A stretch of 64,000 nt of DNA, from the NCBI RefSeq assembly GCF_011769985.2, contig NZ_CP039734.2, forward strand, positions 744,001 to 808,000, read 5' to 3'. Under the pieces are notes generated by a model. It was not told where the DNA came from. It ran no database searches and saw only the letters and a program-made list of their open reading frames with translations. Position numbers and translations under genes: made by a program. This document shows, piece after piece, positions 1 to 64,000 of the stretch; the stretch's first letter is position 1, and each line of letters begins with the position of its first letter. Origin of the DNA: Sulfurospirillum diekertiae (GTDB lineage: Bacteria; Campylobacterota; Campylobacteria; Campylobacterales; Sulfurospirillaceae).

Positions 1-1049
1 GCGCCAAATTTGCGAACATACTCTTCAAAACCTTGCATTTGACGTTTCGAGAAGATGTTATCGCCGTTTGGAACTTTGAGCGCTTTAATGCGGTTGCGTT
101 TTGTATCTTTGGCGATGTTACTAAAGATCTCATTTTTACACTTTGCAAAGATGTCGATTACGTCAATCATGCTAAGGTCATAGCGAAGATCGGGTTTATC
201 GGAGCCATATTTTTCCATCGCCTCTTTAAAACGAATACGGTTAAAAGGAATGCTGATTTCATGGCCACAGGCTTTGAAAACATCTTTTAAAAGATTTTCA
301 GTGACTTTCATAACATCTTCTTGCGTGCAAAAGCTCATTTCGATGTCAATTTGTGTAAATTCTGGCTGGCGGTCTGCTCGTAAATCTTCATCACGGAAAC
401 ATTTAGCCACTTGGAAATAACGATCAAATCCTGCACACATTAAAAGTTGTTTGAAAAGTTGAGGGGACTGTGGAAGGGCGTAAAATTCACCATTGTGAAC
501 ACGACTTGGAACGAGATAATCACGTGCTCCCTCGGGTGTTGATTTGGTCAAAATAGGGGTTTCCACTTCCAAAAAGCCTTGAGCATCCAGTGAATTACGA
601 ACGGCAACGGTAGCTTTACTTCTCAGTTTAAAAATTTCGTAGGCTTTAGGATTACGAAGGTCAAGGTAGCGGTATTTAAGACGGACATCTTCACCTACGT
701 TATTATCACCAATGACAAAAGGAACGGTTTCACTTGCATTTTCGATGATCAGTTCATCTACAACAATTTCGATTTTACCTGTTTTAAGGCGTGGATTTTC
801 TAAACCTTCACCTCTTGCTCTGACACGGCCTTTCGCTTTGAGAACAAACTCATCTCTGACAAGAGCAGCAATTTCATGTGCTGTAATACTATCGGTTGGA
901 TCACAAACAAGTTGCACAAGTCCTGATTTATCACGAAGGTCTATAAAGATGACACCACCATGATCTCTGTTGCTATTTGCCCAGCCACACACTTCTACGG
1001 TCTCGCCGATATTGGCGACATCTAAATCTGTACAATAATGACTTCTCAA
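1..1049 (-). CDS. aspS: Aspartyl-tRNA synthetase, 3'-truncated by the window edge
   Basis: Class II synthetase that charges tRNA(Asp). Residues 1-349 are present; the C-terminus lies beyond base 1. An N-terminal OB-fold anticodon-binding domain (about 1-105) is followed by the catalytic core with [13 protein letters not shown] (171-183) and motif 2, [14 protein letters not shown] (218-231). The start is a TTG (1049-1047) preceded by AGGAT. His30 in the RDHGG stretch and the region near Gly80 resemble non-discriminating bacterial AspRS, which also charge tRNA(Asn) when a GatCAB amidotransferase is used; this is inference from the family. In C. jejuni aspS sits near the NAD kinase and recN genes, as here. 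Confidence 0.95.
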
Positions 1050-1170
1050 TGTTTATCCTAAAATAAGGGTGTTTTGATGAACCCTTGAGTATCGTTTTTT
1101 AAAAACAATCAGTATATCTAAATGTAGCTTTTCTTTAGTTTATTTTAGAGAACATTGTTATGTTTTGTGG

Positions 1171-1176
1171 TACAAT
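1171..1176 (+). promoter_or_regulatory. Candidate -10 box of the diguanylate cyclase gene
   Basis: TACAAT preceded by TGTGG, about 44 bases before the start codon. Campylobacterota sigma-70 promoters rely on the -10 box and often lack a clear -35. Sequence match only. Confidence 0.4.
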
Positions 1177-1219
1177 CATCTGCATATAGTTAAAAAAATT
1201 TGTATTATTTTGGGGTTGC

Positions 1220-2059
1220 ATGTATTCAATTGTCGTGATAGTTGAATTAATTTTACTAATCATTGGTGCTCTCTTTCTTATTCGCGCTCTTACACCTATT
1301 AGCCACTTGATTCTTGAGCTTCCAGAAGGAAGCATCAAAGAGAGATGGAAGGTTTTGAGTATTTTTATTCTCTTTTTTATTGCTGGCTATTTTATTTTTG
1401 GTTATAACTTATGGCTCCTTGGCGATGAATTTAATCATCTGTCCATTATTACATCTATCACTATGTTTTTGGGAGGAGTATTCGCTTATTTAGTAGGACA
1501 GCTTGCTCTACATACGATGAATGATGTTAAGAATATGGCAATATTGCAGCATGAAAGTATCACCGATGGCCTTACCAATCTTCACAATAGACGCTATTTT
1601 GATGAGCGCATTGCGGAGGAAGTTGCACTCTCAAAACGTTATAAACTACCTTTAACATTTATGCTTCTTGACGTCGATCATTTTAAAAAAATCAATGATA
1701 CCTATGGTCATAAAGTGGGTGACGAAGTTTTGAGAAATCTTTCAAAAGTAGTTTTAGAAGTTGTTCGTGATAGTGATGTTGTAGCACGGTATGGTGGTGA
1801 AGAAATTGCTATTATAACACCGAGTACCAACAAACAAGATGCGGAGCTTTTAGCTGAGCGTTTACGTGGCATTGTTGAAAAGACAACGGTAGCTACTATT
1901 TCTACAACACAAGAGGTCGTACAAGTGACCGTCAGCATAGGTATTTGTTCTTTGAGTGCAGTGATTACTGACAAAGATGCTCTGATAGAAGAGACAGATC
2001 AAGCCCTTTATTTGGCAAAAAAATACGGAAGAAATAGGGTTGTGGTCAGTAACTGGTAA
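1220..2059 (+). CDS. Membrane-bound diguanylate cyclase (GGDEF domain)
   Basis: Predicted to make cyclic di-GMP from two GTP at the inner membrane. Three hydrophobic segments (about 4-23, 45-67, 75-97) lead into a GGDEF domain (about 110-279). The active-site motif is GGEEI (192-196), an accepted variant, and an RxxD inhibitory site (RDSD, 183-186) lies the standard five residues upstream, so product inhibition is likely. There is no extracellular sensor domain; the three helices are almost the whole input region. The gene stands alone between divergent aspS and a convergent lipoprotein gene, and nothing nearby reveals its signal. Confidence 0.88.
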   Translation: MYSIVVIVELILLIIGALFLIRALTPISHLILELPEGSIKERWKVLSIFILFFIAGYFIFGYNLWLLGDEFNHLSIITSITMFLGGVFAYLVGQLALHTMNDVKNMAILQHESITDGLTNLHNRRYFDERIAEEVALSKRYKLPLTFMLLDVDHFKKINDTYGHKVGDEVLRNLSKVVLEVVRDSDVVARYGGEEIAIITPSTNKQDAELLAERLRGIVEKTTVATISTTQEVVQVTVSIGICSLSAVITDKDALIEETDQALYLAKKYGRNRVVVSNW

Positions 2060-2074
2060 GAGAAGTCTAAAGGA

Positions 2075-2104
2075 ACATGGGTTTCCATTAAAGAAAACCC
2101 ATGT
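2075..2104. terminator. Hairpin between two convergent genes
   Basis: A perfect 10-bp stem (2075-2084 pairs with 2095-2104, ACATGGGTTT arm) with a 10-base loop lies between the stops of the GGDEF gene and the lipoprotein gene. An A-run then a T-run follow on the + side, so it may act on the GGDEF transcript, though the T-run is not directly against the stem. Confidence 0.45.
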
Positions 2105-2119
2105 GAAAAAAAGAATTTT

Positions 2120-2686
2120 TTACAAGCGTGTTAAACGAGTAACGATTTGATCAATACTATCTGAAAAAAGTGTGTATAAGAAAGGCTCTAAGTCTTTAGA
2201 ATTGTTTGATGGCGCTATCCATTTACTTCCTTTTTGGCGGAAGTTTTGGGTGATCACATCATCCCCTTTGCGTACGATAACTTCAAGCTCAATCTCACCA
2301 TTGAGGTTGGTATCAAAATTTTTATCATTATAAATAATCTCAATATCTTTGATGTACACTTCAACCACCAAACTAGCTTCTTGTTTACTTGCATCAATGC
2401 TAAAGCCTGCAAGATTCAATGCGTAGCCTAAACCTTCTGCGTATTTCTCTGCAAAATTCTCATTGCTGTAGAATTTAATCTGAGTGGCACTTTTTTGATC
2501 AACATACCCAATAATGCTTTTATTCGCTCGTAGATCTTTAACCGTTCTCAGATAAATCGTCTTTTTATCTTTTGAAACAGGTCCTGCGTACTCTGCTTTG
2601 TATGAATCGAGTGCAATGGCTTCATTTTTATAAGCACAGCCACTAAAAAGTAGTAGTGTCATTGCCATCAAAAATAGATATTTCAT
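2120..2686 (-). CDS. Lipoprotein of unknown function, YajG-like
   Basis: 188 residues with a type II signal peptide ending in a lipobox (LFSGC, Cys17), so the mature protein is probably lipid-anchored in the envelope. The rest is a compact alpha/beta domain with alternating beta strands (YLRTVKDLRANKSIIGYVD near 46-64 and VEVYIKDIEIIYN near 108-120), reminiscent of the YajG lipoprotein family. I cannot assign a function. It has its own start signal and is convergent with the upstream cyclase gene. Confidence 0.75.
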   Translation of the reverse strand: MKYLFLMAMTLLLFSGCAYKNEAIALDSYKAEYAGPVSKDKKTIYLRTVKDLRANKSIIGYVDQKSATQIKFYSNENFAEKYAEGLGYALNLAGFSIDASKQEASLVVEVYIKDIEIIYNDKNFDTNLNGEIELEVIVRKGDDVITQNFRQKGSKWIAPSNNSKDLEPFLYTLFSDSIDQIVTRLTRL

Positions 2687-2785
2687 GTTTTCTCCCTGTA
2701 AATTTTGATCTCCTCAAGAGGTCTGTATATCGCGAAATTATAGCATAAACGCTGATTAATAAAAGACACGATAGAATGAGTTATC

Positions 2786-3664
2786 ATGAAAATAACCAAT
2801 CATACAAAAAAATTAACGACGATTACGACCGTAGGGCTTGTCAGTAAACCCAATGATGGCACGCTGTGTGGCTATGTGCGTGAGATTGAAGCGGCACTCA
2901 GTAAACATGACGTGACCTTACTCATTGAAGAAAAAAGTGCCAAACTTTTAGGTTGCGGTGCGGGTGTTAGCTTTGAGTCGATGTGTACACGAAGTGATTT
3001 TCTTATCTCACTTGGCGGAGACGGTACGCTCATTTCACTGTGTCGCAAAAGTTTACACTATCACAAGCCAGTTCTAGGAATTCATGCGGGGCAATTGGGC
3101 TTTCTAACGGACATTCAGACCGATGAAATTAGCCATTTTATTGAAGAGCTTTTTGTGGGAAATTACCGCATTGATACGCGAATGATGCTTGAAGTTTCTT
3201 TACATGTAAACGGAAAAATTGAAAAAGTAGTTGCGTTTAACGACATTGTTTTATCGCGTTCGAAGATCTCCCATATGAGTAATATCAAGGCCTATGTTGA
3301 TGGGCAACTCTTTAACTCTTACTATGGCGATGGTCTCATTGTCTCCACACCAACAGGCTCAACGGCATACAACCTCTCAGCGGGAGGTCCTGTTGTGTAT
3401 CCTCTGACGGAGGCACTGATTTTGACGCCGATTTGCCCACACTCTTTGAGTCAACGACCTCTCGTTTTACCGGTTGATTTTGAAGTTTCGTTTGAGAGCG
3501 ATGGCGATACGGTGATTGTTGTGGATGGGCAAGATACCTATACGATGAACGAGGTGGATCGTGTTTGTGTTCGAAGTGCAAAGCAGGGTGCGGAGCTGAT
3601 TCACAGTTTGGATCGGGACTATTTTGATATCTTGAAAAAGAAATTGCATTGGGGGCACGTGTGA
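2786..3664 (+). CDS. nadK: NAD kinase
   Basis: Phosphorylates NAD to NADP with ATP in the cytoplasm. 292 residues, the usual family size. The diagnostic GGDGT motif is at 77-81 and the second nucleotide-binding stretch STPTGSTAYNLSAGG lies near residue 190. The stop overlaps the recN start by four bases (GTGA), so the two are translationally coupled, as in the C. jejuni Cj0641-Cj0642 pair. A TAGAAT -10-like box at 2772-2777 is very close to the ATG; an upstream promoter is as likely. Confidence 0.95.
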   Translation: MKITNHTKKLTTITTVGLVSKPNDGTLCGYVREIEAALSKHDVTLLIEEKSAKLLGCGAGVSFESMCTRSDFLISLGGDGTLISLCRKSLHYHKPVLGIHAGQLGFLTDIQTDEISHFIEELFVGNYRIDTRMMLEVSLHVNGKIEKVVAFNDIVLSRSKISHMSNIKAYVDGQLFNSYYGDGLIVSTPTGSTAYNLSAGGPVVYPLTEALILTPICPHSLSQRPLVLPVDFEVSFESDGDTVIVVDGQDTYTMNEVDRVCVRSAKQGAELIHSLDRDYFDILKKKLHWGHV

Positions 3665-5193
3665 TAGAGCGATTATTCATTAAAAATCATCTCTCCTTTG
3701 CTGAGTGTGATATAGAGTTTTCAAAAGGGCTGGTTGTTTTTAGCGGGCCGAGTGGTGCTGGTAAATCGGTGTTGATGCAGGGGTTACTCTCATTGTTTGG
3801 ATATGGGGATGTGCATGCCGATGTCATCGAAGCAACGCTTACGTCCAATTTGGGACTGGATACTTTTGGTTTTGAAGAGGAAGAACCCAATATCTTTAAA
3901 TTTCTCAAAGCCAAAAATGCACGCTATTTTATCAATGCGCAAGCTGTTTCTAAAAAAGGGATGGTGGAACTCTCTCGTACGTTTGTGAATTACCTCTCCA
4001 TCAAAGATAATAGTGAGTTTGAAAACAGTCGATTGTTGGGGCTTATTGATGGTGTCTGTGCGAGTAAAGAGCCAAACCATCTTGAAGTTGTCACCGCTTT
4101 TGAAGCACTTTTTGTGGAGTATAAAAAGCTCAAAGATGAGCTTGAGAGTATTGAAGCTGAAGAGAAAAAAGTGGAAGATCTCAAAGAATTTGCACGTTTT
4201 GAAATTGCTAAAATCGATGAGGTAGCTCCTAAAATTGGCGAAGACGAAGAGCTGATTGCTTTTAAAAAATCACTCTCTAAAAAAGAAAAAATTGAAGTGG
4301 CAATGCAAAAAGCAGGGTCTATTTTTGAACTTGAGAGCAGTGTCATAGAGGTTCTAAATCTTATTGAAGCAGATAGTAGCTTTTTTGATGCCTCTATGAA
4401 TGAGCTTCGTTTGGTATTTGAAAAACAGAATGAAACGCTTGAAGCCCTTGAAGAGATTGATGTGGAGTCTCTTTTAGATCGTATTGAAAAGATTGCGCAA
4501 CTCAAAAAACGTTACGGTTCTATCGAAGAGGCGCTAGAACATAAGCAAAAGCGTCAAGAAGAGCTGACACGTTATGAAAATATCGCGTTTGAAAAGAGCC
4601 AGTTGCAAAAAGCCGTTGCAAAATCAGAGCATGAAGTCAACATTCAAAGCCTCCAAATCAGTGAAACACGCAAAAAATATTTACCTCTCTTAGAAACACG
4701 TATCAATGATTATCTTTCACAGTTGTATATGCCTTCTTTGCAATTAAGTTTGGAAGAGAGTGCTTTAAATGAATTAGGGTTTGATGCTTTACATGTAAAC
4801 CTTGGCAAAGTCGATCTTAAAAAGATTAGCTCGGGTGAATATAATCGTGTACGTCTTGCTTTCTTAGCCACCCACAATGAATTTTTACTCTCTCGTGGAG
4901 GTGTTTTGATCTTAGATGAAATTGATGCCAATCTCAGTGGTAAAGAGTCCATGAGTGTTGCCAATGTCCTCAAAACACTCTCCACGAAATATCAAATCTT
5001 CGCGATTTCACATCAACCACAACTCTCTTCTGTTGCCAATCAACATTTTTTAGTGACCAAAGACGCTTTACATGTAAGCCATGTTGTGCCTCTGAAAGAT
5101 GAAGAGCGTATTGTGGAATTGGCACGTATGGTGAGTGGTGAAAATGTCAGCGACGAAGCGATTGTGTTTGCCAAATCCCTTTTGGAAAGTTGA
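3661..5193 (+). CDS. recN: DNA repair protein RecN (SMC-like ATPase)
   Basis: Double-strand-break repair ATPase that binds DNA ends. Walker A is GPSGAGKS near the N-terminus, a long coiled coil covers roughly 150-340, and the C-terminal half has the ABC signature SSGEYNRVRLAFLA followed by Walker B LILDEIDANLSGKES. About 510 residues, slightly shorter than the E. coli protein, as is usual in Campylobacterota. I chose the GTG at 3661 because it overlaps the nadK stop and has a G-rich ribosome site five bases upstream; a TTG twelve bases earlier is possible. Confidence 0.95.
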   Translation: MIERLFIKNHLSFAECDIEFSKGLVVFSGPSGAGKSVLMQGLLSLFGYGDVHADVIEATLTSNLGLDTFGFEEEEPNIFKFLKAKNARYFINAQAVSKKGMVELSRTFVNYLSIKDNSEFENSRLLGLIDGVCASKEPNHLEVVTAFEALFVEYKKLKDELESIEAEEKKVEDLKEFARFEIAKIDEVAPKIGEDEELIAFKKSLSKKEKIEVAMQKAGSIFELESSVIEVLNLIEADSSFFDASMNELRLVFEKQNETLEALEEIDVESLLDRIEKIAQLKKRYGSIEEALEHKQKRQEELTRYENIAFEKSQLQKAVAKSEHEVNIQSLQISETRKKYLPLLETRINDYLSQLYMPSLQLSLEESALNELGFDALHVNLGKVDLKKISSGEYNRVRLAFLATHNEFLLSRGGVLILDEIDANLSGKESMSVANVLKTLSTKYQIFAISHQPQLSSVANQHFLVTKDALHVSHVVPLKDEERIVELARMVSGENVSDEAIVFAKSLLES

Positions 5194-5269
5194 AATTTGC
5201 AATAGTCTCATTGTGTATTGAGTGATTTTCTCACGGGACGTTTTTATAAAAGTACTAAATTTTTTATGT

Positions 5270-5275
5270 TACAAT
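5270..5275 (+). promoter_or_regulatory. Candidate -10 box for the double-receiver GGDEF gene
   Basis: TACAAT in the 117-base gap after recN, about 36 bases before the chosen ATG. A copy of the iterated palindrome (5285-5296) falls between it and the start codon, inside the predicted leader. Confidence 0.4.
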
Positions 5276-5310
5276 GAAAAGTAACTTACATGTAATTGCT
5301 AGGATTATTT

Positions 5311-6564
5311 ATGGCACGAGAGAAAATTTTAATCGTTGAAGACAATAAAGCACTGTCTAAACTGATTGTCAAAAAAATGGAATCAAACCTTGATTTTGAT
5401 GTTGATATGGCATATACGTTTGAAGAGGCACAAAATCTTGTTGAAAAAAATAGTGACTATTTTGTAGCATTGCTCGATCTTAATCTCCCTGATGCCCCAG
5501 ATGGCGAAGTGGTTGATATGATTTTGGCACATAAAATCCCTTCTATTATTCTTACTGGCTCAATGGAAAAAGAAATTCGTGAAAATATTTTGAAAAAAGA
5601 TGTGATTGATTATGTCTATAAAGGCAATATTGACGATGTTAATTATATTTTTACATTGATTGAACGACTCCATAAAAATCGCGATATCAAAGTATTAGTT
5701 GTCGATGATTCCATGGCAACTCGCGCACAGATCAAATCTTTATTACAGCACCAAATGTTTAAAGTCCTTGTTGCAGCACATGGTGAAGAAGCGCTTGCTT
5801 TTTTAGAGGACAATCCTGACATTAAGCTTGTTTTGACGGACTATCTGATGCCCGTGATTGATGGTGTTGAGCTGACCAAAGAAATTCGTAAACGCTACAG
5901 TAAAAATGAAATTTCTATTATTGCGATGACGGGGACCAATGCGGATCTGATCTCTGCCAAGTTTCTCAAAATTGGTGCCAATGATTTTATTAATAAACCC
6001 TTTACGAGAGAAGAGATTGCATGTCGTATTAATAATTCGCTGGATGCCTTAGAATATATTGCCAAAATTGAAGATATGGCACAAAACGATTTTCTCAGTG
6101 GACTCGCCAACAGACGTTATTTTTTTGATGCGATGCAAGAGTATTTTAAAGAGGCAAAAAAGAAAAATGAGTCCTTTGCTATGGGCTTAATTGATGTGGA
6201 TAAATTTAAACAGATCAATGATACGCTAGGGCACCGCGTTGGTGATACGGTCATTGTTGAATTGGCCAAGACACTTGAAAAACATCTTACCCATGATCAT
6301 TTTATTGCACGTTTGGGGGGCGATGAGTTTTGTGTGGTGCTTAAAAATATTGACCAAAAAAAGGCATTGGAGTTTTTCATTAAGCTCAATCATGCGGTTG
6401 CGGGATTACATATCCATACCAAAGAGAAAAAAGATCTTAGCATCAGTGTTTCTATCGGTGTGACGTTTGGAGATTTGGAGAGCGTGGAAGAGATGATTAA
6501 TCAAGCGGATAAAGCACTGTACATTGCGAAAAAAAATGGCAGAAATAGGGTTGAGGTTTCTTAA
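5311..6564 (+). CDS. cbrR: REC-REC-GGDEF response regulator, CbrR-like
   Basis: Cytoplasmic response regulator with two receiver domains (phospho-acceptors Asp56 and Asp177) and a C-terminal diguanylate cyclase domain with a canonical GGDEF (336-340). The architecture and place (after recN, before tatD) match C. jejuni CbrR (Cj0643), a bile-resistance regulator, which supports the symbol. The inhibitory-site position (327-330) reads THDH instead of RxxD, so classical product inhibition appears lost. ATG 5311 is preceded by AGGA at the right spacing; an in-frame TTG 15 bases upstream is unlikely. No histidine kinase is adjacent. Confidence 0.9.
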   Translation: MAREKILIVEDNKALSKLIVKKMESNLDFDVDMAYTFEEAQNLVEKNSDYFVALLDLNLPDAPDGEVVDMILAHKIPSIILTGSMEKEIRENILKKDVIDYVYKGNIDDVNYIFTLIERLHKNRDIKVLVVDDSMATRAQIKSLLQHQMFKVLVAAHGEEALAFLEDNPDIKLVLTDYLMPVIDGVELTKEIRKRYSKNEISIIAMTGTNADLISAKFLKIGANDFINKPFTREEIACRINNSLDALEYIAKIEDMAQNDFLSGLANRRYFFDAMQEYFKEAKKKNESFAMGLIDVDKFKQINDTLGHRVGDTVIVELAKTLEKHLTHDHFIARLGGDEFCVVLKNIDQKKALEFFIKLNHAVAGLHIHTKEKKDLSISVSIGVTFGDLESVEEMINQADKALYIAKKNGRNRVEVS

Positions 6565-7365
6565 ATGATTATAGATACCCATTGCCACTTGGATGATGCA
6601 CGTTTTAGGGATGACGTTGATGCTGTGATCACAAAAGCTTATGAGCAAGGAGTTAAGGGCATTATCATTCCTGGAGCAGATATTGACGATCTAAGTTATG
6701 CCCAAAAACTTTCTCATCGTTATGAACATATCTTCTTTGCGGCAGGTATCCATCCGTACAATCATGAACAATATGATGAAAAAATACTACGATCTTTTTT
6801 GCAGGATGAAAAATGTATTGCGGTGGGGGAATGCGGTTTAGATTATTTTAGATTACCTGAGGATGTCGAGGAAAAACAGATTGAAAAACAGAGACAACAC
6901 GACGTCTTTGCTCAGCAAATTGCACTTGCAAGAGAGTTTCAAAAGCCTCTCATCGTTCATATTCGAGATGCCAATGAAGATAGCAAGCAGATTTTGCTAA
7001 AGGAAAAAGCATACGAAGTAGGCGGTGTTTTACACTGTTATAATGCATCTAAACATCTTTTAGATTTGGCAGATAAAGGTTTTTACTTCGGTATAGGCGG
7101 CGTTTTAACATTTAAAAATGCTAAGAATTTAGTTGAGGTATTGCCCCTCATTCCACGTGATAAACTCCTCATTGAAACAGATGCTCCTTACCTTTCTCCG
7201 ATGCCTCATCGAGGAGAACGCAATGAGCCAAGTTATACACTTTTGGTTGCAACGAAGATGGCGGAGCTTTTAAATATAAGTGTCACCGAACTTCACAATT
7301 TGACCTCAAAAAATGCTTTTTCACTCTTTAAAGCTTTAGAAAAGATAAAGTTAGTTACAATCTAA
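6565..7365 (+). CDS. tatD: TatD-family metal-dependent DNase
   Basis: Metal-dependent nuclease of the amidohydrolase fold. The metal-binding set is visible: DTHCHLDD near the start, GECGLDY (Glu near 93), LIVHIRDA and LHCYNA with the histidines, and ETDAPYLSP near 205. Length 266 is normal. The ATG begins directly after the stop of the preceding regulator gene, so they are co-transcribed. Family members act in DNA repair or fragment clearance; the substrate here is not known. Confidence 0.92.
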   Translation: MIIDTHCHLDDARFRDDVDAVITKAYEQGVKGIIIPGADIDDLSYAQKLSHRYEHIFFAAGIHPYNHEQYDEKILRSFLQDEKCIAVGECGLDYFRLPEDVEEKQIEKQRQHDVFAQQIALAREFQKPLIVHIRDANEDSKQILLKEKAYEVGGVLHCYNASKHLLDLADKGFYFGIGGVLTFKNAKNLVEVLPLIPRDKLLIETDAPYLSPMPHRGERNEPSYTLLVATKMAELLNISVTELHNLTSKNAFSLFKALEKIKLVTI

Positions 7366-7402
7366 TAAATACTAAGCAATAAATACACCAAAAAGGAGAG
7401 GC

Positions 7403-8650
7403 ATGTATAAGGTTATTTTAACCCTTTTTCTTGTGTTTCAGAGTCTCCACGCGTTTTTAAATACCGACAATAATTACGAAAAACAACTTACCGCCCTTAA
7501 AAATTTTGATCTTCCAACTACTTTTTTGAAAGATTCTATTTTTATTTCTATGAACGAAGATGTCGAAATGTACAAAACAAAACATTTCCTACGTGAATTA
7601 GAAAGTGGTGATAAATTTGTTCCAATTTTGCAAAAAAAGATGAAAGAAGCTGGCGTTCCTCCAGAATTTTTATATTTAGCTATGACCGAATCTAGTTTTG
7701 ATCCTTTTTCTTCGTCTTCTGCAAAAGCTTCAGGTATTTGGCAATTTATTCCTGAAACGGCTCGTCGTTATGGTTTGGTTGAAAATGCTTTTGTAGACGA
7801 GAGGCGAGATCCTGTTAAATCAACGGAAGCGGCGATTGTTTATTTACAACGGTTACACGATCTTTTTGGTAAGTGGTATCTTGCGGCACTTGCTTACAAT
7901 TGTGGTGAAGGCACGGTTACAAAAGCGATAGCCAAAGCTGGAACCGATGATATTAATGTTCTCTTAGATGAGAGCCAAAAGTACCTTCCCAAGGAAAGCA
8001 GACTCTATATCCGTAAAATTTTAATGATGAGTTTTATCTCTGGTAGCACAGACATTATGCTTGACAATGGTTCTGAATACCTTCTCAATCGTGCGAATAA
8101 TGCAACGTTTGTTAAAGTTTCCGTCCAAAGTGGTACAAGTCTTAAAGATGTGGCAGAGAGTATTGGAATTTCACTACGTGAATTAAAATCGTACAATCCG
8201 CATCTGAAACATGCCTTTACCTCGCCTCTTGGTGAAAAAAGTTATTTGTATATTCCTCAAGATCGTCAAATTACATTTACTCAAAATTTTGATCAAACCA
8301 AACAACCCCAAAAATATGCTGTGTATAACACCCAAAAAGGGGATTCCCTACAAAGTGTTGCAAAAAAATACGGCATGAGTTATCAATCTTTAATGGAACT
8401 CAACAATTTAAAAAGTGCTTCACTGAAACCAAAAACAGAGATTATTGTACCTCTTGGCACAGCGACACATTCTTCCGTAACGGTGGCATCAGCAAATAAT
8501 GTCGAAAAATTGTATGTCATAAAAGCAGGGGATACCATTGAAACAGTATCAAAAAAATACGATATTCCTGTCGCGCAATTGATAAAAACCAATAAGAAAA
8601 AGAATGCACTTGTAAAAGTGGGAGAGAGTATTGTTATACCAAAAAACTAG
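7403..8650 (+). CDS. mltD: Membrane-bound lytic murein transglycosylase with LysM repeats, MltD-like
   Basis: Cleaves the glycan strands of peptidoglycan in the periplasm. A signal peptide (1-18) precedes an SLT catalytic domain (about 75-200) with catalytic Glu96 in TESSFDP and the motif ASGIWQFIPETARRYGL. Three LysM-type peptidoglycan-binding repeats follow (about 225-285, 305-350, 368-414), the first rather divergent. AAGGAG upstream of the ATG gives a good ribosome site. Followed with overlap by rlpA, whose product also acts on glycan strands, as in C. jejuni Cj0645-Cj0646. Confidence 0.92.
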   Translation: MYKVILTLFLVFQSLHAFLNTDNNYEKQLTALKNFDLPTTFLKDSIFISMNEDVEMYKTKHFLRELESGDKFVPILQKKMKEAGVPPEFLYLAMTESSFDPFSSSSAKASGIWQFIPETARRYGLVENAFVDERRDPVKSTEAAIVYLQRLHDLFGKWYLAALAYNCGEGTVTKAIAKAGTDDINVLLDESQKYLPKESRLYIRKILMMSFISGSTDIMLDNGSEYLLNRANNATFVKVSVQSGTSLKDVAESIGISLRELKSYNPHLKHAFTSPLGEKSYLYIPQDRQITFTQNFDQTKQPQKYAVYNTQKGDSLQSVAKKYGMSYQSLMELNNLKSASLKPKTEIIVPLGTATHSSVTVASANNVEKLYVIKAGDTIETVSKKYDIPVAQLIKTNKKKNALVKVGESIVIPKN

Positions 8651-9428
8651 TGGATTGAGCCTTTGTGTTGTAATGCTTTTGGTATTTTACGGATGCGCTT
8701 CTAAACACGACTCTTATTCTTATCGCTCCAGGGGAGGTGCTACAATGGCAGCTCCTGATGGCAGTGGCCCTATTAATGATTCGCCTGCAATGCATAAAGC
8801 GACGATGCGTCCTTATACGATTGATGGCGTAACGTATACACCGACGATGGTGAGTGTAGGAGATACATTTAGCGGTATTTCCAGCTGGTATGGTAAAGAT
8901 TTTCATGGTAAGAAAACTTCCAATGGTGAAGTTTATAATATGTATGATATGACGGCTGCACATAAAACACTCCCTATGAATACAATGCTGAAAGTAACCA
9001 ACCTTAAAAACAATAAAAGTATTATTGTCCGTGTTAACGATCGAGGACCTTTTGTGGGGACACGTATTATTGATCTCTCCTATACTGCTGCGACACGTAT
9101 TGATCTTGTTGCTAATGGAACGGGTCCTGTGGGTATTGAAGTTCTAGGGTTTGCAGGAGTAGTCGCACCTGCTGGTGCACCAAAAGAGAGTGTTGTTGAA
9201 ACCGATTATTTCATCCAAATTGGCGCCTTTAGAAATAAAGATGGAGCGACACGGTTTGCTCAAAGCAATATGAATGTCAATAATCGCTACAATGCGGTCG
9301 TAAAAGAGGGTACATTTGAAAATAAACCGATGTACCGCGTATGGCTTAAAGGATTTGGCAGTGAAGCTGAAGCCTCAGATTTTATTGCAAAAGGGCCTTT
9401 TAAAGGCTCATTTATTGTAAGGGAATAG
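8631..9428 (+). CDS. rlpA: RlpA-like septal lipoprotein with DPBB and SPOR domains
   Basis: Outer-membrane lipoprotein that acts on denuded peptidoglycan glycan strands at the division septum. The signal peptide ends in a lipobox (LVFYGC, Cys22). The double-psi beta barrel (about 85-180) carries ISSWYGKDFHGKKTSNGE and VRVNDRGPFV; a SPOR domain (about 193-265) binds peptidoglycan. The start is a TTG at 8631 with GGGAGAG just upstream, overlapping the end of the transglycosylase gene by 20 bases; the next in-frame starts would remove the charged n-region of the signal peptide. Confidence 0.9.
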   Translation: MLYQKTSGLSLCVVMLLVFYGCASKHDSYSYRSRGGATMAAPDGSGPINDSPAMHKATMRPYTIDGVTYTPTMVSVGDTFSGISSWYGKDFHGKKTSNGEVYNMYDMTAAHKTLPMNTMLKVTNLKNNKSIIVRVNDRGPFVGTRIIDLSYTAATRIDLVANGTGPVGIEVLGFAGVVAPAGAPKESVVETDYFIQIGAFRNKDGATRFAQSNMNVNNRYNAVVKEGTFENKPMYRVWLKGFGSEAEASDFIAKGPFKGSFIVRE

Positions 9429-9429
9429 A

Positions 9430-10002
9430 ATGCAAACACTACAACGCGTAACCAAAGAGACAGACATTAGTGTAGAATTAGAGATTAATGGTACGGGTAA
9501 GGCAAACATCGCTACGGGTATTGGTTTTTTTGATCATATGCTAGAAGCCTTTACCAAGCATTCTTTGATCGATTTAACCCTTACATGTAAAGGTGATACA
9601 CACATTGATTTTCATCATAGTGTTGAAGATGTAGGCATTGTTTTAGGGCAAGCTTTACGTGCTTCGATATACCCTATTGAAAGTGTAGAACGTTATGGTA
9701 ATGCCGTCGTTGTTATGGACGAAGCAGCGGTTGAATGCGCCCTTGATCTTAGCAATCGCGCTTATTTAGTCTATGAAGTAGCGATGGAAGGAAAAGTTGG
9801 CGAATTTGATGTGGAACTGGCGGAAGAGTTTTTTAGAGCGGTCATCAGCAATGCTGGCATTAGTGCACATATTATTGCCCGTCGTGGTAAAAATAGACAT
9901 CATCTTTTGGAAGCCGCATTTAAAGCTTTTGCTGTAGCTCTTCGTCGGAGTTTAGTCAAAAATGAGCGTGCAGGAATTCCAAGCACTAAGGGTGTTTTAT
10001 AA
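9430..10002 (+). CDS. hisB: Imidazoleglycerol-phosphate dehydratase
   Basis: Sixth step of histidine biosynthesis, converting imidazole glycerol phosphate to imidazole acetol phosphate. The manganese-binding signatures FFDHML, DFHHSVEDVGI and RRGKNRHHLLEAAFKA are intact. 190 residues, so this is the stand-alone dehydratase, not the bifunctional enzyme with an N-terminal phosphatase. No other his gene is nearby; it sits inside a cell-envelope operon between rlpA and kdsC. Its stop overlaps the kdsC start (TAATG). A copy of the iterated palindrome is inside it (9580-9591). Confidence 0.96.
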   Translation: MQTLQRVTKETDISVELEINGTGKANIATGIGFFDHMLEAFTKHSLIDLTLTCKGDTHIDFHHSVEDVGIVLGQALRASIYPIESVERYGNAVVVMDEAAVECALDLSNRAYLVYEVAMEGKVGEFDVELAEEFFRAVISNAGISAHIIARRGKNRHHLLEAAFKAFAVALRRSLVKNERAGIPSTKGVL

Positions 10003-10499
10003 TGATTGAATTATTGGTTTTTGATGTTGATGGTTGCCTTACGGATGGTGGAATTACCTATGGCAACAGTGATGCCGAAGAGTTTAAAACATTTAATGTC
10101 AAAGATGGTTTCGGCATTGTCTCATGGATGAAATTGGGACGTAAAACAGCAATCATTACGGGACGAAGTTCTCAGGTAGTTCATAAGCGAGCCAAAGAAC
10201 TTGGCATTAATTATTTGTATCAAGATGTCAAAAATAAAAAAGCTGTTTTACAAGAAATCTTGGATAAAGAAGGACTCTCATTCAACCAAGTCGCTGCTAT
10301 TGGTGATGATTTGAATGATGTGTCATTGTTACGTTCTGTTGGCCTTTCATTCGCTCCAGCCGATGCCTTACCTATGGTTTTGCAATCTGTTGATGTTGTA
10401 TTACATAAAGAGGGTGGAAAAGCGGCAGTTAGAGAGATGATCGACATTGTGGTCGAGAAAGAAAACTTGAGTGAGGCATTTGTAAACCTTTGGCTGTAA
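10002..10499 (+). CDS. kdsC: 3-deoxy-D-manno-octulosonate 8-phosphate phosphatase, KdsC-type HAD
   Basis: Dephosphorylates Kdo-8-phosphate in the pathway for the inner-core sugar of lipopolysaccharide. HAD motif I is FDVDGCLTDG with Asp8 as nucleophile and Asp10 as acid/base; motif IV is GDDLNDVSLL. The 165-residue C0-type, cap-less form fits the tetrameric KdsC family. It overlaps hisB by one base and lptC by ten. The order kdsC-lptC-lptA also occurs in other Gram-negatives, which supports the call. Confidence 0.92.
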   Translation: MIELLVFDVDGCLTDGGITYGNSDAEEFKTFNVKDGFGIVSWMKLGRKTAIITGRSSQVVHKRAKELGINYLYQDVKNKKAVLQEILDKEGLSFNQVAAIGDDLNDVSLLRSVGLSFAPADALPMVLQSVDVVLHKEGGKAAVREMIDIVVEKENLSEAFVNLWL

Positions 10500-11023
10500 G
10501 ATTACTGGTATATTCAACACTTCTTTTCTTTGCAATGATGCTCTTTTTAATTATTAAAGAGCCTTATACGATTAATATCGTAGATCAAAATGGAAATTTA
10601 GTTCCTGATATAGAACTTTTTAATGCTCAAAATTATCAGATTAAAGAGGGAACGATTGAAAGCATCGTACATGCAGATCGCGTAGCACGTTATAAAGATT
10701 TTGATAAACTGTATGTTATTAATGCAGGGCACAAGACTAAAGAGGGATTGCATGGTACGCTTATATCAGATGAAGGCACTCTTCAAGATAATGTCATGCA
10801 CTTCCAAACCAATTCACATTATGCTAGAGAAGATGGTGTTGCCCTAGATGGTGAAGATATTTTTTATGACCTTAAAAAAGAGATTTTAAGCAGTGAAAAA
10901 CCCTTTGATTTCACCCAGAAGCAGAGCCGTAGTCATGGGCTTTCATTTGTTTATCAGATGAAAGAGGGCACAATAAGTGCCACTAATATACACTCATTTA
11001 TACAACAACTAGGGAAGAAGTAG
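10490..11023 (+). CDS. lptC: LPS export protein LptC-like, inner-membrane anchored
   Basis: Predicted bitopic protein of the Lpt bridge that moves lipopolysaccharide from the inner membrane to LptA. One N-terminal membrane helix (about 4-22) and a periplasmic beta-rich domain. Sequence conservation in this family is low, so the call rests on topology, size (177 residues) and position between kdsC and lptA. The start is TTG 10490, overlapping kdsC by ten bases; no better start places the helix correctly. Confidence 0.8.
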   Translation: MAVRLLVYSTLLFFAMMLFLIIKEPYTINIVDQNGNLVPDIELFNAQNYQIKEGTIESIVHADRVARYKDFDKLYVINAGHKTKEGLHGTLISDEGTLQDNVMHFQTNSHYAREDGVALDGEDIFYDLKKEILSSEKPFDFTQKQSRSHGLSFVYQMKEGTISATNIHSFIQQLGKK

Positions 11024-11488
11024 ATGAAAAAACTGATAGCACTCTGTTTATGCGCTTCAAGTATGCTTTTGGCTGCGGAAGTCGAAGTCACTGCTGACAA
11101 ATTTTTTGCTGATGATAAAAAGAAAATCAGTACCTTTGAAGGTCATGTTATCGTGATCAAAGAGAGTGATAAACTGACAGCGAATAAAGTCGTCATAGAG
11201 TTTGATGATAAAAAACAACCTTTACGCTATATTGCAACAGGTAATGCCAAGGGCAATTTAACGATGAATCAAAAAAAGTATTATGGCGAAGCTGAAAAAA
11301 TGACCTATGAACCATCAAAAAGCCTCTACACTTTAGAGAAAAAAGCCTTTTTGCATGAGATTGAAACAGATAAAAAAGTGTATGGTGATTTTATCCGAGC
11401 GGATCAAAACAGTGGGCAGTATCAAGTGGATGGAAAAGGGGCTGCACCTGTGAAATTTATCTTCAAAGTTGAGGATAAAAAACAGTGA
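11024..11488 (+). CDS. lptA: LPS transport periplasmic protein LptA
   Basis: Periplasmic beta-jellyroll protein forming the LPS bridge between LptC and LptD. Signal peptide 1-18, then an OstA-like domain with VEVTADKFFADDKKK, FEGHVIVIKESDKLTANK and YYGEAEKMTYEPSKSLYTL. 154 residues, the usual size. The ATG directly follows the lptC stop and the stop region overlaps the engB start (GTGA). Confidence 0.9.
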   Translation: MKKLIALCLCASSMLLAAEVEVTADKFFADDKKKISTFEGHVIVIKESDKLTANKVVIEFDDKKQPLRYIATGNAKGNLTMNQKKYYGEAEKMTYEPSKSLYTLEKKAFLHEIETDKKVYGDFIRADQNSGQYQVDGKGAAPVKFIFKVEDKKQ

Positions 11489-12087
11489 TTAAAGTCAAAA
11501 ATGCCTTCTTTGTGAAGTCTGCTTCCAAAATGGAAGAGACTACACCCGAAGGGATGAGCGAAGTTGCTTTTATTGGACGTAGTAATGTGGGCAAAAGTTC
11601 CATTATTAATGCACTTACCAATAAAAAAGGGCTTGCTAAAAGCTCTTCAACACCAGGCAAGACACGTCTCATTAACTTTTTTCAAATCGTCTTGGACAAA
11701 GACGGTGAAAGTTACCATGCGCAACTAGTGGATCTTCCTGGCTTTGGATATGCCAAAGTATCGCATAGCCTCAAAGCAGAGTGGCAAAAAAACCTGACAG
11801 ATTATATTAAAAAGCGCGTTTCAATCCGTGTTTTTGTCCATCTTGTTGATTCTCGTCACCCTTTTTTAGAGATAGACCAAGCAGTACACACCTATTTAAG
11901 TGAAATTGTAAGACCCGATCAGACCATTTTGCGTATTTTTACCAAACTTGATAAATTAAAACAGAGTGAGATTAGCCTGATTAAAAAGAATTATCCGGAT
12001 GCTATTTTGGTCTCAAGTAGTAGCAAAAAAGGGGTAGATAAGGCACTTAACGCTATTTTCTTAACGCTTTTTGGAGAAGAGTCATGA
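11485..12087 (+). CDS. engB: Ribosome biogenesis GTPase EngB/YsxC
   Basis: GTPase needed for late assembly of the large ribosomal subunit. G1 is GRSNVGKSS (about 30-38), G2 lies in SSTPGKTRLINFF, G3 is DLPGFG and G4 TKLDK, with the SSSK G5-like motif after it. 200 residues, family standard. Starts with GTG overlapping lptA by four bases. C. jejuni has engB (Cj0650) after the lptA-like gene in the same order. Confidence 0.95.
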   Translation: MIKVKNAFFVKSASKMEETTPEGMSEVAFIGRSNVGKSSIINALTNKKGLAKSSSTPGKTRLINFFQIVLDKDGESYHAQLVDLPGFGYAKVSHSLKAEWQKNLTDYIKKRVSIRVFVHLVDSRHPFLEIDQAVHTYLSEIVRPDQTILRIFTKLDKLKQSEISLIKKNYPDAILVSSSSKKGVDKALNAIFLTLFGEES

Positions 12088-12542
12088 TACGTTATACGAA
12101 AGCAAAACTGAGTGATATTGTCCATATGCAAGAGGTTGTAAAACCTGAAGTCGAAAAAGGAATTATTCTCTTCCGCAGTTCCGATGAAATGGCAACCAAT
12201 ATTCGTTCGTACATCCTTGCCAAGGAAGATGACCAGATTATTGGATTTGGAGCTTTACATTTCCATGCAGATAATTTAGCAGAGATTAGAAGTCTTGTTG
12301 TCAAAGAGGGGTTTAGGGGTCATGGCGTTGGAAAAGGAATTATTCAAAACCTTTTGATCGATGGAGAAAACTTAGGTGTTAAGAAAGTCTTCACTTTGAC
12401 CTATCAAAAAGCTTTTTTTGAATCTGTTGGTTTTTCTGAAATCCCCAAAGAGGCACTGCCTACTCATAAAATATGGGCAGATTGTATTAAATGCAAACAT
12501 TTTCCAATATGCGACGAAATAGCGCTCATCAAAACTATTTAG
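12084..12542 (+). CDS. argA: GNAT N-acetyltransferase, short ArgA-like
   Basis: GCN5-type acetyltransferase using acetyl-CoA; the pyrophosphate loop is EGFRGHGVGKGI (about 75-86). The C-terminal tail KIWADCIKCKHFPICDEIAL, with a C-x2-C-x5-C pattern, resembles short single-domain N-acetylglutamate synthases of delta- and epsilonproteobacteria, so the first step of arginine synthesis is the likely role. Four-base overlap with engB; the 3' end overlaps the next gene. The substrate is inferred from family resemblance only. Confidence 0.8.
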   Translation: MIRYTKAKLSDIVHMQEVVKPEVEKGIILFRSSDEMATNIRSYILAKEDDQIIGFGALHFHADNLAEIRSLVVKEGFRGHGVGKGIIQNLLIDGENLGVKKVFTLTYQKAFFESVGFSEIPKEALPTHKIWADCIKCKHFPICDEIALIKTI

Positions 12543-12982
12543 TGACCTTTTGGATCAGTGGATGGCTCTTTTTGAGTCTTGTCATGTCCTCGTTGTATCC
12601 GCTGATCCCCTCTTTTGTAGGCGTGGTTTTTTGTTATCTTATTCTTAATTTTAACCGACATGAAGATAATGCTCTTCCTCTCTTTCTGAGTTTGGGTTAT
12701 GTGTGTTTATACGATCTTACTAAAGGGTTTTATCTCTTTTCGTATGTTATTTTATTTGTAGTGGTTTACCGCTTTGCAATCTATAAAATTCAAAATGTTA
12801 TTACATGTAATAACTGTATTTTAGCGGCATACGTGGCGATTGCGTATTTGGGGCACTATTTTTTAAATGCTTTTTTTGCCTATTTGGACAATGCACCTTT
12901 CCCTTATTTCTCAAACTACTATTTTTACTATATCATCATTGATTCATTACTCTCTTTTATGCTTTTTAGGATTTCACGGTGA
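12491..12982 (+). CDS. mreD: MreD-like rod-shape membrane protein
   Basis: Small polytopic membrane protein, about 163 residues with five hydrophobic segments, directly upstream of the PBP2 gene. Sequence identity with MreD families is weak by eye; the call rests on topology and on position before mrdA, as in C. jejuni Cj0651-Cj0652. The start is uncertain: ATG 12491 overlaps the preceding gene by 52 bases, and ATG 12509 would shorten the overlap. A copy of the iterated palindrome is inside (12800-12811). Confidence 0.7.
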   Translation: MQTFSNMRRNSAHQNYLVTFWISGWLFLSLVMSSLYPLIPSFVGVVFCYLILNFNRHEDNALPLFLSLGYVCLYDLTKGFYLFSYVILFVVVYRFAIYKIQNVITCNNCILAAYVAIAYLGHYFLNAFFAYLDNAPFPYFSNYYFYYIIIDSLLSFMLFRISR

Positions 12983-14784
12983 GAATTAAGATTGTTCTTG
13001 GTATCTTCATTTCGGTGTGGATCGCCCTGCTGGTTAGGGTTTATTATATTAGCATTAAATCTAATGCCTATTATGAAGAGATTGCGAAGCAAAATGCAGT
13101 CAAAGTCGATGAATTAGCCCCTTTACGTGGTGTTATTTTAGATCGCAATCTTAACCCACTCTCTGTCAATCGTTTAGGTTTTTCTATTCGGATTAAACCG
13201 AGGTTGAGTTACAAAGTCAATCGGGCTATTTTAGATGAAGAAATCGCTTTTTTAGCAGACCTTTTACCTGACTACACTATAAAAGAGATGACCAAAGAGT
13301 ATCTCAAAGCAGATTCTGCTTACAATCATGACTTTGTGGATGTCATTCCCTTTGTTCCTTACGATAAGCTCATCCCTTATTTTGCAAAAATTTCGCAGCA
13401 TGAAAATCTTAGAATAGAGATTACTTCTAAACGTCATTATCCTTATGGTGCGTTAGCATCGCATGTCATTGGGTATGTGGGAAAATCGAATACGCAAGAT
13501 ATTTCTGAGGATGAAACAGGTACGGCAAAATTAGTTGGCTTCTCTGGTAAAACGGGTATTGAAAAATATTACAATGATGTTTTGCGTGGCGTTAAAGGGG
13601 AGAAAAAAACTAAAGTGACTGCATTTAACCAAGAGATTGAGCAGGTCAGTAAAACACTTCCTAAAAGCAATGATTTGGTTTTAAGCCTTGATTTGGAGTT
13701 GCAACGCTACATTGCAGAACTTTTTGGTACGGATAGTGGTGCAGTGGTTGTTCTGAATGCACAAACAGGTGAAATTTTAGCCGCGGCGAGTTTTCCAGAA
13801 TATGATCTTAATAAATTCGTCAGTGGCATTACGCAAGAAGAGTGGGTTGTTCTTGCCAATGATCTCAACCATCCTTTTACCAATAAATTGGTCAATGGAC
13901 TTTATCCTCCAGGGTCTGTTGTCAAAATGGGCGTCGGTCTTGCAATGATGAATTCAGGCATTATTAACCCAACAACGAGTTTTGAGTCAACCGGTACGAT
14001 GGAGCTTGGCGGTAGGGTATTTCGTGACTGGAAAAAAGAGGGACATGGTATGATCTCCTATGTTCGTGCTATTAAAGAGAGTTGTGATGACTATTTTTAC
14101 AAAGCGAGTCTCAAAGTCGGTATTGATAACATTGCTCCTTTTTTAACAAAAATTGGTTTTGCAACAAAAACAGGGATTGATTTACCTCGTGAATTTACGG
14201 GAACGGTTCCAAGTCGTGAGTGGAAAAAAGCACGTTTCGGCAAAGGGTGGTCTCAAGGTGAAACCCTGATTACGTCAATCGGTCAAGGGTATTTTCTCGT
14301 GACGCCTGTGCAAATTGCTAAATACACCGCTTTTTTAGCAACGGGGAATGGTGTGACACCTCATTTTATCAGCAAAATAAACGACGAAACGATCAATTTC
14401 CCCGCTGATCCCAGCATCGTGAGTGAGAGTGAAAAACGCTTTTTGAAAGTTACGCGTGAGGGTATGTTTGAGGTCGCCAATGTTCCTGGAGGAACAGCTG
14501 TCAATCACATCAAAGTAACAGCCCCTTTTAAAATAGCCGCTAAAACAGGAACAGCACAAGTTGTGGGTATTTCGCAAACCGATAAAAAACGTATGCGAGA
14601 AGAAGATATGGATTATTTCCAACGCTCTCACGCGTGGCTTACCACGTTTGGACCTTATGATAACCCGCAATATGTTGTAACGGTTCTTGTTGAACATGGA
14701 AGTCATGGTGGGTCAGAAGGGGGTCCAATCGCCTCAAAAATCTATGATAAACTCTACGAAATGGGTTATATTAAACTTCGATAA
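12979..14784 (+). CDS. mrdA: Penicillin-binding protein 2
   Basis: Peptidoglycan DD-transpeptidase of the elongasome. One N-terminal membrane anchor (about 4-24), a non-catalytic dimerisation domain, then the transpeptidase domain with SVVK (Ser313 nucleophile), SCD (368-370) and KTGT (522-525). 601 residues, typical of PBP2. It starts with GTG overlapping the mreD-like gene by four bases and ends the envelope operon; no obvious terminator follows. Confidence 0.95.
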   Translation: MRIKIVLGIFISVWIALLVRVYYISIKSNAYYEEIAKQNAVKVDELAPLRGVILDRNLNPLSVNRLGFSIRIKPRLSYKVNRAILDEEIAFLADLLPDYTIKEMTKEYLKADSAYNHDFVDVIPFVPYDKLIPYFAKISQHENLRIEITSKRHYPYGALASHVIGYVGKSNTQDISEDETGTAKLVGFSGKTGIEKYYNDVLRGVKGEKKTKVTAFNQEIEQVSKTLPKSNDLVLSLDLELQRYIAELFGTDSGAVVVLNAQTGEILAAASFPEYDLNKFVSGITQEEWVVLANDLNHPFTNKLVNGLYPPGSVVKMGVGLAMMNSGIINPTTSFESTGTMELGGRVFRDWKKEGHGMISYVRAIKESCDDYFYKASLKVGIDNIAPFLTKIGFATKTGIDLPREFTGTVPSREWKKARFGKGWSQGETLITSIGQGYFLVTPVQIAKYTAFLATGNGVTPHFISKINDETINFPADPSIVSESEKRFLKVTREGMFEVANVPGGTAVNHIKVTAPFKIAAKTGTAQVVGISQTDKKRMREEDMDYFQRSHAWLTTFGPYDNPQYVVTVLVEHGSHGGSEGGPIASKIYDKLYEMGYIKLR

Positions 14785-14905
14785 TGCCTCTTTAATGACT
14801 TCAAATCTCAAAGCTATTTTAGGGCAATAAGCTCTATACTATATGAGAAAATTTTTGAAAGTCATAGCTTCAAATAATTTTATTCAATGTAAAGAAAGGT
14901 AGAAA

Positions 14906-15076
14906 ATGAAAAAAATAATCTTTGGTTGCATGATGACGGCAATCATGTTGAGTGGATGTTGGTGGCGACCCTATTATGGTGACCATGATAGTGGCAGACA
15001 TGGTGGACATGGCATGGAAATGCATGAAGGTGGCGAAGGTAGGGACATGCATGGCGGTGAAGACGGTCGTCGATAA
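14906..15076 (+). CDS. Small His/Gly-rich lipoprotein, 56 residues
   Basis: A short gene with a clear ribosome site (AAAGGT) and an ATG. The product has a type II signal peptide with lipobox MLSGC (Cys18), then WWRPYY and a mature part rich in His, Gly, Asp and Glu (five His in some 30 residues, spaced as HGGHGMEMH). This composition suggests metal binding at the periplasmic face, but no family is recognised. It is monocistronic, followed by a strong hairpin. Confidence 0.7.
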   Translation: MKKIIFGCMMTAIMLSGCWWRPYYGDHDSGRHGGHGMEMHEGGEGRDMHGGEDGRR

Positions 15077-15083
15077 TCATGTT

Positions 15084-15110
15084 AGATACCTCGCATAATG
15101 CGAGGTATCT
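15084..15110. terminator. Perfect 12-bp hairpin, terminator candidate
   Basis: Arms 15084-15095 and 15099-15110 pair perfectly around a TAA loop (AGATACCTCGCA arm). It lies 8 bases after the small lipoprotein gene and before the end of the convergent DJ-1-like gene. The following T-tract is short, so termination strength is uncertain; the hairpin itself is unambiguous. Confidence 0.6.
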
Positions 15111-15160
15111 TTAAAAAACAAAACAATCCTATAGGGAAAAAGATCTTTACATGTAAAAAG

Positions 15161-15739
15161 TTAAAGATGCATAATATCGATGGTGTATTCTATTCTTTCT
15201 GCCACCTCTTGTGCTAAAGGGGCTCCAAAGAGCTCACGTAAAAGGTAAAAACCTAGCTCCAAACCAGAGCTTACACCAGCAGCGGTAATAATCTTTCCAT
15301 CACGGACTACTTTAGATGAGACAACATTGACACCATAAGCGGCTAGTTCATCAAAAGCAGTGTAATAGGTGGTTACCTCTTTCCCCATCAGCATACCTGC
15401 TTCAGCAAGAAAAAATGCTCCTGTACAGACCGATGTTAAGTAGGTCACCTCTTTGGAGTGCTTTTGGATAAAGTTTTGCATAGAAGTCTCTTTCATCCAT
15501 GTCATACGCCCCTTTCCACCTGGGAAAAGTAAAATATCTAACGTAGGACAGTTTTCAAACGTTACATCAGGCAAAATTCTCAAACCATTGAAGGCGTGTA
15601 CAGGCTCTAAACTGGGAGCAATTAAAAGGACTTTTGTGCTGTTAGGTTGCACTTTGTTAGCGTAACTCAGTACCTCAAAAGGTGCTACAAAATCAAGCTC
15701 TTCGACGTTTGGAAAGATAACAATACCAATGGTGACCAT
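15161..15739 (-). CDS. DJ-1/PfpI-family protein
   Basis: Class I glutamine-amidotransferase-like fold. The nucleophile elbow is TSVCTGAFFLAEAG with Cys105, and Glu14 in the NVEELDFVAPFEVL stretch is the usual partner acid. 192 residues. The overall pattern resembles the isonitrile hydratase and transcription-regulator-like branch of DJ-1/PfpI, not the protease branch. The substrate is unknown. Three bases separate its start from the ybeY stop, so the two are co-transcribed. Confidence 0.85.
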   Translation of the reverse strand: MVTIGIVIFPNVEELDFVAPFEVLSYANKVQPNSTKVLLIAPSLEPVHAFNGLRILPDVTFENCPTLDILLFPGGKGRMTWMKETSMQNFIQKHSKEVTYLTSVCTGAFFLAEAGMLMGKEVTTYYTAFDELAAYGVNVVSSKVVRDGKIITAAGVSSGLELGFYLLRELFGAPLAQEVAERIEYTIDIMHL

Positions 15740-15742
15740 AGG

Positions 15743-16162
15743 CTACTCCTCTGTTCTCACGATTAAGCTGGCAGGTAGATTGTACTGCTTAATCCATTCC
15801 TCTTCTTTAGCACGCATTTCTCCGTGATCAATTTCATGGTCAAAACCCAAAAGATGAAGCATTCCATGAATAAACAAAAGGGTAATCTCTTCTTCCACAC
15901 TGTGTCCAAGCTCTTTCGCTTTTTGTGCCGCCAATTCGTGATTGATAACGATGGAACCTAGCGGGGCATGAGGAAAGTCGTCAATGGGGAAGCTGAGGAC
16001 ATCCGTGGTTTTGTCCATGCCACGATGTGCCAAATTAAGCTCCTGCATACTATCCCCATCAATGATAAGAAGCTCAACTTCTTTTGGAGTATGTTCTTCA
16101 CAAATCTGCTCCAGCATTTTTACATGTAAAGCGATATTGAACTCATTTTCGATCAGTAGCAT
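15743..16162 (-). CDS. ybeY: Endoribonuclease YbeY, 16S rRNA maturation
   Basis: Metal-dependent RNase for 16S rRNA 3'-end processing and ribosome quality control. The zinc motif [11 protein letters not shown] (His99, His103, His109) is intact, with DVLSFP upstream. 139 residues, normal. It lies 12 bases after the frameshifted Mur-like gene with AAAGGAG before the ATG. The iterated palindrome (16119-16130) encodes LHVK at residues 12-15. Confidence 0.94.
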
Positions 16163-16174
16163 GCAAATCTCCTT

Positions 16175-17177
16175 TTAAAATAGGCTTGGTTGGATTGTAA
16201 ATGATTTGATAAACAGAGGCTCATAGCTCTCTTTATCTCCTAAAATAAGGGCATATGCAAACGATTTTTGCGCTAAAATGGAGAGCTCTTCGATGGTTTC
16301 AAAAATAAGCGTTTCTCCTTCAAAAGTGATATTTTGTTGGAGTTGCTTAGGTAAAGCGAGAATAATATGAGAGCTTTCAATCATGGTTTGCATATAGCTC
16401 AGTAATGAAGGCAATAAAGAAGATGTAGGCTCAAAAATGAGCACTTTGTCGCTAGAGCCAAACTCTTTTTTACAGAGTGCATGGGTGACGAACTGCGGAT
16501 AAAAATGTTCACAAAACCCTAAATGCTCTAAATTATAAGTGATTGTGTGAGTATCACAAAAATGAAGTAAACAGAGCAGTTCTTCCACAAAAAGAGAAGG
16601 AATTTTTTGCTCATAAAGGTAGCGCTCTTGATGCCAAAAGGAAGAGAGAAAAAGTCCTTTGGAAACAATGAGAGGTTTTACATGTAAAGCGTTTTCAACA
16701 CGGTGGGCAACGGGAGCAATCTTTTGCACAAGGACGCTATCGCTGAGAGAAAAATGCTCTTCCTCTTTTGCAGTGAGTAAAATTTTAGCAATATTAAAAA
16801 GATCGCCACGTAAACGCTTGATGGTTTTAGGGACGTGAATCATCTCTAAAAGTGCTTCTTGCACAGGGGAAAGTAGCACAATATTAAGTGATTTTTGCGT
16901 AATGGTATACCGTAAAAGCTTGATCAACATCTGCTCTATGGACGTGACTTCGATCCATGCGCATTCGTCATCCTCATTCAAAAAAGGAAGGGTTGTGACA
17001 ATGGCATAAGCCCCTTTATCTAGCGCTTGATGAATAGATTCGCGTGAAGTCGTATCTATGAAAAAGATCGCCATGAGAGACACGCGAACTCTCAAGCGAT
17101 ATAGAGGCAAACGCATCAATGGGAGGCAGGGTTGCAAGCTTCCCATCAATGATGCGTACAAAGTTATCTATTTTCAT
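16175..17177 (-). pseudogene. Mur-ligase-like protein gene broken by a one-base frameshift
   Basis: The reading frame from ATG 17177 starts with MKIDNFVRIIDGKL and SSRVSHGDLF, which resembles the N-terminal uridine-binding domain of MurE/MurF ligases, then runs into unrelated peptide. The continuation (FIDTTSRESIHQALDKGAYA, then about 300 residues) lies in another frame. The frames meet at a run of five T on the coding strand (17061-17065); one T fewer gives DLFIDTTSRE and a 333-residue protein. The total span, 1003 bases, is one over a multiple of three. The ATG overlaps the metG stop (ATGA), supporting this start. The downstream part lacks a recognisable Mur P-loop. C. jejuni has a hypothetical gene (Cj0837c) in this place. 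It may be a real mutation, an expression switch or a sequencing error. Confidence 0.75.
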
Positions 17178-19111
17178 CCAATCGAAGCGCCGCTTTGGCG
17201 AGGACGTTCTGGGCGAACAAGGCATAGACCTTCTTTATCTTTCGCCGCTAAAAGCATCCCTTGACTAAGGAGCCCTTTGATGGTGGCAGGTTTGAGGTTG
17301 GCAACCACACAGACTTGCGTGCCCACCAGCTCTTCAGGGGTATAATATTCACGAATACCCGCAACAATTTGTCTAGGCTCACTCTCACCTAAATCAACTT
17401 TGAGTTTTAAAAGACGATCACTTCCTTCTAAAATACTCGCTTCTAAAATCGTTCCCACTTTTAAAGCCGTTTCGAAAAATTGATCAATCGTAATGATGGA
17501 TTCTGCTTTATGCTCTTTTTTAGTGCTTTTTGAAGGTTGCGCTTCTACTACTGCTACGGGAGCGGTAGGTTGTGCCATCAACTCCTCTTCAATGCGAGGG
17601 AAGAGGGGTGGTACTTTTTCGATGGTAAATTCATCTAAGAAGTCTTTGCGAACAACCAGTTTGTCAAAGTTCGCCGTATTAATCTCAAAGCCCATTGCTT
17701 TGGCAATCGTCGCTGTTGTTTTTGGCATAACAGGGTGGAGTAGGACGGTGACTCGTGCCAAAATATTGGAGACGAGTGCCACAAGTGCTAAGGCTTGTTC
17801 GGTCTTCCCCTCTTTCATTTTCACCCATGGCTCATGCACGGTAATGGCTTGGTTAGCAATACTAAGCGCTTTCCAAAGCTCTTCAAGGTAACGGTTCGTT
17901 TGAAGTTCTAAAAGGTTACTTTCCACGTTTTTCAAAATTTCATCGACGGCGTTTAGTTCACTCTCATGAAAGGTACTGATATCTTTGGAGTTAACCACAC
18001 CATTGCTGTATTTGCCACTCATTCCGATGATGCGGTTGAGCAGGTTCCCCAGTTCATTTCCAAGATCAGAGTTGATACGATCCATCAAGGCTTTTTGGCT
18101 GAAGTCGCCATCTTGTCCAAACGGTACTTCACGCAGCATAAAGTATCTAAAATTCTCCAAACCATAGGCATCAGCGACCTCTTTGGGATTAACGACATTG
18201 CCTTTACTTTTACTCATCTTCTCGCCATTGCGTGTCCACCAACCGTGTGCCGCAACGTGTTTTGGCAAAGCCAACCCAAGGCTCATCAAAAACGCTGGCC
18301 AGTAAATAGCATGGAAACGAAGAATATCTTTTCCAACTAAATGAATGGTCGCAGGCCAAAATGCCATATTTTTTTCATCAGTACCATATCCAAGAGCAGT
18401 TGCATAGTTTAAAAGCGCGTCCAACCAAACGTACATGACGTGTTTGTCATCGTTCATAGAAGCAGGGAGTTTCACACCCCAATCAAAGCTAGTGCGTGTA
18501 ATGGAAAGATCACGAAGTCCTTGTTTGACAAAGCTGATCACTTCGTTTTTCTTACCTTTGGGAAGGACACATTTTTCATCGCTGTTGTACCATTTAATGA
18601 GGTCTTCTTGGTATTTGGAAAGTTTAAAGAAGTAACTCTCCTCTTTCACTAAGCGTGTAAGTTTGCCACAATCTGGGCATTTATCTTCATCGACCAGTTG
18701 TGTGTCGGTAAAAAAGGTTTCACAACTGACACAATAATGTCCTTCGTATTCACCTTTGTAAATGTCGCCTTTGTCAAACATGACTTGAAATGCTTTTTGC
18801 ACACCCGCTTTATGATCGGCATCGGTGGTACGGATAAATTTATCATAACTGATCTCAAACTCATCCCAAAGGGCACGAAATTTGCCACTGATCTCATCAG
18901 CATATGCTTGAGGTGTTTTATTGCGTAATTTAGCAGCTTCTTCGATTTTTTGACCATGTTCATCGGTTCCGGTTAAGAAAAATGTCTCATACCCTTTAAG
19001 GCGGTAATAGCGTGCCATCGTATCGGCAATAATCGTTGTATACGCATGTCCGATATGCGGAACATCGTTAACATAGTAGATGGGAGTGGTAATGTAAGCT
19101 TTTTGGGACAT
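17174..19111 (-). CDS. metG: Methionyl-tRNA synthetase
   Basis: Class I synthetase for tRNA(Met). HIGH is at 19-22 in VPHIGHAYTT, a zinc knuckle follows (CVSCETFF then CPDCG), and KMSKS is in GEKMSKSKGN. The C-terminal EMAP/Trbp-like tRNA-binding domain (about 540-645) has LKVGTILEASILEGSDRLL. 645 residues. Its stop overlaps the start of the Mur-like gene by four bases. The order metG-small gene-fbp-mobB matches C. jejuni. Confidence 0.97.
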   Translation of the reverse strand: MSQKAYITTPIYYVNDVPHIGHAYTTIIADTMARYYRLKGYETFFLTGTDEHGQKIEEAAKLRNKTPQAYADEISGKFRALWDEFEISYDKFIRTTDADHKAGVQKAFQVMFDKGDIYKGEYEGHYCVSCETFFTDTQLVDEDKCPDCGKLTRLVKEESYFFKLSKYQEDLIKWYNSDEKCVLPKGKKNEVISFVKQGLRDLSITRTSFDWGVKLPASMNDDKHVMYVWLDALLNYATALGYGTDEKNMAFWPATIHLVGKDILRFHAIYWPAFLMSLGLALPKHVAAHGWWTRNGEKMSKSKGNVVNPKEVADAYGLENFRYFMLREVPFGQDGDFSQKALMDRINSDLGNELGNLLNRIIGMSGKYSNGVVNSKDISTFHESELNAVDEILKNVESNLLELQTNRYLEELWKALSIANQAITVHEPWVKMKEGKTEQALALVALVSNILARVTVLLHPVMPKTTATIAKAMGFEINTANFDKLVVRKDFLDEFTIEKVPPLFPRIEEELMAQPTAPVAVVEAQPSKSTKKEHKAESIITIDQFFETALKVGTILEASILEGSDRLLKLKVDLGESEPRQIVAGIREYYTPEELVGTQVCVVANLKPATIKGLLSQGMLLAAKDKEGLCLVRPERPRQSGASIG

Positions 19112-19145
19112 CGTTTTTCCTAATTAAAATTGATTCATTGTATTG

Positions 19146-19343
19146 TTAAAACTCAAAGCCGCCACCTTGTCCTTTAGCCATACTCTCGTAAACGGCTTTC
19201 ACATAGGTTTTGCGGGTTTCACATTCAAACATTTTTTCACAGTCACTACAGGTCACAAGATTTTTGTCTTGTTGACACACTTGCAAGAGTGCTTTTTTTT
19301 CTTGCAAATCTTGTTCGTAAATGTCACTCGTTTCACTACTCAT
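19146..19343 (-). CDS. Small conserved Cys-containing protein, 65 residues
   Basis: Short soluble protein with a charged N-terminal helix and a C-terminal block [20 protein letters not shown] followed by [15 protein letters not shown]. The C-x2-C-x5-C pattern suggests a metal site. A gene of this size lies between metG and fbp in C. jejuni (Cj0839c), so it appears conserved in place; no function is known to me. I chose ATG 19343, overlapping the fbp stop by eight bases, over an upstream start. Confidence 0.75.
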
Positions 19344-20172
19344 AGCACTTCCGAACACGTTCTATCTCTGCATGCGAGCCAAAGAAGCATGGTGTGGTGT
19401 CATGAGGATGTGATGGTGCCAGCTCTAAAATTCTACGTTTTCCATTGATCGCCGCACCACCCGCTTTTTCATAGACAAACGCAAAAGGGAAGACTTCAAA
19501 AATCATGCGTAGTTTGCCTTTGGGTACGTCACTCGTTGCAGGGTAAGAGAAGAGTCCGCCACCTTTGAGAAGAATCTGATGCAAATCGGGTACCATGCCG
19601 CCAGAGTAACGTAAACGGTAGCCATCTGCAAAAATGGCATCAATCATTGCTTTGTGTTTTGGCTCCCACCCCATTTGGGTTGCTCCAGGTGCGTTGAGTT
19701 TACCTTTTTCTTTGAGCTTAATTTCTTTAATGAAAACGAATTCCCCCGCTTTATTTAAACGGTACATCTTGACATCTTCTTGCGCGATCACGAGCTCAAC
19801 ACGTGGTCCATAAACAACATACACCGCTGCTTTAAGGTGTTTCCCCTCATAGCCACCTTCGTAGATGCCAAAGATGGAACCAACACTCAGATTAACATCG
19901 ACAAGGCTAGAACCATCCAATGGGTCATATCCCACACCGTAAATCCCGTTTACATGTAAAGGGGTTTTACCTTCTTTCTCTTCACTGACAATCTCTTTAA
20001 TCGAGGCAACTTTTGCAAACTCTTCTTCGATGATAAGATCGCTTTTAATGTCTAATTTAAGCTGTGTGTCGCCTGTGGAGTTAATATTCTCAGAATATCC
20101 TGTGTCATCAAACTCAATGGCCTCTCTGATGCGCTTTGCTGAGCGCTTGATTGCTTCATAAATTTCTTGCAT
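19336..20172 (-). CDS. fbp: Fructose-1,6-bisphosphatase class I
   Basis: Gluconeogenic phosphatase releasing fructose 6-phosphate. The metal and substrate site [18 protein letters not shown] is intact, as are [10 protein letters not shown] and [14 protein letters not shown]. The chosen ATG (20172) gives 278 residues, beginning [10 protein letters not shown], close to the Campylobacter protein; a longer reading into mobB lacks support. The iterated palindrome (19949-19960) is inside. mobB ends one base upstream. Confidence 0.95.
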
Positions 20173-20173
20173 A

Positions 20174-20671
20174 TTATTTGACCTTTTTGGCATTTTTTTG
20201 TATCCAAGCAACGACTTGCTCGGGGTTATTTAAATCTAAAATCGCAATATGTGAGGGGATCGCGTAGTCACTTAATGTCACACTCTCATCAACGGCAATG
20301 GCATCGGAACAGTCAAAATAGTCTACATTCAGTTTGTTACGAAAAATAGCAATGCGAGGGAGTGGGAGGGTCTTGAGGCCTTCAACCAATAAAAAATCAA
20401 AATCGCCAAGCAAGGAGATAATCTCATCTAAACTTTTAGGGTGTTTTGAAAAGAGTGTGGTACGCGTGGGAGAGGTGACGACGACTTCAGCTCCTGTTTG
20501 GGCAAATTTCCAACTATCTTTACCCTCAACATCAAAAATAGCTTTATCACTTGGGTCATTTTTAATGATAGCTAGAGTATATTCAGATTTTAGAATATTG
20601 GCGACTTTGAGGATCAGCGTTGTCTTTCCGCTATCCGATGGTCCTGTAAAAGCAACGGCTAAGGATTTCAT
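20174..20671 (-). CDS. mobB: Molybdopterin-guanine dinucleotide biosynthesis adaptor MobB
   Basis: GTP-binding accessory protein for making the bis-MGD form of the molybdenum cofactor, which NapA in this window needs. Walker A is GPSDSGKTT (10-18) and Walker B-like [16 protein letters not shown] is near 90. 165 residues, the family size. First gene of the mobB-fbp-metG run, with a divergent lipoprotein gene 100 bases away. Confidence 0.92.
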
Positions 20672-20771
20672 TTTTTCCTGCTTTTTATGTTATTATCATA
20701 GTAATAATAGCAAAAAAAGATTTAGCTTTTGATGAGATGCGAAGAATAAGAGCTGAAGATGGAGAGCAATA

Positions 20772-21248
20772 ATGCGATATGGTTTGATGGTTTTGGTTGT
20801 TTTAATACTGCAAGGATGTGCTACAAAGTTAGCCGATGATCAACATGAAAAATTGATGGATTATGGGATGTTCAACTCTAAAAAAATTGAGATCAAAAAT
20901 TCTGAAACATCGAAGACGTATGTGACGATTACCTATTTAAACCCGATCAGCCATGAATTAATTACACAAGAGAGTGAAAAATTTATTGTCGGTACGTATA
21001 TGGCGACGGGGGATGGCTCTTTTGAAAAAGTGACACTTGGTGGTTTTAAAGTCAATGGCTCAGATGAAAATCTCACCGTGACACCTCTTCCCCAAGAAGC
21101 GCCGCTCCTCAAGCTTGTTTCAAGTACAAATGCTTGGACCAACTATGTGCTAGTCCAAGCGCCTAAAACAGAACAGATTAAAATGGAATTTAGTTTCGAA
21201 AACGATCAGTCAAAGAGGGTGACAACAAATTTTCAAAAAGATTACTAA
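20772..21248 (+). CDS. Lipoprotein of unknown function
   Basis: 158 residues with a type II signal peptide and lipobox ILQGC (Cys16). The mature part looks beta-rich, with no catalytic motif. C. jejuni has a lipoprotein gene (Cj0842) in the same place between mobB and slt. Its last 59 bases overlap the 3' end of the convergent slt gene, a long antisense overlap for bacteria. Confidence 0.8.
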   Translation: MRYGLMVLVVLILQGCATKLADDQHEKLMDYGMFNSKKIEIKNSETSKTYVTITYLNPISHELITQESEKFIVGTYMATGDGSFEKVTLGGFKVNGSDENLTVTPLPQEAPLLKLVSSTNAWTNYVLVQAPKTEQIKMEFSFENDQSKRVTTNFQKDY

Positions 21249-22833
21249 TAGAGACGTCGTCACCTAAAAGGTGGCGATAGACCACATAATTTGCAAGCAC
21301 CTTTTTACCGTACTCGCGACTCTCTTCGTTAGTCATCGTCTCCATGCTCCAAAATGGTTCATATTCCCCTTGAGAAAACGCTCCACCTTGCAGATGTTTT
21401 TTGGTAAATCCCATGCCACCATTGTAGGCATAAGCCACAAAAAGAGGATGGTACAAGCTTTTTTCTAAGAAATTGAGGTGAATATTTCCAAAAAGATACG
21501 CAATACGAGGGTCGAACATATTGGAGATGGAAAACTCTTCAAGTTTCTCTTTTTTAGCAATATCTCGTGCCACAAACGGCATAAACTGCATCATGCCTAG
21601 AGCATACGAAGTCGAGACAACAGAGGGAATAAAACGACTCTCTTGACGCGCGATAGCAAGCATCAACGCTTGGCGGTGTATTGAGTAAGTGCTCAGCTCT
21701 TCAGGATAAGGAATAGGGTAATAGCTTTTTGTATAGTGCGTGACACGTTCCATCAAATAGCTGTAATGCGGTAAGGTATTGGCATATTTAAAGCTTTGCG
21801 CTAAGGCTTCAACTTCTTCAGCACTCATTTTATAGACTCTGTTCATAACACGTGGCCATGCAAAAGGATCACTGATATTAAATGTCGGGTGCGTTCCTTC
21901 GAGTACAGGCGATACAATGTTCTGCACAGGACGATCCAATTTTTCATAGGCGTAAAGAGCATACATATTAATGTCACTATCGTGTATGATACGCTCTAAA
22001 AAGTGGCTATCTTTGGTCACTAAATATTGCCAAAAGAGGGCTTTGTCTTTTTCTTCACCTCTTGTAGCCCGTTCATTTGAAAGTTCAAAAAAGTGGAGAG
22101 CTTGCTCTTTTTCTTGGTATTTAAGGGCATTAAGACCCAGATAAAAAAGTGATTTAGCGTTTACATGTAAAGATGGATTTACATGTAAAAGTGATTTTTG
22201 GACAGTGTCAAGTTTATCGTTTTGGACGGTGCTATACACGAATTGGTTAAATTTTGGCGAGTTCGAAAGCCTATCTATCTGAGCTTGGGGAATGAGCTGT
22301 TGGTTAAAAATAGCCATCTTGTACGATGAAATACTTCCATTGAAAAGGCTTAAAAATGTGTTTTCACCACTGTTCAGTGCTGCTTCATAAACATCATCAC
22401 TTTCCATCAATGTAATGAGATTAACAAGCTCATTATTGTGTTTTAGGCGAGGTTTAATAAGTTTCAGTTGGCTTTTAGGAAGTGAAGTGATTTTAGCAGT
22501 GTTGATGCCGATATTAAGGCATTCATCATCTTCTTTCATTAATGAATTAATGTCAAGATCAATACATTTTGAAATTTTTTTGTATTCTAGATTATCCATT
22601 TTTTTAGCGAAAAGGTGGAAAAAACGGATGTTCATCGTGTGGACCATCCCAAAGAGCGCTTTGGCTTCTTTGGGAGTTGTCTCATCACGTTGAAGGTATT
22701 CGTAAATATAAAAATCTTTGGCAAGGCTTCGTGGTTTATCAGCAAAAAAACTAAAATTCACAGCTTCTTCAGCAAAAAGATCGACACAGACGCAAAGGCA
22801 GAGGAAAAGTCCAATCAGTAATTTATAAAACAT
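21190..22833 (-). CDS. slt: Soluble lytic murein transglycosylase (Slt)
   Basis: Periplasmic transglycosylase. Signal peptide 1-22, a long helical superhelix region (about 25-390), then the C-terminal SLT domain with LAIARQESRFIPSVVS (catalytic Glu), YALGMMQFMPFVA and VAYAYNGG. 547 residues from ATG 22833, which overlaps the yggT stop by 11 bases. Two copies of the iterated palindrome lie 18 bases apart (22160-22171 and 22178-22189), both encoding LHVN. Confidence 0.92.
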   Translation of the reverse strand: MFYKLLIGLFLCLCVCVDLFAEEAVNFSFFADKPRSLAKDFYIYEYLQRDETTPKEAKALFGMVHTMNIRFFHLFAKKMDNLEYKKISKCIDLDINSLMKEDDECLNIGINTAKITSLPKSQLKLIKPRLKHNNELVNLITLMESDDVYEAALNSGENTFLSLFNGSISSYKMAIFNQQLIPQAQIDRLSNSPKFNQFVYSTVQNDKLDTVQKSLLHVNPSLHVNAKSLFYLGLNALKYQEKEQALHFFELSNERATRGEEKDKALFWQYLVTKDSHFLERIIHDSDINMYALYAYEKLDRPVQNIVSPVLEGTHPTFNISDPFAWPRVMNRVYKMSAEEVEALAQSFKYANTLPHYSYLMERVTHYTKSYYPIPYPEELSTYSIHRQALMLAIARQESRFIPSVVSTSYALGMMQFMPFVARDIAKKEKLEEFSISNMFDPRIAYLFGNIHLNFLEKSLYHPLFVAYAYNGGMGFTKKHLQGGAFSQGEYEPFWSMETMTNEESREYGKKVLANYVVYRHLLGDDVSISNLFENLLSPSLTDRFRN

Positions 22834-23119
22834 TGGCAAGTGCGAACAAAAGTTTAACTGCGAACAGGTCTATAAATTGAAGTGCTAAAATCACAATGAG
22901 AGGCGCAAGGTCGATACCACCAATTAACGTTGGAACCAGTTTACGAATAAACGCATACACTGGATTTGTGAGCCGAAAAAGGATCTGCACAATCGGATTG
23001 TACGGATCAGGGCGTACAAAGGTAATGAGTGCTGCAATAATCACCACCCATATGTAGATATTAATCAAGGTATGCAAAATAGTGGCAAAAGCTTCAATAA
23101 GTGTTGCTAAAACGATCAT
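22823..23119 (-). CDS. YggT-family membrane protein
   Basis: 98 residues with two to three hydrophobic segments and the family pattern VRPDPYNPIVQILFRLTNPV. Role uncertain; relatives have been linked to cell-division or osmotic phenotypes. Overlaps gltX (four bases) and slt (11 bases), so it belongs to the glnS-gltX-yggT-slt run. Confidence 0.9.
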   Translation of the reverse strand: MIVLATLIEAFATILHTLINIYIWVVIIAALITFVRPDPYNPIVQILFRLTNPVYAFIRKLVPTLIGGIDLAPLIVILALQFIDLFAVKLLFALANVL

Positions 23120-24414
23120 CTAACAATCTCCTTCAGATAGGTTTTAATCAGTGGATACAATAAGACAAGCTCAGGGCTATTATCTGCGCCACTCAGCCAA
23201 AAACGAAGCGGTTTAAAGAAAGGTTCTCCTTTGATGCCGCTTTTTTCGATGAGATATGTTTGAAATTCATCAAATTTCTCAAAATAAGGTGCTTGTAAAA
23301 TCAACTCTTGTAAAAGTTTACTCTCTTTTTCAAACGCTGCATGAAACGATTTTTTGGCAAAAATAGCATCAACTTTTTGCTTGATTGCACGCGTGGTACT
23401 TACCTCTTCGGTGAAAAGTTTTGCCAGCTTTCCAATGTTGTCACAAGCATAACCGATACGTTTAGAAAGCTCCATATCGGGGATACGTTTGATGTGCTCA
23501 CGGTTAATCAAACGAAGTTTTTCAATGTCAAAACGCGCAGGAGCTTTGGAAATTACCTTGAAGTCAAACCATGTTATCGCTTCTTGAACAGTAAAAATTT
23601 CACACGGAGTAGGGTGACTCAAAAGAATCAGATAGTTTAAAATCGCTTCTGGCATAAAACCTTGATCTAAAAGCCATTTCACGTTTGATGTATCATCAGA
23701 GGGACTCATTTTTTGACCCTCATCGTTAAGGATGCTTGGCACGTGAGCGTATTGAATTTCTTGGTCGTACCCCAAACTTTTACGTATGAACTCTTGTCGT
23801 GGCGTATCAAAGAGATGATCTTCGCTTCGGATGATGTACGAGATACCTTGAAGCATATCATCGCATGCACAGGCAAAGTTATAGGTCGGATATTTATCCG
23901 CTTGCATAATCACAAAAGCGTCAACCGCATCAGGTTCAAGGCTAATCTCTCCTTGAATTGTATCGGTAAACGAAATAGTCGCTTCTGGTTTTTTCATACG
24001 GATAACAAACGGCTTTGGATTGTTTAAAATCTCTTCGCTGCTTAAGTGCTCACACGTTCCATCGTAACAGTACGTTTTGCCCTCTGATTTGGCTTTCTCT
24101 CGTTTTATCTCAAGTTCTTTTTCATTGCAAAAACAGATAAACGCTTTTTTTGTGTCTAAAAGCGTGGAGGCAAATTGAAGGTGGTATTTAAAATTTTGAC
24201 TTTGGTAATACAGTTGCGTGTAAGAAATACCAAAAAGATTCAGCATATCAAGGATGTCTTGGTCTTTGCCTTCGATGTTCTGCTTTTTGTCCCTATCTTC
24301 AATGCGTACCACCATAGAGTCCTTGGTTTGAATAGCATACATGTAATTAAACAGTGCGATTCGTAAGGATTCTATATTTAAATCTGCGCTAGGAGTGGGT
24401 GCAAATCTAACCAT
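23116..24414 (-). CDS. gltX: Glutamyl-tRNA synthetase paralogue (GltX2-like) with degenerate HIGH and KMSKS
   Basis: Class I GluRS-like protein, 432 residues. The fold is recognisable from VRFAPTPSADLNIESLR, YYQSQNF, the zinc-type CFCNE and CYDGTC pair, SEDHLFDTPRQEFI and the C-terminal anticodon-binding region. The catalytic signatures are damaged: the usual LHIG reads LNIE (residues 12-15), and the usual KLSKR/KMSKS reads KMSPS, losing the catalytic second lysine. In Campylobacterota the second GluRS normally charges tRNA(Gln) with glutamate for amidation. Here a GlnRS gene is directly upstream and overlaps by eight bases, so this paralogue may be redundant, inactive or repurposed. Whether the lesion is general in the genus cannot be seen from one genome. 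Confidence 0.85.
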   Translation of the reverse strand: MVRFAPTPSADLNIESLRIALFNYMYAIQTKDSMVVRIEDRDKKQNIEGKDQDILDMLNLFGISYTQLYYQSQNFKYHLQFASTLLDTKKAFICFCNEKELEIKREKAKSEGKTYCYDGTCEHLSSEEILNNPKPFVIRMKKPEATISFTDTIQGEISLEPDAVDAFVIMQADKYPTYNFACACDDMLQGISYIIRSEDHLFDTPRQEFIRKSLGYDQEIQYAHVPSILNDEGQKMSPSDDTSNVKWLLDQGFMPEAILNYLILLSHPTPCEIFTVQEAITWFDFKVISKAPARFDIEKLRLINREHIKRIPDMELSKRIGYACDNIGKLAKLFTEEVSTTRAIKQKVDAIFAKKSFHAAFEKESKLLQELILQAPYFEKFDEFQTYLIEKSGIKGEPFFKPLRFWLSGADNSPELVLLYPLIKTYLKEIVR

Positions 24415-26659
24415 TTTTTAATTTCTCTGCTACCAGTTCATTCACGACGGTTGGGTTCGCTTTGCCACCGCTTTTTTTGATGACTTGTCCTACAAAAAAG
24501 CCAAAAAGATTGGTATTGCCTGCTTTATATTTTGCGACACTCTCAGAGTTTTTGGCGATGATTTCTTCAATCATAGGCTTTAATTTTGCAGGATCACTGA
24601 TCTGTGTGAGCCCTTTGGCTTCAACAATGGCTTTTGGATGATCCCCCGATTTTGCCATCTCTTCAAAGACTTGTTTTGCAATTTTAGTGGAAATTGTTCC
24701 TTCATCGATCATGGTGACAAGCTCGGCGATCTCTTTGGCGCCAAAGTTTAATGCACTAGCACTTTTGAGTTCTCTTGCCACTTCATTGGCGACACTATTC
24801 GCAAGGCTTATAGGACTATGGATGTAAGAGAGCGCCTCTTCATAAAAAGCAGAGAGTTGTGTATCGCGCGCTAAAATATTGGCGATTTCATTGTTGAGTC
24901 CAAGTACCATTGTGTACTTCTCAAAGAGTGCCTGTTCTGCTTCGCTCATAGGCGCTACTTCACCTTCTACGATAGGGAGCTTTTTAGTCTCAGGTTTAGG
25001 AGCAGATTCGGTTGCTTCAACCTTTTTAGCCCATGAGTCTTTAAGCCCTACAATTTTGTTAAAGACAGGCTTTGCATCGGTGTAATCAACGGGGTCTGCG
25101 TAAAAATACCCTTGTCTTTCAAACTGAAATCTAACATCAGGTTTTTCGGTAATCACGGCAGGTTCAACAAACGCATTTGTGATTACATGTAAAGAATCAG
25201 GATTGAGATCTTCTAAGCCATCAGGGGCATCACTCGAATACAACCGCTCATAAAGCCTGACTTCGACTTTTTTGGCATGCTTTGCACTGACCCAGTGAAT
25301 AGCACTTTTTGTTTTAATTCCACTGGTGTCTTCACCACTTTTGGAGTTGGGATGATACTCCGCTTTGAGCTCTACGATGTTGCCATGAGAATCTTTGATA
25401 ATCTCTTTACATGTAAGAATATATGCATGTTTCAAACGCACGGATTGCTCCGGTGTGAGACGGTAATAGCCAGCTGGAGGATTCTCCATAAAATCATCTC
25501 TCTCAATGTAAATTTCCCGTGAGAAAGGCAGTTTACGTGAACCCTCTTTGGGGACATCATGCGGGTAGTAAGAAGCATCAATCTCTTCAACGCCGTCATA
25601 ATTTTCGATGGTCACTTTAAGCGGATCAAGCACACACATCACACGCGGTACTTTTTGATTGAGATCGTCTCTGATGCAAAATTCAAGTTGCGCTACATCG
25701 ACCATGGAGTTTGCTTTGGCAATACCAATTTGATCGCAGAAATTCAAGATGGATTCAGGGGTGTAGCCTCTTCGTTTGTAGCCTGCAATGGTCGGAAGGC
25801 GAGGGTCATCCCAGCCATTGACATAACTACCATTAACGAGTTCTAAGAGTTTTCGTTTGCTCATCACCGTATAGTTGATGCCCAGACGTGCAAACTCATA
25901 TTGGTAAGGGCGAGGGAGTTTTAATTCGAGTTCATCTAAAACCCAGTCATAAATCTCACGGTTGTTTTCAAACTCTAACGTACAGATAGAGTGCGTCACA
26001 CCTTCGATGTAGTCGGACAAGCAGTGCGCAAAGTCGTACATCGGGTAGATGCACCACTCATCACCCGTTCTAAAATGATGTGCATGGCGAATGCGGTATA
26101 AAAGAGGGTCGCGCATTTTCATATTGGCAGCACTCATGTCAATTTTGGCACGTAAAACGTGTTCGCCATCTTTAAACTCACCTTTTCTCATGCGTTCTAA
26201 CAGGTCAAGATTTTCTTCAATGCTACGCTGCGCAAATTTACTTCTACGACCTGCTTCTTTGATCGTACCGCGGTATTCACGGATTTCTTCTTCATTGAGG
26301 CTGTCCACATAGGCTTTACCCATTTTGACCAGTTGTACGGCATAGTCGTAAATTTTAGGAAAATAATCAGAGGCAAAGCGCACGTGATTCGCCCATTCAA
26401 ACCCAAGCCATGTCACAGCATCTTTTAGCGCTTCAACATATTTCATATCTTCGGTTGTGGGGTTTGTGTCATCCATTCTGAGATTACAATGCCCTTTATA
26501 ATCACGCGCAATGCCAAAATTGATACAGATAGACTTAGCATGACCAATGTGCGGGAATCCATTAGGTTCTGGAGGAAACCTGGTGATAATTTCATGATAC
26601 TTTCCAGACTGTAAGTCCTCTTCCACAATGGTACGTAAAAAATCTTTGCTCTCACTCAT
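24407..26659 (-). CDS. glnS: Glutaminyl-tRNA synthetase with C-terminal GatB/YqeY domain
   Basis: Class I GlnRS that charges tRNA(Gln) directly. HIGH is in FPHIGHAKS (about 35-43), the KMSKS equivalent is VMSKRKLLELV, and the two-barrel anticodon domain ends near 555. A Pro/Lys-rich linker (about 555-580) joins a 150-residue tail with KIAKQVFEEMAKSG, GLTQISD and FFVGQVIKKSGGKANP, clearly the GatB/YqeY helical domain. The same fusion is known from Deinococcus GlnRS, where the tail helps tRNA(Gln) binding. GlnRS is unusual in Campylobacterota, which mostly use GatCAB, so transfer is likely. 750 residues, first gene of its operon. Confidence 0.95.
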   Translation of the reverse strand: MSESKDFLRTIVEEDLQSGKYHEIITRFPPEPNGFPHIGHAKSICINFGIARDYKGHCNLRMDDTNPTTEDMKYVEALKDAVTWLGFEWANHVRFASDYFPKIYDYAVQLVKMGKAYVDSLNEEEIREYRGTIKEAGRRSKFAQRSIEENLDLLERMRKGEFKDGEHVLRAKIDMSAANMKMRDPLLYRIRHAHHFRTGDEWCIYPMYDFAHCLSDYIEGVTHSICTLEFENNREIYDWVLDELELKLPRPYQYEFARLGINYTVMSKRKLLELVNGSYVNGWDDPRLPTIAGYKRRGYTPESILNFCDQIGIAKANSMVDVAQLEFCIRDDLNQKVPRVMCVLDPLKVTIENYDGVEEIDASYYPHDVPKEGSRKLPFSREIYIERDDFMENPPAGYYRLTPEQSVRLKHAYILTCKEIIKDSHGNIVELKAEYHPNSKSGEDTSGIKTKSAIHWVSAKHAKKVEVRLYERLYSSDAPDGLEDLNPDSLHVITNAFVEPAVITEKPDVRFQFERQGYFYADPVDYTDAKPVFNKIVGLKDSWAKKVEATESAPKPETKKLPIVEGEVAPMSEAEQALFEKYTMVLGLNNEIANILARDTQLSAFYEEALSYIHSPISLANSVANEVARELKSASALNFGAKEIAELVTMIDEGTISTKIAKQVFEEMAKSGDHPKAIVEAKGLTQISDPAKLKPMIEEIIAKNSESVAKYKAGNTNLFGFFVGQVIKKSGGKANPTVVNELVAEKLKNG

Positions 26660-27073
26660 GTTCTTAAAACCTTTTGTTTTATTCCTCTTATAAACATGTA
26701 TTTTATCATGCTCTTTATTAATTAATAGGATTTATGGGTATTGACAATTTTATCTTATGTGCGATAAGGAGTGTATTAAAGAATCCAATTTTAAGTTGAG
26801 ATCGCAAGATTAAACCTGTTGGTGAGATGCTTTAATACCCCTCAATGATAGCAATCACTACGAAAATTTAAATTTTATGAGCATGTTGCACTTATTCCAT
26901 TAATGACACAAAAAAGCTTGAGATCAATGTACCGTATAATCTTTAGTGTTTGAATTTTTGGAAGTAAATTTCACTATTTATACAATCCTTACATGTAAAA
27001 TATTTTGAAATTATTAAAGAGGAATGTCTTTGAATTTGGTGATTAAAAAAGAGAATAGTGAGACTACATTCAT
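26660..27073. other. Gene-poor AT-rich spacer
   Basis: About 410 bases upstream of glnS with no convincing gene. It holds the presumed - strand promoter of glnS, one iterated palindrome (26988-26999) and two very short open frames on the + strand that I do not accept. Nothing else is recognisable. Confidence 0.6.
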
Positions 27074-27166
27074 TTACTTTGCCTGTGAATGATATTTATA
27101 ATTCATAATAGCCCAAGTGATTAAGATGATATTAGCGAGCACAATAATGCCAATGAAAATATTCAT
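27074..27166 (-). CDS. Putative 30-residue single-helix membrane protein
   Basis: An open frame with AAAAGGAG ten bases before its ATG encodes one hydrophobic helix (about 3-21, IGIIVLANIILITWAI) and a short basic tail ending KYHSQAK. Size and topology resemble small subunits or stabilisers of membrane complexes, but no family is recognised. It lies downstream of the hydrolase remnant on the same strand with a hairpin between. Real translation is unproven. Confidence 0.45.
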   Translation of the reverse strand: MNIFIGIIVLANIILITWAIMNYKYHSQAK

Positions 27167-27197
27167 GTTCGTCAATTCTCCTTTTAAAATTCTAGGA

Positions 27198-27220
27198 AAG
27201 GAAGGATGAAATCCTTCCTT
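27198..27220. terminator. 10-bp hairpin downstream of the hydrolase remnant
   Basis: Arms AAGGAAGGAT (27198-27207) and ATCCTTCCTT (27211-27220) around a GAA loop, ten bases after the hydrolase stop on the - strand. The trailing T-run is weak on that strand. Likely a terminator or mRNA-stability stem. Confidence 0.5.
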
Positions 27221-27229
27221 AAAAAACGG

Positions 27230-27853
27230 CTAACGTGCTGGAACGCGCGTTGAAAGTGCTAAGGGTTTAAACTCAGGCACAATACGACATTCATGGCTTG
27301 GATCCCATTTTGGGTCGAGTGCTTTACACTGCTTTTCAACATCATTTGGTGTTGGTTTTTTACCAGTATCAACCCATGAAAGAAGTGCATTCATAGCAGC
27401 CACATATTGAGCATCACTCAGGTAACTGTGTTCTTTGTCATTGGTGTAGAGTTGAACCATATTCCCTGCATGTCCCGCTTTTGCAACCGTCTCTTCCCAA
27501 GTATTTGCAAGTTCCACAAAAGCGATAGGGTCATTCATACCGCGCATCGTTAAGATTGGAAGAGCAATATTTCCCGTTGGATTAGTGTCCTTTCCAAAGT
27601 CAGCCACTGCGGTTGGGTCTGCTTTGTAACGAAGGACTTTTGTGTTCAATGCTTCATCATTGCTTGAACCAATATATTTTACCGTGTCGTTGCTAAAGGG
27701 ATTTCTGCCTTGTAAACGCGTAAAGACAATATCTTGGAAATGGTGTGTTGCCCAACTCATATGTCCTTGAATACTTTTTTCAGGAATTCTAATAACATTA
27801 ACAATCGTTTTAAGATTCTCTTTCTGCTTTGCTGAGCGATTAGCTTCCGGCAT
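27230..27853 (-). pseudogene. C-terminal remnant of a secreted alpha/beta-hydrolase-like protein
   Basis: The frame carries the C-terminal part of an alpha/beta hydrolase: PILTMRGMNDPIAF holds the likely catalytic Asp, and NDKEHSYLSDAQ the likely catalytic His. The nucleophile-bearing N-terminal half and any signal peptide are missing. The frame stays open a little upstream of the ATG at 27853 into DNA belonging to a chemoreceptor remnant on the other strand, so both genes lost their 5' ends at one junction near 27860-27880. The substrate class is unknown. It is probably non-functional. Confidence 0.6.
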
Positions 27854-27865
27854 ATTCAGTCCTAA

Positions 27866-28205
27866 ACATTTAAAGAACTGAGAAGAGATTGGTATGATCC
27901 AAGATCAAGACCATGGTACAGTAGTGGAATCAGTGCTGATCAACCTCTTATTGCAGATCCTTTTGTGGGATTTGCAAGCAACCAATTTACGATTGCCATT
28001 GCCTCACCTGTAATGGTCGATGGCAAAAAACAAGGCGTCGTAGCGGCCTCTTTTTATGTCAATAAACTGTACCGTAAAATCAAAGCGATTCATGCTGAAG
28101 AGGGGTATGCTTATGTGGTTGATGCTTCGGGTAAAATACTTTTGCACCCAGACAAAGCAATGCTCAATCTCTCTTTACCCGAACAGATGTCAAGCGAAGC
28201 GCAGA
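27866..28205 (+). pseudogene. Remnant of a chemoreceptor dCache sensor domain
   Basis: The + strand frame reads RRDWYDPRSRPWYSSG, then DPFVGFASNQFTIAIASPV, GVVAASFYVNKLYRKIKAI and GYAYVVDASGKILLHPDKA, the classic ligand-binding half of a double-Cache methyl-accepting chemotaxis protein. It has no start, no N-terminal membrane helix and no signalling domain: the 5' side ends at the junction with the hydrolase remnant, the 3' side at the IS21 left end. A broken gene, not a functional product. Confidence 0.75.
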
Positions 28206-28245
28206 ACTGGTCAGTTTTTAGTGTAAAAAAGTTGCGAATTGAAAC

Positions 28246-29064
28246 TTAAACCACCTCTTGATTTTGACCTTCTATGTTTGAAGATTTAGCTTCAAACTTA
28301 TAGATTTCTGAGTGTAAAACTCCTGTTTGTTTCTTCTCTTTAAGTCGGTAGCTATCTCCTTGAATATTGATGATATGTGAGTGATGTAACACTCGATCTA
28401 ATATAGCGGTTGTAACGATTTTATCTCCTGCAAAGACTTGAACCCATTTACTAAATACAAGATTTGAAGTAAAAATGGTAGAGCTTTTTTCATAGCGTTT
28501 AGAAATAATTTGAAAAAAGTGATTGGCTTCTTCTTTGCTCATATTGAAATATCCAATCTCATCAATGACAAGTACCGATGGAGAGGCGATAGATTTCAAG
28601 AAGCTATCATATTTTTTCTCTTTTTTGGCTCTATTTGCATTACTTAAAAGCTCACTTATGGTGGTAAATCTTACTTTATAGCGATGTTGCACCGCTTTGA
28701 GTGCTAGCGCAATAGCAAGATGTGTTTTACCCACACCACTTTCACCTAAGAGGATGATGTTCTCATACTTTTTAACAAATATTAGGCTTGAGAGTTCTTC
28801 AATCTGTTTACGGTTCACGCCAACGGAGAAAGTGTAATCAAACTGCTCTAATGTCTTAATAACTGGGAATCCTGCGAGTTTGGTCAACATATTTTTAGAC
28901 CTTCCTAGTCTATTATCTACTTCCACTCGTAATACCTCCTCCAAGAACTGTGTATATTGCCAATTCTCTTTAGCTGCCATACTGGCAATATCATGATATT
29001 TTTCGCCTATGATAGAGAGCTTGAGTTCTTTACATAACTCATCGATAGAGGTATCTAACTCCAT
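28246..29064 (-). CDS. istB: IS21-family ATP-binding protein IstB
   Basis: AAA+ helper ATPase of IS21 transposition, related to DnaC, that assists target selection by IstA. Walker A is LLGESGVGKTHLAIAL (about 106-121), Walker B VLVIDEIGYFNMSKEEANHFF and sensor TIFTSNLVFSKW. 272 residues, complete. Overlaps the istA end by ten bases. Confidence 0.93.
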   Translation of the reverse strand: MELDTSIDELCKELKLSIIGEKYHDIASMAAKENWQYTQFLEEVLRVEVDNRLGRSKNMLTKLAGFPVIKTLEQFDYTFSVGVNRKQIEELSSLIFVKKYENIILLGESGVGKTHLAIALALKAVQHRYKVRFTTISELLSNANRAKKEKKYDSFLKSIASPSVLVIDEIGYFNMSKEEANHFFQIISKRYEKSSTIFTSNLVFSKWVQVFAGDKIVTTAILDRVLHHSHIINIQGDSYRLKEKKQTGVLHSEIYKFEAKSSNIEGQNQEVV

Positions 29065-30167
29065 AATGCACCACCATAAAATCCAACAGGAAGGATGATG
29101 TTTGCAACCATGGGTATAAACTCATCGTAACATTGAATGTCTCTATTGGGGATATATAATTTTTCCAAGTCTTTGTGAGAATTGATTGGGGAATATTTTT
29201 TAGCTACACTTTCAATCAAAGCTTTAGGGTGGATTCCTTGATAGGCTTTAGGCACAGGAAGTAGCTGTAACTGCTCCTGTGCTAACAACTCAAATGGCAT
29301 CTGTAATGTCGTTTGGTGGATGCGTTTATTGGCGGTATTGTCCAACCATTTTAGAACTTCCGCATTTGCATTATCAAGCGTTAATGTGTAATGTTTCATA
29401 GAGAGTCTCACTCGTAATCCATTATGAAAGTTATACCGCAGATAATGGTTAAATCTCTCAACTTTTCCTTTGGTTTTAGCGCGATAGGGTTTGCATACTT
29501 TGATACTAAATCCACAGTGTTTGGCAAAGTCAGCAAACAAGGGATTGAATCTATGATCACCTTTACCATAGTCATTTCGTGACAATATGACAGTTTTCAT
29601 ATTGTCATATAAACACTCTTTTGGAACACCACCAAAGTAGGCAAAAGCGTTCATATGGCACCCTATCAAGGTCTCAATCTTCTCATTATTAACGTATTCC
29701 ACATAAGATGCTCTAGAGTAACCCATCGTCGCTACAAAGGCGGATAAATTATCCTTGGGAAACTCTACCCAGTCAACTTGCATCTGCTGGGCTGGTTTGG
29801 TTTCAAAGCGTATAATAGGCTCATCTAATTTGGCTCGAGCTCTAAGCTCATATCTTAGTATGACTTGTTGAAGCCACCTTAGACTTCCATCATATCCAAG
29901 CTTCTTAATCTCTTCATAAATGACGGTTAAGGGTATTTCACTTTTCTGCTGCTCTGCCGTCTCTAACATCTTGGCGATATGTGGCAAATAAGGATCAACA
30001 CTGTTAATCACAGGAGGTCTATTGATATGGGGAATATAATCATCTGGAAGATTGGCATAGCGCCTTACAGTTTCTCTTGAAATACCTAACTTTCTAGCAA
30101 TGGCACTTTTACTAAACCCTTCAGCTAAAAACTTCTTTATCATTTTAATTTCACCTTTTTTTAACAT
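29055..30167 (-). CDS. istA: IS21-family transposase IstA
   Basis: DDE transposase. The N-terminal helix-turn-helix includes SKSAIARKLGISRETVRRY (about 19-37). The rve-type catalytic core has QVDWVEFP (first Asp), YDNMKTVI (second Asp) and KGKVERFNHYLRYNF (catalytic Glu). 370 residues, a little short for the family but apparently intact. GGAAAGGAG lies before the ATG. With istB it should make a functional element. Confidence 0.92.
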   Translation of the reverse strand: MLKKGEIKMIKKFLAEGFSKSAIARKLGISRETVRRYANLPDDYIPHINRPPVINSVDPYLPHIAKMLETAEQQKSEIPLTVIYEEIKKLGYDGSLRWLQQVILRYELRARAKLDEPIIRFETKPAQQMQVDWVEFPKDNLSAFVATMGYSRASYVEYVNNEKIETLIGCHMNAFAYFGGVPKECLYDNMKTVILSRNDYGKGDHRFNPLFADFAKHCGFSIKVCKPYRAKTKGKVERFNHYLRYNFHNGLRVRLSMKHYTLTLDNANAEVLKWLDNTANKRIHQTTLQMPFELLAQEQLQLLPVPKAYQGIHPKALIESVAKKYSPINSHKDLEKLYIPNRDIQCYDEFIPMVANIILPVGFYGGALWS

Positions 30168-30293
30168 TCAACTCCTTTCCAAAAAATTGAAAATGGAGTT
30201 TAACCAATTTAACTTGGTTCTTTAAGGTTTTAAATCAAAATGCAACTCTCAAATTACATTTTCTACTGACCAGTTTAGCAGTTCGTTTGACAC

Positions 30294-31964
30294 GTGCTTC
30301 TTGCTCTTTTGATTCAAACGCCTTTATGGTGTGAGAGTGACTATGTTCAAAACTATTTGCAGGAGCATCAGGCTAAGAGCAAAGCGGTAAGTGATGCGTT
30401 TGGTAAACTCGTCGTGCAATCGCGCATGGGGCGAATGAAGCCTTTTGATACACTCAGCCAAGAGGTACTTTATAAACTCAGTGGTAAAAGCAGCCTGTAC
30501 GATATGGATGCGATGCAAGTAATGCTTGGAATGCTTTCCCATCCCACTTTGTGGAAAACACTGCCGATGATTCAGACCAAAACGCCACGACTTAGGGATT
30601 TTATCGGTATTGCGAAAGAGCAAAAACTAGCAACTTTTGAAGATTTTTTCGACGGACATCGTTACAAATTAGACGCTGAACTTCAAAAAGCTTTGGCGAT
30701 GAAACCCAGCCAGAGAGGCACCTTTGAGAACGATCTGATCAAAGTCGATGAGCGTTTGAGCATTGCGTTTATGCTCTACCAAGGAGTCCTCTTTAAAATC
30801 TTCCCACTGCCCAATGATGCGAACCACACATGGCTTGCCTTCGAGCAGATGTTTGCACAACTTCAAGGTGAAGAGGCAAAAAAATTACAAGAGAGTTCCA
30901 CCGCTTTTATTGAAGCACTGTTTGAGCGAAATTACGCCAAAGCACTTTTACATGTAAAGACGTTTTCACAGTTTCAAACCCACTATGGCGCGGATATTAT
31001 GCCTTCACCCACACACATCAAAGTGGAGATACTCTTCAATAAACTGATGATTTTTGAGCGTTTAACCTTGGCGTATGTACTCTTAGGTTTGGTGCTTTTA
31101 GGCGTTGCATTTGGGCATGTTTTTGCTCCCAATACCTTTACATGTAAACTGAACCGTCCGCTCTTTTTCAGTGTCGCAATGCTGTTTGTCGTGCATACGT
31201 GTGGGCTCGCTTTGCGTTGGTATGTGAGCGGTCATGCGCCTTTGAGTGACACGTACGAGTCTATTGTTTATATCGCGTGGTCGTGTCTGCTTTTTTGCAT
31301 GCTCTTTATGCGCACTTCGCTTTTTGCACTCTCTGGCTCGGTGATGATGGCGGGCATCTTTATGTTTGTCGCACACCTAGGGCACATTGACCCAGAGATC
31401 ACCAATCTTGTGCCCGTTTTAAAATCGTTTTGGCTTAGCGTACATGTCTCCATCATCACCGCCAGTTACGGCTTTTTAGCCCTGGGTTGTGCATTGGGAT
31501 TTTTCACGCTCATCCTCTTTACATGTAAACCTTCTTCTAAAACCATTGCGACCATCAAGCACCTTACCTCCATCAATGAAATCACCCTGATTTTGGGCTT
31601 GAGTCTTTTGGTCATCGGTAACTTTTTAGGCGGTGTTTGGGCGAATGAATCGTGGGGGAGGTATTGGGGTTGGGACCCGAAAGAGACGTGGGCGTACATC
31701 TCTATTTTGGTGTATACCATCATTTTACATGTAAGGCTTGTACCACGGATTTATTCGCACTATTCGTTTGCGGTGCTTTCACTTTTAGGGTTTGCCTCCA
31801 TCTTGATGACGTACTTTGGCGTGAACTTTTACCTTGCAGGCATGCACTCCTACGCTACGGGCGATCCTGTGCCAATTCCACTTTGGGTTTATGTATGTAG
31901 TGTCGTGGTCGCAGGTTTGATTATAATGTCGTATAAAAATAGATTTTTAAAGGAAGAAAAATGA
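30294..31964 (+). CDS. nrfI: C-terminal part of a CcsBA-type cytochrome c synthase, NrfI-like, truncated by the IS
   Basis: Haem-attachment protein of cytochrome c system II. The periplasmic segment VVQSRMGRMKPFDTLSQEVL is followed by about eight membrane helices and the haem-handling WWD motif in WGRYWGWDPKETWAY (about 452-466), so the CcsA half is complete. The N-terminal ResB half (some 350 residues in Wolinella NrfI) is absent: 19 bases upstream lies the IS21 end, and an in-frame TGA precedes the GTG used here. The next gene resembles nrfJ, so this is the tail of an nrfHAIJ operon. A functional product is doubtful. Four iterated palindromes fall inside. Confidence 0.8.
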   Translation: MLLALLIQTPLWCESDYVQNYLQEHQAKSKAVSDAFGKLVVQSRMGRMKPFDTLSQEVLYKLSGKSSLYDMDAMQVMLGMLSHPTLWKTLPMIQTKTPRLRDFIGIAKEQKLATFEDFFDGHRYKLDAELQKALAMKPSQRGTFENDLIKVDERLSIAFMLYQGVLFKIFPLPNDANHTWLAFEQMFAQLQGEEAKKLQESSTAFIEALFERNYAKALLHVKTFSQFQTHYGADIMPSPTHIKVEILFNKLMIFERLTLAYVLLGLVLLGVAFGHVFAPNTFTCKLNRPLFFSVAMLFVVHTCGLALRWYVSGHAPLSDTYESIVYIAWSCLLFCMLFMRTSLFALSGSVMMAGIFMFVAHLGHIDPEITNLVPVLKSFWLSVHVSIITASYGFLALGCALGFFTLILFTCKPSSKTIATIKHLTSINEITLILGLSLLVIGNFLGGVWANESWGRYWGWDPKETWAYISILVYTIILHVRLVPRIYSHYSFAVLSLLGFASILMTYFGVNFYLAGMHSYATGDPVPIPLWVYVCSVVVAGLIIMSYKNRFLKEEK

Positions 31965-32611
31965 AGAAAGTATGTTTAACGATAGCGGCTTTGACCTGTG
32001 CGCTAGCCCTTCATGCGGGCGATATCTATGAAGGTACAGTGGTCGATACGCTCGATGGGGGTGGTTACACCTATATGCAGATTGACGATACCAAGAAAAA
32101 ATACTGGGTCGCTGTTGAGGGAACGAAGGTTGAAAAAGGAACAGAGGTTCGTTTTACCGAGGAATTACGTGCTAAAAACTTTGAGAGTAAATCCTTAAAC
32201 CGTACCTTTGATGAGATTGTGTTTGCTTCAAACCTTCAGTACCGCACTAAAGTACCAGAAGCTGGCAATCTTGCGCTCATTAGTGAGCAAGTGAAAGAGT
32301 CTCCTTACAAACAAAAGGATACAATGAGCGTCAAAGAGGCATGGGAAAAACGCGCTAGTTTGAAAGACAAAACAATTAGTATTCGTGGTAAGGTTGTCAA
32401 AGCTTCGCAGAACATTATTTCACGCAACTGGATTCATATTCAAGATGGAACGGGCGAGGGAAGTGAAGTAGGGCGCATTGTCTTTACGTCAAAAGAACTT
32501 CCAAAAGTGGGAGATATTGTAACTGCTACGGGTGTTGTTACGGTTGATAAGGACTTTGGCTCGGGTTATTTTTATAAAATTATTGTTGAAAATGCTACAT
32601 TTACTAAATAA
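31961..32611 (+). CDS. nrfJ: Periplasmic NrfJ-like protein
   Basis: 216 residues with a signal peptide (1-19) and two beta-rich halves; the C-terminal half (about 120-215) looks like an OB-type fold (KDKTISIRGKVVKASQNI, WIHIQDGTGEGSE, GDIVTATGVVTVDKDFG). Its position after a CcsBA-type gene matches nrfJ in the nrfHAIJ operon of Wolinella and Sulfurospirillum, where its role in ammonia-forming nitrite reduction is unclear. Overlaps the preceding stop by four bases, with AAAGGAAG upstream. Confidence 0.72.
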   Translation: MKKVCLTIAALTCALALHAGDIYEGTVVDTLDGGGYTYMQIDDTKKKYWVAVEGTKVEKGTEVRFTEELRAKNFESKSLNRTFDEIVFASNLQYRTKVPEAGNLALISEQVKESPYKQKDTMSVKEAWEKRASLKDKTISIRGKVVKASQNIISRNWIHIQDGTGEGSEVGRIVFTSKELPKVGDIVTATGVVTVDKDFGSGYFYKIIVENATFTK

Positions 32612-32631
32612 ATTATTTTAAAGAGAGTGCA

Positions 32632-33294
32632 ATGGCAAATGATTCTTTATCTCTGATCGCTTCATTGCCACTGTTCGATGCGCTAGAACATGAAGACATC
32701 GAGAAGATCGCCTCTTTTTGCAGTGTACGTCATCACAAAGCAGGTGACGTGCTTTTTTATGAGAAAGATACCAAAGATTCGATCTATTACATCATCAAAG
32801 GCTCTGTAAAATTTTACAAAGTGGATCGTTTCGACAATGAAATCTTCCTCTACAAACTCTATTCCAATTCGCTCATTTTCAATGTCTCCAAGCTGATCGA
32901 CAGCTTTTTTATCAGCTGTTACGCGAACGCTGAGTTTTTGGAAGACAGTATGGTGCTTTCCATTCAGAGTGAGCCCTTTCGTGAGATGATCTATACCAAT
33001 CACCGTTTGATGACAAAGATTTTGGAAGAGTCGTTTAAGATGATTCAGCAGATGCAATGTATCATTAGCCGTGATGTTGTGTTTGATGGAACGGCAAGAG
33101 TGGCGCACATGCTTGTCAATGAGCTTGACACGTTTAATCGCCTAAAAAAACATGAAATTGCCTATATGCTGCATATTCAGCCTGAGACACTTTCCCGTAT
33201 TTTAAACAAACTCACCCGTAATGAAACGATAGAAATTGAAAAAAACAGTGTTGTAATCTTGAATATTCAAGAATTAAAAGAGATTTATGAGTAG
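32632..33294 (+). CDS. Crp/Fnr-family transcriptional regulator
   Basis: 220 residues: an N-terminal cyclic-nucleotide-binding-like beta barrel (about 10-120) with HKAGDVLFYEKDTKDSIYYI, a dimer helix, and a C-terminal helix-turn-helix (HEIAYMLHIQPETLSRILNK, about 174-193). No N-terminal cysteine cluster for an Fe-S centre, so it is not an oxygen-sensing FNR. It lies 20 bases after nrfJ and just before a nitrate-sensor-like gene. By analogy with Nss regulators of Wolinella and C. jejuni it may control nitrate, nitrite or nitrosative-stress genes; inference from context. Confidence 0.85.
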   Translation: MANDSLSLIASLPLFDALEHEDIEKIASFCSVRHHKAGDVLFYEKDTKDSIYYIIKGSVKFYKVDRFDNEIFLYKLYSNSLIFNVSKLIDSFFISCYANAEFLEDSMVLSIQSEPFREMIYTNHRLMTKILEESFKMIQQMQCIISRDVVFDGTARVAHMLVNELDTFNRLKKHEIAYMLHIQPETLSRILNKLTRNETIEIEKNSVVILNIQELKEIYE

Positions 33295-33300
33295 GACATT

Positions 33301-34680
33301 ATGATTAAACCAACAACCATTAGCACCAAAATGAAATTAGCAGGTGGACTGCTCTCTTTCGTGATTATTTTCATCATCTCACTCACTGTGATGATGAATC
33401 AGATGAGCAAAAAAGACTCGTATATCATCAACATCGCAGGTAAGCAGCGTATGCTTTCGCAAAAAATTAGTAAAGAGACTTTTTTCATCGTGCATCGCCA
33501 TACCAATGACTTTCGAGAACTCAATACGGCTGTCAACTTGTTTGAGAGCAGTCTTAAAGACCTTTTGTATGGAAATGATACCAAAGGCATTTATGCTCCA
33601 CAAAATGAACGCATCCAAGCCAAACTGGAAGAGGTGATGAGCTTGTGGGTTCCCTTTCGCTTGGAAGTAGAAGCGCTTAAAACAGGCATCGAAGATGTAC
33701 GTCCCGATATGGAAGTGCTCACGCCGCGCATCGAAAAACTCCTCATCCTTTCCGATAACGTTGTTCAACACATGGTCATAGCCAATCTTAGCAATATTCA
33801 CATTGATCTCTCCGGTCGTCAGAGAATGCTCTCACAACGCATGGGACTTTACGTCAATCGTTATTTGAGGACAGCAAATGCCCAAGATTTACTGGTCTAT
33901 GCCGATGCTAAGGCACTGTATAACAAAACGATAAAGAGCTTTTTAGATGATCCTGCGGTCAAAAATGTTCCGGCTGTCTATGCGATTGTGAAAGAAAATA
34001 ACGCCTATTGGGAAGAGTACAGTGTTTATTTAGACCATCTTATTGCTGTAGAGAGTGAAATCAACAAACATATGGCGTTTGTGTATGAAAAAAATGTTCA
34101 ACTGCTCAATGCCATGGATGATGCTGTTTGGCTCTATACCAATCACAGTGAAGCGAAGAACGATATGTTCCTCAAATTTCAGTACATTGCACTTATTATT
34201 GGGCTCATCATTATCGTCTATGCGTTTGTGATGACCAAAGAGGTTATTGAGCATTTAGAGGGGTTTGTGCAAAAAGCCAAAGAGTTGGCACATGGCGATA
34301 TTAATAGCTTTACTGGACACAATGTTACGCTCTCTGCCAACGGTGAAGATGAGCTAAAAGAAGCCTCTTCACATATTTCACTCTTTGTTCAAAAAGTCAA
34401 TCTTGCGATGAAAGACTCCGAAGATGCGCTTAAAAAAGCGGAAAATGCCGTCTCTCAACTTCAACAGCTTGCGGAAGATGTGGAAGATGTCATCGAAGAT
34501 ATGGGGATTGATGAGCATGATAAAAAAACATTTGACAAAAATGTTAATGCCACGGAAGACATCGCTATTCAGTCCGCAGAAAATCTTATCCATGTCAATC
34601 GCATGTTGCAAAAGCTTAAAAAAAGCCTCAATGCGATGGTCGATAGCGGCAATCAAGTGGACGAAAAAAAGGACGTGTAA
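33301..34680 (+). CDS. Membrane protein with two PilJ (nitrate-sensor-like) domains
   Basis: 459 residues. A membrane helix (about 13-33) leads into two periplasmic helical domains, each with a P-box-like motif: INIAGKQRMLSQKISKE (43-59) and IDLSGRQRMLSQRMGLY (168-184). These match the PilJ/NarX-type domain whose helix binds nitrate or nitrite in NarX. A second membrane helix (about 293-313) is followed by a HAMP-like stretch and a coiled coil, with no kinase, GGDEF or chemotaxis signalling tip. It follows the Crp/Fnr gene by six bases, suggesting a non-canonical sensor-regulator pair. Confidence 0.8.
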   Translation: MIKPTTISTKMKLAGGLLSFVIIFIISLTVMMNQMSKKDSYIINIAGKQRMLSQKISKETFFIVHRHTNDFRELNTAVNLFESSLKDLLYGNDTKGIYAPQNERIQAKLEEVMSLWVPFRLEVEALKTGIEDVRPDMEVLTPRIEKLLILSDNVVQHMVIANLSNIHIDLSGRQRMLSQRMGLYVNRYLRTANAQDLLVYADAKALYNKTIKSFLDDPAVKNVPAVYAIVKENNAYWEEYSVYLDHLIAVESEINKHMAFVYEKNVQLLNAMDDAVWLYTNHSEAKNDMFLKFQYIALIIGLIIIVYAFVMTKEVIEHLEGFVQKAKELAHGDINSFTGHNVTLSANGEDELKEASSHISLFVQKVNLAMKDSEDALKKAENAVSQLQQLAEDVEDVIEDMGIDEHDKKTFDKNVNATEDIAIQSAENLIHVNRMLQKLKKSLNAMVDSGNQVDEKKDV

Positions 34681-34735
34681 CAATTTATTTAAACTCTTAA
34701 TGTATCATATTTAAAAGATTGCACAAGAGGCTTGA

Positions 34736-35302
34736 ATGAAAAAAATTTACATTATTCATGGTTATTTTGCTTCACCAACGGATCATTGGTTTCCATGGTT
34801 TGTCGAAAAAGTTCATGCCGATTATGGCATAGAAGTTGAAGTGTTGCGTATGCCAACACCCGATACTCCTGACATGGATGAATGGCTGGAAAAACTTCAC
34901 GATAAAATCGGCATGCCGAGCAACGAGACGTTTATCATCGCGCACAGTTTAGGCTGTATCACCCTTTTGCATTACCTAGATACGCTTCAAGAGAATTTTG
35001 CCCTTGGCGGTATGATCTTAGTCTCTCCTTTTGATAAACCGCTCGAAGTTTTTCCCAATCTTAATTCGTTTGTTGATATTACGCTGGATTTTTCCAAGCT
35101 CTCCCGCAGTGTCGCTCAAAAGTATGTCATCTTCTCCGACAACGATATGTACGTACCGCCCTTTATAAGCAAGACCATAGGTGTTAAACTTGACAGCGCC
35201 CTTCTTGAAATCCCTCGCGGCGGTCACTTTTTGGGCATAGAAGGGTTTGAAACATTTCCTGAATTGTATGAAATTTTTAAAACGATGCTGGCAAAAAGAT
35301 AA
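34736..35302 (+). CDS. RBBP9/YdeN-type serine hydrolase
   Basis: Small alpha/beta hydrolase of 188 residues. It begins KKIYIIHGYFASPTDHWFPW, has the nucleophile elbow AHSLGC, an Asp in FSDNDMYVPP and a C-terminal catalytic His in PRGGHFLG. The family is typical of uncharacterised serine hydrolases. Its own ribosome site (AAGAGG) follows a 55-base gap. The substrate is unknown. Confidence 0.88.
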   Translation: MKKIYIIHGYFASPTDHWFPWFVEKVHADYGIEVEVLRMPTPDTPDMDEWLEKLHDKIGMPSNETFIIAHSLGCITLLHYLDTLQENFALGGMILVSPFDKPLEVFPNLNSFVDITLDFSKLSRSVAQKYVIFSDNDMYVPPFISKTIGVKLDSALLEIPRGGHFLGIEGFETFPELYEIFKTMLAKR

Positions 35303-35309
35303 CTTTAGT

Positions 35310-35939
35310 TCAAAGTTCTTCGTGTAAAAGTTTGATACCAAGCGCTAAAAAAAGCGCACCAATACTTCTATTGAACCAAAGTGCAAAGGTATGATGCGCT
35401 TGTAATTTTGAGATAAAGACCATCGACAACCACGCGACAATGATATTCCAGACTGTGCCATTGATGTCAAATAAAATACCTAAAAACAGCATACTCAATG
35501 CCTTGTTATTGGATGCAATATCTACAAATTGCGGTAAAAATGCAAGGAAAAAAAGTGCTACTTTGGGGTTGAGCATATTAGTAAGAAAGCCTTGCCAAAA
35601 GATATTTTTTAAGGTTTGATGACCGGTTTTTGTTTTTACATGTAAAGGGGTTTGCGTTGAGCGTAATATCGTGATACCAATGTAAATCAAATAAGCGGCA
35701 CCGATGCTTTTAATAATGCTGAATGCCATTGCCGAGGTTGCGAGCAAAGCTGAAAGTCCAATCGTTGTTGCGAAAATATGCACCAGGCATCCCGTACCAA
35801 TACCAAGGGCTGCAAAAAATCCCGCACGAAATCCTTGCGTACTGGAACGTCCGACAATATACAGCGTATCAACGCCTGGTGTCATATTTAAAAGCAAGCC
35901 TGAAAGGATGAAAAGCCAAAGATCATGCGTACCTAACAT
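35310..35939 (-). CDS. LysE/RhtB-family exporter
   Basis: Inner-membrane transporter of amino acids or small amphiphiles, 209 residues with six predicted helices. The family signature is at the N-terminus (LLLNMTPGVDTLYIVGRSSTQGFRAG). Convergent with the hydrolase gene, seven bases between stops. The substrate cannot be told from sequence. The iterated palindrome (35635-35646) encodes a loop residue stretch LHVK. Confidence 0.88.
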   Translation of the reverse strand: MLGTHDLWLFILSGLLLNMTPGVDTLYIVGRSSTQGFRAGFFAALGIGTGCLVHIFATTIGLSALLATSAMAFSIIKSIGAAYLIYIGITILRSTQTPLHVKTKTGHQTLKNIFWQGFLTNMLNPKVALFFLAFLPQFVDIASNNKALSMLFLGILFDINGTVWNIIVAWLSMVFISKLQAHHTFALWFNRSIGALFLALGIKLLHEEL

Positions 35940-35983
35940 GGATCATCTCCTATTAATAAAAATATGAGTTAATTATACTCAAT

Positions 35984-37309
35984 TTATTTTTGGTGTGTTT
36001 TATAGCGTTTAACCAAATGTTTTGGTGAAACACCACACCAGTATAAAAAGCTTAAAACACGATTTCTAAGGGTGGTGTAAAGGATGCCTTCTTTCTGCCA
36101 TCTTCTGGATGAAGTTAAGGCTTTGGGCTTTAAAAGGGCGATCTTTTCTCCTTGTTTTTGAATGTGTTTCATGATCTCCACATCTTCCATGAGTGGTATT
36201 TCTGCGTAGCCACCGAGGTTTCTAAAAAAAGAAGTTTTAAAAAACTGGGCTTGATCGCCGTAGGGAATGCGGGTGATCGAAGTTCTAAAATTTGCCATGG
36301 TTTCGATGAAACGAAAGACAATGTTGGCATCATCAATTCCCAGTGAAAAAGCGCCCGCTTTGTTTACATGTAAAGACTCTTGGATGAGCGTGTCCCATGC
36401 GTTTGGAAGCAGAGTATCGGCATGTAAAAAAAGCACAATTTCTCCCCGTGCTTTGCGTGCGCCTTCATTCATCTGGGAGGCTCTTCCTTTGGGGGCAAAG
36501 ACGATGTGAACATCTTGTAAGGCTAAATGCTCCACCGTTGTTTTTTCCTGTGTGTCGGCCACGATAATTTCGTAGTTTTGGCTTTGCGCCATCTCTCTCA
36601 AATGTGTTAGGGTTTTCAGCAGTGTTTCGTCTTCATGGTACACGGGGATGATGACACTGATGTGGGGCAATGTGCCTAAAACACGCTGTGCAAAGTGTGC
36701 CAGAGGTGTCGTGAACGCTTTACATGTAAAAGCACGCAGGTCATCCAATGTGTCGATGTCAGAAAGCATCGCACCTTTGGCAACGCGAAGATGTGCCATC
36801 TTTGAAAGCGTTTTAGCATAGACATCGTTTTGGCTGTAGGTAATGCCTTTAAACGCTTCTTTGCAAAAGGTGTCAGCATGAAAACCAATGAGATAATACC
36901 CGCCATCTAGCGTAGGAGAGAGTAGGGCATCGTTGGAAAAAAGTAAGTCAAACGCTTCTTTTAAAAGGAGCTCATCCACTTCGGGAATATCCGAACCCAC
37001 TAAAATAGCACTCGCATATCCTTGTGCAAACACTGCTTCAAAGGCATTTTTCATGCGCTCACCCAAGTCCTTGCCGCTTTGATACAAGAGAGGTTTATGT
37101 TCCACATAAGCAGGTAAAGGCATACGTGCTTCATTATCATACGCCACGATAATATCGACATCGCGTGGTAGCGTTATGCTGAGCAGTTGTTCACACATAA
37201 GACGGTAAAGTATGGTAGCGTTTTCATCGCCAATATGCTCAGCAAGGCGTGTTTTTACTCGACCAACAAGAGGCGCTTTCATAAAAAGAATTAGTGCGTT
37301 TTGGCGCAT
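35984..37309 (-). CDS. Fused arsenosugar-type glycosyltransferases (TIGR04282 plus TIGR04283)
   Basis: Two transferase domains in one chain of 441 residues. The N-terminal part (about 1-200) resembles the DUF2064/TIGR04282 family (ALILFMKAPLVGRVKTRLAE, VGSDIPEV, SPTLDGGYYLIG). The C-terminal part (about 217-441) is a GT2 family transferase of TIGR04283 type (ISVIIPVYHEDETLLKTL, GRASQMNEGA, LFLHADTLLP, GGYAEIPLMEDVE). These two families usually occur side by side, next to the arsenosugar radical SAM enzyme ArsS. The stop of the kinase gene overlaps its start. The product is inferred to transfer a sugar or nucleotide onto a modified ribose. Confidence 0.82.
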   Translation of the reverse strand: MRQNALILFMKAPLVGRVKTRLAEHIGDENATILYRLMCEQLLSITLPRDVDIIVAYDNEARMPLPAYVEHKPLLYQSGKDLGERMKNAFEAVFAQGYASAILVGSDIPEVDELLLKEAFDLLFSNDALLSPTLDGGYYLIGFHADTFCKEAFKGITYSQNDVYAKTLSKMAHLRVAKGAMLSDIDTLDDLRAFTCKAFTTPLAHFAQRVLGTLPHISVIIPVYHEDETLLKTLTHLREMAQSQNYEIIVADTQEKTTVEHLALQDVHIVFAPKGRASQMNEGARKARGEIVLFLHADTLLPNAWDTLIQESLHVNKAGAFSLGIDDANIVFRFIETMANFRTSITRIPYGDQAQFFKTSFFRNLGGYAEIPLMEDVEIMKHIQKQGEKIALLKPKALTSSRRWQKEGILYTTLRNRVLSFLYWCGVSPKHLVKRYKTHQK

Positions 37310-38382
37310 AAATGCCGCTCCACAATAGCGATAAACTCTTCCACACTCTTTACATGTAAAAAGTGTTCAACCAGCTCTATGCTCAGATTTTCACACAGTG
37401 CGTAGGCTTTAGTTTTGGCTCTCTTAGAATGAATTGCCTCAAGGGGCTTGGCTTTGGCAGGGACGACCAAACGGCGTGAAAGCTCTGCTCCGCAAAAGCC
37501 GACACTCTGCTCTAAAATATGCTCAGGTACGCCACCCATTTTCTTTTCAAATGCGTTCCAAAGCGCAGAGAGGGTGGGTTTGAATTGGAGAGGTTTTTTC
37601 TCAAAAAGATTGTAGATTTCACCTAAAAGAATGTGCGCCAAAAGTGTTCCAACATCAAATCCTAAAGGGGCAAAGCAGGAGAACTCTGCATCGATGATGG
37701 CGAGGTTTTCATGCTTGATCATGATCGAACCTGTGTGCAAATCGCCGTGAATCAAACACTCTTTTTCCTGTTGGAAGAGGTTTAAAAGAAGGCTAATGTT
37801 GTGCAGAAAAAGCGCACTTTTGGGTTTGGGGCAAAAGTAAGAGGGCAACACCAAAGCAGGGTGATTGGAAATGTAGGGGAAGATGAAAATATACTCTTCG
37901 CTGATGCGTTTAAGGGTGGCATTTTCATAGTAGCCCTCATCCTTCTTTGGCGGTGTTTTGGCGTATAGTGTTGCCAAAAATGTGCCCAGTTTCGTGTAAA
38001 TAGAAAGCGGAATAAACTGCTCAAATTGGGCAGTTTGCAAGAGTTTATACTCCACAAGATCTTCCATAACAAAGCAAAATGCTGCTTCATCACAATGGTA
38101 AATATTTGGAATGAACGATGGCGCGATAGTTTTAAAGTAAGAGAGCGTGTGCATCTCCACACAAATACGGTTTTGTGGAAGCGGAAAATCTTTACCTAAA
38201 AGCCTAAGATAGGGCGCTGCATATTTGAGAATCAGCGAATTTCCACTCTCATCCTCAAGGCGAAAGATAAAATTTAAGTTACCGTCTCCAATTTCGCTGA
38301 CATGTAATGGAGGCGTTTTGAAAAAAGTTTTTAATGCGGTCGTTCTTTGAGCATAATCAATAATCTCATTTTCCGTTTGCAT
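37291..38382 (-). CDS. Methylthioribose-kinase-like small-molecule kinase
   Basis: 363 residues with the aminoglycoside/choline-kinase fold. The motifs are those of MtnK: IGDGNLNFIFRLED near 32-45, LIHGDLHTGSIMIKHENLAI (catalytic loop) and IDAEFSCFAPLGFDVG. MtnK phosphorylates 5-methylthioribose in methionine salvage; no other salvage gene is here. It overlaps the arsenosugar-type glycosyltransferase gene, so I infer a kinase for a 5-substituted ribose such as 5-deoxy-5-dimethylarsinoyl-ribose. Classical MtnK remains possible. First gene of the - strand half of the cluster. Confidence 0.75.
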   Translation of the reverse strand: MQTENEIIDYAQRTTALKTFFKTPPLHVSEIGDGNLNFIFRLEDESGNSLILKYAAPYLRLLGKDFPLPQNRICVEMHTLSYFKTIAPSFIPNIYHCDEAAFCFVMEDLVEYKLLQTAQFEQFIPLSIYTKLGTFLATLYAKTPPKKDEGYYENATLKRISEEYIFIFPYISNHPALVLPSYFCPKPKSALFLHNISLLLNLFQQEKECLIHGDLHTGSIMIKHENLAIIDAEFSCFAPLGFDVGTLLAHILLGEIYNLFEKKPLQFKPTLSALWNAFEKKMGGVPEHILEQSVGFCGAELSRRLVVPAKAKPLEAIHSKRAKTKAYALCENLSIELVEHFLHVKSVEEFIAIVERHLCAKTH

Positions 38383-38595
38383 GCCTCAAATCCTTACATG
38401 TAAAAGCGCCATTATAGCAAAAACAGTCAACAAGCATTGACCCTGTTAACCTTTTTCTAAGTCGTAACAGTTTATCATACCGCATAACTCATGTAAGGGC
38501 TTAAGGTTTAAGCATACATCAAAAGTGACATGAAACTGCTCTTTTTTGATACTTCCCCCAACCTTTACATGTAAAATCCCTTTTAGGAGAACAGG
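38383..38595. promoter_or_regulatory. Divergent promoter region of the organoarsenical-like cluster
   Basis: 213 bases between the kinase gene (-) and the rhodanese gene (+). It has two iterated palindromes placed symmetrically near the two start codons (38393-38404 and 38564-38575). The + strand ribosome site is TAGGAG just before 38596. No ArsR-type operator is obvious. If the palindrome is ever a regulator site, this is a good place to test it. Confidence 0.45.
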
Positions 38596-39042
38596 ATGAA
38601 ACTTGCTTCATTTTTTGTGTTGCCGATTGCGGCTTTATTAGTGATTGGTTGTGGTGGAAAAGTGAAAGAAAACTCAAAATACAACTACATTACAGCGGAT
38701 GAGACCGCAAAATTGATACGTGAAGATGCTTCTAAGATCGTTCTTGTTGACATTCAAGAAAAGCCTGATTTTGATGAAGAACATTTAAAAGGTGCCCTTG
38801 CAACCTATGCGTACCCTGTCAAAACAGAGGATGAAAAAGCAAGACTAGCCACCCTTCTCCCCGAGATTAAAGAGGGTCAAAAAGTGATTATTGTCTGTCC
38901 AAGAGGCGGTGGAGGAGCTGATCGCGCGTATGATTTTTATCTTTCAAAAGGTCTTAAAAAAGAGCAACTTTTAACCCTCAAAGATGGACAATACGGTTGG
39001 CCACGCGATAAAGTCAAAGACGTTTTAGCCGTCAGTAAATAA
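38596..39042 (+). CDS. Rhodanese-domain lipoprotein
   Basis: 148 residues. The type II signal peptide ends in LVIGC (Cys19), so it is membrane-anchored and faces the periplasm. The rhodanese-like domain (about 30-145) has an active-site loop starting VCPRGGGGADRAYDFY, with Cys101 followed by a Gly-rich loop longer than in classical sulfurtransferases, as in oxyanion-binding members. It heads the + strand half of the cluster, four further genes following with little or no gap. Role unknown; sulfane sulfur or an oxyanion such as arsenate may bind. Confidence 0.85.
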   Translation: MKLASFFVLPIAALLVIGCGGKVKENSKYNYITADETAKLIREDASKIVLVDIQEKPDFDEEHLKGALATYAYPVKTEDEKARLATLLPEIKEGQKVIIVCPRGGGGADRAYDFYLSKGLKKEQLLTLKDGQYGWPRDKVKDVLAVSK

Positions 39043-39714
39043 ATGCTTAAGCCACGCAAAATAGCGATACTGCTCTTTGTCGGTATCGCGCTTACCTTTC
39101 TTTTTTCCTGCCCCCAAAGTCGAAACTATTTTTTTGATGTGGTGGGGTTGTTTGAAGGGCTTGATATTGAAAAAATCAAAACGTACATTCTCTCTTTTGG
39201 CATTCTAGCACCTCTAATCTCTTTCGCGTTGATGGTCTTTCAAGCCATTGTGGCTCCTTTGCCCGCATTTCTTATTACCTTTGCCAATGCAGCACTTTTT
39301 GGTTGGGTATACGGAGCCGCACTTTCATGGGCAAGCGCCATGGTGGGCGCACTTTTGTGCTTTTACATCGCCAAGTTTTTAGGACGTGAAGTGGTTGAAA
39401 AGCTCACCAGCAAAATGGCGTTAGAGAGTGTCGATGCTTTTTTTGAGAAGCATGGCACGTATGCGATTTTGATTGCACGTCTTCTGCCTTTTATCTCGTT
39501 TGATGTGGTCAGTTACGCCGCAGGACTGACGTCTATGAGTCTTCGTTCTTTTTTGATCGCCACGGGCGTGGGACAACTGCCTGCAACATTGATCTACTCG
39601 TATGCGGGAGAGATGCTGACCGGTGGTGCTCAAACGATTGTGTATGGACTTTTGATCTTATTTGCACTTTCACTTTTGATTTATTTGATTAAGCGGGTGT
39701 ATCGTGGAAAATAA
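39043..39714 (+). CDS. TVP38/TMEM64-family membrane protein (first copy)
   Basis: 223 residues, about five to six membrane segments with the VTT/SNARE-associated core (FANAALFGWVYGAALSWASA, GREVVEKL, ARLLPFISFDVVSYAAGL). DedA-superfamily proteins act as lipid scramblases or transporters; TVP38 genes often occur in metalloid gene clusters. Starts directly after the rhodanese stop and overlaps the Fe-S protein gene by 11 bases. Confidence 0.88.
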   Translation: MLKPRKIAILLFVGIALTFLFSCPQSRNYFFDVVGLFEGLDIEKIKTYILSFGILAPLISFALMVFQAIVAPLPAFLITFANAALFGWVYGAALSWASAMVGALLCFYIAKFLGREVVEKLTSKMALESVDAFFEKHGTYAILIARLLPFISFDVVSYAAGLTSMSLRSFLIATGVGQLPATLIYSYAGEMLTGGAQTIVYGLLILFALSLLIYLIKRVYRGK

Positions 39715-40807
39715 AATCAAAGCGTATGAGCGTGAGTGTGTGGATTGTAGGAGTTGTATGAAGGGTTGTCCGATGTTGTACAGCTTTACTATCTCTCCCA
39801 AAAAATTGCTCACCAAATTTACCACGGAGATTCCAAGCTCTCAGATGGCGTTTTCATGCGCAAATTGTGGTCTATGTGCGCACACATGTCCTCATGATAT
39901 TGACTTTGGCGCGATCTTTACAGCTTCTAAGAAGAACTACGCTGAAGATAAAAAAGTGTTGAAAAAGTATGGCTATGGTGGCGTGATATTCCATCAAAAA
40001 AGTAGTTTTTCAAAACTTTTTTCTACTACAAAAAAGTTTACAACTGGAGAGTACACCCATATGGCATTTATGCCTGGATGTGCGCTAAGCTCGTACTCTC
40101 CGAGCCTTGTTCACACCGTTTTTAATTACTTACAATCCAAATGTTCTGGCATTGGTATCATTCAACAATGCTGTGGCACACCCACTCGTGTTATGGGCGA
40201 TATGGCACAATTTAAAATCTACCACTCACAGCTTGAAGCAGACCTAGATAAAATGGGTGCGACCACCGTTGTGACAGCCTGTGAAAACTGTTTTATGAGC
40301 ATTAAAACCTATGCCCCACATATTAAAATCGTTTCACTTTATTCACTGTTAGCGCAGATTGGACTTCCAGAAAGCGCCAAAGACCGCCATAAAAATACCC
40401 TGAAAATGGCACTGCATGACCCGTGCCCCACACGGTATGAAAAAGAGATTCATAAAGACGTTCGTACCCTTTTAGCACAGATAGGTTTACCTTTTGAAGA
40501 GTTCAAACAAAATCGTGAGAAGACGCTTTGTTGCGGAAGCGGAGGTATGTTGGAGCTGACCAATTCTGCTTTAGCGCATGAGCAAATGCGCACGCGTGCC
40601 AACCAAACAGAGTGCGAAAGCATCGTCAGTTACTGCCAAAGTTGCGCGGAGTCGATGAGTCATGGGGGTAAAAATGGCGTGCATCTGCTTGATCTTATTT
40701 TTAACCCCACCTTTGAGATGAAGCAAAAAGAGCAGGGAACTTTAAAAAAATGGTATAACCGTTTTACATCACGTCAAATGATCAGCGCTCTAAAGGATAA
40801 CACATAA
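39704..40807 (+). CDS. Fe-S oxidoreductase with two CCG domains, HdrB/GlpC-like
   Basis: 367 residues. Two [4Fe-4S] ferredoxin motifs at the N-terminus (CVDCRSCMKGCP near 17-28, CANCGLCAHTCP near 52-63) are followed by two CCG domains (CCGTPTRVMGD and CENCFMS; CCGSGGMLELTN and CQSC), as in heterodisulfide-reductase HdrB and lactate or glycerol-3-phosphate dehydrogenase subunits. Such proteins pass electrons to thiol/disulfide chemistry. No partner dehydrogenase is nearby. Starts with GTG inside the preceding gene. Confidence 0.88.
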   Translation: MENKIKAYERECVDCRSCMKGCPMLYSFTISPKKLLTKFTTEIPSSQMAFSCANCGLCAHTCPHDIDFGAIFTASKKNYAEDKKVLKKYGYGGVIFHQKSSFSKLFSTTKKFTTGEYTHMAFMPGCALSSYSPSLVHTVFNYLQSKCSGIGIIQQCCGTPTRVMGDMAQFKIYHSQLEADLDKMGATTVVTACENCFMSIKTYAPHIKIVSLYSLLAQIGLPESAKDRHKNTLKMALHDPCPTRYEKEIHKDVRTLLAQIGLPFEEFKQNREKTLCCGSGGMLELTNSALAHEQMRTRANQTECESIVSYCQSCAESMSHGGKNGVHLLDLIFNPTFEMKQKEQGTLKKWYNRFTSRQMISALKDNT

Positions 40808-41448
40808 AAAAGGTCATACTTTTTTTAGCCTTTGGCATTGTGATGTTTGTCTTTTATAAAAATGGCGTGCTCTCTTACGCACAAGTTGAGTCCATCAAAA
40901 CGTTTGTACTTGGCTTTGGTATTTACGCACCGCTTATTTTCATAGCTCTTTTTACGCTTGCACCGCTTATCTTCTTTCCTGATGGTATTTTAGCACTTGC
41001 GGGCGGGCTCATTTTTGGCTTTGCATGGGGGAGTTTTTACATCATTTTAGGTGCACTGTGTGGCGGTACATTGTCGTTTTACCTTGCACGACTTTACAGC
41101 CATAAAATGCGTGAAAAATTGGCACATGAAAAGCTGATACACTTTCAAAAAAGCGTTCAAAAACATGGTTTTGTGATGATTTTGTTGTTGCGATTGGTGC
41201 CCTTAGTTCCGTTTAACATCATCAGTTACAGTGCTGGGTTTTCAACGATTCGCTACCGTGATTTTTTCTTTGCAACGCTTTTGGGTATGATGCCAGGAGT
41301 TTTAGTGTACGCCAATATAGGTGCGCAATCGCTGAGTTTTGGAAGCCAAGAGTTTTACCTCTCGGTGGCATTATTGGTTGTGCTCGTGGTGGTTTCGATG
41401 GTGTTAAAACACCGTGTAAAAAAGAGGTTGGAGAGGTATGAAAAGTAA
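40804..41448 (+). CDS. TVP38/TMEM64-family membrane protein (second copy), probable AUA start
   Basis: Second VTT-domain protein of the cluster (FPDGILALAGGLIFGFAWGS, LLRLVPLVPFNIISYSAGFS). The natural N-terminus, KKVILFLAFGIVMFVFYKNG, begins right after an ATA codon at 40804 that overlaps the previous stop and has AAAGGAT six bases upstream. The next ordinary start, GTG 40840, lacks a ribosome site and removes half of the first helix. AUA initiation, or a G-to-A change or base-call error in an original ATGA overlap, explains this best. 214 residues. The 3' end overlaps the radical SAM gene by 11 bases. Confidence 0.82.
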   Translation: MKKVILFLAFGIVMFVFYKNGVLSYAQVESIKTFVLGFGIYAPLIFIALFTLAPLIFFPDGILALAGGLIFGFAWGSFYIILGALCGGTLSFYLARLYSHKMREKLAHEKLIHFQKSVQKHGFVMILLLRLVPLVPFNIISYSAGFSTIRYRDFFFATLLGMMPGVLVYANIGAQSLSFGSQEFYLSVALLVVLVVVSMVLKHRVKKRLERYEK

Positions 41449-43618
41449 TTGGCAACGTATTGTTTTTGAAGAGAGTCCTATTTATGTGCATCGCCACAGT
41501 GCGGACTGGTTTGTGCCCAATTTTGCGGCGGATAGGTTATTGCAAAGCGATGAAAAAAGCCTTGCATATGAGGCGTTAAAACATCGTATTTCTGAGCCAA
41601 ATCCTTTGGTTTATAGACCAAAACCAACTTCTAAAACAGCGCTGCAAGAGTTTTGGATCCATCTGACCAACCGTTGCAATCTCTCGTGTACGCATTGCCT
41701 TTTTACCTCTTCACCCACAGAGAAAGATACACTGAATTTTGAGTCTATTTCTTTACATGTAAAAGAGGCGTACGCACTGGGTTGTCGGCTTTTTATCATC
41801 AGTGGTGGTGAGCCGTTGGTGCATCCTGAACTGCTAGCGTTGGTTGAGATGATTTTAACACTCAGTGACACCGAAGTGGTCATCTTAACCAATGGCATAT
41901 TGCTTGAAAAAGTCTTTACATGTAAAGAGTTTCCAACCTCACGTCTGCATTTTCAAATCAGCCTTGATGGTCTGCCCAAAGAGCATGATGCCATTCGTGG
42001 GCAGGGAAGTTTTGACAAGCTTGAGCACAATATTGTTTGGCTTCAAAAAGCGGGTTATTCGTTTTCATTGTCAGTGTGTCTGCATCCTCTGAATATTGCG
42101 AGTTTAGAAGCGATTGTGGCATTGGCAAGCGAACTTAAAGCGGGACATCTGCATTTCTTATGGTATTTTTCGCGTGGACGAGGCGAAAATGAAGGTTTAA
42201 TAGACCAAGACGTACTCTTTCAAGCGCTGATCAATGCCTATGAAAAAGCGCAACAATTAGGCTTAGTCATTGACAATTTTGAAGCGCTCAAAACGCAAAT
42301 CTTTGCCCCCAAAGGTACGGTACATGACGGCTCTAGTTCGGGGCGAAGTTCCATCGCTTTAGGCTACGATGGACACTTTTACCCCAGTGCCGCGATGGTA
42401 GGTGAGAGTGCGCTTTTAATGGAAGGTGAGAGCATCGCTAAGGCGCTTGAAAGTAAGGTGGCTCAAGCGATTTGGGCGCAGTCCATCACCGCACTCTCTT
42501 CGCCACTTCGTTTTTTACTGGGTGGTGGCGACTTAGACCACAGCTTTTCTCATGCCAAAACCTTGATGGGCGATGACCCGTATGAACCCCTTTTGGAGAA
42601 GCTTGCCTTGTGGATGATTTCACAAGAGGCGAAGCGATTTGAGCCTTTACATGTAAAGCCTGCTTTGTGTTTGGAAATGGGTGACATCTTGCAGAGTTGC
42701 GGCGCAAATGAAGGTGTGGCGCATACCCATGCGAACTGTCTGCTTGCCACAGGTGAGAGTGAATCGTTGCGCCTTGTGAAAGCCTTTTACCATGACGCGG
42801 CATTGGAAGATAAAGAAGACATCCTCAACCCTGCATGCTACGAAGAGCAGTACCTTTCGCACATTCCCTCCCATTTGCGCTTTCGAGGGTACGGCTGTGG
42901 CAGTCCTATCTTAGATGCGAAGCTCAAAATGGGTGAATCCATGCTTGATCTTGGTTCTGGCAGAGGCATTGAGTGTTTTATCGCCTCAAAACTTGTAGGG
43001 AAAAGTGGGCGTGTCGTGGGTGTCGATATGCTCGACTCCATGCTCAAAATCGCGCGAAGTGGCGCAGAAGAGGTGGCGCAAAGTTTAGGTTATAAAAATC
43101 TCACATTTGCCAAAGGTTACCTTGAAGCATTGCCAGAGGACGATGAGCGTTTTGATGTCATCACCTCCAACTGTGTGCTGAACCTCTCCAGTCACAAACG
43201 CAAACTCTTTGCCGAAATCTTTCGGGTGCTTAAAAAGGGCGGAAGGCTTGTAGTTTCCGATGTTGTGTGCGACGAAGAGGCAAGTGCACTTATCCGCAAT
43301 GACGCAAAACTAAGTGGTGAGTGCATCGGCGGAGCGCTGACACAAGCCCATCTTTTAGGACTACTACGTGAGAGTGGCTTTGAAAACGTTGAGCTTATCA
43401 AACGCTTTTTTTACCGTGAGGTGCAAGGGCATATGTTTTACTCGCTTACGTTTGAGGCACACAAGCCAGACACGCAAAAGCAGGTCGAAGTCATCTACAA
43501 AGGTGTAGGCGAAAGCCTTGCATTAGACAATGGTATTGTGCTGTTTAAAGGGGGTAAAACACGCATTGATGAGGCTTTGGCAAAGCGGTTGGAAAGCGAG
43601 CTGTTTACTGGACGATAA
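41438..43618 (+). CDS. Radical SAM protein fused to an ArsM-like methyltransferase
   Basis: 726 residues. Radical SAM domain about 70-330 with CNLSCTHC (Cys80, 84, 87), the SGGEP motif at 122-126 and HFQISLDGLP. A Cys-containing linker (Cys411, 421, 434) leads to a SAM-dependent methyltransferase (about 465-672) with motif I DLGSGRG (504-510). All three arsenite-binding cysteines of ArsM have counterparts: Cys487 (GYGCG), Cys579 (TSNCVLNL) and Cys629 (GECIGGAL). The C-terminal tail resembles that of long ArsM proteins. Predicted to methylate trivalent arsenic or a similar metalloid and then do radical chemistry on it, perhaps adenosyl transfer as ArsS does. I know of no characterised enzyme with this fusion. 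Confidence 0.85.
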   Translation: MKSNWQRIVFEESPIYVHRHSADWFVPNFAADRLLQSDEKSLAYEALKHRISEPNPLVYRPKPTSKTALQEFWIHLTNRCNLSCTHCLFTSSPTEKDTLNFESISLHVKEAYALGCRLFIISGGEPLVHPELLALVEMILTLSDTEVVILTNGILLEKVFTCKEFPTSRLHFQISLDGLPKEHDAIRGQGSFDKLEHNIVWLQKAGYSFSLSVCLHPLNIASLEAIVALASELKAGHLHFLWYFSRGRGENEGLIDQDVLFQALINAYEKAQQLGLVIDNFEALKTQIFAPKGTVHDGSSSGRSSIALGYDGHFYPSAAMVGESALLMEGESIAKALESKVAQAIWAQSITALSSPLRFLLGGGDLDHSFSHAKTLMGDDPYEPLLEKLALWMISQEAKRFEPLHVKPALCLEMGDILQSCGANEGVAHTHANCLLATGESESLRLVKAFYHDAALEDKEDILNPACYEEQYLSHIPSHLRFRGYGCGSPILDAKLKMGESMLDLGSGRGIECFIASKLVGKSGRVVGVDMLDSMLKIARSGAEEVAQSLGYKNLTFAKGYLEALPEDDERFDVITSNCVLNLSSHKRKLFAEIFRVLKKGGRLVVSDVVCDEEASALIRNDAKLSGECIGGALTQAHLLGLLRESGFENVELIKRFFYREVQGHMFYSLTFEAHKPDTQKQVEVIYKGVGESLALDNGIVLFKGGKTRIDEALAKRLESELFTGR

Positions 43619-44427
43619 TGGTAATGTCACCAATCAAAGAGGGTCAAAGCTGTTGTTGTGCGACACCACCTGAGTCCAAACCAAGTCTTTTATTGACGAC
43701 AAAACCGACAGCGAAAGTTTCGTTTAGCATAGCACCTTCTAAGAAAAACCATAACTGCATGGTCTGCGCATCGGCGCTTGTTTACACACCCTCACCGCAC
43801 GAAGTGACATGTTATTATTGCGGAAGTGTGAGCGTTCAAAGCGTTACATGTAAAGAGGGGCATTATGTGTGCGATGCGTGTCATTCCAAAGAGGCACTAG
43901 CCGTCATCAAACACATCTGCGCTACGTCTAAAGAGCGCGATATGCTCAAGCTTTTTCAGCAGATACGTGAGCATCCCAGCATCCCAAAACACGGGCCTGA
44001 ACATCATGCCATGGTACCTGCCATCATCGTTACTGCCTATAAAAACAGTGGTGGGAAACTTCCCGAAAATGCACTTAAAACAGCGCTTTCACGCGGCTCT
44101 AGCATTATGGGTGGTGCCTGTGGATTTTTAGGGATTTGCGGTGCGGCTTCGGGGGTTGGCATTGGCTTTGCGATTGTATTGGAGGCTTCACCCGTTGCCA
44201 AAAAAGCACGTTCTGCGGCTCAAAAGGTCACATACGCAGTGCTCGGTAAAATCGCTGAGTACGAAGCGGCGCGTTGTTGCCATAGAGAAGTCTGGACAGC
44301 CCTCAATATCGCTTCATCGCTCTCCGAAACCTTTTTACATGTAAAGCTTTTGGCACAGATGGAAACGAAATGCGATCAGAAAAAGTTTAACCAATATTGC
44401 TATGGAAAAGAGTGCCCGATATTTTAA
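43618..44427 (+). CDS. DUF5714-type Cys-rich protein
   Basis: 269 residues. The N-terminus has a CCC run (12-14). Two zinc-ribbon-like pairs follow (CMVC and CYYCG; CKEGHYVCDACH, about 46-102), then a helical domain with HGPEHHAMVPAIIVTAYKNS (about 125-144), SIMGGACGFLGICGAASG and a Cys-rich end (KCDQ, QYCYGKECPIF). The pattern matches the uncharacterised DUF5714 family, often beside radical SAM genes; the family name is from memory. TAATG overlap with the radical SAM-ArsM gene implies joint action, perhaps as substrate carrier or metal-binding partner. Confidence 0.75.
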   Translation: MVMSPIKEGQSCCCATPPESKPSLLLTTKPTAKVSFSIAPSKKNHNCMVCASALVYTPSPHEVTCYYCGSVSVQSVTCKEGHYVCDACHSKEALAVIKHICATSKERDMLKLFQQIREHPSIPKHGPEHHAMVPAIIVTAYKNSGGKLPENALKTALSRGSSIMGGACGFLGICGAASGVGIGFAIVLEASPVAKKARSAAQKVTYAVLGKIAEYEAARCCHREVWTALNIASSLSETFLHVKLLAQMETKCDQKKFNQYCYGKECPIF

Positions 44428-44443
44428 AAGTAGGTAAGAGCGA

Positions 44444-45259
44444 ATGATGAAATATAAACGTGAATTTATGGGTGAATGCTTAGGAACGTTTATGATGGTG
44501 ATGTTTGGATGTGGTTCTGTTGCGGTGTCGGTGTTGTTTAATGCCCATCAAGGATTGTTCCAAATAGCGATGATTTGGGGTATGGGTGTGAGCCTTGCCA
44601 TTTACGCGGCACGTCATTTATCGTGCGCGCATCTCAATCCAGCCGTGACGTTGGCAATGGTGATCAGCCAAAGAATGACGATCAAAAAAATGCCTATTTA
44701 TCTTTTAGGGCAGTTTCTTGGCGCTTTTGGTGCAGCTGTGATGGTGTATGTGCTCTTTAATCCTTCTATTGTGGCTTTTGAAAATGCGCATCACATCATT
44801 CGTGGTACGCAAGAGTCCATTGCAATCGCGAAAATGTTTGGTGAATATTATCAGTTCCCTAACAGTAATGCCATCGTCTCGCTGCCCTTGGCGATGATCG
44901 CAGAAGGATTTGGAACGTTCTGCCTTGTGATTATCATTTTTTGTTTGACGGAGAGCTGTAATTTGGGACGACCCGATGACAATATAGCCCCCATTCTCAT
45001 AGGGCTTGCCGTCACTTCCATCATCTGCCTTATCGCCCCTTTAACGCAAGCAGGACTGAACCCTGCACGGGATTTTAGCCCTCGTATGGTTGCATGGATC
45101 TTTGGGTGGAAAGAGGCTTCTTTTCCTGATCAAGTTGGAGGTTTCTTTTGGGTTTATATCTTAGCTCCTTTGCTTGGAGGCATGAGTGCGGGATTTTTAT
45201 TTACACGCCTCATTGAGCCTCTTATGCGTAACAAATGTGAAAAATGTGACTGCCAATAA
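44444..45259 (+). CDS. Aquaglyceroporin (MIP family)
   Basis: Membrane channel of 271 residues with six helices and two half-helices carrying NPA motifs (HLNPAVTL, 64-71; LNPARDFSPR near 200). Asp after NPAR marks the glycerol-facilitator subgroup, which also conducts neutral As(OH)3 and methylated arsenicals. A Cys-rich tail (KCEKCDC) could bind a soft metal. Seventeen bases after the DUF5714 gene; no glycerol kinase is nearby, so metalloid flux is a better guess than glycerol uptake. Confidence 0.9.
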   Translation: MMKYKREFMGECLGTFMMVMFGCGSVAVSVLFNAHQGLFQIAMIWGMGVSLAIYAARHLSCAHLNPAVTLAMVISQRMTIKKMPIYLLGQFLGAFGAAVMVYVLFNPSIVAFENAHHIIRGTQESIAIAKMFGEYYQFPNSNAIVSLPLAMIAEGFGTFCLVIIIFCLTESCNLGRPDDNIAPILIGLAVTSIICLIAPLTQAGLNPARDFSPRMVAWIFGWKEASFPDQVGGFFWVYILAPLLGGMSAGFLFTRLIEPLMRNKCEKCDCQ

Positions 45260-45270
45260 AAAGGATGATG

Positions 45271-46359
45271 ATGAAAACACGTATTATTTTAGTGGGTGGA
45301 TTTTTGGGAGCGGGTAAAACTACGCTGTTGTGTGAGTCGGCACGAATGCTGAGTGAACAAGGCAAACACGTTGGTTTAATCACCAATGATCAAGCCTCAG
45401 GACTGGTCGATACAGCGTTTCTTGAGCACTCCATCCGTTCCGTTACAGAGGTGAGTGGTAGCTGCTTTTGCTGTAATTTCAATGGGTTTGTAGAGGCTAT
45501 CTCTCACCTCAAAGCAAAAGGTGCTATGGAGATGATTATTGCTGAACCTGTAGGCAGTTGCACGGATCTTTCTGCCACGATTATGCAGCCTTTAAAACAA
45601 AAATTCGAAGAGGATTTGATCGTTTCGCCGCTAAGTGTTTTAGTCGATCCCGAACGGTTGAACGCTATACTCAAAGGTGGTACATCGGGGTTTCATGAAA
45701 GTGCGGCGTATATTCTTCAAAAACAGCTTGATGAAGCCGATATGATTGTCATCACAAAAATAGATTTACTCTCACGTGATGCGCTTGAAACCTTAAAAAG
45801 ACGAGTTGCCAAGAGGTGGCCATTAGCTAAAATCTTCTCCTTAAGCGCTAAAAGCGGTGAAGGCTTGGAACTGTGGCTCGATGAAGTGAGCCATTCTACA
45901 GTAGCAGGAACGCACTTAGCCGAAGTGGATTATGATATTTACGCGCAAGGCGAAGCCGTGCTTGGATGGCTTAACACGACAGTCACCCTTCAAGGTCACT
46001 CAGTAAATTGGGATGCGTTCACGCACAAAATGTTAAAAAGCTTGGCAGAGCGGTTTGATGCTTTAAACTTAGCCGTTGGGCATGTCAAAGTGTTACTCGA
46101 AGCCGAAAAAAAGTATGTGATAGGCAATGTGACAGGAAAGAGTGAATCTCTTAGCATAAGAGGCAGTGCAGGAAGTGGAAATCAGGCTCAAATGACGTTA
46201 AATGCGCGTGTTGAAATGAATCCAGCAGCGTTAGATCGTATTGTAACAGAGGTCCTTTCTGAGGTATGTGGCAATGAGGTTACTCAAAAAATCGAAGCTT
46301 CCAAATGCCTGCAACCCGGACGACCAAACCCAACCTACCGCTACGATTATGTCGTATGA
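45271..46359 (+). CDS. CobW/G3E-family GTPase
   Basis: 362 residues. Walker A GGFLGAGKTTLL (about 8-19), the metal-binding CFCC motif (SGSCFCCNFNG near 65), Walker B-like IIAEPVGSC, and NKxD-like ITKIDLL. G3E GTPases are metallochaperones that deliver zinc, cobalt or nickel. The C-terminal CobW domain is divergent. Three consecutive ATG codons occur; the third (45271) has the best spacing from AAGGA. Last gene of the + strand half of the cluster; it may load metal into the DUF5714 protein or another partner. Confidence 0.88.
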   Translation: MKTRIILVGGFLGAGKTTLLCESARMLSEQGKHVGLITNDQASGLVDTAFLEHSIRSVTEVSGSCFCCNFNGFVEAISHLKAKGAMEMIIAEPVGSCTDLSATIMQPLKQKFEEDLIVSPLSVLVDPERLNAILKGGTSGFHESAAYILQKQLDEADMIVITKIDLLSRDALETLKRRVAKRWPLAKIFSLSAKSGEGLELWLDEVSHSTVAGTHLAEVDYDIYAQGEAVLGWLNTTVTLQGHSVNWDAFTHKMLKSLAERFDALNLAVGHVKVLLEAEKKYVIGNVTGKSESLSIRGSAGSGNQAQMTLNARVEMNPAALDRIVTEVLSEVCGNEVTQKIEASKCLQPGRPNPTYRYDYVV

Positions 46360-47207
46360 TAGTGCTTCATAAAAAGATGATGTAACCACCATGAAAAGGC
46401 AATAACCCCGCTTCCCAAAGTCAGTAAGAGATAATTGGTCGGCGTTCCCCAGATGAGAATGTTTACAATCAACCCTGCGGGAACGTGCACGTTGTTCATG
46501 ATGGCAAGCACTCCTGCATCGACTTCACATGCGCCTTTGTTCCACAGAAAATACCCAAGACCCGAAGCGACAACCCCCAGCCACACTAAAACGCCCCATT
46601 GTATCAAAGTGGGTGAGAGTTTATCGGTGTTGGCAAACAGTCCAAAAGCAACGATGCCGATAATCAGCGCTCCAAAGTGAAAGTAACCAAATACATCACT
46701 TTGTACAATATTTGTATTGGATTCCATTACTTTTTTATAGGCAGTTTGCCCAAGCGCAAAGCAGATATTTGCCCCTTGCACCATCAAAAATCCTGTGATA
46801 AACTCAGAATTGACGTTTTGATAACGAATAATATACGCCCCCAAAACCGCCACCCCTGTGCTGATAAGATACAGCGGTTTAAACTGCCCCTTCAGTCCAT
46901 CATAAAGCAGTGTCACATAGATAGGTGTAAAAATAGTGAAAAGAATCACCTCAGGAACGGTGAGAAATAAAAATGATTGATAGAAAAAGATATACATGAA
47001 GCCAATTTGCACACCGCCAATCAGCATGATTTTGATCTTTAATGTCGTGGGAACGCCTCGAAATTTCGTAAACGGTAAAAAAACCAGTGATGCAAGCCCA
47101 ATACGCACCAACACCGCAAAATAACTATCGACTTTACCTGCTAAAACTTCACCAATAAAGCTAAACGAAAACGCCCAAATCAGCGTTATCAAAATCAAAT
47201 ATCGCAT
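46347..47207 (-). CDS. EamA/DMT-family transporter
   Basis: 286 residues, ten predicted helices in two EamA repeats (IWAFSFSFIGEVLAGKVDSY near the N-terminus; SGLGYFLWNKGACEVDAGVL in the second repeat). Drug/metabolite exporter superfamily, substrate unknown. Its 3' end overlaps the CobW gene by 13 bases, convergent. It may be only a neighbour of the organoarsenical-like cluster. Confidence 0.9.
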   Translation of the reverse strand: MRYLILITLIWAFSFSFIGEVLAGKVDSYFAVLVRIGLASLVFLPFTKFRGVPTTLKIKIMLIGGVQIGFMYIFFYQSFLFLTVPEVILFTIFTPIYVTLLYDGLKGQFKPLYLISTGVAVLGAYIIRYQNVNSEFITGFLMVQGANICFALGQTAYKKVMESNTNIVQSDVFGYFHFGALIIGIVAFGLFANTDKLSPTLIQWGVLVWLGVVASGLGYFLWNKGACEVDAGVLAIMNNVHVPAGLIVNILIWGTPTNYLLLTLGSGVIAFSWWLHHLFMKHYHTT

Positions 47208-47378
47208 AGATGTCCTTGTGGAAATGAAGGTGTTATTATAGTATGGAGAGGATTAGTTTAAAAGAAAGGAATTGGGGAAAATAGAGGGGAGAAGGTGTTT
47301 TTTAGGTTTACATGTAAAGAAAATAATTGCCTACCGCCTTGATGTTAAACTTTGAAAATTTAGCTCAAAATCCAATTT

Positions 47379-48302
47379 CTATTTTTCTATCTCTAACATC
47401 TCTTCGACATTAAAATCGCAATTCTCTTTTTTATAATCTCTTATTAATGGGATAGCGTAACTACCACCACTTAAAGCTTCATTGAATTTGATATAAGCTT
47501 TGATTCTCTCTTTGGTATTCATATAGGCATTGCTTAAAAATTTAAGACCTTCAACATTTGGCATTTCTATCTTTTTAACTACTTCTAAATATCCGGAACA
47601 TGAACCTTCCTTCCACATTTCATCTTGTGTTTCTTGTGCTTTAGCGCTAGCAATAGGGTCTTCTAAATATTTAGGATATGATTTGGCACTTTGCATCATA
47701 AATGCTTGGATGACGGGCTTTTTATATCGGAAGTAAATTTTTCTCTCAACATCATCTCTAACGCCATTGTGATTACTGTCGATGCCCAAAAGGGTTGCGT
47801 TGTTCACTTTAGCATCAGGCTCTGGAGGAAGTCTATGTCTACTAATTTCTAGATAGACGGTAATGTTCAATGTATTGGAGAGTACCTTACCATAGCGTGC
47901 TTGAAGTGTTGTTGTTCCTTCTTTAAGAGCTTGAAGTGTGTTATTGGATATAGTAATAATCGTAGGATTTGCCACAATCCACTCTATATTTTGAGTGATG
48001 ACTTGAGTGGAATTATTGCTCAAAAGGGCATTGAGTTCTAAGCTTGTTTGCGTCGACACTTTAAGTTCTAATGTCTTGGAAATCAAGGTTAAATGTTTAA
48101 TTTCGGAAACACTAATATCAGCAGAGTCAGAAATAATAGTGTGAGTTGAAGCTAAATGCTCTTGTGGAATAACATCATCAGCGTAAACATTGAGACCCAT
48201 GATGACCGATAGAAAACCCATGATACATCGTAATATCGTTGACCATCTTAAACGTGTAGCTTCCATTTTAGACCATATGCTCCATGCACTCTGTTGTGTC
48301 AT
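47379..48302 (-). CDS. Exported protein with a Big_2 (Ig-like) domain
   Basis: 307 residues from ATG 48302, which has AAAGGTGAT just upstream. A long basic n-region, hydrophobic core and ADD cleavage site suggest export. Residues about 80-155 look like a Big_2 Ig-like repeat (IEWIVANPTIITISNN, LKEGTTTLQARYG). A following motif GIDSNHNGVRDDVERKI resembles a calcium-binding DxNxDG loop. The rest is not recognised. It has its own promoter, shared in sequence with the ferredoxin gene. Confidence 0.75.
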   Translation of the reverse strand: MTQQSAWSIWSKMEATRLRWSTILRCIMGFLSVIMGLNVYADDVIPQEHLASTHTIISDSADISVSEIKHLTLISKTLELKVSTQTSLELNALLSNNSTQVITQNIEWIVANPTIITISNNTLQALKEGTTTLQARYGKVLSNTLNITVYLEISRHRLPPEPDAKVNNATLLGIDSNHNGVRDDVERKIYFRYKKPVIQAFMMQSAKSYPKYLEDPIASAKAQETQDEMWKEGSCSGYLEVVKKIEMPNVEGLKFLSNAYMNTKERIKAYIKFNEALSGGSYAIPLIRDYKKENCDFNVEEMLEIEK

Positions 48303-48333
48303 CTTATCACCTTTTAAAAACATATTTGCGTTT

Positions 48334-48360
48334 TCTAAGCCGTAGTATAGCAAAATGAGA
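48334..48360 (-). promoter_or_regulatory. Promoter of the Big_2 gene, copy of a repeated element
   Basis: 27 bases identical but for two positions to 48816-48842. On the - strand it contains TGCTATACTA, an extended -10 box (TATACT), about 40 bases before ATG 48302. Confidence 0.6.
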
Positions 48361-48432
48361 TTGTGCCATGAGCGTATGAGCTGATACGTATTTTCTAAAT
48401 AGAGGCAAAAAATAAAAGCAGTCAAAAGAGGG

Positions 48433-48459
48433 AAAAGGGGAGGTAACATTTCCCCTTTT
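48433..48459 (-). terminator. Terminator of the ferredoxin gene
   Basis: Arms AAAAGGGG (48433-48440) and CCCCTTTT (48452-48459) with an extra A-T pair form a GC-rich stem 29 bases after the ferredoxin stop; a T-run lies on either side. Confidence 0.6.
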
Positions 48460-48487
48460 TATTTTGTAAACGTTTTTTTCTATTTCA

Positions 48488-48700
48488 CTATGCACCTAAA
48501 ACAATACAGCCCTCTGTTGGACAGGCTTCCATACACGCTGGTGAGTCATGATGACCTACACACTCAACACATTTGTCAGCATAAACATAATACGTATCTG
48601 CACCTGTTGGATTTTCGCTATCATCTACAATAGCTTCTACAGGGCACTCATCGATACAAGCGCCACACGCGATACAAATATCGGTAATCTTCGCTGCCAT
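48488..48700 (-). CDS. fdxA: 2[4Fe-4S] ferredoxin, Alvin-like
   Basis: 70-residue low-potential electron carrier. Cluster ligands are CIACGACIDECP (about 9-20) and CVECVGHHDSPACMEACP (about 44-61). The wider C-x2-C-x8-C spacing in the second motif and the short C-terminal extension are features of Alvin-type ferredoxins common in Campylobacterota, where the protein can partner with pyruvate or 2-oxoglutarate ferredoxin oxidoreductase. The start is fixed by AAGGAG six bases before ATG 48700. Own promoter and terminator. Confidence 0.93.
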   Translation of the reverse strand: MAAKITDICIACGACIDECPVEAIVDDSENPTGADTYYVYADKCVECVGHHDSPACMEACPTEGCIVLGA

Positions 48701-48733
48701 AATATCTCCTTCTTTTTTTTGTTTTTTGAAAAC

Positions 48734-48775
48734 ATTTTCATGCAGCATGCTACTGTAACAGTGTAGCATGAAAAT
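48734..48775 (-). promoter_or_regulatory. Alternative hairpins in the ferredoxin mRNA leader
   Basis: Arms 48734-48743 and 48766-48775 (ATTTTCATGC with its complement) pair perfectly over 10 bp. The inner arms 48746-48753 and 48763-48770 (CATGCTAC with its complement) pair over 8 bp. The two helices share bases 48766-48770 and so cannot both form. The leader is over 100 bases long. Confidence 0.45.
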
Positions 48776-48815
48776 AGCCTGCTTCCCATGTAAAAAAAGA
48801 GTTAAAAAGGTCTGC

Positions 48816-48842
48816 TCTAAGCAATAGTATAGCAAAATGAGA
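48816..48842 (-). promoter_or_regulatory. Promoter of the ferredoxin gene, copy of a repeated element
   Basis: Near-identical twin of 48334-48360 with the same TATACT -10 box on the - strand. It lies about 34 bases from the start of the divergent nicotinate phosphoribosyltransferase gene, so the two promoters are back to back. Confidence 0.6.
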
Positions 48843-48875
48843 CTATAAAGGCAGGATGAAAAAACAAGGAGCTGT

Positions 48876-50009
48876 ATGCAAAACAGTAATGAACTTGGTC
48901 TCACTGATGTGACCGCATGGACGGATAAATATTTTTCCAATACCAAAGCAATCATCGAACATTTTGGCGATACTGAAGTCACGTATGCCTTCTTTTTACG
49001 CCGCCCAGTGCTTTGTGCGACACGTTTAGCCACGCAGTGGATTCAAACACAAGCGACAAGTCGTGGCATCAACGTTATCATCGAAACGACGCACGAGGAG
49101 GGTGAATGGGTAGGTGCTGGTGAGCCTTTGTTTTATCTTAGTGGTTCGTTTATGCATTTAGTAGAATTAGAGACGATCATTTTACAAAAATTAGGCTCGG
49201 CATGTGTCGCTGCTTACAACGCCTATGAAATGTGTCAAATGCTTCCACATGTCTCATTTTTAGCGATGGACGCGCGTCACTGTGCAGGAACTGAGATGGC
49301 TGAGATGATGGCGTATGGGGCATCGGTGGGTTCACGTGTGGCACAACGTTTAGGTGCAGTGGGTTTTATTGGCAATGCGACCGATGCAACGGCGCATTTC
49401 TTTGGATGTGAAAAAGGCTTAGGCACGGTTCCCCACGCGCTCATCGGCTACGCAGGCTCAACGCTTCGTGCGGCTGAAATGTTTCATGAATGTTTTCCAA
49501 CGGAGAACATCCCTATTTTGGCGGATTATTTCGGTCGAGAAATCACCGACACCTTAGAAGTATGCCACGCTTTTCCAAAGTTTGCACGCGATGGTAAGAT
49601 CGCTGTTCGCCTCGATACGCATGGCGGACGTTTTTTAGAGGGGCTTGATACACAAGAGAGCTATCATGTTTTAGGACGGCATGTTCCTGACGCGGTGCGT
49701 GACTACCGTACGGAAGCGGAACTCCATGACTTGATCGGCACAGGCGTTTCGGCGGCAGCCATCTGGAGCATGCGAGAAACGCTTGATCATGCGGGATTTT
49801 CCAAAGTACGCATCATCGCTTCTTCAGGTTTTACGCCGCAAAAGTGTCGTTCAATGGCATGCGCAAAAGCGCCCATCGACATCATCGGAACAGGTTCATT
49901 TCTACCCGAAAAATGGAGCGAGACCAATGCAACCGCTGACATCATTGCTTATGGTGGCACACCAAAGGTTAAAGTGGGGAGGGAGTTTTTGCTCAAAAAG
50001 AGCCACTAA
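48876..50009 (+). CDS. pncB: Nicotinate phosphoribosyltransferase
   Basis: NAD salvage enzyme joining nicotinate and PRPP. 377 residues. Conserved patterns include AYFFLRRP-like YAFFLRRPVL near the N-terminus, the EWVGAGEPLFYLSG nicotinate-binding region, MDARHCAGTEMAEMMAYGASVGSRVAQRLG, and VRLDTHGGRF in the C-terminal barrel. It resembles the short bacterial/archaeal NaPRTase form. CAAGGAG lies before the ATG. The neighbouring ferredoxin is divergent. Confidence 0.85.
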   Translation: MQNSNELGLTDVTAWTDKYFSNTKAIIEHFGDTEVTYAFFLRRPVLCATRLATQWIQTQATSRGINVIIETTHEEGEWVGAGEPLFYLSGSFMHLVELETIILQKLGSACVAAYNAYEMCQMLPHVSFLAMDARHCAGTEMAEMMAYGASVGSRVAQRLGAVGFIGNATDATAHFFGCEKGLGTVPHALIGYAGSTLRAAEMFHECFPTENIPILADYFGREITDTLEVCHAFPKFARDGKIAVRLDTHGGRFLEGLDTQESYHVLGRHVPDAVRDYRTEAELHDLIGTGVSAAAIWSMRETLDHAGFSKVRIIASSGFTPQKCRSMACAKAPIDIIGTGSFLPEKWSETNATADIIAYGGTPKVKVGREFLLKKSH

Positions 50010-50180
50010 ATTTCACTTTTTATTTTTACATGTAAAGGGAGGGCTTAACGTTTAACTATCTTTACATGTAAAAAGCTAGTAATGTCCATCCACTTTTTTT
50101 TTGTATCTCACTCATCAAAAAACCAACCCGTACCAAAGCCTTTATACACTAGACTGCATCACATTATAAAGGCATCATCC

Positions 50181-51266
50181 ATGAATCAAGATTTACTCAC
50201 TCTCCAACCCGATAAACCGCCAATTATTACCTCCGAAATCGAAGTGATACGTTTTTATCACGACACGGATGCGAAGGCTGCCGTGCAGGAGATGATCGTA
50301 GGGACGTATGTTCTTGTGGAAGAGTTTTACAGCAATGGTTTAGAAATTTTGGCTGAACTCAAACGAACGCTTTTAGTTTACTATACCGATAAAAAATTTC
50401 AAGGACAACGCGATTTTCGTAGCGCCTTTAGAGAGGCATCGCACCGTTTGTTAGTGGAAGTCAAAGGTCATAAACTAGTTGTGAAGAAGGCTCCCGTGAT
50501 TGGTTGGTTGAAAGTGCTATACCCCGAAATTGCTGACTTTTATGTCTCTTTCCCTGAAGTTCAGGGGATGAATAGCGCGTGGCAGTGGTACCAAAAAGGC
50601 ATTGAAGTGAAAACTTTAGGCATCACGCTTCACCCTTTTTATGGGACGTATTTTCCCACACGATTTGAGCATTTAACGCTCTTTGATAGGTGGCTTAAAA
50701 AATACATTGGTTCAAAAGAAAAAGCCATAGAAATCGGTGTAGGAAGTGGTATTTTATCGTTTCAACTCATTCAAAATGGTTTTAAAACTATCTTCGCATC
50801 CGATACCAATAAAAATGCGATTATTGGCGTGGCGCAAGAGTGCAAGCGATTGGATTATGAAGCAAATATAACCCTCAATCATGGTGATTTATTTGAAAAT
50901 TGCGATGTTAAAGCGGATGTGATTGTGTTTAATCCACCGTGGTTACTGGCAAAGCATAGCTTGGAAGAGGGGCTTGATAAAGCGATTTATTATGAGAAAG
51001 AGCTCTTTCCACAGTTTTTTGAACAAGCCCAAAAACACCTTACATGTCATGGGAAAATAGTGCTTCTTTTCTCCAACCTAGCGCAAGTTATTGATGCAAA
51101 AAGTCCCCATCCCATCATCGAAGAATTACGCACTAACGGCCGCTTTAAAAAAGAGTTACACCTCAGACGAGACGTGAACGCTTCCTCAAAAAAAACAAAA
51201 CGTACAGATTCAAGAGAGAATGAAAAAGTTGAGCTGTGGGTTTTAACGCCAAAAGAAATGGTGTAA
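50181..51266 (+). CDS. SAM-dependent methyltransferase with NPPW motif
   Basis: 361 residues from ATG 50181, the first start with a plausible N-terminus. An N-terminal helical region of about 170 residues precedes a methyltransferase domain with motif I AIEIGVGSGILSFQL and motif IV VIVFNPPWLL. The NPPW/NPPY motif marks enzymes that methylate amide or amino nitrogen (PrmC, Trm, RsmC type). The true target is unknown. The 170 bases upstream hold two iterated palindromes only 25 bases apart. Confidence 0.8.
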   Translation: MNQDLLTLQPDKPPIITSEIEVIRFYHDTDAKAAVQEMIVGTYVLVEEFYSNGLEILAELKRTLLVYYTDKKFQGQRDFRSAFREASHRLLVEVKGHKLVVKKAPVIGWLKVLYPEIADFYVSFPEVQGMNSAWQWYQKGIEVKTLGITLHPFYGTYFPTRFEHLTLFDRWLKKYIGSKEKAIEIGVGSGILSFQLIQNGFKTIFASDTNKNAIIGVAQECKRLDYEANITLNHGDLFENCDVKADVIVFNPPWLLAKHSLEEGLDKAIYYEKELFPQFFEQAQKHLTCHGKIVLLFSNLAQVIDAKSPHPIIEELRTNGRFKKELHLRRDVNASSKKTKRTDSRENEKVELWVLTPKEMV

Positions 51267-51351
51267 AAGTGTGAGTTAATTTTTATATACTTAAAATATA
51301 CTTAAATTTTTATGCTATTTCCATGCTATATATTTGATGTAATATTTTAAC

Positions 51352-51406
51352 AGACTTCTTACATAACTTAGCATAATACTATCATGTCAGGTGATGCAAG
51401 AAGTCT
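51352..51406 (+). promoter_or_regulatory. Inverted repeat in the porin leader
   Basis: AGACTTCTT (51352-51360) and AAGAAGTCT (51398-51406) form a perfect 9-bp arm pair with a 37-base loop, ending 21 bases before the porin ATG. It may be a stability stem of the porin mRNA or an operator. CATAAT (51372-51377) could be a -10 box inside the loop; in that case only half the repeat would be transcribed. Confidence 0.4.
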
Positions 51407-51427
51407 AATCTGCTTTAAGGAGGAAAT

Positions 51428-52819
51428 ATGAAAATAGCTAAACTTAGCTTGGTGGCTATTGTAGTTGCGGGCCTCGCTTCTAGTTCTTTTGCGGCATCAG
51501 ATACACTTGCTGACGCATTTAAAAATGGAAAAGTAACGGGTGAATTAAGAGCTTGGTACTTTGATAGGGATACAGGTTCTTCTAACCCTACGGTATCTAT
51601 ACCTGGCAAAGATGGGACACTTGGCAAGGGTGATGCTGACATTTTCTCTACAGGTGTTATGTTGAGTTATGTAACAGATTCATTGTATGGTTTAACTCTT
51701 GGGTTAACAATGCAGTCAAGTTATGCACCGTTTGCTGATGACGATGCAAAAAATCTTTATGCTACCGATATGTACGGTTCAGGTGCGGTACTTTCAGAAG
51801 CCTATGTAGCGTATACGATTGGTAAGACAACGGCAAAAGTGGGTCGACAATTTATTACAAGCCCCCTTGTTAACAGTTCTAGTTCACGTATGATTAAAGA
51901 AGCATTCCAAGCAGCAGTTCTTGTCAACACAGACCTTCCAAATACAACCTTAGTTGCAGGTTATTCTGACAAATTTCAAGGTAGAACATCTGATTATGAC
52001 GCAAGCGTAGCTGGTGGTGAATCAGGGATTCCTAACTTTAAAAAAGAAGCGGTATTTTACGGAACCGGTAAAGCTAATAATGGATCAAATGTTTTTGGAT
52101 TTGACGGAGCATACACTGCTGCTGCTATCAACACATCCATCACAAATTTGACATTAACAGGTCAATACTTATTTGTAAATGATGTTGAATTAACCAATGG
52201 TGGCGATGCCAATGTTTTCTATGCTGAGGGTAACTATGTTGTGCCTTTAAGCACTATGAAATTACTCCTTGATGCAACCTATCGAGGGTCAAGAACATCA
52301 AATGCTACATTTGATAGTTTCCATGTTGAGGGTGATATGTACCAAGGACGTGTTGGCTTTAAAGAGCTAGCAGGCTTTAATGGATCTTTTGCCTATAGTA
52401 CCGTATCAAGTGGACAATCTGTTCTCCTAGGTGCAGGAAATGGCCCTACAACGTATACTGCTCCATTGATCAAAGGTGCTGAAGTAACTTCAGGTGCTAA
52501 CACAGATGCTTACAAAGTTGAAGTGGGTTATGATTTTACAAAAGTTGGTGTTACGGGTCTTAAAGTCTTAGGACAATATGTCAAAATCAATCAAGATGCT
52601 TCATCTGTCGCTGTAGGTTATATCTTGAATCATGCAGAGAGTGATACGAAAACTAAATACTGGGAAGGACAAATTGCTTATGACATCCCTTCACTTAAAG
52701 GTTTAACGCTATCTCTTGAGTATGAAAATGCTACAAAAGATGTTGCCGCATTGGGTGCGACAGCTGCTAGTTCAACAGACTTTAATGAGATGAGATTTAG
52801 AGCTAACTACAAATTCTAA
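51428..52819 (+). CDS. Outer-membrane porin, OprD/Campylobacter MOMP-like
   Basis: 463 residues with a signal peptide (1-22, ending SSFAAS) and a beta-barrel pattern of alternating hydrophobic strands ending in Phe (FRANYKF), the classic C-terminal outer-membrane signal. KNGKVTGELRAWYFDRD and GLTLGLTMQSSY fit the Opr family of porins in Sulfurospirillum and Arcobacter. The ribosome site is very strong (AAGGAGGAA), as expected for an abundant protein. It is followed by a strong terminator, so monocistronic. No iterated palindrome occurs in it. Confidence 0.88.
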   Translation: MKIAKLSLVAIVVAGLASSSFAASDTLADAFKNGKVTGELRAWYFDRDTGSSNPTVSIPGKDGTLGKGDADIFSTGVMLSYVTDSLYGLTLGLTMQSSYAPFADDDAKNLYATDMYGSGAVLSEAYVAYTIGKTTAKVGRQFITSPLVNSSSSRMIKEAFQAAVLVNTDLPNTTLVAGYSDKFQGRTSDYDASVAGGESGIPNFKKEAVFYGTGKANNGSNVFGFDGAYTAAAINTSITNLTLTGQYLFVNDVELTNGGDANVFYAEGNYVVPLSTMKLLLDATYRGSRTSNATFDSFHVEGDMYQGRVGFKELAGFNGSFAYSTVSSGQSVLLGAGNGPTTYTAPLIKGAEVTSGANTDAYKVEVGYDFTKVGVTGLKVLGQYVKINQDASSVAVGYILNHAESDTKTKYWEGQIAYDIPSLKGLTLSLEYENATKDVAALGATAASSTDFNEMRFRANYKF

Positions 52820-52822
52820 TTG

Positions 52823-52851
52823 AAACTCCGTCTCTTTTGAGGCGGAGTTTT
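52823..52851 (+). terminator. Intrinsic terminator of the porin gene
   Basis: Arms AAACTCCG.CTC and GAG.CGGAGTTT pair over 12 bp (one G-T pair) around a TTTT loop, three bases after the stop, with a following T-stretch and C-run. Confidence 0.8.
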
Positions 52852-52929
52852 CCCCTCAATTTCTCTAAACAGGGGATATTCCTTTTATTAAGTATATGAA
52901 TATTTTATAAATTATTTAAATTTTAAGTT

Positions 52930-52940
52930 ATAATCATTAT
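52930..52940. promoter_or_regulatory. Possible Fur-type site upstream of the TonB receptor
   Basis: ATAATCATTAT matches the core of the classical Fur box (right half ATAATCATTATC). It abuts the large palindrome and lies about 200 bases before the receptor gene. Weak on its own in AT-rich DNA. Confidence 0.3.
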
Positions 52941-52983
52941 AATGTATTCATTATATAAAATTTTATACAATGAATACATTATA
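52938..52983. repeat. 46-bp near-perfect palindrome
   Basis: Centre between 52960 and 52961 in AAAATTTT. Twenty-two of 23 base pairs match; the one mismatch is 52953 against 52968. No spacer loop. It lies between the porin terminator and the TonB-receptor gene. Possible roles: operator, recombination site, bidirectional terminator or cruciform. Confidence 0.85.
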
Positions 52984-53136
52984 CAAATTTTTTCGTTGCA
53001 CATTGATGGCGTATGAATATTTTTTAAAGCCTCTGCTGGATGTTATGATTTATTAATACTAAAGAATTCATAAAATATTTTAATCAGATATATCGTTATA
53101 TATATAAAAATACTACAACTTAAAAGAGGGGCAGGG

Positions 53137-55389
53137 ATGAATGTAACAGGGAAAAGAACATTAGTGTTTAGTCTTATTGCACTATGCAATTTGTATGGGC
53201 AAGATTCTTATCAATTAGAAGAGGTTATTGCAACGGGGAAAACAGGGAGTGCCACAGCTTTTGAAACGGGTGGCAAAGAAAATGTTAATTCGCAAGGATA
53301 CAATAAAGACGCCATTGATCTTTACAGTGGTCCTATAGGCATTTCAGCTCTCAAAGTCGTAGGTATGTCGCCTTCAGTCGATTATCAACCTGCGGAGGTT
53401 TTTGGTTCCAACGAAACATCGTTCCACGATCCTTTGCGTATCAGGGGTAAAAATCAGTCAGGACCGGGCGGTGTTTACATGTTAGAATCACTCCCCATCA
53501 GCGGCAATCCAGGTGGTGGAAAAACCATGTTTGATATGGAAAATATCTCATGGATTGATCTTTATAAAGGGTATATGCCTGCGGATAAAAGCCTTGGTTT
53601 TTCCAACCTGATCGGAAAAGTCGATATGATTGTCGATCGACCCAAAAAAGAGATGGAAACAACGGTATCACAAACGGTGGGCTCAGACAATGCCCTCAGA
53701 ACTTTTTTACGTTTTGATACAGGACAAATGGGCGATGTCTCAGCGTTTGGATCGGTTTCTAAAACCAGCGGCGATAAATGGAAAGGCGAAGGTGATTTGG
53801 ATCGCACCAACGTGATGTTAGGCATGACCTACAAACCAAATGATAACTTTAAAAGTGAACTATTTTATGCTCACAGCGAAGACGATCATCACAATTATTA
53901 TGGGCTTTCCTATACTGAAGCAAAAGATTTGGACGCGAATTATAAAAAAGATTGGAATACGGCGTATCCTACAACAAAGAATGCTAATTATTATGATTGG
54001 AATAAGCAATCTTTTACCGATGACGTCGTCACGGCAAACCTAGAATACCGCTTTGCAAATGACTCTGTTTTGAGTTTTAAACCGTACTATTCAAAAGACA
54101 AAGGCGAATATTGGTTCACCAATATGCCAGCAACTCCAGCAACATCGCCCGTGACCCAATGGCTCATTGATCATGACAGGTATGGTGCCGTATTGGCCTA
54201 CGAGATACCGATCATTGAAGAAATGGCGATGAAGATCGGCTATTGGTATGGAGAGCAAGATTTACCAGGACCTCCAACGAGTCGAAGAATGTACACGGTC
54301 AGCAATACGGGGCAATTAACATACAATGGCTGGAACATGTTAGCCGAAGAGGCAACGCATAAGTTTAGCTCTCCATTTGTACAATTTAGTGGTGACATTA
54401 AAGATTTTAGCTATGCGTTTGGCATACGATACCTTGACTTTAAACTCGCAGGAATTAACAGTCACACGGCAGGTGCAAATAGTGCTTCTATAAGCTCTGA
54501 TTACGATACGGCACTCAGTCAAGTTGCGCTTGATCCGTGGTCAAGTGTCGCCTCTAAAACCTTTACCGAATGGTTACCCAGTGCCTATTTAGGATATAAA
54601 GTAACATCCAATACGGAAGTCTATTTTGATTACGGTCGAAGCTATGGTTACGATGTTAATCTTTTTCCAACGTACCTCTCCAATCGAGCAACTTATGTGA
54701 GTAAAGGTGTCACCCTTCAGAAACTATGGGATAAGCAAAACCTAGAGATTTCCGATAATTACGATGTCGGTCTAAAGTACAGAGTTGGAAGCATTGTTTT
54801 GTCACCAAATCTTTTTTATACCAAAGTATCGGGTAAACAAGCCACCATTTATGATACCCAATACGGCATCAATTATCCTACCAACAACCTTGATGCCGAA
54901 AGTTACGGTGCTGAGTTTGCCATTAGTGGTGCAGCCACTGAGTCTATAGATTTTCTTGCCAGTGCTTTTTACAATCGCTACTACTATACAGAGAACTTTC
55001 AAACCAGTGCGCTAGCAACAACGTCGACAAAAAACAATCAAGTTCCTGATGCTCCGATGCAAGGGCTTAAAGGTTCTATGACATATAAAATAGGTAGCTT
55101 TAAATTCACACCTATTGTTCGCTATACGGCTAGTAGGTACGGTAATGTGGAGCATACGCAAGAAATTCCTTCGTTTACGACAGTGGATTTTAATGTTGAT
55201 TATAAATTGCCTAAAATCCAAAGCATTAAAGAGAGTAATATGCAGTTAAGTTTTGTCAATCTTTTGGATAAACACTATATTGCTTCCATCATTACACCTG
55301 ATAATGCGCTTGCAGCGGATACAACACAACCAACCTATTTGGCGGGCATGCCATTTGGTGTCTACTTGACGCTCAATATGAAATTTTAA
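53137..55389 (+). CDS. TonB-dependent outer-membrane receptor
   Basis: 750 residues. Signal peptide 1-21, a TonB-box-like start LEEVIATG, a plug domain (about 50-180) with FHDPLRIRGKNQSGPGGVYM, and a 22-strand-type barrel ending NMKF. The plug lacks the usual short VxVxG start but keeps the RIRG motif. The ligand is unknown; siderophore, haem or another metal chelate are usual. GAGGGG lies before the ATG. No TonB, ExbBD or uptake genes adjoin. No iterated palindrome in it. Confidence 0.88.
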   Translation: MNVTGKRTLVFSLIALCNLYGQDSYQLEEVIATGKTGSATAFETGGKENVNSQGYNKDAIDLYSGPIGISALKVVGMSPSVDYQPAEVFGSNETSFHDPLRIRGKNQSGPGGVYMLESLPISGNPGGGKTMFDMENISWIDLYKGYMPADKSLGFSNLIGKVDMIVDRPKKEMETTVSQTVGSDNALRTFLRFDTGQMGDVSAFGSVSKTSGDKWKGEGDLDRTNVMLGMTYKPNDNFKSELFYAHSEDDHHNYYGLSYTEAKDLDANYKKDWNTAYPTTKNANYYDWNKQSFTDDVVTANLEYRFANDSVLSFKPYYSKDKGEYWFTNMPATPATSPVTQWLIDHDRYGAVLAYEIPIIEEMAMKIGYWYGEQDLPGPPTSRRMYTVSNTGQLTYNGWNMLAEEATHKFSSPFVQFSGDIKDFSYAFGIRYLDFKLAGINSHTAGANSASISSDYDTALSQVALDPWSSVASKTFTEWLPSAYLGYKVTSNTEVYFDYGRSYGYDVNLFPTYLSNRATYVSKGVTLQKLWDKQNLEISDNYDVGLKYRVGSIVLSPNLFYTKVSGKQATIYDTQYGINYPTNNLDAESYGAEFAISGAATESIDFLASAFYNRYYYTENFQTSALATTSTKNNQVPDAPMQGLKGSMTYKIGSFKFTPIVRYTASRYGNVEHTQEIPSFTTVDFNVDYKLPKIQSIKESNMQLSFVNLLDKHYIASIITPDNALAADTTQPTYLAGMPFGVYLTLNMKF

Positions 55390-55529
55390 GTCAGCACTTT
55401 TTCAAAAGTTTTGCCCATGCTTACGTATGGGCAAAACCTGAATGCTCTGCTTTAGAACTCGTGGATTTCTACATCCCCGCAGTCTCACAAAAAACGTACC
55501 AATTCTTTTTTACATGTAAATACAAATAG

Positions 55530-56171
55530 CTATTGGTTTACATAAATTTCAATGCGTTCTTTGCCTTTGCCGATGTTCTTTCGTTTTAAGCAGAGTCGCC
55601 CCACTTCACCTGTGTGTTTCAGGTGCGTGCCACCGCAAGGAACCTGTGCGAAACCGTCGATTTCCCAGTAACGTCTTTGGTTTGCAAGATCGCTGTAGTC
55701 GCTTTTAATGGGTAAGTTTTTATTGATTAATTCTGTTGCTTTGTGAAGAAGGAGGGGAAACAGGTTGCTAATGTTTTCCTGCCAAAAAAAATCAATGCGG
55801 GCTTTATCTTGGGCGATGTGCGCGCCGATTTTTTCCACCGAACCTAGTTCTTGATAAAGTAATTCCAAGATTAATTCTGCAGCAAAATGGTGTTGCATCA
55901 GGCTATAACGTCTTTGCCAGTCGATCTTGACTGCTACTTCTTGCCCCACGTGAAGATCATGTTCGCTCGCTAGAGTGTAACGTATATTGGTACCTTCTTT
56001 GGTTGCTTCTAAGACTTCAACGCCACCAATGGTTCCAAAATCACTCTCTTGACCGCCTGAAAATGCGTAAAAAATGGTTTGGTCTAAGTAAATACCATCA
56101 CCCTCAACCGATGCAATTTTTGCTTGAATTTCGCTCGAGTAAGGATCATCCCAAAAAAGTTTATCTAACAT
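55530..56171 (-). CDS. AlaX-like alanyl-tRNA editing protein
   Basis: Free-standing relative of the AlaRS editing domain that hydrolyses mischarged Ser- or Gly-tRNA(Ala). FSGGQESDFGTIGGVEVL (37-54) and CGGTHLKHTGEVG near the C-terminus are present. The usual zinc motif HxxxH reads HHFAAE (His95 and Glu99), so one histidine ligand is replaced by Glu; the C-x3-H half is intact. 213 residues from ATG 56171, preceded by GGAG. Activity may be changed. Confidence 0.85.
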   Translation of the reverse strand: MLDKLFWDDPYSSEIQAKIASVEGDGIYLDQTIFYAFSGGQESDFGTIGGVEVLEATKEGTNIRYTLASEHDLHVGQEVAVKIDWQRRYSLMQHHFAAELILELLYQELGSVEKIGAHIAQDKARIDFFWQENISNLFPLLLHKATELINKNLPIKSDYSDLANQRRYWEIDGFAQVPCGGTHLKHTGEVGRLCLKRKNIGKGKERIEIYVNQ

Positions 56172-56285
56172 AACGTTCTCCATGGTTTAATGCATGAATA
56201 TTATATAGAAAATTGAAAGGAAAAAACTGAACTTTTATGCTTACATGTAAAGAAAAAATAACCTGTTCTCTTTATGTGTATTTAC

Positions 56286-57164
56286 TTAATCTAACATAAT
56301 AGAGAGAGAATTATGACCTGTAAAATCTCTAATTACAAATGAACTTATACATTGTGCCAAAACATATCCATTCCATAACTCCAAGAAAGTCAAAGTTTGT
56401 TCTTCATATCTGGCTTCAATATTTGGTAAATTTTTTAATCTATTGCGAAGTAAATCAAGGCTTTTATTACCAGATATTTTAATTGTTTCATCAAATGGTT
56501 TAAAAAGATTGTGGTTAAACTTTTTAGCTTCTTTTTCAGTTAATCCTCGTTTTAATGCAATATATGCTTTTAAACTTGTTTCTACAGCCGCCCTACAATT
56601 CAGTATAGCTCTCTTTTGGACGGGGAGGCTTAGAAGGTTGTTGGTTGCAGATCGTAATTCTTCATTTGCCGAAAGTAAAAGACTTTTTCCAAATGAATCT
56701 ATATCAGTTTTTTGACGAAGTTCTGAGAAGCCCATCGCATAGTCAATGCAATCTGACCAAAATGCAACATAATCCAATTTTTGTTTTTCATTCTTTAAAA
56801 TTTTTTCTTTGTCAATATCAGATATATCTTTCAAGCTATCAAGTGAATTTAGTTTTACTGTTCCAAAAAAAACAGGAATTGAAAGTTCCCAAAATTGTGC
56901 ATCATAATAATATGCAGAAGTATAGAGACTTCCTATACTATGGGCACCTTCTTTTGCTCTTTTTTCAAACCATTCAAAAATATATTTTGCAAAGTTTGAT
57001 GACAGATTAACTGGCTGATTAAACTCTGTGGAATATCTAGAAATAAACTCGAATGGTCTTCTTTTATGTTCAATATGCTTTTGCTTAAATTCTTCATTAA
57101 ATGTTTCCAAATATCTTTCAAGGTCTTTATGTGGCAATTTTAATTCCTTTCCATAATTGTTCAT
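56286..57164 (-). CDS. Hypothetical protein, AT-rich, possible HEPN-like fold
   Basis: 292 residues with no membrane segment or signal peptide, mostly helical. RAILNCRAAVETSLKAYIAL followed by KFNHNLFKPFDE recalls HEPN-type helical nucleotide-binding domains, but I do not see a firm RxxxxH motif. Base composition is lower in GC than the neighbours and there is no operon partner, so transfer is plausible. No function assigned. Confidence 0.6.
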   Translation of the reverse strand: MNNYGKELKLPHKDLERYLETFNEEFKQKHIEHKRRPFEFISRYSTEFNQPVNLSSNFAKYIFEWFEKRAKEGAHSIGSLYTSAYYYDAQFWELSIPVFFGTVKLNSLDSLKDISDIDKEKILKNEKQKLDYVAFWSDCIDYAMGFSELRQKTDIDSFGKSLLLSANEELRSATNNLLSLPVQKRAILNCRAAVETSLKAYIALKRGLTEKEAKKFNHNLFKPFDETIKISGNKSLDLLRNRLKNLPNIEARYEEQTLTFLELWNGYVLAQCISSFVIRDFTGHNSLSIMLD

Positions 57165-57343
57165 CTATATTTGCTAGCTAACTATATTGTTCATAGAACA
57201 TTATATACTACAGTACTTGATAAAGGATACGAGCTATTTTTCTCTTGTCTCAACTTCGCTCACTCTCTCCAAAAAACTCCATCAATACACTTTTACATGT
57301 AAACCCCAAATCCCCACAAAATTAAATTCACCAAACTAAAGTA

Positions 57344-57356
57344 TTGACTTAAGTCA
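57344..57356 (+). promoter_or_regulatory. FNR/Crp-type site upstream of napA
   Basis: TTGACTTAAGTCA, whose inner 12 bases are a perfect palindrome, resembles the FNR consensus TTGAT-N4-ATCAA and Nss-type sites. Its centre is about 41 bases upstream of the start expected from the TAGAAT box at 57380-57385, the classic class II activator position. Confidence 0.6.
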
Positions 57357-57379
57357 TAGATTGTCTTTTTGCTTAGTGA

Positions 57380-57385
57380 TAGAAT
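57380..57385 (+). promoter_or_regulatory. Candidate -10 box of the nap operon
   Basis: TAGAAT in TGATAGAAT, with CAGGAGG (57402-57409) as the ribosome site before ATG 57417. Confidence 0.5.
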
Positions 57386-57416
57386 GACCTCGTAACTCAA
57401 ATCAGGAGGTTTCAAC

Positions 57417-60206
57417 ATGTCGCTTTCAAGAAGAGACTTTTTAAAAACATCTGCCGCTGTGAGCGCTGCTGCTGCGGTGGGCATTAGCGTGCCTTCCGAG
57501 CTTAAGGCCGCAGGGGAACACGCCGAAAAAGATTGGCGTTGGGACAAATCTGTGTGTCGATTCTGTGGTACCGGTTGTGGTATTATGGTGGCGACCAAAG
57601 AGGGTAAAATTGTCGCGGTCAAAGGTGATCCAGCGGCTCCCGTCAACCGTGGACTTAACTGTATCAAGGGCTATTTTAATGCCAAAATCATGTACGGTGC
57701 GGATCGTCTTAAAGAACCACTTTTACGCATGAACGACAAAGGTGAATTTGACAAACACGGTCAATTCAAACCTGTCTCATGGAAACGTGCGTTTGACGAG
57801 ATGGAAAAACACATGAAAGCCGCGATGAAAGCGGGCGGTCCTGAAGCGATCGGCGTGTTTGGTTCCGGTCAATACACGATTCATGAAGGTTATGTCGCCG
57901 CAAAATTGATGAAAGCGGGCTTTCGCTCCAATGCCATCGATCCTAATGCGCGTCACTGTATGGCTTCAGCCGTTGTTGGCTTTATGCAAACCTTTGGTAT
58001 CGATGAGCCGGCAGGCTGTTACGATGACATTGAACTGACCGATACCATTGTTACTTGGGGTGCCAACATGGCGGAGATGCATCCGATTTTATGGTCAAGG
58101 GTGAGTGATCGAAAACTGACCTCTCCCGATAAAGTCAAAGTGGTGAACCTCTCTACGTATACGCACCGTTGTTCTGACCTTGCGGACACGGAGATTATCT
58201 TCTCTCCAAGTACCGATCTTGCGATTTGGAACTACATTGCACGTGAGATTGTTTACAATCATCCAGAAGCGATTGATTGGGATTTTGTGAAGAAAAATAC
58301 CATTTTTGCAACCGGTTTTTCGAATATCGGTTATGGTATGCGAACGGAAGCTGAGGCTAAAAAATTAGGCTACTCCGATAAAGAACTTGAGATTATTAAA
58401 AAAGAAGAAGCGAAAGTTATCTCTGCAAAAGAAGCTCCAGGCCTTGCACACTTAGGTGTTAAAGCGGGCGATACCATGAAAATGGATAAAGCAGATGCTG
58501 CGATGCTTCACTGGGAAATTAGCTTTGAAGATTTTAAAAAAGGTTTAGAGCCTTATACTCTTGATTATGTTGCAAAAATTGCTAAAGGCAATCCTGATGA
58601 GACCATCGAGAGCTTTAAAGCAAAACTGCAAACACTTGTAAGCCTTTACATTGAAAAAGAGCGTAAAGTTGTCAGCTTCTGGACAATGGGCTTTAACCAA
58701 CACCAACGAGGTACATGGGTAAATGAACAAGCGTATATGGTTCACTTTCTCCTTGGCAAACAAGCCAAACCCGGTTCTGGAGCATTTTCTTTGACAGGAC
58801 AACCGAGTGCGTGTGGAACAGCGCGTGAAGTGGGTACCTTTACACACCGTTTACCTGCCGATATGGATGTTTCGATTCCTGCACACAGAGCCGTGAGTGA
58901 GAAAATATGGAAATTACCAGAGGGCACACTCAATCCAATGGGTTACCAACATATTATGAATATCCACAGACAAATTGAGAGTGGAAAAATCAAATTTGCA
59001 TGGGTCAATGTCTGTAATCCTTACCAAGACACAGCGAACGCTGAACACTGGATCAAAGCGGCTCGTAAAGCTGACAACTTTATCGTCTGTTCTGACGCGT
59101 ATCCAGGAATTTCTGCCAAAGTGTCTGATCTGATCTTACCTTCTGCGATGATTTATGAGAAATGGGGCGGATACGGTAACGCTGAGCGAAGAACACAACA
59201 ATGGAAACAACAAGTCATCCCCGTTGGCGATGCGATGAGTGATACATGGCAATGGGTTGAGCTTTCAAAACGCTTTACGATTGCAGATGTTTGGGGTGAA
59301 CAACCAATCAAGGGTGGCAAATTACCAAACGTTATCGAAGCGGCAAAAGCGATGGGCTACAAAGAGACCGATACTTTGTATGACGTTTTGTTTGCTAATG
59401 AATTTTTCAAATCATTTAAAGCACAAGACCCTATTGGTGAAGGCTTTGATAACACCGAAGTCAACGGCGATAAACGTGGTGTCATGGGCAGTGATGGTAA
59501 AGAGTGGAAAGGGTATGGCTTCTTCTTGCAAAAAGCGATTTGGGAAGAGTACCGCAAGTTTGGGGCTGGTCATGGACATGACTTGGCTGACTTTGACACC
59601 TACCACAAAGTAAGAGGACTTAAATGGCCTGTTGTCGATGGTAAAGAGACACAATGGAGATTTAACGCTAAGTATGATCCGTATGCTGCAAAAGAAAACA
59701 ATGGTGAGTTCGCATTTTATGGAACATTTGCAAAAGCGATCAAAAAAGGCAACTTACTCAAACCAACCACCGAAGAGACATACCCGCTTAAAAATAAAGC
59801 GAAAATTTTCTTTAGACCGTATATGGATCCATGCGAAATGCCAGATGCGCAGTATGATACATGGTTGTGTACAGGGCGTGTGCTAGAGCACTGGCATAGT
59901 GGTACGATGACGATGAGGGTTCCTGAGCTTTACCGTGCTGTTCCTGAGGCACTTTGTTATATGCACCCAGAAGATGCAAAAGCGAAAGGCTTTATCCAAG
60001 GCGAATTGATTTGGATAGAGAGTCGTCGTGGATCATGTAAAGCGCGTGTGGAAACCAGGGGACGTAATCGAACACCACGTGGGCTTGTATTTGTTCCTTG
60101 GTTTGATGAGAAAGTTTTCATCAACAAAGTATGTCTTGATGCAACATGTCCTCTTTCTAAACAGACGGACTATAAAAAGTGTGCGGTCAAACTTTATAAA
60201 GCATAA
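57417..60206 (+). CDS. napA: Periplasmic nitrate reductase catalytic subunit
   Basis: Reduces nitrate to nitrite in the periplasm with a bis-MGD molybdenum centre and one [4Fe-4S] cluster. A Tat signal (SRRDFLK, 4-10) is followed by cluster ligands Cys47, Cys50, Cys54 and Cys82. The molybdenum ligand is Cys181 in [12 protein letters not shown]. 929 residues, as in other Campylobacterota NapA. First gene of napAGHBFLD. Nap with NapG and NapH instead of NapC is the epsilon-type system that takes electrons from menaquinol. mobB in this window serves its cofactor. Confidence 0.97.
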
Positions 60207-60214
60207 GTAATAAA

Positions 60215-61030
60215 ATGGAAACAACAGATAAAATCGCAATCTCAGACCGCCGTAAATTCCTCGCTTTGATGGCTCAAAGTGGTGGATTCATGGCGTTGGG
60301 TGGCATGGTTTGGACAGGGTATTTGGAAGAGGCAAAAAGCGCTCCGTTGGTTTTACGACCACCTGCTGCAGTCTTGGAAAAGGACTTTATGCGCTTGTGC
60401 ATCAAGTGTGGGCAGTGTGTTGTCGCATGTCCTTACCATACGCTTAGCCTTGCCAAACCAGGTGACACAAAGCCGTTGGGAACACCGTTTTTTATTCCTC
60501 GTGAAGTACCGTGTCACATGTGTACGGATATACCGTGTGTACCTGTCTGTCCCACGGGAGCATTGGATGAGAAGAGTGTTTCTAAAATCACTGAAGGTGT
60601 CTTTGAACTTGACATCACCAAAGCGCGCATGGGACTTGCCGTCGTTGATGTCCAGTCCTGCATCGCATTTTGGGGAATTCAGTGTGACGCGTGTTACCGA
60701 GCATGTCCTATTATGGACAGTGCGATTAAGTTAGAGTATAGACGCAATGAGCGAACAGGCAAACATGCCTATTTGACACCGATAGTCAACAGTCTTACCT
60801 GTACGGGATGTGGTTTGTGCGAGAGAGCCTGTGTCACTGAAAAAGCAGCAATCCATGTGTTGCCTTTGGAAATCGCCACAGGAAATATCGGCTCACACTA
60901 TATTAAAGGCTGGGAGCAGGGGGATGAGCAACGCTTAGAAAAAGCGAGTGGTGATGTTACAACGCATACCAAACGTAGCGAGAAGTCTGCGACAGACTAC
61001 TTGAATTCGAATGAGGAGATGTTCAAATGA
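60215..61030 (+). CDS. napG: NapG, periplasmic Fe-S protein of the menaquinol-to-NapB route
   Basis: 271 residues, Tat signal SDRRKFLALM (10-19). Four [4Fe-4S] motifs: CIKCGQCVVACP, CHMCTDIPCVPVCP, CDACYRACP and CTGCGLCERACV. Works with the membrane quinol oxidase NapH. Nine bases after napA; four-base overlap with napH. Confidence 0.95.
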   Translation: METTDKIAISDRRKFLALMAQSGGFMALGGMVWTGYLEEAKSAPLVLRPPAAVLEKDFMRLCIKCGQCVVACPYHTLSLAKPGDTKPLGTPFFIPREVPCHMCTDIPCVPVCPTGALDEKSVSKITEGVFELDITKARMGLAVVDVQSCIAFWGIQCDACYRACPIMDSAIKLEYRRNERTGKHAYLTPIVNSLTCTGCGLCERACVTEKAAIHVLPLEIATGNIGSHYIKGWEQGDEQRLEKASGDVTTHTKRSEKSATDYLNSNEEMFK

Positions 61031-61860
61031 GAGAATGGATCAGAAGCCACCGTTTTATGATGGCACGACGCTTCACTCAACTGAGCATTCTTGGTTTGTT
61101 TGTGGCTGCCAATGGTTATGGGTTTAGGCTACTCAATGGTGATTTAAGCGCCTCTTTGGTGATGAAAAAACTTCCTTTAGCCGATCCTTTTGCCTTATTG
61201 CAGATATTAGCGACGGGTGCGATTGTAGGCATAGATGTACTTACGGGTGCAGCTTTGATCCTACTGTTTTACATGGTTGTCGGTGGGCGCGCATTTTGTT
61301 CATGGGTTTGTCCTCTCAATATGGTAACCGATGCTGCAAATGGAACACGAAGAGTCCTTCTTTTGGATAAAACCGTTGAAAAGAAGGTGTGGATGAGTCG
61401 TAATGTAAGGTATTGGGTGTTGGCTCTTAGCCTTATATTATCGTTCATGACAGGCGTGGCTGCATTTGAAATGGTCAGTCCTATTGGGATTTTAAATCGG
61501 GGTATCATCTTTGGGATGGGCATGAGCGTGGCTCCTATACTTTGCATTTATCTGTTTGATCTTTTTGCCGTAAAAAATGGCTGGTGCGGACACATTTGCC
61601 CTTTGGGCGGGTTTTACTCTCTTGTTGGGCGTTTAAGTCTGGTACGTATTAAACACGACCACACGAAGTGTACTTTGTGCATGAAGTGTAAAGAGATTTG
61701 TCCTGAGAAGCAGGTTCTTGGCATTATCTCCAAAAGGAGCGGTGCCATAACTTCAGGAGAGTGTACCAATTGTGGACGATGTGTTGAAGTGTGTGAGAGT
61801 GATGCACTCTCTTTTGGTGTGCGGAATTACATTAACACAAATGTAGGAGAAAAAGAATGA
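61027..61860 (+). CDS. napH: NapH, membrane quinol dehydrogenase Fe-S subunit
   Basis: 277 residues, four membrane helices (about 15-35, 65-85, 138-160, 168-185), two CxxxCP motifs at the membrane (CSWVCPLNM, CGHICPLGG), then two cytoplasmic [4Fe-4S] motifs (CTLCMKCKEICP, CTNCGRCVEVCE). Oxidises menaquinol and passes electrons to NapG. Overlaps both neighbours. Confidence 0.95.
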   Translation: MREWIRSHRFMMARRFTQLSILGLFVAANGYGFRLLNGDLSASLVMKKLPLADPFALLQILATGAIVGIDVLTGAALILLFYMVVGGRAFCSWVCPLNMVTDAANGTRRVLLLDKTVEKKVWMSRNVRYWVLALSLILSFMTGVAAFEMVSPIGILNRGIIFGMGMSVAPILCIYLFDLFAVKNGWCGHICPLGGFYSLVGRLSLVRIKHDHTKCTLCMKCKEICPEKQVLGIISKRSGAITSGECTNCGRCVEVCESDALSFGVRNYINTNVGEKE

Positions 61861-62381
61861 CTAGTATAAAAACGTTGATAATAGGTTCTTTGATAAGTAT
61901 TATTGTGGCAAGCGGATGTGCGGTGTCACAATCATACAATGAAGAAGATTTAGGGCTTAGAAAGGTGGATCTCTACAGCGAAAAAACCGTTGTGGGTGAG
62001 CCAACATCATACTCAACAGTGTCTGCTGGTGAGTCAAAAACGATTCAAAGGTCGTTTGAAAATGCACCTCCGTTGATTCCACATGATGTGGAAGGAATGC
62101 TCGATATGACGAAAGAGAACAATGCGTGTACGGGTTGCCACATGCCTGAAGTTGCTGAGGCAGTGAAAGCGACTCCGATTCCGAAGTCTCACTTTTTCGA
62201 TATGAGAACGCAAAAAGTGCTTACAGAGATGAGTTCTGCACGCTATAACTGTTCAGCATGTCATGTGCCTCAATCTGCCAACGAGCCTTTGGTTCAAAAT
62301 AATTTTAAACCAGACTATCGTAAAGAGAGTGAGAAAAGTCGTTCAAACCTCATTGATAACCTTAATGAAGGTGTGAAGTAG
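61857..62381 (+). CDS. napB: NapB, dihaem cytochrome c subunit
   Basis: 174 residues with two haem sites CTGCH (91-95) and CSACH (132-136); His76 and His112 are the likely distal ligands. Electron donor to NapA. The signal peptide ends in VASGC (Cys21), a lipobox-like motif, so this NapB may be a lipoprotein; most NapB are soluble. Four-base overlap with napH. Confidence 0.95.
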   Translation: MTSIKTLIIGSLISIIVASGCAVSQSYNEEDLGLRKVDLYSEKTVVGEPTSYSTVSAGESKTIQRSFENAPPLIPHDVEGMLDMTKENNACTGCHMPEVAEAVKATPIPKSHFFDMRTQKVLTEMSSARYNCSACHVPQSANEPLVQNNFKPDYRKESEKSRSNLIDNLNEGVK

Positions 62382-62383
62382 CC

Positions 62384-62902
62384 ATGACAAATGGTAGCAG
62401 AAGAGGGGTTTTTACCTCTCTTTTTGGTAACAAAAAGGCGCAAAAAAATCAAAATGAGTTGTGTGTGCGCCCTCCTTACCATCATGTGGGGTATGACTTT
62501 TTGGATCATTGCGTTACATGTAAAGATACGCCTTGCATGAATGCGTGTGAAGAAAAGATTATCGTCCTCTCTGCTGCCACCCATATCCCTTACTTAGACT
62601 TTACCAAAGGTGGATGTACCTTTTGTGAAGCGTGCGCAAGGGCGTGCCCAAGTGGTGTTTTAAGTCTTACATGTAACGATGAAAAAGATTTACATGTAAA
62701 AGCGAAGATTGATATAATAGCCTGTATGGCATGGCATCAAAGTCTGTGCAATAGCTGTTTGGATGCGTGTGAACCTAGAGCCATTCAATTTTTAGGGCTT
62801 TGGAAACCGCAAATAGAGATGGATGTCTGTAATGGATGTGGCATGTGCGTCGGTATCTGCCCCAGTAGTGCGATTATAATCCAAGAGGAGAAAAAGACAT
62901 GA
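62384..62902 (+). CDS. napF: NapF, cytoplasmic Fe-S accessory protein
   Basis: 172 residues, no signal. Several Cys motifs: CVTCKDTPCMNACEE, CTFCEACARACP, CNSCLDACEP and CNGCGMCVGICP. NapF helps NapA maturation, probably in supplying electrons or assembling its cluster before export. Three iterated palindromes lie within this short gene (62513, 62666, 62689), against none in napA, G, H or B. Confidence 0.92.
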   Translation: MTNGSRRGVFTSLFGNKKAQKNQNELCVRPPYHHVGYDFLDHCVTCKDTPCMNACEEKIIVLSAATHIPYLDFTKGGCTFCEACARACPSGVLSLTCNDEKDLHVKAKIDIIACMAWHQSLCNSCLDACEPRAIQFLGLWKPQIEMDVCNGCGMCVGICPSSAIIIQEEKKT

Positions 62903-63846
62903 AATTATTTCTGTTTCTAAATCTCTTGACAAGTGTGCTGTTAAGTGCAGCGTTAGTACCAGAACGAACAATAGAAACTGCTGGAACGGTGCAGCACATA
63001 GCTTTGGTTGAGGGAAAGATCATCGCAGGAACAAGCGCAGGAACTCTTGAGGTGTATCAACTGAGTGATGCGACCAAACTTTCTCAAACCAAATTTCCGA
63101 ATATAAAAGATTTTACTGGCGATGAAGTTGCTCCTAAAGTTTTTTCAGTTGATATGCTAGGCAACACGCTTCTTGCTGTCGTTCAAGCCAGTAACGGTGC
63201 GCGTGAGTTATACCTTATAGAAGAGGGTAAGCCTAAAGTGCTCATAGACGCTACGGCTAATCTTTTCATCTCCAAAGCACAATTTGTCGATAAAAAGCAC
63301 ATTTTGGTGGCACTTCTCAGTAATGAGATTTTTTTGTGGGACATTCAAACGAAAAAAGAGATTTACCGCATTCAACCTTCCTCTTCACACTTTAGCGATT
63401 TTGCATTGAATGAAACAAAAAGTAGGGTTGCAAGTGCATGTGAGTCGGGTGAAATCACTCTCTTTGATGTTTTAAGTGGCAAAATCACTCAAGTGCTCAA
63501 AGGCGGTAATGTGGACAATGTTTATACTGTGGATTTTAAAAAAGATAAAGTGCTCTGTGCGGGTCAAGACAGACGTGGCATTGTTTACACTCTTCAAAAT
63601 AGCACGTATGAACGATTTGATGGCTCGTTTCTCATCTATGCGGGAGCACTGAGTCCTAGCGTAACGTTGGGTGCGTTTGCCTTTAATGAACAGAATGATA
63701 TTGTTGTGTTTGATCTTGCCACAAAAGCGAAAGTTCATACGCTTAAAGGGCAAAAAAGTACGCTCAATACCATCATCTTTGCGACGGAGAAAGAGCTTGT
63801 CAGTAGCAGTGACGATCAATTTATTATGATTTGGAGAATCCCATGA
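62899..63846 (+). CDS. napL: NapL, periplasmic beta-propeller protein
   Basis: 315 residues with a signal peptide (1-18) and WD40-like repeats (IAGTSAGTLEVYQLSD, EIFLWDIQTKKEIYRIQ, ASACESGEITLFDVLSGKI, LVSSSDDQFIMIWRI). Found only in epsilon-type nap operons; function is not settled. Overlaps napF and napD by four bases each. Confidence 0.92.
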   Translation: MKLFLFLNLLTSVLLSAALVPERTIETAGTVQHIALVEGKIIAGTSAGTLEVYQLSDATKLSQTKFPNIKDFTGDEVAPKVFSVDMLGNTLLAVVQASNGARELYLIEEGKPKVLIDATANLFISKAQFVDKKHILVALLSNEIFLWDIQTKKEIYRIQPSSSHFSDFALNETKSRVASACESGEITLFDVLSGKITQVLKGGNVDNVYTVDFKKDKVLCAGQDRRGIVYTLQNSTYERFDGSFLIYAGALSPSVTLGAFAFNEQNDIVVFDLATKAKVHTLKGQKSTLNTIIFATEKELVSSSDDQFIMIWRIP

Positions 63847-64000
63847 ATATTTCAAGTATTGTGATACAAACGAAGCCTTTACATGTAAAAGAGATTATTG
63901 CGATTTGTGAGGCGAGTGATTTTTGTGACTACCATTTTCATGACGAGCAAACTGGCAAAATTATTGTCACGATTGAGGGTGCAGACCTTGACGAAGAGAT
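63843..64000 (+). CDS. napD: NapD, signal-peptide-binding chaperone, cut by the window edge
   Basis: Only the first 52 codons are present (MNISSIVIQTKPLHVKEII, then CEASDFCDYHFHDEQTGK). NapD binds the Tat signal of NapA and prevents early export. The start overlaps the napL stop (ATGA). The iterated palindrome at 63878 encodes LHVK here. Confidence 0.9.
   Translation, partial: MNISSIVIQTKPLHVKEIIAICEASDFCDYHFHDEQTGKIIVTIEGADLDEE

What the first reader, a model, noticed from the sequence alone, without database searches (positions are those of the whole stretch)
37291..38382. Methylthioribose-kinase homologue in an arsenosugar-like setting
MtnK acts on ribose with a 5-thiomethyl group. A 5-deoxy-5-dimethylarsinoyl ribose is a close steric analogue and would be made by the neighbouring enzymes. 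Overlap with the glycosyltransferase gene supports a shared pathway. This would supply a missing activation step.
Basis: inference. Interest (0 to 1): 0.6.

Follow-up and report, generated by a model that had tools for sequence, protein, structure and literature searches.

The report
Methylthioribose-kinase relative in arsenosugar-type operon
A bacterial enzyme related to the kinase that recycles a sulfur-bearing sugar into methionine sits, without any methionine-recycling partner in the genome, in a conserved gene pair that probably activates an arsenic-bearing sugar, which would fill a gap in how bacteria build arsenosugars.

Summary
In detail: 37291-38382 (-) encodes a 363-aa kinase of methylthioribose-kinase (MTRK) fold, overlapping by 19 bp a fused TIGR04282-TIGR04283 ("arsenosugar biosynthesis") gene and facing a radical-SAM/ArsM operon. 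It scores below the MTR-kinase cut-off (228.6 vs 275 bits). The complete genome has no mtnA and no MTA phosphorylase, but has a nucleosidase. In 298 genomes of the phylum, all 13 kinases of this kind lie beside a TIGR04283 gene in genomes without mtnA; all 13 canonical ones lie beside mtnA. Ten further genomes with the arsenosugar genes instead carry an APH-fold domain fused to TIGR04282, and two clusters outside the phylum have MTA phosphorylase beside ArsS. Catalytic and ribose-binding residues are kept; residues capping the 5-methylthio group are changed. Best reading: nucleosidase plus this kinase give a 5-substituted ribose 1-phosphate, the CofC-like TIGR04282 domain activates it, the GT2 domain transfers it. 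That the substituent is arsenic is inferred: the window has no canonical ArsS.

The parts
37291..38382 (-). MTRK-family kinase; inferred 1-kinase of a 5-deoxy-5-substituted ribose
35984..37309 (-). fusion of TIGR04282 (CofC-like nucleotidyltransferase fold) and TIGR04283 (GT2 glycosyltransferase), 441 aa
37291..37309 (-). 19-bp overlap of the kinase 3' end with the start of the NTase/GT gene
   Evidence: overlaps in relatives
38596..39042 (+). rhodanese-like protein, first gene of the divergent operon
39043..39714 (+). VTT/TVP38-type membrane protein
39704..40807 (+). 4Fe-4S dicluster / CCG-domain protein
40840..41448 (+). second VTT membrane protein
41438..43618 (+). radical SAM (CNLSCTHC) + ArsM-type methyltransferase fusion (YGCG, SNCVLNL, ECIGGA)
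43618..44427 (+). Cys-rich DUF5714 protein; fused to the preceding gene in relatives
44444..45259 (+). aquaglyceroporin-type channel (candidate arsenical channel); present in this species, not in most of the genus
   Evidence: a homologue lies beside ArsM/ArsS in L091
45265..46359 (+). CobW-type GTPase; link to the pathway uncertain

Best explanation
The gene encodes a 1-kinase for a ribose whose 5-OH is replaced by another group, recruited from methionine/5-deoxyribose salvage into an arsenosugar-type pathway. Proposed order: (1) the ArsM domain methylates arsenite and the radical-SAM domain adds a 5'-deoxyadenosyl group to arsenic; (2) the genome's MTA/SAH nucleosidase removes adenine, leaving 5-deoxy-5-(dimethylarsinoyl)ribose; (3) this kinase makes its 1-phosphate; (4) the CofC-like TIGR04282 domain turns the 1-phosphate into an NDP-sugar; (5) the GT2 TIGR04283 domain transfers it to an acceptor. 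Shown here: homology, kept catalytic and ribose-binding residues, the conserved overlap, co-occurrence, absence of mtnA and MTAP, presence of a nucleosidase, folds. Inferred: the arsenic-bearing substrate, the role of the radical-SAM domain, nucleotidyl transfer by TIGR04282, and the acceptor.
For: Own genome: no mtnA, no MTAP, nucleosidase TIGR01704 present. All 13 non-canonical kinases in 298 Campylobacterota genomes lie beside a TIGR04283 gene over cut-off, and none of those genomes has mtnA; all 13 canonical kinases lie beside mtnA. In the window's family 12 of 17 genomes have both kinase and TIGR04283 and 5 have neither. The other 10 arsenosugar-gene genomes have ArsS and a C-terminal domain of APH type fused to TIGR04282, and none of the 23 has MTAP. 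MTAP is the gene next to ArsS in L220 and L240. A further MTRK sits next to ArsM/ArsS in Puniceicoccaceae K14, a genome without mtnA. 5'-pocket: the B. subtilis L345 equivalent is P in 16/16 of the clade, A in G166, T in K14 and T in Alicyclobacillus, against L/I/V/M in 62/64 canonical kinases; the L180 equivalent is Y in the clade (pocket residues from PMC2194712). The TIGR04282 domain matches PDB 3cgx and the guanylyltransferase structures Rv2983 and 7p97.
Against: The window has no canonical ArsS (53 bits vs 300). Alicyclobacillus has MTRK-TIGR04282-TIGR04283 without ArsS, so these GT families need not mean arsenic. Poribacteria kinases also have A and Y at the two pocket positions, yet 11 genomes have no ArsS. 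Pseudomonadota ArsS loci have no such kinase nearby. The fused APH-type domains have NTE where the catalytic HGD would be, so their activity is uncertain. The Sulfurospirillaceae kinases are one clade, so their co-occurrence counts are not independent.
Confidence: 0.55

Rival explanations
1. Same kinase-NTase-GT logic but the sugar carries no arsenic: for example 5-deoxyribose, 5-methylthioribose or a selenium analogue is activated and attached to a glycoconjugate.
For: Alicyclobacillus has the kinase and both GT families without ArsS. A separate MTRK clade sits with an IMPase and an NTP_transferase in genomes without mtnA and without ArsS, so MTRKs can feed nucleotidyltransferases outside arsenic pathways. 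The cluster's DUF5714 and CobW proteins match selenoprotein-associated models, below cut-off.
Against: In the phylum every TIGR04283 genome also has either ArsS or the radical-SAM/ArsM fusion; the ArsM-type cysteine motifs are intact.
Confidence: 0.22
2. A salvage or disposal kinase for methylthioribose or 5-deoxyribose (DrdK-like), placed in the operon to remove a by-product of the radical-SAM enzyme.
For: DrdK is MTRK-like and acts on 5-deoxyribose and MTR (PMC6079011); the operon encodes a radical-SAM enzyme.
Against: No isomerase (TIGR00512) in any of the 13 genomes, so the 1-phosphate would be a dead end; changed 5'-pocket; gene overlap with the NTase/GT gene rather than with an aldolase.
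Confidence: 0.15
3. Ordinary methylthioribose kinase of a methionine salvage pathway with unrecognised downstream enzymes.
For: TIGR01767 E 1e-67; all catalytic motifs kept.
Against: Below the equivalog cut-off; no mtnA in the genome, whereas every canonical kinase of the phylum sample has one beside it.
Confidence: 0.06

Closest known systems
5-methylthioribose kinase MtnK (B. subtilis, A. thaliana; TIGR01767)
   Same: fold (Z 39.5-43), G-loop GxGNxN, HGD, DxEF, RR motif
   Different: 25-27% identity, about 45 residues shorter than the canonical kinases of the phylum, below equivalog cut-off, 5'-methylthio cap residues changed (L180 to Y, L345 to P), no mtnA partner, paired with an NTase/GT gene
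5-deoxyribose kinase DrdK (PMC6079011)
   Same: MTRK family, 1-phosphorylation of a 5-deoxypentose
   Different: DrdK sits with DrdI isomerase and DrdA aldolase; no isomerase here
ArsS/ArsM arsenosugar pathway with TIGR04282/TIGR04283 (ArsS: Cheng et al. 2021, cited in PMC12159101)
   Same: both GT families, VTT, dicluster protein, rhodanese and ArsM-type domain in the same neighbourhood
   Different: radical-SAM/ArsM/DUF5714 protein instead of ArsS; an MTRK-type kinase where relatives have an APH-type domain fused to TIGR04282 or, in two other clusters, a neighbouring MTA phosphorylase

Membership tests
MTR kinase (TIGR01767 equivalog) | score over curated cut-off | tested here: not met
   228.6 vs 275 bits
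MTR kinase (TIGR01767 equivalog) | GxGNxN, HGD, DXE(F), RR motifs (PMC2194712) | tested here: met
   invariant in the alignments
   F66, Y164, P308; F at the W74 site also occurs in 10 of 64 canonical kinases
MTR kinase (TIGR01767 equivalog) | MTR kinase fold | tested here: met
   Z 43.3, rmsd 2.2, 355 residues to 2pyw
MTR kinase (TIGR01767 equivalog) | downstream MtnA in the genome | tested here: not met
MTR kinase (TIGR01767 equivalog) | activity on methylthioribose | not testable with these tools
   needs an assay
5-deoxyribose disposal (DrdK-I-A) | adjacent or genomic isomerase | tested here: not met
   no TIGR00512 match in the genome; the aldolase was not searched separately
Arsenosugar gene set | TIGR04282 and TIGR04283 over cut-off | tested here: met
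   163.4/134 and 230.1/182 bits
Arsenosugar gene set | radical SAM ArsS (TIGR04167) | tested here: not met
   best own match 53.4 bits vs 300, in the rSAM-ArsM gene
Arsenosugar gene set | ArsM-type methyltransferase | tested here: inconclusive
   three Cys motifs present; NF008823 207 bits, cut-off 263, in a fusion protein
CofC-like nucleotidyltransferase (TIGR04282 domain) | nucleotidyltransferase fold | tested here: met
   3cgx, Rv2983 and 7p97 among the matches
CofC-like nucleotidyltransferase (TIGR04282 domain) | nucleotidyl transfer to a sugar 1-phosphate | not testable with these tools
   needs an assay

The most novel reading that the evidence does not exclude
A dedicated 5-deoxy-5-arsinoyl-ribose 1-kinase feeding a nucleotidyltransferase-glycosyltransferase fusion, implying an arsenic-carrying nucleotide sugar as intermediate, reached by two interchangeable routes (nucleosidase + kinase, or phosphorylase) that mirror the two entries to methionine salvage.
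Probability: 0.45. Interest if true: 0.78.

Novelty: new variant of a known kind. Interest (0 to 1): 0.6.

Why it matters
The steps between the adenosylated arsenical made by ArsS and finished arsenosugars are not described in the papers I could search. This locus names a concrete, assayable enzyme for one step, suggests that the 'glycosyltransferase' TIGR04282 is a nucleotidyltransferase, and proposes that a nucleoside phosphorylase and a nucleosidase-plus-kinase pair are alternative solutions. It also warns that genes annotated mtnK in genomes without mtnA may not be methionine salvage genes.

Tried and rejected
Prediction that all ArsS clusters carry a kinase: rejected, none of 40 Pseudomonadota ArsS loci shows an MTRK or the fused APH-type domain. 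Prediction that a small residue at position 308 marks arsenosugar kinases: not specific, Poribacteria have it without ArsS. MTAP enrichment in ArsS+ Pseudomonadota: 36/40 vs 12/20 without ArsS, p about 0.01, not corrected for relatedness, so weak support only. Literature searches for arsenosugar with methylthioribose, and for arsenosugar with glycosyltransferase and selenoprotein, found nothing; the library lacks most subscription journals, including the ArsS paper itself. The low-scoring TIGR04167 matches in the own genome (best 53 bits) were taken as general radical-SAM similarity.

Full report
Observation. The ORF at 37291-38382 (-) is real, 363 aa, and overlaps the next gene by 19 bp. NCBIfam names MTR kinase as its nearest model but below the cut-off; two solved MTR kinases are the only PDB sequence hits; the predicted structure aligns to MTR kinases at Z 39.5-43.3, far above the next fold.

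Setting. The overlapping gene is a fusion of TIGR04282 and TIGR04283, both over cut-off. The divergent operon holds a rhodanese, two VTT membrane proteins, a 4Fe-4S dicluster protein and a radical-SAM/ArsM protein followed by DUF5714. The radical-SAM part is not ArsS by its model (53 bits vs 300), although the ArsM cysteine motifs are present. ArsS clusters elsewhere in the phylum share the same gene set: TIGR04282, TIGR04283, VTT pairs, the dicluster protein and mostly a rhodanese-type protein. Named close relatives in the collection are Sulfurospirillum and Sulfurospirillaceae.

Not methionine salvage. The genome is listed as 100% complete and has one MTRK-like gene, no mtnA, no MTAP, and a nucleosidase. 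In 298 genomes of the phylum 26 have a kinase match. Thirteen are canonical (open frames of 406-428 aa) and all 13 lie beside mtnA. The other thirteen are of the window's kind or the divergent G166 kinase; none of those genomes has mtnA and every one lies next to a TIGR04283 gene. Within the window's family the kinase and TIGR04283 are present together in 12 genomes and absent together in 5. The Sulfurospirillaceae kinases form one clade on a long stem (SH-aLRT 100), so the counts are not independent; G166 and the Verrucomicrobiota and Alicyclobacillus cases below fall outside that clade.

Independent cases. In Puniceicoccaceae K14 an MTRK lies next to ArsM/ArsS genes; that genome has no mtnA and has ArsS. 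In Alicyclobacillus ferrooxydans an MTRK is convergent with TIGR04282/TIGR04283, but that genome has mtnA and MTAP and no ArsS, so it counts only weakly. In Arcobacter sp. EP1 a canonical mtnK-mtnA pair lies about 4 kb from an ArsS-ArsM/TIGR04282/TIGR04283 cluster.

What replaces it elsewhere. Ten genomes of another family have ArsS, TIGR04283 (two of them just under cut-off) and no MTRK; in all ten the TIGR04282 protein has a C-terminal extension of about 300 aa that Pfam matches to APH phosphotransferases in the three scanned (two above cut-off, one below). Its catalytic HGD is replaced by NTE while the DWE metal motif stays, so activity is open. In two clusters of the Pseudomonadota sample an MTA phosphorylase over its curated cut-off is the neighbour of ArsS. 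None of the 23 Campylobacterota genomes with these genes has MTAP. This is the pattern expected if the sugar 1-phosphate can be made either by a phosphorylase or by a nucleosidase plus a kinase, as in methionine salvage (PMC6302742).

Active site. G-loop, K53, HGD, DxEF and RR are invariant. According to PMC2194712 the 5-methylthio group is capped by W74, L180 and L345 in B. subtilis, and MTR kinases tolerate bulky 5-substituents. The equivalents here are F66, Y164 and P308; P308, K310 and K312 are invariant in the clade. The four lineages linked to these GT genes have P, A, T and T at the L345 site, against L/I/V/M in 62 of 64 canonical sequences. This comparison was made after seeing the data, and Poribacteria, without ArsS, share A and Y, so it shows an altered pocket and not arsenic specificity.

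TIGR04282. Its closest solved structure is 3cgx; guanylyltransferase structures (Rv2983, 7p97) follow among the fold matches. A kinase making a sugar 1-phosphate, joined to a nucleotidyltransferase fold and a GT2 domain, reads as sugar activation followed by transfer. A separate MTRK clade beside NTP_transferase genes in genomes without mtnA shows the same logic in another context.

Verdict. Homology, exclusion from known salvage and coupling to the NTase/GT gene are well supported. The identity of the substrate as an arsinoyl-ribose is the best but unproven reading.

Noticed in passing
41438-44427: In the eight relatives read across this locus the radical-SAM/ArsM and DUF5714 parts are one ORF of about 990-1000 aa; in the window small length differences split it into 726 + 269 aa overlapping by one base (TAATG). 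Real split or assembly error not decided.
   Followed up: partly
28246-31964: An IS21-like pair (istB-like 28246-29064, istA-like 29055-30167) abuts a ccsA-type cytochrome c biogenesis gene (30294-31964) that lacks the first 235 residues present in the same-species genome G205; those residues are not found in the window.
   Followed up: partly
L107, L134, L122, L170, L156: A clade of MTRK homologues lies, where read, between an inositol-monophosphatase-like gene and a sugar-1-phosphate nucleotidyltransferase in Alphaproteobacteria and Acidimicrobiales; the three genomes tested have no mtnA. Probably another unrecognised sugar-activation pathway.
   Followed up: partly
L088, L092, L098 and relatives: TIGR04282 fused to an APH-type domain whose catalytic HGD reads NTE in ten genomes, with the DWE metal motif kept.
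   Followed up: partly
L123 9941-13329: Puniceicoccaceae K14 has an MTRK gene convergent with an ArsM/ArsS region.
   Followed up: yes
L100: Contig C23 of genome G181 carries a second TIGR04283 gene in a neighbourhood unlike the rest of the genus; possible contamination.
   Followed up: no
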